Shown: positions 1 through 23,895 of the stretch, piece by piece
Position numbering within the stretch: position 1 is the stretch's first letter
Layout: each line of letters begins with the position of its first letter
IMG/VR virus record: IMGVR_UViG_3300030104_005549
Location: 1 to 23,895 of that record
Reading direction: 5' to 3' (one strand)
DNA from: a virus
DNA length: 23,895 nt
The notes under the pieces: model-generated
What the model saw: the letters and a program-made list of their open reading frames with translations, nothing else
What the model was told of the DNA's origin: nothing
Database searches by the model: none
Made by a program: the position numbers and the translations under genes

Positions 1-579
1 GGAGGATCGGGCGGATCTGGAGGACCAGGTGGATACTCAGGAAGTAAAGGATTTAAGGGATTTGGTGGTACTGCTGCACCTGGTCGTGGTTGGAACTACA
101 AAACTGGTAACATAAAAGGAACACCTGGTACACCTGGCACACCTGGTACGCCTGGTGGTGGAGGAGGTCCTGGCACACCTGGTACACCTGGTGGAAGTGG
201 ACAACCTGGTTCATCTGGTACACCTGGTGGAGGTGGTTCATCGGGAACACCTGGCACACCTGGCACACCTGGTGGTTCAGCAAGTTGTAGTGCAGCATCA
301 CCTGGTACGCCTGGTACGCCTGGTAGTGGTGGAACAGGTGGTAGTTCAGGAACACCAGGTTCAGATGGTCAACCTGGCGGTAGTGGATCACCTGGTCAAC
401 CTGGCACACCTGGAAACGCAGGTACACCTGGCACACCTGGCACACCTGGTCAACCTGGTGGCGATGGTGGAGACTGGGGGCAAGCAGGTGGATCACAAGG
501 TGGTGCTGCAGGTCGTGCAGTTAAGGGCAGTAAATATCAAGTAATACAAAACAACGGAGACATCAGAATCATTTTCTAA
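1..579 (+). CDS. Collagen-like Gly-X-Y structural protein, C-terminal part (probable tail fibre or virion surface protein)
   Basis: The reading frame is open from base 1 to TAA at 577-579, giving 192 residues with the N-terminus outside the window. The visible part is Gly-rich (GGSGGSGG at the edge), then a long run of Gly-X-Y triplets dominated by Gly-Thr-Pro and Gly-Gln-Pro (about residues 40-156). It ends in a short non-repetitive tail with KGSKYQVIQNNGDIRIIF. Collagen-like triplets in phage proteins usually form trimeric fibre shafts, so a virion fibre is the likely role; that is inference. A Cys occurs once, within the repeats. The next gene, 8 bases downstream, is a prolyl-hydroxylase-type enzyme whose natural substrate class is Pro in such repeats. 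The collagen-like nature is certain from sequence; the structural role is probable. Confidence 0.85.
   Translation, partial: GGSGGSGGPGGYSGSKGFKGFGGTAAPGRGWNYKTGNIKGTPGTPGTPGTPGGGGGPGTPGTPGGSGQPGSSGTPGGGGSSGTPGTPGTPGGSASCSAASPGTPGTPGSGGTGGSSGTPGSDGQPGGSGSPGQPGTPGNAGTPGTPGTPGQPGGDGGDWGQAGGSQGGAAGRAVKGSKYQVIQNNGDIRIIF
118..468 (+). repeat. Tandem nonameric GGT-ACA-CCT-type coding repeats (Gly-Thr-Pro)
   Basis: Degenerate 9-base units reading ACACCTGGT/ACGCCTGGC recur throughout. The longest uninterrupted stretches are near 118-150, 244-270 and 418-450. Synonymous changes (ACA/ACG, GGT/GGC/GGA) show the array is old enough to have diverged but is held to the Gly-X-Y reading. The repeat is also open in other frames and on the other strand, which creates false long ORFs there. 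Confidence 0.85.
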
Positions 580-587
580 ATTTCGTC

Positions 588-1187
588 ATGTCAATTTATT
601 CTTTGAGTCCGTCCCCTAATTTTCAGGGTGAGACACCCTATCAAATATGGGAAGATGGATTCACCTCAAACGAGTGTGATAGTATTATTAAGTATGGTGA
701 ATCTCTTTCACCAAAACCTGCTACAGTTGGTAACAATAGTGATACCAATGTAGTTGATAGTATTCGTACATCTAAAACTGCATGGATAGACTGTAACAAC
801 GATACAAGATGGTTGTATGAGCGTCTAGGTAATATATTAAGAGTAACTAATGGTATGTTTTGGAAGTTTGATATCCGTGGATTTCATGAGCACATCCAAT
901 TCACAGTATATGAGGGAGACGATAAAGGATTTTATAGATGGCATGTAGATAATAATATGCAGTCGGATGTACCACCAAGAAAATTGAGTATGACAGTTCA
1001 GTTAAGTGACCCTAGTGAGTATACTGGTGGTGAACTACAACTGCATGATGGTGAAGTACAAACTGCAGTAAATAATAGAGGGCATGTTGTAATATTTCCA
1101 AGTTATGTGTTACACAGGGTTCAACCTGTTACTTCTGGCATTCGTAGAAGTTTAGTAGTCTGGGCAAATGGTCCTGGATTCAAGTGA
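588..1187 (+). CDS. 2-oxoglutarate/Fe(II)-dependent dioxygenase, prolyl-4-hydroxylase type
   Basis: This 199-residue protein carries the non-haem iron facial triad of the 2OG-Fe(II) oxygenase superfamily: H119-V-D121 in FYRWHVDNN, and distal H176 in PSYVLHRV. R186/R187 in GIRRSLVVW lie at the 2-oxoglutarate-binding position. The GGEL stretch (147-150) and the strand before the distal His are typical of PKHD/P4H-type hydroxylases. Such enzymes use O2 and 2-oxoglutarate to hydroxylate prolyl residues, releasing succinate and CO2; the substrate here is not shown by sequence. The gene begins 8 bases after the collagen-like gene, so the fibre prolines are an attractive substrate. The length matches the single-domain phage enzymes of this family. 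The family call is strong; the substrate is inference. Confidence 0.88.
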   Translation: MSIYSLSPSPNFQGETPYQIWEDGFTSNECDSIIKYGESLSPKPATVGNNSDTNVVDSIRTSKTAWIDCNNDTRWLYERLGNILRVTNGMFWKFDIRGFHEHIQFTVYEGDDKGFYRWHVDNNMQSDVPPRKLSMTVQLSDPSEYTGGELQLHDGEVQTAVNNRGHVVIFPSYVLHRVQPVTSGIRRSLVVWANGPGFK

Positions 1188-1201
1188 TAGTCAGTCATTT
1201 A

Positions 1202-1244
1202 AGTGTCCACTCAACCCCCACAACGAGGTAAAATCGTGTATAAT
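1202..1244 (+). promoter_or_regulatory. Promoter: palindromic box AGTGTCCACT plus TATAAT, no -35
   Basis: AGTGTCCACT lies at 1202-1211 and TATAAT at 1239-1244, separated by 27 bases. No sigma70 -35 hexamer is recognisable at the right place (CCCCCA-like sequence there). The 14-mer AATCGTGTATAATA (1232-1245) recurs exactly at the 6339 promoter. The predicted start point is near 1251, the A of the ATG of the next gene, so the transcript may be leaderless. Confidence 0.6.
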
Positions 1245-1250
1245 ATAGGT

Positions 1251-2414
1251 ATGAAGAATACCCATCTAGAACACTTAGAAGACGAAATCCTCAATACTGG
1301 CACTGCTGGTGGATTCAATGTCGTTTCTGTACTCAGATCATTTGGTAACATGCTTACAGGCAATAAGTCTGATCTAAGTGTTACTACTAAGTGGGATGGT
1401 GCTCCTGCGATTATTTGTGGTACAGATCCTGTTACTGGCAGATTCTTTGTTGGTACTAAATCAGTATTCAACAAGATTACACCTAAAATATGTTATGATG
1501 ATGTTGATGTTGATCGTTTCTATCAAGCAGAGATATTGCGTTCAAAGTTAAAAGATTGTCTTAAGTATCTTCCTCAATTAAATATCAAAGGTATTGTTCA
1601 AGGAGATTTATTATTCTCATCAGGAGATAAAAAATATGCTAGTATCGGTGGACATAGAGTTATTACATTCAATCCCAATGCGATTACTTATGCAGTATCA
1701 TGTAAGTCAAATCAAGGTATATCAGTAGAGAAAGCAAATATCGGTATCGTATTTCACACAGTTTATGAAGGTAGCACTATACAAGATTGCAAGGCAGTAT
1801 ACAAAGCACCATTATTTGTAGGAACTGAAGATATATTCATTCCCAATGCTAATTTCAAGGATGCTCAAGGTATTAGTCGTTTTGATAATACTCAGAAGAT
1901 CAAGTATATTGCTACTATCAATCGTGCAGAGGGTTCACTTAAGAGAGCATCAAGATTCCTTGATATTATGCACACTCATGGACAGTCTAGATTCTTAATG
2001 CCTATACTATTCAAACAGTTCTTCAATACACAGATTCGTACTGGTAAAACTATTGTAAACACTAGAAGGACAGTTGCACAGTTTGCTAAGTTTTATTCTG
2101 ACAAGTTAGATGCAGAGATCAATACTAAAACAAGTGCTAAAGGTAAAGCAAGATACAAACAAATGAAGTTAGAAGGTCTCAACTTTATCTCTAGATATCA
2201 GAATGAGATATACTTTACATTTGCATCATACATTTCTATTCGTGATGCTAAGAGAATGGTTATTGCTCAGTTAAATAAGGTTGGACAGATAAGAACATAT
2301 ATAGGAAACACACCAACAACTCCAGAAGGATATGTTGTTTCTACTAACAACTATGCTCTAAAGTTTGTTGATGATGATTTTAGAAAAGCAAACATTCTCT
2401 TTGGAATACAATGA
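1251..2414 (+). CDS. Nucleotidyltransferase/polynucleotide-ligase-fold protein (KxDG motif)
   Basis: The protein has 387 residues from ATG 1251. It carries a set that resembles the covalent nucleotidyltransferase motifs of DNA/RNA ligases: K47-W-D-G (motif I, the lysine that would take AMP), GRFFVGTKS (63-71, motif III-like), GIVQGDLLF (114-122, motif IV-like) and EGYVV with a later ALKFV (359-373, motif V-like). An alpha-helical insert of roughly 150 residues separates motifs IV and V. I recall a conserved cyanophage family with this N-terminus (THLEH, then a KxDGAPA motif), usually annotated as hypothetical. ATG 1251 is preferred because GTG 1203 lies inside the promoter box and the THLEH start fits the family; GTG 1236 behind GAGG is an alternative. 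It overlaps the halogenase gene by ATGA. Ligase or capping-like chemistry is inferred, not shown. Confidence 0.6.
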   Translation: MKNTHLEHLEDEILNTGTAGGFNVVSVLRSFGNMLTGNKSDLSVTTKWDGAPAIICGTDPVTGRFFVGTKSVFNKITPKICYDDVDVDRFYQAEILRSKLKDCLKYLPQLNIKGIVQGDLLFSSGDKKYASIGGHRVITFNPNAITYAVSCKSNQGISVEKANIGIVFHTVYEGSTIQDCKAVYKAPLFVGTEDIFIPNANFKDAQGISRFDNTQKIKYIATINRAEGSLKRASRFLDIMHTHGQSRFLMPILFKQFFNTQIRTGKTIVNTRRTVAQFAKFYSDKLDAEINTKTSAKGKARYKQMKLEGLNFISRYQNEIYFTFASYISIRDAKRMVIAQLNKVGQIRTYIGNTPTTPEGYVVSTNNYALKFVDDDFRKANILFGIQ

Positions 2415-3718
2415 AAAAAATTGCTGTTATCGGTGCAGGTGTTATTGGTATCAATTCTATTCTTCAATTAATAGAAGATAGAACCAAGGCAGATTTAGAG
2501 AATGAATATAAAATAGTGTGGATATATGATACATCAACAGATATATTTGGTATTGGAGAGTCAACAACTCCATCATTATCAGGACAGATTGCTAGTCCAC
2601 CATCATATTTAAGATATGATTCTAAAGATTATTTTGATGCCACTATCAAGCATGGAAATAGATTTGTAGGATGGGGTAAGAATGGTGGAGACTTTACTAG
2701 GTATTTTCCTATGAGCACTGCTGCTATTCATTTTGATACCAGATTATTCAGTAGTTTCTTTATTGAGCATTTAACTAACGAGAGTTCATATAATTTTGAA
2801 GCAAGAGATACTAAGATAAAATCTATATCTTTCGATGAAGATCCTATAGGTGGACATTGCTTTGGTGTTCTAATTGATGGGGAGGCATTTGATTTTGTAT
2901 TAGATTGTAGTGGTGGTAAATCATTGGTGAATGATGATTATTACTTTGATTCACCCTTTGAAACATGTAATACAGTTCTTGCTACTAGACTACCAGAACC
3001 TGCAGACTGGGGTTATACATTGACACAGACCACTCGAAATGGTTGGATGTTTGGAATTCCATTACAAAGCAGGAGAACATATGGTTATGCTTATAATTCA
3101 AGTTTGACCACTGAAGAGGAAGCACAGCAAGAGTTCAGAAGTTTAGTAAAACAAGATGGACATCAATATAATAAGTTTACATGGAGACCTAGATTCTCTA
3201 ATTATGTTCTACATCATAGTGGTAGATATGCTCGTAATGGTAATGCGTTGGGATTTCTAGATCCACTTGAAGCATTGGCAGGTATGTATTATGATAGTGT
3301 AACAGATAAGATGGCAGACTATGCTCTCGGCGATACATATAATAACATAGATCTTATTAATAATATCAACAGTTGGTATTATCAGGAGGTTGTTGGAGAC
3401 TGGTTACTAAATGCTGCGTGGATGTATCATTTTGGTTCAGAACATAAAACTCCATTCTGGACACAAGTTCAGAAAAATGCTAGAGATATATTAAATAATA
3501 AGGAGATTAATCCTTGTCGTTTAATAAGTGATGAGCAAACATTTACTGATGACTTGTTTAATATTATAGGGGATGACCCAGAAATGAAAAAGTTATTTGT
3601 TAATGATTTACTTGATGTCGAGTTTACTTTCGATTTTTGTCGTGACTATTATAATTTCAGTTCATTTACTAAAGGAATGAGTGCAGATTATGCAAACAAG
3701 TTTCCTACATTTACATAA
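2411..3718 (+). CDS. Flavin-dependent halogenase (tryptophan-halogenase family, VirX1-like)
   Basis: This 435-residue protein has the features of FADH2-dependent halogenases. It has an N-terminal Rossmann signature GAGVIG (8-13) and a GESTTP loop (49-54) matching the family's GE[ST]T.P. K80 sits in DATIKHGNRFVGW at the place of the catalytic lysine that forms the halogenating species. GWMFGIP (211-217) is the WxWxIP diagnostic with the second Trp replaced by Phe. LDPLE (283-287) supplies the conserved acidic residue. These enzymes oxidise halide to HOX at FAD and steer it to a substrate. VirX1 of cyanophage Syn10 is a characterised phage relative. No flavin reductase gene is visible here, so host reductase is presumably used. 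It overlaps the upstream gene by 4 bases and is followed after 3 bases by a paralogue. Confidence 0.85.
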   Translation: MKKIAVIGAGVIGINSILQLIEDRTKADLENEYKIVWIYDTSTDIFGIGESTTPSLSGQIASPPSYLRYDSKDYFDATIKHGNRFVGWGKNGGDFTRYFPMSTAAIHFDTRLFSSFFIEHLTNESSYNFEARDTKIKSISFDEDPIGGHCFGVLIDGEAFDFVLDCSGGKSLVNDDYYFDSPFETCNTVLATRLPEPADWGYTLTQTTRNGWMFGIPLQSRRTYGYAYNSSLTTEEEAQQEFRSLVKQDGHQYNKFTWRPRFSNYVLHHSGRYARNGNALGFLDPLEALAGMYYDSVTDKMADYALGDTYNNIDLINNINSWYYQEVVGDWLLNAAWMYHFGSEHKTPFWTQVQKNARDILNNKEINPCRLISDEQTFTDDLFNIIGDDPEMKKLFVNDLLDVEFTFDFCRDYYNFSSFTKGMSADYANKFPTFT

Positions 3719-3721
3719 CTT

Positions 3722-5107
3722 ATGACTAGAAAAATTGCTATTATTGGTGGTATTGATGCTGTACAAGTATTATTGAATTGTGTATCACATAGAGATACTA
3801 TCGATGGAGTGTATCAAGATGATGAGATAGTTTGGATTCGTGATTGTTCTCATGTTATTGATGATTATGGTATACAAACTGAGTCCGAGTGGGGAGAAAT
3901 AGTTGGAGAGAATACTACGCTAAGTTCAATACATCTATCAAGATTGTTAGATGGTAAACAAAAGTGGGGTAAAAAGTTTATTGGATTTGGTAATGTCACA
4001 GCATATAATTTCTATGTGTTGTATGAACCAACTCATGTAGGTTGGCATCTAAATGGTAGAAAATTTGTAGATTTATTCTGGAATAATTATACTAATACTG
4101 CTAGAAATGTAAGAATGATCGATGCTCATGTAGATAATATTGATGTGCAGGAAGATTATGTTAAAATACTTGATGATAAATATGATTTTGTAATTGATTG
4201 CACTAGAGGTGCAATATGGGATCACAATTCTTATAGTGAAGCATTATATAATCCAACAAATGCATCTCTAACTATTCACAAGAAAGTAGAGGGTAAATGG
4301 AATTATACTGCACATATTGCATGTAAACATGGATATCTAACAGGCATGCCAACTAAGGATGCTCAAACATGGATATATTCATATGATAAGGACTTAACAA
4401 CACTTGATGATGCTATTAAAGATTTTAATGAGCATTGTGAGATAAGTGTGGGAGAGTTGCCAAAGATAAATGAATATGATAAAATGTTATCAGATTATTG
4501 TATTCACTCTAATAACAGATATGCTAGATGTGGTCGTGCATTGGGGTTTAATGATGAATTAAACAACTTTAAAAACTATCTTGAAGGAGATTTAGCAGAA
4601 GCAATTGCAGAGTATTTGTTTTTAGATCCTGAGAGACAACAAACAGAGTATCAAAGATTAGATGTAGTGGACAGATATGAAGATGGCAAAAAAGATTGTG
4701 CATCATCGCTCGGTTTCTATCTACAAGAAGGTTCTAAATATAAGACTGAGTTCTGGGAACAAACTAGAACAAATGCTTGTTTATGTTTAGAGAACAGAGA
4801 ATACTTTGACATATCTACAAATCTCATCCAACATGAATATCTTAAAATGAATGAACTTATTCCATTACATGAGAATATTCGTTTAGATTATTTTAGGAGA
4901 CTAGCAGAGGATGAACAGCGTTTGAGACAAAAACAAACACATAATTCTGACGAACCTTATAGATTATTAGGGAGTTATCAGATATTTACTGAGACTACTA
5001 GAGGTCTCGGTTCACCTTATGCTCACCTATTTCCATTGATGACAGAATTGATCCCACCAACATCCGAAGCATTCGGAGAAATTAACCTTGATCCAATACT
5101 ATGGTAG
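3722..5107 (+). CDS. Degenerate flavin-halogenase paralogue, probably non-catalytic partner
   Basis: At 461 residues it aligns colinearly with the upstream halogenase at recognisable anchors. MTRKIAIIGG matches MKKIAVIGAG; DGKQKWGKKFIGFG matches DATIKHGNRFVGWG (K81 aligns with catalytic K80); FVIDCTRG matches FVLDCSGG; NNRYARCGRALGF matches SGRYARNGNALGF. Key residues have decayed: the GxGxxG loop reads GGIDAV, the GESTTP loop is unrecognisable, the WxWxIP site reads GYLTGMP, and LDPLE has become NDELN, losing the conserved Glu. It is slightly longer than its neighbour. It is intact and uninterrupted, so it is not a pseudogene. A structural or substrate-binding partner of the active enzyme is the simplest idea, but that is inference. 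Confidence 0.7.
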   Translation: MTRKIAIIGGIDAVQVLLNCVSHRDTIDGVYQDDEIVWIRDCSHVIDDYGIQTESEWGEIVGENTTLSSIHLSRLLDGKQKWGKKFIGFGNVTAYNFYVLYEPTHVGWHLNGRKFVDLFWNNYTNTARNVRMIDAHVDNIDVQEDYVKILDDKYDFVIDCTRGAIWDHNSYSEALYNPTNASLTIHKKVEGKWNYTAHIACKHGYLTGMPTKDAQTWIYSYDKDLTTLDDAIKDFNEHCEISVGELPKINEYDKMLSDYCIHSNNRYARCGRALGFNDELNNFKNYLEGDLAEAIAEYLFLDPERQQTEYQRLDVVDRYEDGKKDCASSLGFYLQEGSKYKTEFWEQTRTNACLCLENREYFDISTNLIQHEYLKMNELIPLHENIRLDYFRRLAEDEQRLRQKQTHNSDEPYRLLGSYQIFTETTRGLGSPYAHLFPLMTELIPPTSEAFGEINLDPILW

Positions 5108-5151
5108 AAACTTTAATTAAGGACTTTCCCCTTACAGACATAGGAGGTCAA

Positions 5152-5481
5152 ATGTCAGAAGAAAGAATAAAAAAAGTGGCATATACTAAGCAAGAAGTTG
5201 ATGCTATGATCGAGGAGGCAGTTGCAGTTGCAGTTGCTGAAGCAAAAAAGATCGATGAAGAGTCTATGCGTAAACATAATCGTGATGCTACGGTTATAAG
5301 TATGATATTAGGGTTTACTGCACTATCATTATTTGTTGATGGTCTGTTAAGATTGTTAGGTATCATCCCACCTTTCATGCATATTGACATAGATGTACTT
5401 GACAAGATTGTAGAGAGAGTGGAAGTTGATGTAATAGACAAACTAAAACAAGTTCCCATCCAAAAAATACTTAGAAGATGA
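5152..5481 (+). CDS. Small membrane protein with N-terminal coiled coil
   Basis: I place the start at ATG 5152 because a near-perfect Shine-Dalgarno AGGAGGT lies at 5142-5148; ATG 5101, which overlaps the upstream stop, is the longer alternative. The 109 residues begin with a charged helical segment rich in Ala, Val and Glu (EEAVAVAVAEAKK). One hydrophobic span of about 20 residues follows (ISMILGFTALSLFVDGLLRLLG), then an amphipathic acidic/basic tail. The alternating GCAGTT codons form a short DNA repeat at 5218-5235. I do not recognise the family. It heads a run of small, mostly membrane-bound, translationally coupled proteins. Confidence 0.7.
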   Translation: MSEERIKKVAYTKQEVDAMIEEAVAVAVAEAKKIDEESMRKHNRDATVISMILGFTALSLFVDGLLRLLGIIPPFMHIDIDVLDKIVERVEVDVIDKLKQVPIQKILRR

Positions 5482-5741
5482 CCTTTTTACTCTCAATGGC
5501 AGGTTTATTGAACCTGTTATTTTATATTTTTGCTATTGGTTTTGTAATATCACTGATATTAGAACAATTTGTAAAAACAAGTGGCAATGAAAGAGACTTA
5601 TACATAGTGCAGACCAACAGAAAATACTGTTGGAGACAAGCGTGGATAGTAAATATCTATTGGTTCGCTTGCAATGTAGGTTTATACTTTATTTCAAGAA
5701 GTATGCAGAGTCCAATGGACAATTTTTGGAATGGGATGTAA
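5478..5741 (+). CDS. Small two-span membrane protein
   Basis: It has 87 residues, and its ATG overlaps the upstream stop (ATGA). Two hydrophobic spans are visible: residues about 4-27 (LLSMAGLLNLLFYIFAIGFV) and about 55-74 (WIVNIYWFACNVGLYFIS). A polar loop containing NERDLYIVQTNRKY joins them. ATG 5496 is an internal alternative start. The family is not recognised. Its position between membrane genes suggests a shared membrane function, which is inference. Confidence 0.65.
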   Translation: MTFLLSMAGLLNLLFYIFAIGFVISLILEQFVKTSGNERDLYIVQTNRKYCWRQAWIVNIYWFACNVGLYFISRSMQSPMDNFWNGM

Positions 5742-5744
5742 AAT

Positions 5745-5816
5745 ATGTGGTATGTAATATTTTGGACAGTATTAACCATTTACATTTTAAAACAAGTTGG
5801 AGTATTTAAAAAATGA
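5745..5816 (+). CDS. 23-residue single-span membrane peptide
   Basis: ATG at 5745 to TGA at 5814-5816 encodes MWYVIFWTVLTIYILKQVGV followed by FKK. Almost the whole peptide is one hydrophobic helix with a positive C-terminus. It starts 3 bases after the upstream stop, and its TGA overlaps the next ATG (ATGA at 5813-5816). That tight packing is the main reason to think it is real. Confidence 0.5.
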   Translation: MWYVIFWTVLTIYILKQVGVFKK

Positions 5817-6082
5817 TCTTTCTATCATGCCCCCCTGTATATCATTTGCCAGGAACATGGACTAAGTGTAAAACACCTTTAATAAATCATCTTAACCTTA
5901 CACCAGATCAGGGATTTATATTATTTCTCGGTTTAGTTTTATTTGCTTCAATCATCTATGGATTGTATAACACATTTGGTGCAGGGAAGAAGAAATTAAG
6001 AGATCAAATTGATGAACATGCAAAACTACATGAACTAGGCATTGCACATGGTCACACACCTAAAGGTATCATCAGAAAATGA
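5813..6082 (+). CDS. Small single-span membrane protein with charged C-terminal tail
   Basis: The 89 residues comprise an N-terminal Cys/Pro-containing segment, then LTPDQGFILFLGLVLFASII as a membrane span (about 29-50). A soluble tail follows, with GAGKKKLRDQIDEHAKLHEL and a His-rich GIAHGHTPKG motif. By the positive-inside rule the charged tail would face the cytoplasm. It reads like a conserved cyanophage hypothetical protein, but I cannot name it. It is coupled to both neighbours by 4-base overlaps. Confidence 0.7.
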   Translation: MIFLSCPPVYHLPGTWTKCKTPLINHLNLTPDQGFILFLGLVLFASIIYGLYNTFGAGKKKLRDQIDEHAKLHELGIAHGHTPKGIIRK

Positions 6083-6300
6083 AGTTTGACCCTAATAGCA
6101 TTCCATTAAGGAATACATCACAAGAATTCGAGTACGAGAAAATATCAAGAGAAATTGATCGATGTGATGATATAAAGGAATTGCAAAACATGTGTAAATT
6201 TCTACTCAAGTTAGAAATGAAAACTAGGGAGACATATAGTATAATGATTGCTGATACTATTGAAGCAATGGATTTGGACTTACCACAGGACAGTTTGTAA
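6079..6300 (+). CDS. Small helical protein, unknown function
   Basis: The 73 residues are predicted largely alpha-helical and acidic (EFEYEKISREIDRCDDIKEL, then a Leu/Lys-rich second helix). The pattern suggests a helical hairpin. It is the last gene of the 1251-6300 unit, and its stop at 6298-6300 abuts the promoter box at 6301. It is somewhat reminiscent of short cyanobacterial helix-hairpin proteins, but no motif supports a name. Confidence 0.65.
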   Translation: MKFDPNSIPLRNTSQEFEYEKISREIDRCDDIKELQNMCKFLLKLEMKTRETYSIMIADTIEAMDLDLPQDSL

Positions 6301-6344
6301 AGTGTACACTAGGTGGTTGTCAGACCTATTGAATCGTGTATAAT
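6301..6344 (+). promoter_or_regulatory. Promoter: palindrome AGTGTACACT, TTGTCA, TATAAT
   Basis: A perfect 10-bp palindrome AGTGTACACT (6301-6310) sits 28 bases before TATAAT (6339-6344). A fair -35, TTGTCA (6317-6322), has a 16-base spacer. The predicted transcription start is about 6350-6352, exactly where the 5' strand of the long RNA helix begins (6351). Confidence 0.7.
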
Positions 6345-6350
6345 AGAAGA

Positions 6351-6600
6351 GCGAAACAGTTAAGGGTTCATCTACTCTAACAGTTTTGAGAATGGGCAAA
6401 CGCAAGGCAGGGGTGAGCAACAATTCAGATGATCTTTGATCACGCTGTGGATAACTGCTCTTTATGTTTGGAGACCTCTTGTACTCACAGTTTGAAACTG
6501 TCAACTTAGTTGCTTGAGTTTTGAAGTTGTAAGTCCCATTCTCAAACAAGAAGTAGAGACATGACGATGAATTAAAATTACATTACCCTTAATGTTTCGC
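6351..6600 (+). ncRNA. Candidate structured RNA of about 250 nt
   Basis: No convincing gene is encoded here, but the ends pair. GCGAAACA (6351-6358) and TTAAGGGT (6360-6367) are complementary to TGTTTCGC (6593-6600) and ACCCTTAA (6585-6592): 16 bp with one bulged G (6359). Inside, TCATC (6368-6372) can pair with GATGA (6566-6570). TTTGAGAATGGG (6385-6396) pairs perfectly with CCCATTCTCAAA (6535-6546). The core 6397-6534 offers short hairpins: GAGCA 6415-6419/TGCTC 6456-6460, TGATC 6430-6434/GATCA 6438-6442, ACAGT 6487-6491/ACTGT 6497-6501, and CAACTT 6502-6507/AAGTTG 6524-6529. The 5' end matches the predicted start of the upstream promoter. No terminator directly follows 6600, so it may be processed or act as the leader of the 6624 gene. 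It lacks tmRNA, RNase P or 6S landmarks that I know. Confidence 0.6.
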
Positions 6601-6623
6601 CCACTCTTTATATACAACATTAC

Positions 6624-6758
6624 ATGAACAAGTTCAGCATGAAAAACACTAAATCAGAATTACTTAGTGCTATCAAGCAAGACTCAAATGTATTAGAAGA
6701 AAGAAACTTTCTTGCATGGGCATTTTTTATAGTTCTAGCATGGGGTTTATTATTCTAA
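6624..6758 (+). CDS. 44-residue single-span membrane protein
   Basis: ATG 6624 (or in-frame ATG 6639) to TAA 6756-6758. A polar N-terminal half (KSELLSAIKQDSNVLEER) precedes one strongly hydrophobic C-terminal helix (FLAWAFFIVLAWGLLF). It sits between the structured RNA and a strong terminator, so it is probably translated from the same transcript. There is no clear Shine-Dalgarno. The family is not recognised. Confidence 0.55.
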   Translation: MNKFSMKNTKSELLSAIKQDSNVLEERNFLAWAFFIVLAWGLLF

Positions 6759-6781
6759 GGTCAATTAAATAACTGTCACAG

Positions 6782-6805
6782 GAGACCTGTTAGGTCTCTT
6801 TTTTT
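6782..6805 (+). terminator. Rho-independent terminator
   Basis: GAGACCT (6782-6788), loop GTT, AGGTCTC (6792-6798), then seven T (6799-6805). This is a perfect 7-bp stem with immediate U-tract. It closes the unit that starts at the 6339 promoter. Confidence 0.9.
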
Positions 6806-6837
6806 ATGTCATAATAATATTATACGAGACAAATACT

Positions 6838-6996
6838 ATGCGAACAACACCAAAAGAAAAAATGATAATCGGACTCATGGAAGAGGTTATCAACATCCTA
6901 TCAACTTGCGAAGATTTATCTGACCCTGAGTTTTCAATGTATGAGACTATGAAGCATGCAGTTGACAAAGAAGTTTACTACCCACTATACAAATGA
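6838..6996 (+). CDS. Small hypothetical protein (52 aa)
   Basis: ATG 6838 to TGA 6994-6996, overlapping the next ATG by ATGA. It is helical and mixed-charge (KEKMIIGLMEEVINILSTCE) with one Cys and an aromatic C-terminus (VYYPLYK). It is the first gene after the terminator. A -10-like TATTAT/TTATAC lies at about 6817-6824 without a good -35. The family is not recognised. Confidence 0.6.
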   Translation: MRTTPKEKMIIGLMEEVINILSTCEDLSDPEFSMYETMKHAVDKEVYYPLYK

Positions 6997-7211
6997 AGTA
7001 CAATTCCCCATATGAAATCGGAGTCGGCGATGTTGTCATTATGACTGATGAAGATGGTTACAAAACAGACCATTTAGTTCTTATTAACTACATCAAAGGA
7101 GAGACCGATGCAAAAGGTTACACACCAGAGACCAGTCGTACTATTTTAATTGACAATGAAGGTAAGAGAACTTTAGTTACTAACTATCGTACAATGGAGG
7201 TTGTATCATGA
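6993..7211 (+). CDS. Small beta-rich hypothetical protein (72 aa)
   Basis: It starts within the upstream stop and ends within the next start (ATGA at 7208). Residues alternate in a beta pattern (YEIGVGDVVIMTDEDGYKTD, later TRTILIDNEGKRTLVTNYRTM), suggesting a small barrel such as an SH3-like fold. The GDVV segment is typical of such barrels. No specific family is recognised. Confidence 0.65.
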   Translation: MKYNSPYEIGVGDVVIMTDEDGYKTDHLVLINYIKGETDAKGYTPETSRTILIDNEGKRTLVTNYRTMEVVS

Positions 7212-7912
7212 ATGCAGTAATATCAGGAACAAAAGCAAAGCAAGATGGGCACAAGTATGAAGCAGAATGTGTTCATCTTTTAAATGAACGATTTGGTGGA
7301 GACCATAAAACCGATGGCAGACCACAGACTAAGGTAGATGTATATGACAATGAAGGAACTAACAAATATTCAGTAAAGAATGTATCTAAAAATCATACTC
7401 AAGTAGCATTACTATCAAGTAAGAAGTTTATAGATTATTTTGGTCTTAGTGATAGTTATTGCGAATATTTTATTAACATGTTCTTTGGATATGCAAATAA
7501 AGAACTAGTATCTATTGTTAAGGATGTACACCCACACATTAATCTTAGTGATGCTGAGATAAGACAAAATAGAGTTTATAGAGATAATATACCAAATCCT
7601 ATTATTAATAGTTTTATATCATTCATGAATTCATATAAGATGGAGATATTTGATATTATTGTAAAACGAGGATTTAGTGGGGATAGTATTAATCATATAG
7701 TATGGAGAAATAAGATAACAAATAATGTTGATATTATAGATGTTGATTCTCTAGTATCACTAATAGAAAATGGAACATGGAAAATAAACAATACTACACT
7801 AGAGTTCAGAACTAGTGATAACTTTAAACTATTTCATTTACAAATGAAAGGAAGCGGTAAGAAATATAATAGTGGTTATCATGGTATGATGTTTCATATG
7901 TATTGGAAGTAA
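7208..7912 (+). CDS. Putative PD-(D/E)XK-type nuclease
   Basis: This 234-residue protein has an N-terminal segment that fits a restriction-endonuclease-like core. A helix carries GHKYEAECVHLL (14-25, E18 as the helix acid) and LNERFGG follows. TKVDVYD supplies D44, and KYSVKN supplies S55-V-K57 as an [S]xK variant of the (D/E)XK half. A second conserved-looking patch, FHLQMKGSGKKYNSG, lies near the C-terminus. Such folds cut DNA with a divalent metal. The gene is followed by an SF2 helicase with only regulatory sequence between, so a nuclease-helicase pairing is possible. No methyltransferase is nearby. The family call rests on the motif order only and is moderate. It could instead be a repair or host-DNA-degradation nuclease. 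Confidence 0.45.
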   Translation: MNAVISGTKAKQDGHKYEAECVHLLNERFGGDHKTDGRPQTKVDVYDNEGTNKYSVKNVSKNHTQVALLSSKKFIDYFGLSDSYCEYFINMFFGYANKELVSIVKDVHPHINLSDAEIRQNRVYRDNIPNPIINSFISFMNSYKMEIFDIIVKRGFSGDSINHIVWRNKITNNVDIIDVDSLVSLIENGTWKINNTTLEFRTSDNFKLFHLQMKGSGKKYNSGYHGMMFHMYWK

Positions 7913-7916
7913 AATG

Positions 7917-7925
7917 TGTTATAAT
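7917..7925 (+). promoter_or_regulatory. Extended -10 promoter TGTTATAAT
   Basis: TATAAT at 7920-7925 is preceded by TGT (7917-7919), an extended -10, with no recognisable -35. Its start point would be near 7932, at the first of two box sequences. Confidence 0.5.
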
Positions 7926-7930
7926 AGGGT

Positions 7931-7990
7931 AGTGGACAGTCAACAAAGTGTCCATAAACTTGCATATTGGCAATAATCATACACTATACT
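7931..7990 (+). promoter_or_regulatory. Paired operator-like boxes and TATACT promoter before the helicase
   Basis: AGTGGACAGT (7931-7940) and AGTGTCCATA (7947-7956) form an inverted pair. Their TGGACA (7933-7938) and TGTCCA (7949-7954) arms could also make an RNA hairpin in a transcript from the 7920 promoter. The second box lies 28 bases before TATACT (7985-7990), the same geometry as the other box promoters. Confidence 0.5.
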
Positions 7991-8016
7991 TAATACATAC
8001 GACATTTATTAATTCA

Positions 8017-9291
8017 TTGATTACACTAAGACCTCATCAAGAACGAACACTTGACAAACTAAAACAGTTCAACAAAGGTTGCGTGTATATCCCTACTGGT
8101 GGTGGTAAAACTATCATCATGTTAGAAGATCTAGTATCACGCATTGAAACTGCTGATGCTCCATTAACTGTTGTTATTGTTGCCCCTCGTTTATTACTAG
8201 CAAATCAATTATGTTCTGAATTTATAGAATATACTCAAGACAATGATAACATAGTTCTCAATGACAACTTAAACATATTACATGTTCATAGTGGAGAAAC
8301 AGATTTCGATTCATCTACAAAACCTCGTTACATTCATGAGTGGATAGTCGATAGACAATTTCTATCACAGCATCAAATCATATTTTCTACATATCACTCA
8401 CTAGGCAGAATAGATGATGCTATGATAGATGTTGATATCATGTATTGTGATGAAGCACATAATGCAACTCAAAGAAACCATTTTGTAGGTGTTGCTAGTA
8501 CTGCTACCAATGCATCTAACAGTTATTTCTTTACTGCTACACCCAAATACACTAGACAAACTAATGGTCGAGGTATGAATAATACTGATGTATTTGGCAA
8601 TACTTTGATTAGTGTTCCTGCACCAGAATTAATTGACAATGGTAGTATTATACCACCAAAACTAGTAATACATGAAACAGATCATGTAAGAACTAAAAAA
8701 AATGCACCTGATGTTGATAGAGAAATGGTATTAGAAATACTTGACGATCTAACAGAAGAACAGAGTGCTAAAGTGTTGGTTGCTGCTCCTAATACTACAA
8801 TATTATGGAGAATGCTATCTCAAACTAATCTTTTAGATATATTGAAGCAACTAGGTTATGATGTATTGCATATTACATCAAAGCATGGTGCATATGTCAA
8901 TGATAAAAAAGTTGGTCGTGATGTATTCTTTAATACTCTAACAGAGTGGGGTCGTGATGACAACAAAAAGTTTGTTGTATTTCATTACTCTATATTATCT
9001 GAAGGAATCAATGTTCCAGGATTAACTCATACAATACTATTGAGAAATCTACCAGTTATCGAAATGGCACAGACCATAGGAAGAGTGATAAGACTACATA
9101 AAGAAGATGCAGATAATATTGCAAAGGGCAATATTCCAGTTGGTAACTATCAATTATATCGTAAATCTCATGGAGTGGTTACAGTTCCGTTATGTGGTAA
9201 AGCATCACTCTCAACTAGGAATAGACTTCAAAAGATTATAGAATTAATCTTTGTTGATGGACTTCCTGCACATTCATTCGCTAACACCTAA
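8017..9291 (+). CDS. SF2 DNA/RNA helicase, DEAH type
   Basis: The open frame runs to TAA 9289-9291. Residue numbers here count from TTG 8017. LRPHQ (Q-motif/I region, about 4-8) opens the helicase core. Walker A is YIPTGGGKT (about 24-32). Motif Ia is VVIVAPRLLL, motif II is DEAH in MYCDEAHN, and motif III is FFTATP. The second RecA domain has motif IV/V FHYSILSEGINVPG and motif VI MAQTIGRVIR. It couples ATP hydrolysis to duplex remodelling. It resembles the UvsW/type I-III restriction helicase branch and a helicase common in cyanophages. TTG 8017 is chosen because the frame's earlier GTG (7948) lies inside an operator box and ahead of the -10 at 7985; a GTG 7948 start would add 23 residues unlike any helicase N-terminus. 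The upstream nuclease candidate may be a partner. Confidence 0.85.
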   Translation: MITLRPHQERTLDKLKQFNKGCVYIPTGGGKTIIMLEDLVSRIETADAPLTVVIVAPRLLLANQLCSEFIEYTQDNDNIVLNDNLNILHVHSGETDFDSSTKPRYIHEWIVDRQFLSQHQIIFSTYHSLGRIDDAMIDVDIMYCDEAHNATQRNHFVGVASTATNASNSYFFTATPKYTRQTNGRGMNNTDVFGNTLISVPAPELIDNGSIIPPKLVIHETDHVRTKKNAPDVDREMVLEILDDLTEEQSAKVLVAAPNTTILWRMLSQTNLLDILKQLGYDVLHITSKHGAYVNDKKVGRDVFFNTLTEWGRDDNKKFVVFHYSILSEGINVPGLTHTILLRNLPVIEMAQTIGRVIRLHKEDADNIAKGNIPVGNYQLYRKSHGVVTVPLCGKASLSTRNRLQKIIELIFVDGLPAHSFANT

Positions 9292-9293
9292 CA

Positions 9294-9455
9294 ATGGCAT
9301 TCCTACACACTATTTTCTATAAAAACAATAATAGTGGTTCTATGTTAGAATCAACTATTATAGCATCATCCCCTGATGACGCTAGAGAAACATTCCTATC
9401 AACAAATCCCGATGCATTTATTGATAGAATATTAACAACCGTACCTGCTAAGTAA
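9294..9455 (+). CDS. Small hypothetical protein (53 aa)
   Basis: ATG two bases after the helicase stop, TAA 9453-9455. It starts with a hydrophobic strand (MAFLHTIFYK) and continues with a Ser/Asp-rich linker and an amphipathic helix (DARETFLSTNPDAFIDRILT). The layout (short strand, then helix) resembles the next gene's product. The family is not recognised. Confidence 0.6.
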   Translation: MAFLHTIFYKNNNSGSMLESTIIASSPDDARETFLSTNPDAFIDRILTTVPAK

Positions 9456-9459
9456 CATC

Positions 9460-9615
9460 ATGTTTTTTGAAATTCGCAAACAAGAAGTAATTTTCTATAG
9501 TCCAAACTTAGGACTTCAGAGTGTTATTGTAAACAGTAATAATCCTGATGGTGCTAAACAATTGATTTTAGAGCAATATGGCAATGTTGACATAAAAAGA
9601 GTTAATTCTCTATAG
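9460..9615 (+). CDS. Small hypothetical protein (51 aa)
   Basis: ATG 9460 to TAG 9613-9615. Beta strands (FFEIRKQEVIFYSP, SVIVNSNN) are followed by a helix (DGAKQLILEQYG), a strand-helix arrangement like the preceding gene. The two may be diverged relatives. Its stop overlaps the strong Shine-Dalgarno of the next gene. Confidence 0.6.
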   Translation: MFFEIRKQEVIFYSPNLGLQSVIVNSNNPDGAKQLILEQYGNVDIKRVNSL

Positions 9616-9624
9616 GAGGATATC

Positions 9625-9840
9625 ATGATAACACCTAATTGGCAACACCATAGTAAGAAGGAAAAGAAAAGGACATTAAAACCACAGGCACTTAGAAGTG
9701 CTAGAGAGAGACGCAGACAGTTAATAAAGAGGCACAAGCACCTTGATAAGGTGCTTTTTTATTGCTATACTAGATGTATAAACAAAGCAATGAAATTATG
9801 CCAAACACCCCACCAATTCAAATTGATGACCGAAGTGTAA
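9625..9840 (+). CDS. Very basic small protein whose frame runs through a terminator
   Basis: ATG 9625 follows a strong Shine-Dalgarno AGGAGG (9615-9620) with ideal spacing. The first ~42 residues are extremely basic (KKEKKRTLKPQALRSARERR, then RQLIKRHKHLDK), as in nucleic-acid-binding or ribosome-associated peptides. The frame does not stop before the terminator at 9737-9760. It reads on through the terminator, the next promoter and into the following gene (TAA 9838-9840). The functional protein is probably the basic part. Either the stop has been lost by mutation or indel, or the terminated mRNA lacks a stop. The stated end is the formal one. Confidence 0.5.
   Translation: MITPNWQHHSKKEKKRTLKPQALRSARERRRQLIKRHKHLDKVLFYCYTRCINKAMKLCQTPHQFKLMTEV
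9737..9760 (+). terminator. Rho-independent terminator overlapping a gene end and a promoter
   Basis: AGCACCTT (9737-9744), loop GAT, AAGGTGCT (9748-9755), T run to 9760. The 8-bp stem is perfect. TTGATA of the next promoter's -35 lies across the loop. Confidence 0.85.
9743..9771 (+). promoter_or_regulatory. Sigma70 promoter TTGATA-17-TATACT embedded in terminator
   Basis: -35 TTGATA (9743-9748), 17-base spacer, -10 TATACT (9766-9771) with TGC extended -10. The sequence after the -10 (AGATGTATAAACAAAG) matches the 12591 promoter. The start point of about 9778 lies downstream of ATG 9774, ruling that ATG out as a start. Confidence 0.75.
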
Positions 9841-10292
9841 AATCAGCACCAACTGATGCACAGGCAACTCAAGCGGATGTTCTCAACTATACTGAGTTCT
9901 TAACTCAAATACTAGAGCAACATTATAGACAGTATCATAGAAACATGCTTACTGGCAACTCTTTAAGATATGAAGGGGAACTATCCCAGTATGCTAAAGA
10001 TCAGTTACAGGCAATGGATGACGGAACTGCAAACTTAATGAAGTTTAGAATTCAAAAAGGTAAGAAATATCTTAAAGTCATTCAACAAGAATTCGATACA
10101 TTCCAAGATAGAAATGAGTATCGTGATGGAAGTGTTCATGCATTCATCGATAAAAATACTGGCGATGTATATAAAGCAGCATCATGGAATAAACCTGCAA
10201 AGCATGTAAGATACAACTTACTAAACCCTAAATCTCGTGAGTTATGCTATTCAGTAGCAGATTGGGTTGGTTCATATCTCTATCTAAGATAA
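9798..10292 (+). CDS. Conserved-looking hypothetical protein (164 aa)
   Basis: The start is set at ATG 9798 because the promoter at 9743-9771 initiates near 9778. A disordered Pro/Asp-rich N-terminus (PNTPPIQIDDRSVKSAPTDA) precedes helices (YTEFLTQILEQHYRQYHRNM). The C-terminal part is compact, with SVHAFIDKNTGDVYKAASW and a KPAKHVRYNLL motif that I associate with a family repeated across T4-like cyanophages. Function is unknown. It heads a tightly coupled four-gene run (9798-10972). Confidence 0.7.
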   Translation: MPNTPPIQIDDRSVKSAPTDAQATQADVLNYTEFLTQILEQHYRQYHRNMLTGNSLRYEGELSQYAKDQLQAMDDGTANLMKFRIQKGKKYLKVIQQEFDTFQDRNEYRDGSVHAFIDKNTGDVYKAASWNKPAKHVRYNLLNPKSRELCYSVADWVGSYLYLR

Positions 10293-10546
10293 TGCAAATA
10301 ACAACAATTACAAAACAACAATTTATCAATGGAGACTATCAAACAATGAACAATCTTGATTTTTTAAGTGATGTATTAGAAGACTTCTGCACTAAGTATA
10401 ACTTAGAGTTTATGAGTGCAGATGATATTTTACATCATAGTCCTACTGGTGGGGAAAGTAATGAACTAACAGAATATCAAAGAAAATGGTTAAACAATTA
10501 TATTCAAGTATGGGATCTCACGCAAGATCAGGGAGTTACAACATGA
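10292..10546 (+). CDS. Small acidic hypothetical protein (84 aa)
   Basis: ATG 10292 overlaps the upstream TAA (TAATG); a longer frame from 10244 would lie wholly inside the preceding gene and is unlikely. An N-terminal beta segment (MQITTITKQQFING) is followed by acidic helices (FLSDVLEDFCTKYNLEF). The stop overlaps the next ATG (ATGA). The family is not recognised. Confidence 0.65.
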   Translation: MQITTITKQQFINGDYQTMNNLDFLSDVLEDFCTKYNLEFMSADDILHHSPTGGESNELTEYQRKWLNNYIQVWDLTQDQGVTT

Positions 10547-10731
10547 CTTTAAAGATATGCAAAGACCTTAGAAAGTTGATGAAAAAGTATGATTTTAAAC
10601 TTGAAAAGGTCGGCAAACATTATACATGGCATGGTGCAAATGGTGCTATAATAGTAACATCTAAAACACCAGGAAAAGCACGATATTTAAAAGAAATAGA
10701 GTGCAACATTCGCAAACAACTTAACAACTAA
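10543..10731 (+). CDS. HicA-like small protein (putative dsRBD-fold mRNA interferase)
   Basis: The 62 residues have the HicA layout. An N-terminal helix (KDLRKLMKKYDFKLEK) is followed by a strand with GKHYTWH, where the His would match the catalytic His of HicA GSHH. A strand AIIVTSKTPGKA and a C-terminal helix (LKEIECNIRKQL) complete it. HicA toxins are RNases with a double-stranded-RNA-binding fold, normally paired with a HicB antitoxin; no HicB-like gene is next to it. ATG 10543 is chosen because of its 4-base coupling to the upstream gene. The resemblance is structural-pattern level, so function is tentative. Confidence 0.45.
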   Translation: MTLKICKDLRKLMKKYDFKLEKVGKHYTWHGANGAIIVTSKTPGKARYLKEIECNIRKQLNN

Positions 10732-10744
10732 TCCCACTAATTAC

Positions 10745-10972
10745 ATGACAAAAAAGTTATTCAAACCTGCAAATCCTGATTCAATTGTTGATAATGAAGT
10801 AGGATATATGACCTACCTTGATTTACTCACAGAATTGCAATCTTTGGATGAAGATAAACTTTTAGAGGTTGTTACAGTTTATGATACTCTAGACGATGTA
10901 TTTTTACCAGTCGGTAGAATTGTAACAAAAGGTAATAATGAGAGGATAGGAAACACATGTTTAGAGGTATGA
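10745..10972 (+). CDS. Small acidic hypothetical protein (75 aa)
   Basis: It is acidic and leucine-rich, with a helix (YLDLLTELQSLDEDKLLEVV) followed by beta segments (VTVYDTLDDVFLPVGRIVTK). It follows the HicA-like gene by 13 bases, but I see no HicB signature. Its TGA (10970-10972) overlaps an ATG that begins a 28-residue membrane peptide. Confidence 0.6.
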   Translation: MTKKLFKPANPDSIVDNEVGYMTYLDLLTELQSLDEDKLLEVVTVYDTLDDVFLPVGRIVTKGNNERIGNTCLEV

Positions 10973-11055
10973 GCACAATAAAGTCAATCTATGTTGTGAC
11001 AGTAATATTACTGTCACTCTATCAGGTTTTTTTGTTCATTTATCGGTTATACTAG
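10969..11055 (+). CDS. 28-residue single-span membrane peptide
   Basis: ATG 10969 overlaps the upstream stop (ATGA), with GAGG a few bases upstream; in-frame ATG 10957 is an alternative. After MSTIKS the rest is one hydrophobic span (IYVVTVILLSLYQVFLFIY) ending RLY and TAG 11053-11055. A perfect DNA palindrome and a -10 element lie inside the frame, so coding and regulatory roles compete. Real translation is plausible but unproven. Confidence 0.4.
   Translation: MSTIKSIYVVTVILLSLYQVFLFIYRLY
10996..11017. repeat. Perfect 22-bp palindrome
   Basis: GTGACAGTAAT (10996-11006) is followed by its exact reverse complement ATTACTGTCAC (11007-11017). It ends 30 bases before the -10 at 11048, about where the box elements sit in other promoters. 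An RNA hairpin with an AATATT loop is possible, and a T7 run follows only after 10 bases, so it is a poor terminator. An operator is the better guess. Confidence 0.6.
11048..11053 (+). promoter_or_regulatory. -10 element TATACT, probable activator-dependent promoter
   Basis: TATACT (11048-11053) has no -35 at the right distance but is preceded by the 22-bp palindrome and followed by GTATACAAACGAA, the conserved post-(-10) sequence seen at other promoters. It would drive 11081-11824 with a leader of about 20 bases. Confidence 0.5.
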
Positions 11056-11080
11056 TAGTATACAAACGAATTAATCAATT

Positions 11081-11230
11081 ATGCAAAAATACACTTTGAC
11101 CGATGCTCAAGACCGAGTACTAGTTCAAATGCTTACATTCTTCTCAGATATAGGCATCAATGACGATATGGACTCAAATGACTTTGACTCTTTATTCGAT
11201 GTTATCATGAGTGGTGGAGATTCAAACTAA
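11081..11230 (+). CDS. Small acidic hypothetical protein (49 aa)
   Basis: ATG 11081 to TAA 11228-11230, overlapping the next ATG. It has a helix (TDAQDRVLVQMLTFFSDIGI) and a strongly acidic C-terminal half (NDDMDSNDFDSLFDVIM). It is the first gene behind the 11048 promoter. The family is not recognised. Confidence 0.6.
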   Translation: MQKYTLTDAQDRVLVQMLTFFSDIGINDDMDSNDFDSLFDVIMSGGDSN

Positions 11231-11424
11231 TGAACTATAGAATGACTAAATCTCAAGCGGTTGCATCTTTCAGAGAAATGTGGGCGGATGTAGTAAAATC
11301 TGACCCTATGTGGAGGGGAGACAAAATTGCAAAAAGAACAGCATTTAACGATTATGTTGACAGTCTCAACAAAGACGGTTTAGTAACCGATTATCAAGCA
11401 TACAACTGGAGCAACCCATTCTAA
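11230..11424 (+). CDS. Small conserved-looking hypothetical protein (64 aa)
   Basis: The protein is helical with several Trp: SQAVASFREMWADVV, then DKIAKRTAFNDYVDSLNKDG and a C-terminal YNWSNPF. The SFREMW…KRTAFNDYVD…NWSNPF pattern recalls a short protein family widespread in phages. Its function is unknown. Coupled by 1-base overlaps to both neighbours. Confidence 0.7.
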   Translation: MNYRMTKSQAVASFREMWADVVKSDPMWRGDKIAKRTAFNDYVDSLNKDGLVTDYQAYNWSNPF

Positions 11425-11684
11425 TGACCAAATTTTACAATTTTCAAAGCAAGATAACCAAAGAAAATCCAGTTCAGTCAGAACATTTTGGTAGGCACTT
11501 TTGGTTAGATGATGAGCAAGACTTAATGAGTTGCCCATCAAACATAGATGGCACAGGCGATTTCGATAATCCTGACTATGTTTCAGAGTGGGAAGATCTA
11601 GAAGGATTAAACCTCGGCAAATTGCTAGACTTGCAAAAATTACTCATTAATCATAACAATTATATTGAGAGTTTAAAATCATGA
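11424..11684 (+). CDS. Small acidic hypothetical protein (86 aa)
   Basis: It is acidic, with aromatic-rich stretches (HFGRHFWLDDEQDLMSCPSN; EWEDLEGLNLGKLLDLQKLL) and a C-terminal leucine-rich helix. The stop overlaps the next ATG (ATGA at 11681). No family is recognised. Confidence 0.6.
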   Translation: MTKFYNFQSKITKENPVQSEHFGRHFWLDDEQDLMSCPSNIDGTGDFDNPDYVSEWEDLEGLNLGKLLDLQKLLINHNNYIESLKS

Positions 11685-11824
11685 AAACATTAACAATTGA
11701 ATTCACATTTGATGAATTATATCAAATGAACAAATTATACGAGACAATGTTAGATATGGATATGACTGATGACCTACCATTAGAGATTGAAGCAGCATTT
11801 GACAAAATTCGAGAGGCAAGGTAG
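11681..11824 (+). CDS. Small acidic helical protein (47 aa)
   Basis: ATG 11681 to TAG 11822-11824. It encodes a short strand (KTLTIEFTF) followed by Met-rich acidic helices (DELYQMNKLYETMLDMDM; LEIEAAFDKIREAR). It is the last gene before the 11836 promoter box. The family is not recognised. Confidence 0.6.
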   Translation: MKTLTIEFTFDELYQMNKLYETMLDMDMTDDLPLEIEAAFDKIREAR

Positions 11825-11835
11825 ACAGTTTAACT

Positions 11836-11879
11836 AGTGTCCACTAATACCTTTACATGGTCTCATTATCCTTTATAAT
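11836..11879 (+). promoter_or_regulatory. Promoter: AGTGTCCACT box, TTTACA, TATAAT
   Basis: The box at 11836-11845 is identical to that at 1202-1211 and lies 28 bases before TATAAT (11874-11879). A moderate -35, TTTACA (11852-11857), has a 16-base spacer. The leader GAGTAACAAACAAAG carries the conserved AAACAAAG element before ATG 11901. Confidence 0.7.
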
Positions 11880-11900
11880 AAGAGTAACAAACAAAGAAAC

Positions 11901-12143
11901 ATGAATTCAACAGCAACTTACACAGAACCAGTAAACCGAATCAAGCAGAGAATTCTGTTTGATGACAATCTACAAAACCTCGCATGCATATGTGCTAACT
12001 GGGCAGAGTATGTTATCGAAATCTCAGAGTGGGGTATCTACAAACTTGGCGGAGTTGACTTTGATACTCTCACTAAGGAAGATATTACTAAACTTGATGC
12101 TTTCATGGTATCAGAAAATGGTTACATTAGAGAGGATGTTTAA
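11901..12143 (+). CDS. Small hypothetical protein (80 aa)
   Basis: The predicted start point near 11886 gives a leader of about 15 bases. Aromatic and acidic helices (NLACICANWAEYVIEISEWG) are followed by DFDTLTKEDITKLDAFMVSE. There are two Cys near residue 30. The family is not recognised. The next gene starts immediately after the stop. Confidence 0.65.
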   Translation: MNSTATYTEPVNRIKQRILFDDNLQNLACICANWAEYVIEISEWGIYKLGGVDFDTLTKEDITKLDAFMVSENGYIREDV

Positions 12144-12326
12144 ATGTCTTGTTTACAAAATGAAATGCTACTAGAGCAATTATATGATGAAGCATGGATA
12201 GATTATGCAGTAGAGCATAATTTGACTCAAGACCAACTTACAGCAATTGAGCAAGATTCTGAGTTTGGTGTATTACCAGAGATAGAAGCAGAAGCAAGAA
12301 GAAGATTTGACGCTATGTGCCAGTAG
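12144..12326 (+). CDS. Small acidic helical protein (60 aa)
   Basis: ATG directly after the upstream TAA. It is entirely helical and acidic (NEMLLEQLYDEAWIDYAVEH; LTQDQLTAIEQDSEFGVLPE) and ends ARRRFDAMCQ. The family is not recognised; small acidic phage proteins like this are often host-protein inhibitors, but nothing specific supports that here. Confidence 0.6.
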   Translation: MSCLQNEMLLEQLYDEAWIDYAVEHNLTQDQLTAIEQDSEFGVLPEIEAEARRRFDAMCQ

Positions 12327-12389
12327 GCAAAGTGGCATTAATTATTAGATCCCCTAGTTGCTAGGTCATAATCTTAATTATGTAAGACC

Positions 12390-12428
12390 ACTAATTAACA
12401 ACAACTGTTTTTTACTAATTAACAACAA
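12390..12428. repeat. 15-base direct repeat ACTAATTAACAACAA, twice, in 12327-12427 leader
   Basis: Copies lie at 12390-12404 and 12414-12428, 24 bases apart, with a CTGTTTTTT-type spacer between. The second ends on the A of ATG 12428. Upstream in the same gap are two short inverted repeats: CCTAG/CTAGG (12353-12357, 12361-12365) and CATAAT/ATTATG (12367-12372, 12377-12382). There is no clear promoter or terminator in the gap. Confidence 0.6.
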
Positions 12429-12538
12429 TGATTCTTCAATCTGTACCATTTGTTAACATTGACCTTGAAGCAGTTTTCGAGGATGCAAAAACTGGAAATG
12501 ACATTCTAGCGGTATTATCTGAGTTAGTGGGCGAATAA
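12428..12538 (+). CDS. 36-residue hypothetical protein
   Basis: ATG 12428 to TAA 12536-12538. It is acidic and hydrophobic (VPFVNIDLEAVFEDAKTGND, then ILAVLSELVGE). A terminator follows 24 bases later, so it is a monocistronic micro-gene or the tail of the 11901 unit. The family is not recognised. Confidence 0.5.
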   Translation: MILQSVPFVNIDLEAVFEDAKTGNDILAVLSELVGE

Positions 12539-12562
12539 AACCACTTGACAAACTGGCACACT

Positions 12563-12584
12563 AACCCCCCATTGGGGGTTTTTT
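12563..12584 (+). terminator. Rho-independent terminator
   Basis: AACCCCC (12563-12569), loop CATT, GGGGGTT (12574-12580) with T to 12584. A G/C-rich stem and immediate T run; a promoter -10 starts only 7 bases later. Confidence 0.9.
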
Positions 12585-12590
12585 ATTGGT

Positions 12591-12596
12591 TATAAT
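12591..12596 (+). promoter_or_regulatory. -10 element TATAAT directly after terminator
   Basis: TATAAT (12591-12596) is followed by AGATGTATACCAAACAAAG, nearly identical to the sequence after the 9766 -10. There is no consensus -35; GCACACT at 12556-12562 could be a half-site of the palindromic box at the usual distance. The start point near 12603 excludes ATG 12599 as a start codon. Confidence 0.6.
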
Positions 12597-12622
12597 AGAT
12601 GTATACCAAACAAAGAGACCTT

Positions 12623-12940
12623 ATGCGAATCATCGAAAAAAACATGAATCAGGCAATCAGAAACAACTCTGACTTCAGAAGTTCAAACACCGAGGTAGTG
12701 AACATCAGAGGTAATGCATTTGTTTATCTACATGGAAATCACATTGCAACTGTATCAAACAATTCAATTCAAATCTTCGATGGCGGTTGGCAGTCAAATA
12801 CCACTAAATCTAGACTCAATGCACTATTAGATGAGTTTTCATACGGCATGAGAGTTTTTCAAAAGCAATTTGAGTGGTTCGTATCTTACAAAAATGTCAA
12901 CGAAGTTTTCGTATCTGGCATGGAACTAGCAATAGACTAA
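12623..12940 (+). CDS. Conserved phage hypothetical protein (105 aa)
   Basis: The start is ATG 12623, 24 bases after an in-frame ATG that precedes the predicted transcript start. A helical N-terminus is followed by beta segments (TEVVNIRGNAFVYLHGNHIA), then GGWQSNTTKSRLNALLDEF and a C-terminal FEWFVSY. The YLHGN.IA…GGWQ.NTTKSRLNALL signature is one I associate with small proteins found in many phages, of unknown function, possibly nucleic-acid-associated. Confidence 0.7.
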   Translation: MRIIEKNMNQAIRNNSDFRSSNTEVVNIRGNAFVYLHGNHIATVSNNSIQIFDGGWQSNTTKSRLNALLDEFSYGMRVFQKQFEWFVSYKNVNEVFVSGMELAID

Positions 12941-13020
12941 TGAAAATATCCGCTTATTTCTTTCTTTCAATCGTCCTTTTACACTCTTTAAATTATGTCA
13001 GCATACAACAGTTTATTTAA
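12940..13020 (+). CDS. 26-residue hydrophobic peptide
   Basis: ATG 12940 overlaps the upstream stop (TAATG). It encodes MKISAYFFLSIVLLHSLNYV then SIQQFI, and overlaps the next gene's start by 26 bases in another frame. A membrane-inserted leader or regulatory peptide is possible. The support is coupling and hydrophobicity only. Confidence 0.3.
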   Translation: MKISAYFFLSIVLLHSLNYVSIQQFI

Positions 13021-13285
13021 TTTTGTAGATTATGTTTGGTCTTTCTATGGTAATGAAGACCCACTCTACCCAATTACAGGTTTAACCAAAAAACACATCT
13101 TTGACGCTATTTTTATATACAGGCAAAAACTTGTAGATGCCGAGAAAAATGGCAATGACTATTACACATGGGGCGATGGCGATTCGCTAGACAGAGAGAG
13201 GGTAAGAGATATTATTTTAGATGATCTCGGTTTATCTCTTGCGGAAGATGATAAACAACCAATCAAATCTTTGAACTTTCGCTAA
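12995..13285 (+). CDS. Small conserved-looking hypothetical protein (96 aa)
   Basis: An aromatic N-terminus (YNSLFNFVDYVWSFYGNEDP) is followed by LTKKHIFDAIFIYRQKL and NDYYTWGDGDSLDRERVRDI, then an acidic C-terminus. The ordered helices and the Trp-Gly-Asp-Gly-Asp motif suggest a folded domain, perhaps metal-binding at the Asp cluster. The family is not named. Confidence 0.65.
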   Translation: MSAYNSLFNFVDYVWSFYGNEDPLYPITGLTKKHIFDAIFIYRQKLVDAEKNGNDYYTWGDGDSLDRERVRDIILDDLGLSLAEDDKQPIKSLNFR

Positions 13286-13287
13286 CT

Positions 13288-13449
13288 ATGAACAAACCAA
13301 ACTTACCACCAATACTTAACACTAACGAGTACAAATCGTTAGTGAATAAGTATAAACCAAGGGTTGACAAGTCCAACCACAAAATGTTATCTTATGGTAA
13401 CGATTTCTATTCACAAATTATTACTTATCAGGAGAACTTTTACCTATGA
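13288..13449 (+). CDS. Small basic hypothetical protein (53 aa)
   Basis: ATG 13288, 2 bases after the preceding stop, to TGA 13447-13449, overlapping the next ATG. It is basic and Tyr/Asn-rich (NTNEYKSLVNKYKPRVDKSN). The gene contains a 9-bp inverted repeat (13320-13344) and a plausible promoter for the following genes, so its sequence carries two layers of signal. Confidence 0.55.
   Translation: MNKPNLPPILNTNEYKSLVNKYKPRVDKSNHKMLSYGNDFYSQIITYQENFYL
13364..13393 (+). promoter_or_regulatory. Promoter TTGACA-18-TATCTT inside a gene
   Basis: Consensus -35 TTGACA (13364-13369), 18-base spacer, weak -10 TATCTT (13388-13393). It would start transcription near 13400 ahead of the AGGAGA ribosome-binding site (13431-13436) of the 13446 gene. 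Confidence 0.4.
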
Positions 13450-13706
13450 AGAACAACAAAGAACCACAATTACCTGAGTTTGTTAACAAGAAATACAGGT
13501 CACAATTAGAAAAAGATATTGCTTACTGCATAGATGTTCTATCACTAACTAACAAACAGATAGGAGAAATGCTAAGGGCATGTGAAGAATTAGGGAACAT
13601 AAGTGTAGAATATTTGTGTGAAGAATTCATATTTATTGCTGAACCAGATGAATTACATAGGTATCATAATGAGGACTATTTAACAATTAACTGGGGGTTA
13701 AAGTAA
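13446..13706 (+). CDS. Small acidic hypothetical protein (86 aa)
   Basis: Shine-Dalgarno AGGAGA at 13431-13436, ATG 13446. It is helical, with LEKDIAYCIDVLSLTNKQIG, then EMLRACEELGNISVEYLCEE and an acidic/His tail. Three Cys are present. The stop overlaps the next ATG by one base. The family is not recognised. Confidence 0.65.
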   Translation: MKNNKEPQLPEFVNKKYRSQLEKDIAYCIDVLSLTNKQIGEMLRACEELGNISVEYLCEEFIFIAEPDELHRYHNEDYLTINWGLK

Positions 13707-14017
13707 TGCCTAGAAAGACTAAATTAAGCATGGATAAGTTATCATCAGGGATAACATATTTCACAGGGGTTAGTGCTACTTTAGTGGTAGTATTTGCTGA
13801 TAATTATAATAACTATTCAGTTGTTAATTTCCTTACTAAATATCAAGATGAGTTGGGAATCGCCCTAAAAAATGATACTTATCAAGAGGATTACGATGGT
13901 TGGTTATTGTCAGTAGAAGCAAGTACAGAGAAAGATATTAATAGAATTTGTGCTATAATAGAGGAGGATATAGACATTGACGAGTGCTATGTTCTATCAC
14001 TAACTAACAACAATTAA
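13706..14017 (+). CDS. Small mixed alpha/beta hypothetical protein (103 aa)
   Basis: It has a basic N-terminus (PRKTKLSMDKLSSG) and a hydrophobic stretch (ATLVVVFADNYNNYSVVNFL). The C-terminal part alternates strand and helix (GWLLSVEASTEKDINRICAI; DIDECYVLSL), an arrangement seen in ACT- or ferredoxin-like folds. The family is not recognised. Confidence 0.6.
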   Translation: MPRKTKLSMDKLSSGITYFTGVSATLVVVFADNYNNYSVVNFLTKYQDELGIALKNDTYQEDYDGWLLSVEASTEKDINRICAIIEEDIDIDECYVLSLTNNN

Positions 14018-14025
14018 ATACTAAT

Positions 14026-14199
14026 ATGATCTACAATGTACAACTTAGTCATGAACAGTTAAGTTTACTTAGGGTGTTTATTATGAACTATAAGAGTAAG
14101 TGGGCAAAAAATAATACACCTCTACCTTTACATATAACAGACTTATTGGACTCAACTGATTATCAACTAAGATGCAATTTAAAACAGGAAACTATGTAG
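14026..14199 (+). CDS. Small basic hypothetical protein (57 aa)
   Basis: ATG 14026 to TAG 14197-14199, overlapping the next gene by 28 bases in a different frame. Helical (LSHEQLSLLRVFIMNYKSKW) then Pro-containing (NTPLPLHITDLLDSTDYQLR). TTAAATAC just before the start is reminiscent of, but does not match, the late-promoter octamer. Confidence 0.5.
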   Translation: MIYNVQLSHEQLSLLRVFIMNYKSKWAKNNTPLPLHITDLLDSTDYQLRCNLKQETM

Positions 14200-14408
14200 A
14201 ATTCCCCGATAAAATGCGTGGAATAGTTGATTTTGTTGATGAAACTTACATCACAGTTTGTATTAGTGTAAAGAAAAATGTGTGTGGTCATTCTTTACAA
14301 CCAATGAGTAAATGTTGTGTCTTAGTTTATCCTCGTGAACAAGAACAGTTAGTGTTAATTAGGGAGACAAGTACCCTAGAAGACATATACAAACCAGACA
14401 GTAATTAA
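14172..14408 (+). CDS. Small beta-barrel-like protein (78 aa)
   Basis: A beta pattern (FKTGNYVEFPDKMRGIVDFV; ETYITVCISVKKN) resembles SH3-like barrel proteins common in cyanophages, with the G-x-Y-V-x-F…G-I-V-D-F arrangement of a KOW/SH3 strand pair. Three Cys in CGHSLQPMSKCC could bind metal or be incidental. Function is unknown. No gene follows for about 300 bases. Confidence 0.6.
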   Translation: MQFKTGNYVEFPDKMRGIVDFVDETYITVCISVKKNVCGHSLQPMSKCCVLVYPREQEQLVLIRETSTLEDIYKPDSN

Positions 14409-14661
14409 CCCTGTCTGAGTGTCATTTAGAGGGCATACATAAGTGTTTGTGAGTATATACGGAAAGTTATTAAATACCTTTTTAAATGTATATTAGTGTT
14501 TTATTCTTCTCTCAGTAAATGTTATTTAATGTCAGTAAATGTACGGAGTTATTGTTAGTTAAGCGAGTGTACTATGGAGAGAGCATAATGTCAAGCACAG
14601 GGTTACAATATTACACAGAGGTCACAATTTCCACACAGTTCTTATAACATAGCATTTATAT
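14409..14661. other. Intergenic region with repeats, weak box and a possible 19-codon ORF
   Basis: It holds two copies of TCAGTAAATGT (14512-14522 and 14532-14542). AGTGTACTAT (14566-14575) lies exactly 28 bases before TACAAT (14604-14609), matching the box-promoter geometry in weaker form. A 19-codon ORF at 14588-14647 lies behind GGAGAG. I see no terminator, tRNA or strong hairpin. Confidence 0.4.
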
Positions 14662-14690
14662 TTGACATATGCCAGATATATTGCTATAAT
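14662..14690 (+). promoter_or_regulatory. Consensus sigma70 promoter TTGACA-17-TATAAT
   Basis: TTGACA (14662-14667), 17-base spacer, TGC-TATAAT (14685-14690): perfect -35, -10 and extended -10. It is the best promoter in the window and lies inside a formal ORF starting GTG/ATG-like at 14662, showing that the real gene starts downstream at ATG 14722. Confidence 0.9.
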
Positions 14691-14721
14691 ACAGATAAGA
14701 ACACTGAGGGACTGCAATCGT

Positions 14722-14859
14722 ATGGCAGATTATTACTTTGAACCCGAATATTACCAGGCAGAAAGTAATAACAACTCAGATGATAATTATGACCTTGATT
14801 ATTACCCTAGGCAGGGCTATTATGAAACACTAAGTAACAACTATTATTGTAATTACTGA
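14722..14859 (+). CDS. Tyr/Asn/Asp-rich small acidic protein (45 aa)
   Basis: The start at ATG 14722 is fixed by the promoter, whose start point is near 14697; GAGG-like GAGGG precedes by about 13 bases. Composition is extreme: 12 Tyr in 45 residues with Asn and Asp (YYFEPEYYQAESNNNSDDNY, then DLDYYPRQGYYETLSNNYYC). It is probably disordered, acidic and surface-sticky. Driven by a consensus promoter, so likely an abundant early protein. The family is not recognised. Confidence 0.65.
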   Translation: MADYYFEPEYYQAESNNNSDDNYDLDYYPRQGYYETLSNNYYCNY

Positions 14860-15009
14860 CACTAAATAACACAAACTGACAGGTTATTTCGTGCCTTATA
14901 TGTTATCGTGGTTTTGTGATGCGGTTTAAATCGAAGGAACCTTTGTAAGCTATAAACGACCCAATTCGACCTTGCTATATCTCTCTAGAAAAAAAATATC
15001 CAATATATA
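14860..15009. other. Intergenic, AT-rich, no recognised element
   Basis: I looked for a tRNA and a terminator and found neither. The right end becomes A-rich and leads into a hairpin at 15010-15033. Confidence 0.4.
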
Positions 15010-15033
15010 AAAACGAACATCAGGATTCGTTTT
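15010..15033 (+). promoter_or_regulatory. Hairpin presenting a ribosome-binding site
   Basis: AAAACGAA (15010-15017) pairs perfectly with TTCGTTTT (15026-15033). The loop CATCAGGA contains AGGA (15022-15025), and GTG 15034 directly abuts the stem. It could also be a remnant terminator, although the T run is inside the stem. Confidence 0.5.
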
Positions 15034-15195
15034 GTGAAAAAAAATATTCAAAAAATAAAAATCGCCATAAGGTACGACCATGCAGAGGATAAGTTGGTAT
15101 TAGATCTGCCTGAGAGCGTATGCAACCAGTTTGATTGGTATGAGGATGGGGAAATAACTATGACTGTAGAAAATGACGGATTGTATATCGAGTAA
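15034..15195 (+). CDS. AbrB/MazE-like small protein (53 aa, GTG start)
   Basis: GTG 15034 to TAA 15193-15195. A basic N-terminus (KKNIQKIKIAIRYDH) is followed by LVLDLPESVCNQFDWYEDGE and ITMTVENDGLYIE. The LP.SV…F.W..GE…TVE..GL pattern recalls the swapped-hairpin AbrB/MazE/SpoVT module (LPeevleelgl.eGDev.v), usually a DNA-binding antitoxin or transition regulator. There is no toxin gene beside it. The short length and lack of an ATG make it tentative, but the downstream codons look real. Confidence 0.45.
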   Translation: MKKNIQKIKIAIRYDHAEDKLVLDLPESVCNQFDWYEDGEITMTVENDGLYIE

Positions 15196-15206
15196 AATAG
15201 GTGTCG

Positions 15207-15235
15207 TTGACTGTGCCTATATAATCTGTTATAAT
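15207..15235 (+). promoter_or_regulatory. Sigma70 promoter TTGACT-17-TATAAT
   Basis: TTGACT (15207-15212), 17-base spacer, TGT-TATAAT (15230-15235). A second TATAAT at 15220-15225 lies within the spacer. The predicted start point near 15242 gives the 15257 gene a short leader. Confidence 0.8.
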
Positions 15236-15256
15236 ATATGAAGTACATTATTCATT

Positions 15257-16012
15257 ATGGCTAAAGGATTTACTGTTAAGGCGAAAACACCAAAGAAAAG
15301 TGCCGAACCCGAATGGGACTATGATAAGGCATGGGAGATGTTAAAAGGGAAGGCAATAGTATTCTGTATGCCTGGTAGAGGATGTTCATTCCAGTTCTTG
15401 AAGAGTTTCGTTCAACTCTGCTTTGACTTAGTACAACATGGGGCGAGTATACAAATATCTCAAGACTATAGTAGTATGGTCAACTTTGCTCGTTGTAAGT
15501 GTCTAGGGGCAAATGTATTAAGAGGACCTGATCAGATTCCTTGGGACGGTAAGTTGCAATACGACTACCAACTATGGATTGATAGTGATATCGTCTACGG
15601 AACAGAGAAGTTCTTACAACTTGTTCTTATGGACAAAGACATTGCTGCAGGTTGGTATATGACAGAGGATGGTCGTACTACCTCTGTTGCTCATTGGTTA
15701 GATGAGGGCGACTTCCGTAACAATGGTGGAGTTATGAATCACGAAACAGGTGAGACCATGACTAAGCGTAAGAAACCATTTACTGTAGACTACACAGGTT
15801 TCGGATGGTGCTTAATTAAGAAAGGAGTATTTGAGCATGAAGGTATGAAGTATCCTTGGTTTGCTCCTAAGATGCAAGTATTTGAATCAGGCGATGTTCA
15901 AGATATGTGTGGAGAGGATGTGAGTTTCTGTCTCGATGCTATAGAAGCAGGATTTGAGATATGGTGCGATCCTCGTATTAGAGTAGGACACGAGAAGACA
16001 AGAGTTATATAA
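15257..16012 (+). CDS. Glycosyltransferase-like protein, GT-A fold
   Basis: This 251-residue protein has a disordered basic N-terminus (about 1-20), a first strand IVFCMPGRG (34-42), and DYQLWIDSDIVYG (103-115) with D109-S-D111 as the metal/nucleotide-sugar DxD motif. GFGWCLIKKGVFE (181-193) follows, as does CGEDVSFCLDAIEAGFEIWC (218-237) holding the acidic acceptor-side residues, with H245 near the end. This order is that of GT-A (family-2-like) glycosyltransferases in phages, which transfer sugars to DNA, proteins or glycans; the acceptor is unknown. It is transcribed from a consensus promoter, separate from the late genes, and overlaps the next gene by one base. Confidence 0.75.
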   Translation: MAKGFTVKAKTPKKSAEPEWDYDKAWEMLKGKAIVFCMPGRGCSFQFLKSFVQLCFDLVQHGASIQISQDYSSMVNFARCKCLGANVLRGPDQIPWDGKLQYDYQLWIDSDIVYGTEKFLQLVLMDKDIAAGWYMTEDGRTTSVAHWLDEGDFRNNGGVMNHETGETMTKRKKPFTVDYTGFGWCLIKKGVFEHEGMKYPWFAPKMQVFESGDVQDMCGEDVSFCLDAIEAGFEIWCDPRIRVGHEKTRVI

Positions 16013-16179
16013 TGTCAAAGACAGTTTACACGATCTATATCGGTGGAGTTGAGAAGCACACCGATATAAGTGAAACTGAATTTCTGGATCTCTTAGAGGA
16101 CTATGCGTATTCCTATTATACAAAGAACTATCCAGACCCATCAACAATATCCCATACTATGAAAGAAACCAATGGCTAA
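16012..16179 (+). CDS. Small Tyr-rich hypothetical protein (55 aa)
   Basis: ATG 16012 overlaps the upstream stop. Beta segment (KTVYTIYIGGVEKH), acidic helix (SETEFLDLLEDYAYSYYTKN), short tail. It overlaps the next gene by 8 bases. The family is not recognised. Confidence 0.6.
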   Translation: MSKTVYTIYIGGVEKHTDISETEFLDLLEDYAYSYYTKNYPDPSTISHTMKETNG

Positions 16180-16318
16180 ACAATTTACAAACTTATCAGG
16201 AGGCAGTTGGATTGAACCAACTCCTAAAAAGACTCGACAAGGACAAGGAAAACATTCAAAATTTTCTAGCACCGCCCGAAACGCTGCTCGTAAACCATAT
16301 AGAGGACAAGGTAAATGA
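16172..16318 (+). CDS. Small basic conserved-looking protein (48 aa)
   Basis: ATG 16172 to TGA 16316-16318. Highly basic, Gly/Ser-rich: GGSWIEPTPKKTRQGQGKHS, then KFSSTARNAARKPYRGQGK. I associate the RQG.GKH.K…RN..RKPYRGQGK pattern with a small protein found widely in T4-like cyanophages; its function is unknown, and nucleic-acid binding is plausible from charge. Any longer frame overlapping this segment is a shadow. Confidence 0.65.
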   Translation: MAKQFTNLSGGSWIEPTPKKTRQGQGKHSKFSSTARNAARKPYRGQGK

Positions 16319-16500
16319 ATGTAGTCGAAGCATGGAACAACATCTCTTGGGCAGAAGCAGTTCCTTTCCTGTTAGTATTAGCAGGAGTATATTGGGTAAA
16401 GGTAAAGATCGATACTAGAGCAGGTCTTGGTAAAAAGAAACTAAGGCAACTTAAGAGTGTCATTAAAGAAGCAATCATTGAGGCAAACAATGACAGATAA
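16315..16500 (+). CDS. Small single-span membrane protein (61 aa)
   Basis: ATG overlaps the upstream stop (ATGA). A membrane span (AVPFLLVLAGVYWVKVKI, about 15-32) is followed by a basic amphipathic tail (GLGKKKLRQLKSVIKEAIIE). The positive tail predicts cytoplasmic C-terminus. The family is not recognised. Confidence 0.65.
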   Translation: MNVVEAWNNISWAEAVPFLLVLAGVYWVKVKIDTRAGLGKKKLRQLKSVIKEAIIEANNDR

Positions 16501-16717
16501 TAAAAGAAATCTACATCTTGTGAGTGATGACACAGAATATAAGGACTATGCTTTGTCTGCGTTAGATGAAGCAATCTATGATGCTATTACCTCTGAAGCA
16601 GACGAGTATGACATATACAATACTATAATGAATAGTATTAGAACTAGGGGCAATCATCACGAAATTGCAGCAGAGAGATGTAAGAAGTTATCTGATTTAT
16701 TAGAGGGAGTAGAATAA
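16490..16717 (+). CDS. Small acidic helical protein (75 aa)
   Basis: The start is ATG 16490, overlapping the upstream gene by 11 bases; an in-frame GTG at 16457 would add 11 residues inside that gene. Helical with an acidic middle (DYALSALDEAIYDAITSEAD) and RGNHHEIAAERCKKLSDLLE. It is the last gene before the late promoter. The family is not recognised. Confidence 0.65.
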   Translation: MTDNKRNLHLVSDDTEYKDYALSALDEAIYDAITSEADEYDIYNTIMNSIRTRGNHHEIAAERCKKLSDLLEGVE

Positions 16718-16731
16718 TTCACGGAAACTGG

Positions 16732-16739
16732 TATAAATA
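16732..16739 (+). promoter_or_regulatory. T4-type late promoter TATAAATA
   Basis: TATAAATA (16732-16739) is the exact octamer recognised by the gp55 late sigma factor in T4-like phages. It lies 23 bases before the gp25 start and is the only perfect copy I found in an intergenic position. It would drive the baseplate genes. Confidence 0.85.
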
Positions 16740-16762
16740 ATCGAGATACCTAGAGCCTCTGT

Positions 16763-17161
16763 ATGGCTGAATCAAAATCCAAGGCATTTAAAGACATAGA
16801 TCTATCTTTTTTGCCACACCCTGTTTCTGGAGATTTACGAGTTCTTAAAAATGAGGACTCGATCAAGAGAGCTGTAAGGAATTTGATTCAGACTATAGAT
16901 GGCGAGAGACCTTTTCAGTCTAATCTTGGTACAGATGTGACTAGATCTTTGTTTGATTTTGTTGATTATGGTACTGCAAGTGTCATAACTCAGCAAATTT
17001 TTGATGTTTTAAGAGGTTTTGAGGGTCGCATAGCAAATACTTCAGTGAAAGTAGACCCAAAACCAGAAGAAAATACATTTGAAGTGTTTATTACATACGA
17101 TATTGTAGGACAAGACTTTCCAAGTCAATCATTTGACTTCATGTTAGAATCATCTAGGTAA
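16763..17161 (+). CDS. 25: Baseplate wedge subunit gp25
   Basis: It has 132 residues, the T4 gp25 length. It has the gp25/IraD-like core: an N-terminal DLSFLPHPVSGDLRVL, then IKRAVRNLIQTIDGERPFQS and NLGTDVTRSLF (the conserved GERPF.P.LG module), a helical middle, and strands EVFITYDIVGQ near the end. gp25 joins the central hub to wedge proteins gp6, gp7 and gp53 and helps nucleate the sheath. gp6 follows after 6 bases, the classical order for T4-like baseplates. Confidence 0.93.
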   Translation: MAESKSKAFKDIDLSFLPHPVSGDLRVLKNEDSIKRAVRNLIQTIDGERPFQSNLGTDVTRSLFDFVDYGTASVITQQIFDVLRGFEGRIANTSVKVDPKPEENTFEVFITYDIVGQDFPSQSFDFMLESSR

Positions 17162-17167
17162 TAAAGA

Positions 17168-19087
17168 ATGCCATTTACTAAGTTTACCAACTTAAATTTC
17201 GCCGAAATTAAGGAATCTATCAAAGATTACCTGAGAGCTAACTCTGATTTCAAGGATTTTGACTTTGAAGGGTCAAATATGTCGATCATTGTCGATATAT
17301 TGGCATACAATTCGTATATAACTGCCTTTAATAGTAATATGGTTGCTAATGAGTCCTTCTTGGATTCAGCAACACTACGAGAAAATGTCGTTTCTTTAGC
17401 TAGAAACATAGGATATGTACCAAGATCACGAAAATCTGCCGAAGCAGTCGTTGATTTTGATTTTAAATTTGCTGGAAATAGTAATACTGTCACTTTAAAG
17501 AAAGGTTTAGCACTAGTTGGTGCTGTAAGTAACACAAATTTTACTTTTTCTGTCCCAGAAGATGTAACAGTAAACAGTCCTTTGGATTCTGGAGGCATAA
17601 GTGGTAATAATTCTCCAAGAACTGCTAAATTTTCTGGATTAACTGTCTTCCAAGGCACACTTCTAACTAAAAAATTTACTGTAAATGGTAGTTCTGACCA
17701 AAGATTCATTCTTGACAACTCATTTATCGATTTAGACTCACTTAGAGTGACTATAAAGAAGTCTGGATCGTCTGCAGGACTATCATTTTCAAGAATTGAC
17801 AATATTATTGATGTTACTTCCGTCTCAAATGTGTATTTAATACAAGAAATTAAGAATGAGACCTATGAATTACTGTTTGGAGATGGTTTATTTGGTAAAA
17901 AACTAGAAATTGGTGATGAAATTGATATCTCTTACATTATAACTGACGGTAAAGATGGAAACGAAGGTAAATTCTTTACTTTTTCTGGAAATATAGTAGA
18001 TGATGCAGGAAATTCACTTTCATCTACAAATACTGTTACAGTAACCGCCGTTCAAACTGCTAGAAACGGTACTGATATCGAAGCAATTGACTCTATACGA
18101 TATTTTGCACCTAGAATGTACTCCGCACAGAACAGGGCGGTTACACCGAGGGATTATGAAGCAATAGTTCAGTCTGTTTACCCAAATACTGAGTCTGTTT
18201 CTGTTGTTGGTGGTGAAGAATTAGATCCTCCTGAGTTTGGAACTGTAGTTTTAAGCATAAAACCTAAAAACGGTACATTTTTATCTGACTTTACCAAACA
18301 AAACATACTAACTAACCTAAAACAGTATTCAATTGCAGGAATTAACCAACGAATTGAAGATTTAAAGATTTTGTATGTAGAATTGGACTCTTTTGTATAT
18401 TATAACAATAGTATAATGGATGATAGAGACCAACTTAAGGCAGAAGTTACTACATCTCTCACTGAGTATGGAAAATCTACTAATTTGAATGCATTTGGTG
18501 GTAGATTTAAGTATTCTGAGTCTCAACGAATTATTGATCAGACCGATCCAGCAATTACTTCCAATATTACAAAGGTTACTATTCGCAGAGACCTAAAAGC
18601 ACTCATAAATCAGTTTGCTCAGTATGAATTATGTTTTGGTAATCAGTTTAATGTAAAACCTGGCGGTGGAACTATTAAATCTACTGGATTTGGTGTTAAT
18701 GGTGTTGAAGGTGAGGTATACTTTACTGATATACCAAGAGCTGATGGTTTGATGGGTGATATCGCTGTATTTAAACCTCCTACTTCCGCAACTGAGGAAG
18801 CAGTCGTAGTTATTAACTCTGCTGGTACTGTAGATTATGTTAAAGGTGAAGTTATACTTAATACTATCAACATTTCATCAACAGTTAAGGAAAATAACAT
18901 TATTGAGATACAGGCATTCCCAGAATCCAATGATGTTATAGGATTGAAGGACATTTATCTAAGTTTAGACATGTCAAATACTACGATAAATATCATAAGA
19001 GACACAATATCATCTGGTCAGCAAATTTCTGGCATAGGATATAAAGTCACCTCTAGTTACTCTAACGGATCGCTAATCAGACAGTAG
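17168..19087 (+). CDS. 6: Baseplate wedge subunit gp6
   Basis: The 639-residue length is close to T4 gp6. The conserved N-terminus is visible (FTNLNFAEIKESIKDYLRAN, then DFDFEGSNMSIIVDILAYNS, and ESFLDSATLRENVVSLARNI with GYVPRS). The middle has the baseplate-J-like module: RYFAPRMYSAQNRAVTPRDY, then EAIVQSVYPNTESV and VVGGEELDPPEFGTV. gp6 dimers form the iris ring that ties wedges together. The start ATG 17168 lies 6 bases after gp25, and gp7-position ORF follows after 1 base. Confidence 0.93.
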   Translation: MPFTKFTNLNFAEIKESIKDYLRANSDFKDFDFEGSNMSIIVDILAYNSYITAFNSNMVANESFLDSATLRENVVSLARNIGYVPRSRKSAEAVVDFDFKFAGNSNTVTLKKGLALVGAVSNTNFTFSVPEDVTVNSPLDSGGISGNNSPRTAKFSGLTVFQGTLLTKKFTVNGSSDQRFILDNSFIDLDSLRVTIKKSGSSAGLSFSRIDNIIDVTSVSNVYLIQEIKNETYELLFGDGLFGKKLEIGDEIDISYIITDGKDGNEGKFFTFSGNIVDDAGNSLSSTNTVTVTAVQTARNGTDIEAIDSIRYFAPRMYSAQNRAVTPRDYEAIVQSVYPNTESVSVVGGEELDPPEFGTVVLSIKPKNGTFLSDFTKQNILTNLKQYSIAGINQRIEDLKILYVELDSFVYYNNSIMDDRDQLKAEVTTSLTEYGKSTNLNAFGGRFKYSESQRIIDQTDPAITSNITKVTIRRDLKALINQFAQYELCFGNQFNVKPGGGTIKSTGFGVNGVEGEVYFTDIPRADGLMGDIAVFKPPTSATEEAVVVINSAGTVDYVKGEVILNTINISSTVKENNIIEIQAFPESNDVIGLKDIYLSLDMSNTTINIIRDTISSGQQISGIGYKVTSSYSNGSLIRQ

Positions 19088-19088
19088 A

Positions 19089-22000
19089 ATGATCGAAACA
19101 TATTCTCCCTTAAGTCCTAGGGTAAAAACTTATCAGGTCGTTAGCGAAACTATACCAGAATTTGCTAAATCAGAGAATCCTCTGTTCTCTAAATTTTTAG
19201 AACAGTATTATATCTCTCAAGACTTCCAAGGTGGACCTGCAGATATTGCGGAGAATATTGATGCGTATATTAAAGTCGATAATTTAACTACTGATGTAAT
19301 AAGAGGTACAACTACTCTTGTTGGCACTATATCATCAACAGATACTACAGTTACAGTAGATAGTACTGATGGATATCCTCAAAAATACGGTCTTTTTAAA
19401 GTTGATAATGAAATTTGCAGTTACACTGGTATAACTACAAATAGTTTTACTGGTTGTTTCCGTGGTTTTAGCGGAATCACTACATTTTCCAAACAAAATG
19501 ACCCTGATCAGTTAATATGGGAAAAAACTGTTGCTGAGTCTCATAATACTGGTGCAAATATAATAAATCTTAGTTCTTTATTCTTAAAAGAATTTTATAG
19601 GAACTTAAAAGCAATGTATGCTCCTGGTTTAGAAGGAGTAACGCTTTCACCTCAATTAGATGTCAATAATTTCATAAAAGAAGCAAGAAGTTTATATGAA
19701 GCAAAGGGAACTCGTGCATCTTTCAAAATTCTCTTCAAAGCACTCTTTGGAGTTGATCCAAAAATCAATGATTTAGAAAAATATCTTATAAAACCATCTT
19801 TTGCAAATTATTTGCGTAGAAAGACGGTTTCTGTCGAATTAATATCTGGTAATCCTCAGGAATTAGTTGGTCAAACACTTTTTCAAGATAATGACCCACT
19901 AAACCCTCAATTAAACGATGCATCAGGTCCTATTTCTGAAGTATCACTAATTAGAGACAATTTTTTCAAACTTTCTCTCTTTACAGGTTTTGATGAACGA
20001 GGTTTGACTGATGGTACCTTTGTAGTACCTGGCAGAAGTCAAAATATTGGAAAAATCGGTATTGGTGCGTCTGTTATTACTGTAGATTCTACAATTGGTT
20101 TTTCTAGCACTGGTACAATCAAAGTTGGTGAGATAGGCACATCATTTTATCAAACATTTACATATGACTCAAAAAGTATTAACCAATTCTTCGATATTGA
20201 TCCTCCAGTCAATATAGAGATACCAAATAACAGTACAGTATCTACTTTCAATATTGTTTATGGATATGAGGGTGGAGATATTAGTAAAAAGGTCGAAATG
20301 CGTTTAAGTGGCGTACTTTCTAACTTTGTTACTAGCAGACCTCTCCGAAATCTAAAATCTACCTCAGATATCAAGGTAAAAAACCTAGGAAGATTTATTG
20401 CTAACCCACCTATCAATAAATCCTATGAAGAGGTGTTTTTTAACAGTTGGATTTACAATACATCCACTAGATACGAAATTGATACTTTTGCAGGGTCTAT
20501 ATTTACACTTGTTGGTAATATTGAAAGAAGTAGTTTAAAAGTTGGTGATAAAATTGAAATTTTGCGTAGAAACAGTGAAGTTCTTGTTGCAGGAGATTTA
20601 ACTGTTGCTAGTGTTGATGTAACTTCATCATCTATTAGTATTGATGGCACTATCCCTACTCTTGACACTTCATTATTGTTTGATATCCGAAGATTACAAA
20701 ATAAAGTTAAATCTACCATTGTTCCAGTAAAAGGTGGACAAGATCAGTTACTAACAGATATTAATAACACATATATCGTAGATGAGTCTAGATCAGAGTC
20801 AGAAAAGCGAGAAGCATTTGTTGCTTCTAGTTCTCTGCCTAGTTACACTATAGAATCTGATAGAATTCATGCGGAGTTGATAAATCCTTCTATTGCTGGC
20901 GGAAACTGGGAAGGATTTGATAGTATAGAAGGCAGATACAGTATTATCTCGTTTGCAACAGATGTTCCATTTGAAACTGGAGATGAAATCATATATGTGC
21001 CAGAACCAGGTTCTCAGGTTATTGGTGGGTTAGATTCGCCAAGTTATTTCGTAGAAGTTCTAAGTGCAAAGAATAAAATAAGATTATATCCATCTCGTTC
21101 CTTTATTAAGGCAAATTTACCATCATTCTTTGTTGTACCTACTTTACCTACAAGCAAACATGATTTTATACTTGCCAGTCAAGGAAAACGAAATATATTC
21201 CCTGCAAGACCTGTAAAACGATATATTTTAGAGCAACAACTCAAAAGTGGTAAAGAAGGTCAAACTACCTCTGAAATTACAGTAGATGGTAATACCGCAA
21301 TGCTTGTAAACGGTATTGAGGTATTAAATTATAAAGGTGAGGATACACTCTTCTCTGGTCCTGTTAAAACTTTAAATGTTTTGAATAGTGGTGCAGGTTA
21401 TGATGTTCAAGCACCTCCAAACATTACTATTACCGATGAGACAGTAAGTGTCGCAAATACTGCAGGTGCAGTTCCAGTTTTAAGCGGAGTTGTAGAAAAT
21501 ATTCTTATTGACCCATTTGACTATGACCTTGATAAGGTTATAAGTGTAGAAATATATGGTGGTAATGGTAACGGTGCGATTGGTAGAGCGTTAGTTGAAG
21601 AAAGATTTAGACAGGTATTCTTTAATGGTATTAGCACTAATCTTGGCGGTGATGTTAGTTCAGTTGATAATTCATTCAATCTTGACAAAAATCACAACTT
21701 TTTAACTGGAGATAGAATTGTATATGATAATAACGGTGGTAACAACATTGGTGTTGCTACAACAGGAGGAGTTGCGGATACTTTAACATTATTTGGCGGT
21801 CAGGACTATTTTATCAATGTTATTAACTCAAAAAACTTTACTCTTCATAATAACAAGCAAGATTCGATTGCAGGAATTAATACAATACTAATTTCCGAAG
21901 ATGCTGCTATAACCAACGCAGGTCTTCATATTTTCCGTACTTTTGATAAAAAACGAACTATTAGTAGAATTAGTTTAGAAGATTCTGGTTCAGGTTACGC

Positions 22001-23895
22001 AAATAGAAATATTTTAGTAAAACCAGTCGGAATTAATACTTTTAATGATTGCGTTGAGTTTATCGATCACGGACTTACAGATGGAGAGACAATTGAATAC
22101 GAGAATGGTGTAAACGCTGTCATAACAGGTCTCAGTACAACAAAACAGTATAAAGTACTAAAGATAGATAAAGATAAGTTTAGACTCGCTGAAGCAGGTA
22201 ATAAGGGCGATAGAGAGGCAGAAGAAATAAATTACGATAATCGTCAACATGTATTCATAGATTCTGTTGGTGCTGGTTCTGGATATCATCTTTTCAAATA
22301 TCCACCAATTGTATGTAAAGTCAAAGTATTAACTAAAGATCAGCAAGAAAAAGAACCTGTAGCAACTCCAGTTGTTAAAGGACAGGTTGATGAGATCTTA
22401 GTTTACAACAGAGGTGCAAACTACGGATCTACAATTTTAAATTTTCCTAATCCACCTATTGTTAATATTCCAACAGGAACTTTAGGTCAAATTGGTATCA
22501 TTGTTGCGAATGGCACTGTTACTGATGCGTTTGTTGCAAATGGAGGAAGTGGTTATGTAGGACCTCCTAATCTTAATGTTATTAGTGCTGCACCACTTGC
22601 TCAAGGTGCAACATTAAGAGCTGTTGTAAATGACAGTGGTTCAATTACGGATGTTAAAGTTATATCTGGTGGTATTGGATATGCAGCAACTAATACAAGT
22701 GTTAATGTTGTACCTGTCGGTTCTGAGTTTAAGGCAGAAGCGACTGTAAGGGGTTTGACTGTTAATAAGTCATATCGCTTAGATCAGTCTGAAATGGACT
22801 ACCTACAACCTATTGGAGACGGTCTAGCAGTTAATGTTGTTGGATACGGTAACTCTATTAGGAATTTCTTCGATGATGATGGAACAGGACACTCTCCTAT
22901 CATTGGTTGGGCATATGATGGAAATCCAATATACGGTCCTTATGGATTAGTCGATACTGATGATATTCAATCTGATGTTGAGAAGATGCAGTCTAGTTAT
23001 GAGATATCAGCAACTAATATTGAAAATAGACCTCCTTCATCATTATTTCCTTTTGGATATTTCATAGAGGATTATGTTTACACTGGAAAAGGAAATTTAG
23101 ATGAACATAACGGAAGATTTACTAAGACTCCCGATTTTCCTCAAGGAGTCTATGCGTATTTTGCTACAGTAGATTTTTTAAATACTCCGCAGTTCCCATT
23201 TTTCATCGGTGACACATATAGATCTTTTGCTGTTGAAGAAAATACTGTAAAGGGTAAATTACTAGATCAAGTTACTTTTGACTTCAATAATTCAGAACTT
23301 GTAAGAAATACACAACCATATAACTTGTTTGGAGATGGTGTTAGTTATGATTACCTATTCCAACCATATAGAACTAACAACCAAGTTTCAAATCCAAGTA
23401 ATCTTCTAGAAGGTTCTATAGAAAACATCAATGTTATAAGTAAAGGTTCTGGTTACAGTATTGGTGAAAAAGTAGTTTTTGATAATACAGGAACTAATGG
23501 TGTTGGTGCAGATGCGGAAATTAAAAAACTTATAGGAAAACCAATTGATAATATTAGTAGTTCTGTAACTACATTACCAGATCTTCCTATTAAACATACC
23601 AGACAGGGAGTTGTTTTTAGAGTAACTCCGTATCATGAGTTTAAAGGATCTGATACTGTTAGAGTAACTGGTATATCAACTTATATTAAAAACTTAGAAG
23701 GATTTAAAAAGATTGCAGTTGCAGGTTATGCTGCATCTCTAACAGATGATGGTTACACTGGTATTATTACAGACCTAAGAGTTAATTTTGTTCCTGATAA
23801 TGTTGCAGCAGGTGATTCTATTGGTATTGGTACAGAAACTGCTCGTATTCTTAGTTTCTTCCCCAATGAAAAAATTGTTAGAATAGAAAGATACG
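19089..23895 (+). CDS. Giant baseplate protein in gp7 position, with YHYH domain; open at window end
   Basis: ATG 19089, one base after the gp6 stop; I translated the frame through to the last base and met no stop, so at least 1,602 residues with the C-terminus outside. The N-terminus (SPRVKTYQVVSETIPEFAKS, KFLEQYYISQDFQGGPADIA) and the LYEAKGTRASFKILFKALFG helix look like the wedge-protein start seen in T4-like cyanophages. The body is beta-rich, with recurrent [SN].G.GY turns (about residues 766, 966, 1108, 1151, 1194, 1452). Residues about 1262-1358 form a YHYH domain: HSPIIGWAYDGNPIYGPYG, then LDEHNGRFTKTPDFPQGVYA. T4 gp7 is 1,032 residues, so this is far longer. Baseplate role is inferred from position; gp7 identity is uncertain. 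Confidence 0.75.
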   Translation, partial: MIETYSPLSPRVKTYQVVSETIPEFAKSENPLFSKFLEQYYISQDFQGGPADIAENIDAYIKVDNLTTDVIRGTTTLVGTISSTDTTVTVDSTDGYPQKYGLFKVDNEICSYTGITTNSFTGCFRGFSGITTFSKQNDPDQLIWEKTVAESHNTGANIINLSSLFLKEFYRNLKAMYAPGLEGVTLSPQLDVNNFIKEARSLYEAKGTRASFKILFKALFGVDPKINDLEKYLIKPSFANYLRRKTVSVELISGNPQELVGQTLFQDNDPLNPQLNDASGPISEVSLIRDNFFKLSLFTGFDERGLTDGTFVVPGRSQNIGKIGIGASVITVDSTIGFSSTGTIKVGEIGTSFYQTFTYDSKSINQFFDIDPPVNIEIPNNSTVSTFNIVYGYEGGDISKKVEMRLSGVLSNFVTSRPLRNLKSTSDIKVKNLGRFIANPPINKSYEEVFFNSWIYNTSTRYEIDTFAGSIFTLVGNIERSSLKVGDKIEILRRNSEVLVAGDLTVASVDVTSSSISIDGTIPTLDTSLLFDIRRLQNKVKSTIVPVKGGQDQLLTDINNTYIVDESRSESEKREAFVASSSLPSYTIESDRIHAELINPSIAGGNWEGFDSIEGRYSIISFATDVPFETGDEIIYVPEPGSQVIGGLDSPSYFVEVLSAKNKIRLYPSRSFIKANLPSFFVVPTLPTSKHDFILASQGKRNIFPARPVKRYILEQQLKSGKEGQTTSEITVDGNTAMLVNGIEVLNYKGEDTLFSGPVKTLNVLNSGAGYDVQAPPNITITDETVSVANTAGAVPVLSGVVENILIDPFDYDLDKVISVEIYGGNGNGAIGRALVEERFRQVFFNGISTNLGGDVSSVDNSFNLDKNHNFLTGDRIVYDNNGGNNIGVATTGGVADTLTLFGGQDYFINVINSKNFTLHNNKQDSIAGINTILISEDAAITNAGLHIFRTFDKKRTISRISLEDSGSGYANRNILVKPVGINTFNDCVEFIDHGLTDGETIEYENGVNAVITGLSTTKQYKVLKIDKDKFRLAEAGNKGDREAEEINYDNRQHVFIDSVGAGSGYHLFKYPPIVCKVKVLTKDQQEKEPVATPVVKGQVDEILVYNRGANYGSTILNFPNPPIVNIPTGTLGQIGIIVANGTVTDAFVANGGSGYVGPPNLNVISAAPLAQGATLRAVVNDSGSITDVKVISGGIGYAATNTSVNVVPVGSEFKAEATVRGLTVNKSYRLDQSEMDYLQPIGDGLAVNVVGYGNSIRNFFDDDGTGHSPIIGWAYDGNPIYGPYGLVDTDDIQSDVEKMQSSYEISATNIENRPPSSLFPFGYFIEDYVYTGKGNLDEHNGRFTKTPDFPQGVYAYFATVDFLNTPQFPFFIGDTYRSFAVEENTVKGKLLDQVTFDFNNSELVRNTQPYNLFGDGVSYDYLFQPYRTNNQVSNPSNLLEGSIENINVISKGSGYSIGEKVVFDNTGTNGVGADAEIKKLIGKPIDNISSSVTTLPDLPIKHTRQGVVFRVTPYHEFKGSDTVRVTGISTYIKNLEGFKKIAVAGYAASLTDDGYTGIITDLRVNFVPDNVAAGDSIGIGTETARILSFFPNEKIVRIERY

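Follow-up and report, generated by a model that had tools for sequence, protein, structure and literature searches.

Locus organisation

Why would a virus keep a halogenase-like gene that has lost its catalytic residues next to a copy in which they are intact? The question is raised by two adjacent genes, P1 and P2, in IMG/VR record IMGVR_UViG_3300030104_005549, of which positions 1 to 23,895 (23,895 nucleotides; hereafter, the window) were analysed. Loci of this type are carried by a group of ocean cyanobacterial viruses. In the window, P2 lies among tail-fibre and baseplate genes, and the following genes were assigned:

1..579, plus strand: collagen-like (GTPGTPG repeat) fibre/adhesin, C-terminal part, from its translation; the window start cuts the gene
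588..1187, plus strand: 2OG-Fe(II) oxygenase of the prolyl-hydroxylase-like fold family (PF13640, E = 4.5e-16)
1203..2414, plus strand: DUF6267 protein, a constant neighbour (PF19782, E = 2.5e-109; locus scans)
2411..3718, plus strand: P1, predicted compact flavin-dependent halogenase (Pfam PF04820, motif table, AlphaFold2 model)
3722..5107, plus strand: P2, degenerate halogenase-fold protein of clade D (identity to P1, motif table, AlphaFold2 model, dN/dS)
5101..5481, plus strand: small protein, phrog_7360 (PHROG match, neighbour clusters)
7208..7912, plus strand: phrog_25220 protein, which closes the syntenic locus on the right in nearly all relatives

The first-pass annotation had described both halogenase-like genes as intact and 3 bases apart, and the ORF check agreed: P1 (435 aa) and P2 (461 aa) lie on the same strand with that spacing, and each has an ATG start and zero internal stops. 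The DUF6267 gene overlaps the start of P1 by 4 bases, and the phrog_7360 gene, which no contigs other than the window-type ones have in this position, overlaps the end of P2 by 7 bases. No T4-type late-promoter motif was found upstream of the P1–P2 pair. Read-through of the P1 stop codon into P2 was rejected; the two frames agree in the window and in most contigs, but a 23-base spacer in one contig (L017) breaks the frame, and thus read-through is not conserved.

Motifs and predicted structures of P1 and P2

P1 matched the Pfam Trp_halogenase family (PF04820) with an E-value of 1.5e-23 and a score of 83.8 bits, against a curated cut-off of 21, and its motifs identify it as a compact flavin-dependent halogenase that is predicted to be active. 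P2 had no halogenase match in Pfam and matched PHROG 2928 (tryptophan halogenase) with an E-value of 2e-11. As claimed earlier, P2 was alignable with P1 end to end, with 25% identity across 459 columns (E = 2e-35), far above chance; P2 shares ancestry with P1. The key motifs were located as follows:

2432-2449, plus strand: P1 GxGxxG, GAGVIG (residues 8-13), intact
2555-2572, plus strand: P1 flavin loop, GESTTP (residues 49-54), intact
2648-2650, plus strand: P1 catalytic Lys, K80, intact
3044-3061, plus strand: P1 WxWxIP-like motif, WMFGIP (residues 212-217)
3269-3271, plus strand: P1 LDPLE with catalytic Glu, E287, intact
3746-3763, plus strand: P2 GGIDAV (residues 9-14), GxGxxG glycine lost
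3869-3886, plus strand: P2 GIQTES (residues 50-55) for GESTTP, flavin loop lost
3962-3964, plus strand: P2 catalytic Lys kept, K81
4334-4351, plus strand: P2 W motif without Trp/Phe, YLTGMP (residues 205-210)
4562-4564, plus strand: P2 NDELN, catalytic Glu lost, N281 instead

The table bears out the first-pass annotation, in which P1 kept the flavin-binding loop, K80 and LDPLE, while P2 kept the lysine but lacked the glycine of GxGxxG, the GESTTP loop and the acidic residue. The WxWxIP-like motif that it named in P1 reads WMFGIP, in which Phe replaces the second Trp, a replacement also present in most compact phage members. AlphaFold2 models of P1 and P2 both showed the complete halogenase fold (pLDDT, 89.7 and 85.9; pTM, 0.89 and 0.87, respectively). 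Both models matched AbeH, with Z-scores of 37.4 for P1 and 34.6 for P2 (the best for P2; 2.6 Å across 377 residues), and the Z-scores across PrnA, RebH, and AbeH were 30–37 and 26–35, respectively. The structural matches of P2 also included the peptidyl-Trp dihydroxylase QhpG and the peptide halogenase MibH.

Distribution, phylogeny and selection of clade D

P2 and its halogenase-fold relatives, referred to as clade D, spanned 45 contigs from many samples. All full-length D proteins were encoded by open frames, and none retained the flavin loop or the glutamate of PLE. Relatives that carry the second gene with intact catalytic residues, or only as broken fragments, had been named as evidence that would contradict a retained degenerate copy; zero P2 homologues of either kind were observed. 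In a motif survey of 107 representatives at 80% identity, the GEST-type loop and the PLE/PLQ region were jointly missing in clade D alone. The dinucleotide motif was changed in every subclade (GGIDAV, GAGADA, and GATPAG), and the catalytic Lys was kept in subclades A/B/B2 and lost in C/C2. The D clades had invariant motifs of their own, which in A/B were TG[IM]P, QTW-Y, and GRALG-ND. Rossmann elements were partly kept in the D proteins.

In the tree, clade D was monophyletic (support, 100/99) with P1 as its sister (100/97), and the clade was deeply split, with 26% identity inside it. The AU test rejected both P1+D_AB (p = 0.003) and P1+D_C (p = 0.001). By this phylogeny, the degenerate clade arose once and is ancient. 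The AU tests rejected a separate decay of each of the two D subclades; both subclades are on long branches, which were flagged by the program.

Measured from the window copy against 9 related contigs, dN/dS was 0.09–0.13 for P1 and 0.13–0.20 for P2, with all P2 frames open, in line with the earlier claim that selection retains the degenerate copy. For the measured D pairs, some of which have no halogenase beside them, dN/dS was 0.08–0.26, and purifying selection acts on all of them. Recent decay of P1 as the origin of P2 was ruled out by the dN/dS values and the tree. Isolated phages contained no D, their matches being distant intact halogenases only, and 27 pattern matches in bacterial or archaeal genomes included zero relatives. 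As far as the literature searched shows, D would be the first conserved pseudo-halogenase family.

Genomic context and halogenase partners

A locus search using the adhesin N-terminus alone as the query retrieved 38 contigs. Wherever these were readable far enough, all contained the collagen-like adhesin, the 2OG-Fe(II) oxygenase (found in each adhesin locus that is long enough to include it), and DUF6267, constant partners that the first-pass annotation did not mention, together with exactly one D per contig. The neighbouring halogenase was P1-type in 14 of these contigs and long in 7, and 14 had none. No D was found in about 70 DUF6267 loci without this adhesin. Full-length adhesin orthologues in relatives had lengths of 546–658 aa. 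The window adhesin is homologous to the 'gp37-gp38 adhesin tip complex' of phage S-SRM01, in which the gene beside the homologous adhesin encodes a sister of the long halogenase that partners D. The aromatic content of the adhesin showed no clear relation to whether a halogenase is present, with slightly more Trp beside the long partner, and was dropped as a marker because it was not discriminating.

The pair of intact and degenerate genes was found in 10 of 10 window-type contigs and recurred in two further lineages, with a P1-type partner (8 contigs) and with a long halogenase unrelated to the P1-type (7 contigs). The D/halogenase junctions were a 10-base overlap, TAATG, a 14-base overlap, and a 1-base gap; since the genes abut or overlap, translational coupling is likely. 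On 19 contigs, D occupied this locus with no active halogenase beside it, which means that its partnership with the neighbour is not obligate and that D may act without a halogenase. One near-complete lone-D contig of 180 kb had an intact halogenase 63 kb from D, and no halogenase was found on lone-D contigs of up to 112 kb. Divergence was uneven in the pair L155/L173 (D, 93%; partner, 77%). The earlier suggestion of a partner subunit thus gained from the recurrence of the tandem in three lineages, but an obligate partnership was not upheld.

Possible roles of clade D

The fold, motif loss, shared ancestry, single origin, and purifying selection point to a pseudoenzyme, and the constant linkage to the adhesin and the oxygenase, together with recurrent tandems with two active halogenase types, points to a cassette. 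The likeliest explanation, to which we give an even chance, is that P2, as a putative pseudoenzyme, is a non-catalytic part of a cassette modifying or maturing the collagen-like tail-fibre adhesin. The cassette would consist of the adhesin, the 2OG-Fe(II) oxygenase, DUF6267, the D protein, and, optionally, an active halogenase. In D, the flavin and halide sites of a halogenase fold would have been replaced and the protein retained by selection; it may bind or present a large substrate, such as the fibre, or scaffold the modifying enzymes. Where an adjacent active halogenase is encoded, the two could form a heteromer, and the active enzyme may act on the fibre. Halogenases often oligomerise, and VirX1 is a trimer (PMC8407142). 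The dead copy, rather than the working one, always accompanies the adhesin and the hydroxylating enzyme. This constancy suggests that it helps, without catalysing, in the modification or assembly of the fibre. Gene linkage in phages can also stem from common transcription timing instead of joint function, and the partly kept Rossmann elements and the Lys kept in A/B leave room for flavin or other chemistry. A more specific version, in which D is a dedicated targeting subunit on which different halogenases dock, the fibre being hydroxylated and, where a halogenase is encoded, halogenated, is speculative and probably incorrect.

Several other explanations were weighed. P2 could serve P1 specifically, as a subunit that regulates it or binds its substrate, with lone D proteins pairing with a distantly encoded halogenase. 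The intact/degenerate tandem in three lineages, including that in which a long halogenase replaces P1 beside D, and the halogenase 63 kb from a lone D agree with such a heteromer; however, the 19 contigs with no adjacent halogenase, its absence from contigs of up to 112 kb, and the loosely matched divergence of D and partner (L155/L173) render it somewhat unlikely. Alternatively, the residues may have been lost because halogen chemistry was abandoned, D having become a flavo- or nucleotide-dependent enzyme for another reaction, e.g., peptidyl hydroxylation. We consider this rather unlikely: although D retains the full fold, invariant motifs of its own, and, in A/B/B2, the Lys, and QhpG and MibH are among its structural matches, the dinucleotide motif is altered in all subclades, the isoalloxazine loop is gone, the two subclades have few candidate catalytic residues in common, and C/C2 lack the Lys.

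A structural or chaperone role of D in the virion, exapted for fibre assembly or bound to the fibre and unlinked to modification chemistry, would account for the constant adhesin linkage and the position among tail-fibre and baseplate genes. The linkage to the 2OG oxygenase is equally constant, however, and D pairs repeatedly with active halogenases, making this role distinctly improbable. The lost catalytic residues might also indicate a pseudogene or an assembly artefact, but this reading, whose probability is virtually nil, was refuted: the frames are open on 45 contigs, which come from many samples, dN/dS lies well below 1, and the fold is predicted with confidence.

Suggestions so far for the role of phage halogenases have concerned host metabolites or antibiotics (PMC2984593, PMC10452541). 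In every readable locus, D is tied to the collagen-like adhesin and the 2OG oxygenase, which makes the virion fibre the suggested target of modification. Fibre modification is testable by mass spectrometry, and the natural series of partners (P1-type, long, and none) allows the contribution of the dead copy to be asked.

Comparison with known systems

The fold of P1 and P2 is shared with VirX1, the flavin-dependent halogenase of cyanophage Syn10 (PDB 6qgm). The tandem genes gp41 and gp42 of syn9, previously recorded as 'prnA x2' (PMC2984593), are also two adjacent halogenase genes beside tail-fibre and 2OG-oxygenase genes; however, both copies are motif-intact and of the long type (507 and 530 aa, respectively), whereas P1 and P2 are members of the compact clade, P2 being degenerate. 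The compact 'tryptophan halogenases' of cyanophages S-MS29, S-SSM5, S-SCSM1, and P-TIM40 (about 360–390 aa; WxFG[IL]P-type motif) are 26–29% identical to P1, but they are single genes with the flavin loop and Lys intact and have no D companion. PrnA, RebH, and AbeH resemble P1 and P2 in fold and P1 in the GxGxxG, GES, Lys, and Glu motifs, and differ in being about 70–100 residues longer and in having free tryptophan as their substrate; no degenerate partner of these enzymes was reported in the literature searched.

Retention of an inactive paralogue beside an active one is a general principle of pseudoenzyme pairing, to which P2 with P1 conforms. No halogenase example of such a pair was found in the literature searched. 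Unlike pseudoenzyme pairs in general, D persists even where it has no active paralogue beside it.

The halogenase pair and its degenerate member

The first-pass annotation had described an intact halogenase followed after 3 bases by a full-length decayed copy, and this observation was confirmed, both reading frames being present:

1-579: part of a collagen-like fibre gene (GTPGTPG repeats), within which the window starts
2411-3718 (+): P1, compact flavin-dependent halogenase; motifs GAGVIG, GESTTP, K80, WMFGIP, LDPLE
3722-5107 (+): P2, degenerate halogenase-fold protein; at the same sites GGIDAV, GIQTES, K81, YLTGMP, NDELN

P1 was assigned to the flavin-dependent halogenases by Pfam (E 1.5e-23), and its PDB sequence matches were the solved halogenases LooH, VirX1, BrvH and RebH. 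P2 had no halogenase match in Pfam and no significant sequence match in the PDB, and matched a PHROG halogenase weakly (E 2e-11); the P1-P2 alignment spans the whole length (25% identity, E 2e-35). Confident AlphaFold2 models were obtained for P1 (pLDDT 89.7, pTM 0.89) and P2 (pLDDT 85.9, pTM 0.87), and both matched tryptophan halogenases over their full length, with Z 37.4 for P1 and Z 34.6 (AbeH), 33.8 (BrvH), 32.1 (PrnA) and 25.8 (VirX1) for P2.

Both genes were found on nine IMG/VR contigs (79-94% identity), and two longer pair-bearing contigs are cyanophages, since they carry psbA. Pairwise dN/dS against the window copies (Nei-Gojobori; approximate, but far below 1) was 0.09-0.13 for P1 and 0.13-0.20 for P2, the latter bearing out the proposal that selection keeps the decayed copy. 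VirX1, an iodinating halogenase that forms trimers, has GxGxxG, WxWxIP and K79 features (PMC8407142). In phage syn9, two prnA genes were already noted in 2010 (PMC2984593), and in our motif table the motifs are intact in both copies. No pseudo-halogenase was named in the literature searched, an absence that does not establish novelty.

Ancestry of the degenerate clade

More distant relatives were collected by alignment-based scans, and among 107 representatives in the motif table only one set, clade D, lacked the PLE glutamate as well as the flavin loop. The D gene was present on 45 contigs in all (counted by contig name), which include near-copies and thus represent fewer than 45 independent lineages; all were uncultivated and mostly fragments.

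Subclades of D
D_A: window type; 10 contigs including the window
D_B: 464-475 aa; 19 contigs
D_C and D_C2: 452-478 aa, Lys also lost; 8 + 8 contigs

In the tree, the 20 D rows (several near-copies) formed one clade (support 100/99) and the P1-type halogenases a separate one (100/99); the two grouped together (100/97), with the intact single halogenases L070, L190 and L195 outside. Grouping P1 with D_A/B or with D_C/C2 was rejected by the AU test (p 0.003 and 0.001, respectively). Given these clades and rejections, the degenerate state would most simply have arisen once, soon after one duplication, with the caveat of program-flagged long branches in both D subclades. Pairwise, approximate dN/dS was 0.08-0.26 among the D pairs measured, including D without a halogenase next door.

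Gene orders and partners

In many phages, D stands in tandem, probably with translational coupling, with an active halogenase of one of two kinds.

ARRANGEMENTS
Window type: DUF6267, P1, D
D_C type: D, then P1-type halogenase (1-base gap or overlap)
D_C2 type: D, then long conventional halogenase (genes overlap 10 bases)
D_B type: D alone

The long partner of D_C2 (499-518 aa) has intact motifs, with one scoring 279 bits to PF04820, and its sister is the halogenase of phage S-SRM01. Identity between D_A and D_C is only about 26-29%, compared with 47-53% for their P1 partners and 56-60% for DUF6267; because of this greater divergence, D_A/B and D_C may be paralogues that separated earlier. A hypothetical ancestral order D_C, P1, D_A/B, followed by different losses, would explain why the gene order is reversed and why the D proteins have diverged more; no contig bearing all three was seen.

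Linkage to a collagen-like fibre

Whatever the partner, the neighbourhood of D was the same, comprising the collagen-like fibre gene, a 2OG-Fe(II) oxygenase, DUF6267, D, a phrog_25220 protein and a helicase. Linkage was also assessed independently of D, with the repeat-free N-terminal part of the fibre protein as query; 38 contigs matched. Exactly one D was present in 36 of these within the stretch examined (one D cut); the L340 stretch was too short to reach D, but its contig bears D (L165), and the L352 sequence stops inside DUF6267. Beside D stood a P1-type halogenase (14), a long halogenase (7) or none (14). Among about 70 DUF6267 loci lacking this fibre, none had a D. What stays constant across the fibre loci is the dead halogenase rather than the live one.

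The non-repeat part of the fibre protein shows homology to the 'gp37-gp38 adhesin tip complex' of S-SRM01, whose gene lies beside the halogenase of that phage. The GTPGTPG adhesin is followed by 2OG-Fe(II) oxygenases in the window (1-579) and in phage locus L008 (132-1838); a second or third oxygenase is often present at D_C/C2 loci, with up to three in D_C loci (for example L349). This combination suggests phage fibre hydroxylation. Separately, among 109 phage halogenase loci lacking D (for example L075, L221, L235, L236, L239), 20 had a glycine-rich ORF nearby, versus 1 of 67 DUF6267 controls, which were unmatched for phage type; there may be a general link between phage halogenases and fibres.

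Since D is selected, catalytically stripped, always accompanied by the collagen-like adhesin and 2OG oxygenase, and found in tandem with active halogenases, it is most plausibly interpreted as a non-catalytic member of a cassette for modifying or maturing the fibre. Beyond the observed fold, motif loss, ancestry, selection and linkage, D would bind the fibre or the halogenase, and the fibre would be the substrate of halogenation. The earlier idea of a heteromeric partner subunit is compatible with loci where a halogenase adjoins D, but cannot be the whole story because lone D genes exist; a distant partner is possible for these, since one near-complete contig (180 kb) on which D stands alone encodes an intact halogenase at a distance of 63 kb. 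Suggested roles of phage halogenases concern host metabolites (PMC10452541), and no link to fibre modification was found in the titles and abstracts searched.

Other halogenase loci and window features

Gln replaces the catalytic Glu (PIQ/PLQ) in several otherwise intact phage halogenases (L032, L031, L037, L070, L079, L190), another possible loss or change of function. Other tandem pairs, in which the two copies appear intact or altered in different ways, were observed on phage contigs, including L108 and the following:

L071: 298-1887 and 1871-3373 (second copy reads GESGGF)
L034: 1002-2525 and 2515-4107
L115: 3998-5188 and 5185-6396

In the window, an ORF of at least 1602 aa (19089-23894) lies past the baseplate wedge genes and runs off the end; phage S-SCSM1 has a 12-kb gene at the matching position. 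In G031 (the contig of L167; 18659-22156), an intact compact halogenase directly adjoins photosystem reaction-centre genes.

Follow-up and report, generated by a model that had tools for sequence, protein, structure and literature searches.

The stretch at positions 6351 to 6600 of this viral DNA raises the question of whether long helices nested over 250 bases mark an RNA that acts in its own right, and of what such an RNA would do for the phage. The window, by which we mean the whole 23,895-nt stretch analysed here, is taken from its sequence for a fragment of a T4-like cyanophage. A megablast search with it returned 23 records that match over short stretches (Synechococcus 14, Prochlorococcus 4, Cyanophage 3, Marine virus 2). 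Elsewhere in the window, 2411-5107 holds two ORFs side by side, 435 and 461 aa long; the first matches tryptophan halogenase (PF04820), and the second looks similar by eye. At 37-544 both strands carry long open frames with repetitive translations, one minus-strand frame being rich in Pro and Gly, which would fit a fragment of a collagen-like repeat gene at the window edge.

A helix search of 6351-6600 on the + strand returned exactly three perfect Watson-Crick helices of at least 8 bp, 6351-6358/6593-6600, 6360-6367/6585-6592 and 6385-6396/6535-6546. The first two form the closing helix P1, whose 5' strand (6351-6367) consists of GCGAAACA, a bulged G6359 and TTAAGGGT and pairs with the 3' strand at 6585-6600; the third is the 12-bp adapter helix P4, with TTTGAGAATGGG as its 5' strand. 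A first-pass annotation of the DNA had placed both helices at precisely these coordinates, bulged G included, and the smaller TCATC/GATGA helix that it described between them (P2, 6368-6372/6566-6570) is present both in the sequence and in the minimum-energy fold. It had overlooked P3, CTCTA/TAGAG at 6375-6379/6554-6558, which sits between P2 and the 12-bp helix in the minimum-energy fold and covaries in relatives. Two unpaired segments accompany these helices in the alignment: ACATGAC (6559-6565), a conserved internal-loop strand leading from P3 to P2, whose conservation is overstated as it is part of the search patterns, and the 3' bulge ATTAAAATTACATT (6571-6584) from P2 to P1, conserved in class 1, of which ATTAAAATTA is likewise part of a search pattern.

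The annotation's argument that such nested helices are improbable by chance holds up. Any perfect 12-bp helix appeared in 8 of 2000 dinucleotide shuffles, and a 12-bp helix plus an outer helix of at least 8 bp spanning more than 225 nt in 0 of 2000. Folding energy points the same way, the window RNA being more stable (-72.4 kcal/mol) than its dinucleotide-shuffled counterparts (-57.2 ± 4.5 kcal/mol; 200 shuffles, 0 as good, z = -3.4). Chance inverted repeats are ruled out by the shuffles and by covariation.

To a distant blastn search, two single-cell marine viruses responded, each sharing a different part of the RNA; one of them (L017) shares the outer part, with arms that have changed together. 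Relatives were then gathered with patterns from the 3' half of the RNA, so that conservation within that half is overstated. The collection holds 64 distinct scaffold instances, window included, of which 40 belong to the window's class 1, 10 to class 2, 10 to class 3 and 4 to others. For 27 of the 37 distinct class-1 sequences, 30 named pairs (4 of them outside P1 and not formed in the window) form in 96.2% of 809 cells, and 11 of the 30 show double-sided changes, a number reached by 2 of 500 shuffles (mean 7.1). The covariation score for these sequences is 0.246, against 0.099 when shuffled and at most 0.061 in slid controls. When all 37 were considered over the 26 pairs of P1-P2-P3, 98.2% of cells were paired and 11 of 26 pairs had changed on both sides, and RNAalifold recovered P1, P2 and P3 with the alignment as sole input. 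The compensatory changes proposed as a check on the helices are thus found in the relatives, and scaffold O, defined here as P1-P2-P3 with compensatory changes, emerges as a family.

P3 takes the forms CTCTG/CAGAG, GTCTG/CAGAC, CTAAG/CTTAG, GACTG/CAGTC, CCTG/CAGG, CCTTG/CAAGG, CTCTA/TAGAG and CTCCG/CGGAG, a list that displays diversity and is no test of pairing, because the scan behind it (84 hits, 2 discarded as false) demanded P3 and P2 pairing. A covariance model built from class 1 alone matched 9 of 22 records at E up to 0.1; three of these (L137, L017 and L123) contain model-building sequences and six do not, the latter including S-SSM4 (E 7.7e-6) and P-SSM7 (E 0.0016), so that relatives outside class 1 are reached from class 1 alone. 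The same model left P-SSM2 and P-SSM5 unmatched, though both carry the scaffold, and its match in the window (6514-6609) is out of register because of the large insert. Where copies were detected, there was one per record, both by pattern (11 of 20 records; up to 3 mismatches, the backwards control matching once in 3 of 20) and by covariance model (9 of 22), and both methods miss large-insert and divergent copies. Minimal scaffolds beat shuffles by a modest margin only (z -0.2 to -2.0 for six stretches, two of them clipped at one end). In a swap test of 65 instances, the mean energy was -23.0 kcal/mol with the own 3' flank and -16.1 kcal/mol with swapped ones; the own flank was the best partner in 12 and among the top five in 30, and it is seldom best because relatives share arms. 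At five loci (L026, L053, L056, L124 and L133) the halves are mismatched to each other, and these may be recombinants or assembly chimeras.

The annotation had treated the 250 bases as a single RNA. As a structured unit this stands, but 6394-6537 is a separate element that it did not see: cassette B, held in the apical loop of scaffold O and, by sequence search and profiles, also occurring outside the scaffold, as in MH319755.1. In a set of 68 instances, which includes four added from named phages, 13 have an empty apical loop (at most 6 nt) and 55 have inserts. Scaffold inserts measure 3-222 nt and fall by shared 11-mers into 14 groups, some of them composite and two alike by eye, or about a dozen types. 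When profiles of six cassettes were run against 268 loci, overlapping ones and ones on a common contig included, hits numbered 126 for A, 60 for B, 84 for D, 68 for E, 11 for F and 43 for G; the cassettes occur alone, in tandem or within the scaffold. RNAalifold gives each its own fold, with double-change pairs numbering 3 for A (8 sequences in the profile-made alignment), 13 for B (36), 7 for D (38), 3 for E (9), 4 for F (5) and 3 for G (14). An adapter stem, TTTGAGA/TCTCAAA, links the scaffold to B or D, and in other loci it flanks D. These comparisons establish a conserved scaffold with an apical loop open to interchangeable structured cassettes, B in the case of the window, and that the RNA is structured and modular is in our judgement nearly certain.

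Scaffold O is not the only host of inserts. A second core, C2 (CCCTGAGAC...GTCAGACATCT), takes the same kinds of insert at 11 distinct sites (L008, L062, L074, L112, L113, L148, L155, L195, L203, L234 and L262), its 5' half having been found at 10. C2 has its own closing helices and is another unclassified RNA motif. In L155 and L203 the whole scaffold core lies within the C2 loop, and both fold so. In L119 and L179 the scaffold core is placed, by eye from its flanks and not by folding, inside the first loop of cassette D, and the reverse nesting, D within the scaffold, occurs in L031, L047, L053 and L059 (L031 and L047 folded). The class-1 model R1 aligned to L203, L230 and L179 over core positions 22 to 66 or 70 only (E 0.0004, 0.0065 and 0.23). 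A comparison of two phages adds an exchange: cassette A follows the scaffold in P-SSM2 and lies inside it in P-SSM5, between leader flanks that are 98.8% and 95.7% identical, and this swap is independent of metagenome assembly because both records are isolates. We consider it somewhat more probable than its opposite that marine T4-like cyanophages keep a combinatorial RNA system of interchangeable cassettes, nested up to three deep and in both directions, in which the leader is exchanged independently of the gene that it drives. Such a pool would comprise O, B, D, A, E, F, G, the second core C2 and others, and its nested forms would be O holding D, D holding O, and C2 holding an O that itself holds another insert.

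The annotation recognised no known class, and our searches concur: Rfam 15 gave no match at the gathering threshold in the window or in 20 related loci, and permissive scans of three stretches returned sub-threshold matches only. Two cyanophage motifs call for comparison, manA and wcaG, both of them candidate riboswitches according to Weinberg et al. 2010 (PMC2864571). Neither manA (RF01745, at least 55.2 bits) nor wcaG (RF01761, at least 42 bits) reached its cut-off in the window or the 20 related loci; among 13 records, genuine manA copies are found at other loci in 5, and wcaG in none above cut-off. With R1, five manA loci yielded a single match (E 0.59) on the opposite strand. Covariance-model scores, separate loci and this cross-search rule out a manA or wcaG variant. 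Like the present RNA, manA is structured, carried by T4-like cyanophages and located in potential 5' UTRs, as PMC2864571 describes it; by eye, its P-SSM2 copy lies just past a TATAAT box and its copies seem to have long-range closing pairs. It differs in sequence and in its locus within the same genomes (142837-143034 in P-SSM2). The manA RNAs that we noted (L163-L167) are from P-RSM6, P-SSM2, P-TIM68 and two single-cell viruses. Since the P-SSM2 manA starts soon after TATAAT, closure of the 5' end may be more widespread among the leaders of cyanophages. The likeness of wcaG, a cyanophage and marine motif (PMC2864571), ends with its failure to match the window. An origin in the host is also rejected: the exact 18-base core pattern, the only one searched in this way, has 3 matches in 257 billion bases of genome contigs, where about 7 are expected by chance, and all 3 lie in MAGs titled other than cyanobacteria.

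Large structured bacterial RNAs include GOLLD, ROOL and OLE, the first two of which are also known from phages. They form homo-oligomeric complexes (PMC12286853), in contrast to the modular leader considered here, which has no Rfam match. Literature searches on cyanophage structured and non-coding RNA, promoters, riboswitches and P-SSM2 intergenic RNA brought up no description of these elements that we recognised among the matches listed, subscription papers and preprints being poorly covered. Passages of PMC9964418, PMC2864571, PMC2518516, PMC3037559, PMC5082946 and PMC10976474 deal with manA, wcaG, glnA, PhotoRC, CfrI, host ncRNAs and promoters, and not with these elements.

Where, then, does the RNA lie in relation to genes? 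Five cultured phages, S-SSM4, S-SSM6b, P-SSM7, P-SSM2 and P-SSM5, carry the scaffold unannotated. It is intergenic in the four of them with annotation examined, save for an aligned stretch in P-SSM7 that overlaps the end of the dam gene by 15 bases. A same-strand ORF of at least 70 aa covers the scaffold in 1 of 82 instances and an opposite-strand one in 9; the conserved coding frame that the annotation had named as a refutation was found in none of this set. The window's own 89-aa minus-strand ORF (6280-6549) has no counterpart of at least 60 aa in L030, L046 or L067, the three other loci with the window's scaffold and cassette. A protein-coding explanation is ruled out by these surveys of overlapping and downstream ORFs. 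The last RNA element usually lies within some tens of nucleotides of a mechanically called ORF, gaps above 100 nt also occurring, and identical RNA parts precede differing genes in relatives. Downstream proteins include DUF7717/phrog_818, phrog_1987 and a basic MPTA family that has no match, in a tally that is rough because of the first-ATG rule, at least 9 (MDVP) frames starting inside cassette E. In L016 a phrog_36653 protein, labelled anti-restriction, follows the leader (past 2300), and proteins resembling it in appearance follow other leaders (L258), which hints at a link of the leaders with host-takeover genes. In S-SSM4 (L273, 1370-1510) we noted by eye an unannotated, very basic 41-aa ORF right after the scaffold, and then tRNA-Val; this peptide recurs behind the scaffold of L115.

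Upstream of the window RNA lies a sigma70-type promoter, TTGTCA-16-TATAAT (6317-6344, + strand), which agrees with the consensus at 11 of 12 positions, its -35 element occupying 6317-6322 and its -10 element 6339-6344 across a 16-nt spacer. Simple matches of this sort are frequent, 10 on both strands of 1.6 kb against 6.8 in shuffles, but it is the best among the 10. G6351 is the 7th base past the -10 box, and the predicted start falls, as had been pointed out, on the first base of the outer helix. Downstream, 23 nt separate P1 from the ATG of a 44-aa ORF (6624-6758, + strand), and P1 leaves the start codon uncovered. The ORF has a C-terminal hydrophobic stretch by eye and no Pfam or PHROG match, and a close relative of it lies 3' of the RNA in L030 and L039. 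A simple terminator scan placed an intrinsic-terminator-like stem-loop followed by a T run at 6780-6800 (+ strand) and, within the window, detected no such site on this strand in 6351-6623, nor between 6600 and 6624. The window has no tRNA or tmRNA. Taken together, promoter, ORF and terminator-like site point to a single small transcription unit.

In part of the family, a start on the first base of P1 is likewise predicted. With P1 starts set by motif, 21 of the 24 distinct loci of the window-type, class 2 and class 3 have a -10 box (5/6 or better) whose end lies 4-9 nt ahead of P1; among 20,000 positions drawn at random from these loci, coding DNA included, the rate is 6.7%. This split by scaffold class was made after the sequences had been seen. 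In the other class-1 type, represented by 25 distinct loci, that place never holds a sigma70 -10 box, and a motif close to TAAAGTGT is found at near-constant distance instead. With all scaffold types together the count is 21 of 49, and five of the 68 instances (L056, L121, L134, L155 and L160), in which P1 is unrecognisable by motif, were left out. A motif close to TAAAGTGTnnnnATAGTG was also seen 5' of class-1 scaffolds at many loci, and before a scaffold-less gene in L017 (copies at about 2845-2885 and 3520-3555); it could represent a kind of phage promoter that lacks the sigma70 -10 box.

Structure, modularity, swapping and intergenic position are thus demonstrated on the sequences themselves. 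For function, the annotation had left a choice between a free RNA, a host-targeting RNA and a leader of the peptide at 6624, and position and relatives favour the last. Intergenic placement, with the last element close 5' of an ORF, makes it very probable that the RNA is a cis-acting leader, and in the window the context points to an mRNA of roughly 450 nt that would encode the 44-aa peptide and end near 6800. Our preferred, though tentative, explanation is that the RNA is the cis-acting 5' mRNA leader of a T4-like marine cyanophage, with a locked 5' end that shields the mRNA and a core docked by a factor. Transcription would begin on the first base of P1, as read from the promoter position, and the 5' end of the mRNA would lie within the helix from birth. 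The locked end and the compact nested domains would then shield the phage mRNA from 5'-end decay by RNase E and RNase J, and a phage or host factor would dock on the conserved core. Conserved unpaired bases (CUA, ACAUGAC and the 3' bulge) are not needed by a plain protective stem, so something may read them too. That protection is the main job of the leader is a still more cautious proposal. RNase E is present in cyanobacteria, as is an RNase J that is probably essential (PMC10989914), and the Prochlorococcus podovirus P-SSP7 raises host RNase E, its transcripts being described as protected by antisense RNAs (PMC9692554). Against protection, the account in PMC10989914 places RppH, the would-be exposer of 5' ends, in E. 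coli only so far. One scaffold per record, where detected, is also fewer than would be expected of a general armour, though in searches that miss copies (those of P-SSM2 and P-SSM5 among them).

Two other readings keep the RNA in cis, and we regard both as unlikely. The leader might be a nascent-RNA antiterminator that binds the elongation complex in the manner of HK022 putRNA, terminators then being passed. This agrees with the promoter starts predicted for some scaffold types, with the genes that follow and with conserved loops suited to recognition of a fixed partner, and there is the precedent of putRNA, a structured RNA of phage origin whose cis action on early transcription goes through direct contact with RNA polymerase (PMC9378689). 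The likeness to the proposed leader is by description only, and interchangeable cassettes do not figure in that source's account of putRNA. In the window, however, the terminator-like site comes after a single 44-aa ORF, so that read-through would have to be assumed. Alternatively, each cassette might be an aptamer or protein site and the tandem or nested arrays a combined logic on expression. That the RNA sits in 5' leaders, occurs in tandem and keeps unpaired bases conserved in its cores would suit such a ligand- or protein-sensing switch, as would the candidate riboswitches already listed for cyanophages (PMC2864571). The window leader, however, shows no terminator-like site inside it in the simple scan and hence no visible switch platform, P1 stops 23 nt short of the start codon and covers none, and the downstream proteins named by family share no obvious pathway.

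Less probable again is a small RNA that is released from the leader by processing and acts in trans, as a free molecule, on a host RNA or protein. In keeping with this, the 250-nt unit is compact, closes on itself and has a promoter of its own, but no terminator-like site lies between 6600 and 6624, and relatives keep the RNA 5' of ORFs while the gene changes. We find it very improbable that the cassettes are mobile RNAs of a selfish kind, intron-like for instance, which do no more than tolerate the leaders they sit in. The same cassettes do occur at many sites, and at different places in near-identical phages; yet no Rfam family matches, introns and ribozymes included, the inserts of 3-222 nt are short for an enzyme gene, and the closing helices are kept by covariation.

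In viruses of marine cyanobacteria, then, some messages appear to open with a folded RNA of no recognised class, composed of interchangeable, sometimes nested cassettes. Structured leader RNAs are well known, but we know of none with reciprocal nesting of interchangeable domains. A bench test is possible now, because the cultured phages P-SSM2, P-SSM5, P-SSM7, S-SSM4 and S-SSM6b carry the RNA, and expression work in cyanobacteria may find in the cassettes a supply of ready-made structured RNA parts. Should the leaders protect or boost phage messages, these very abundant marine viruses would have in them a counterpart, at the RNA level, to counter-defence by proteins.
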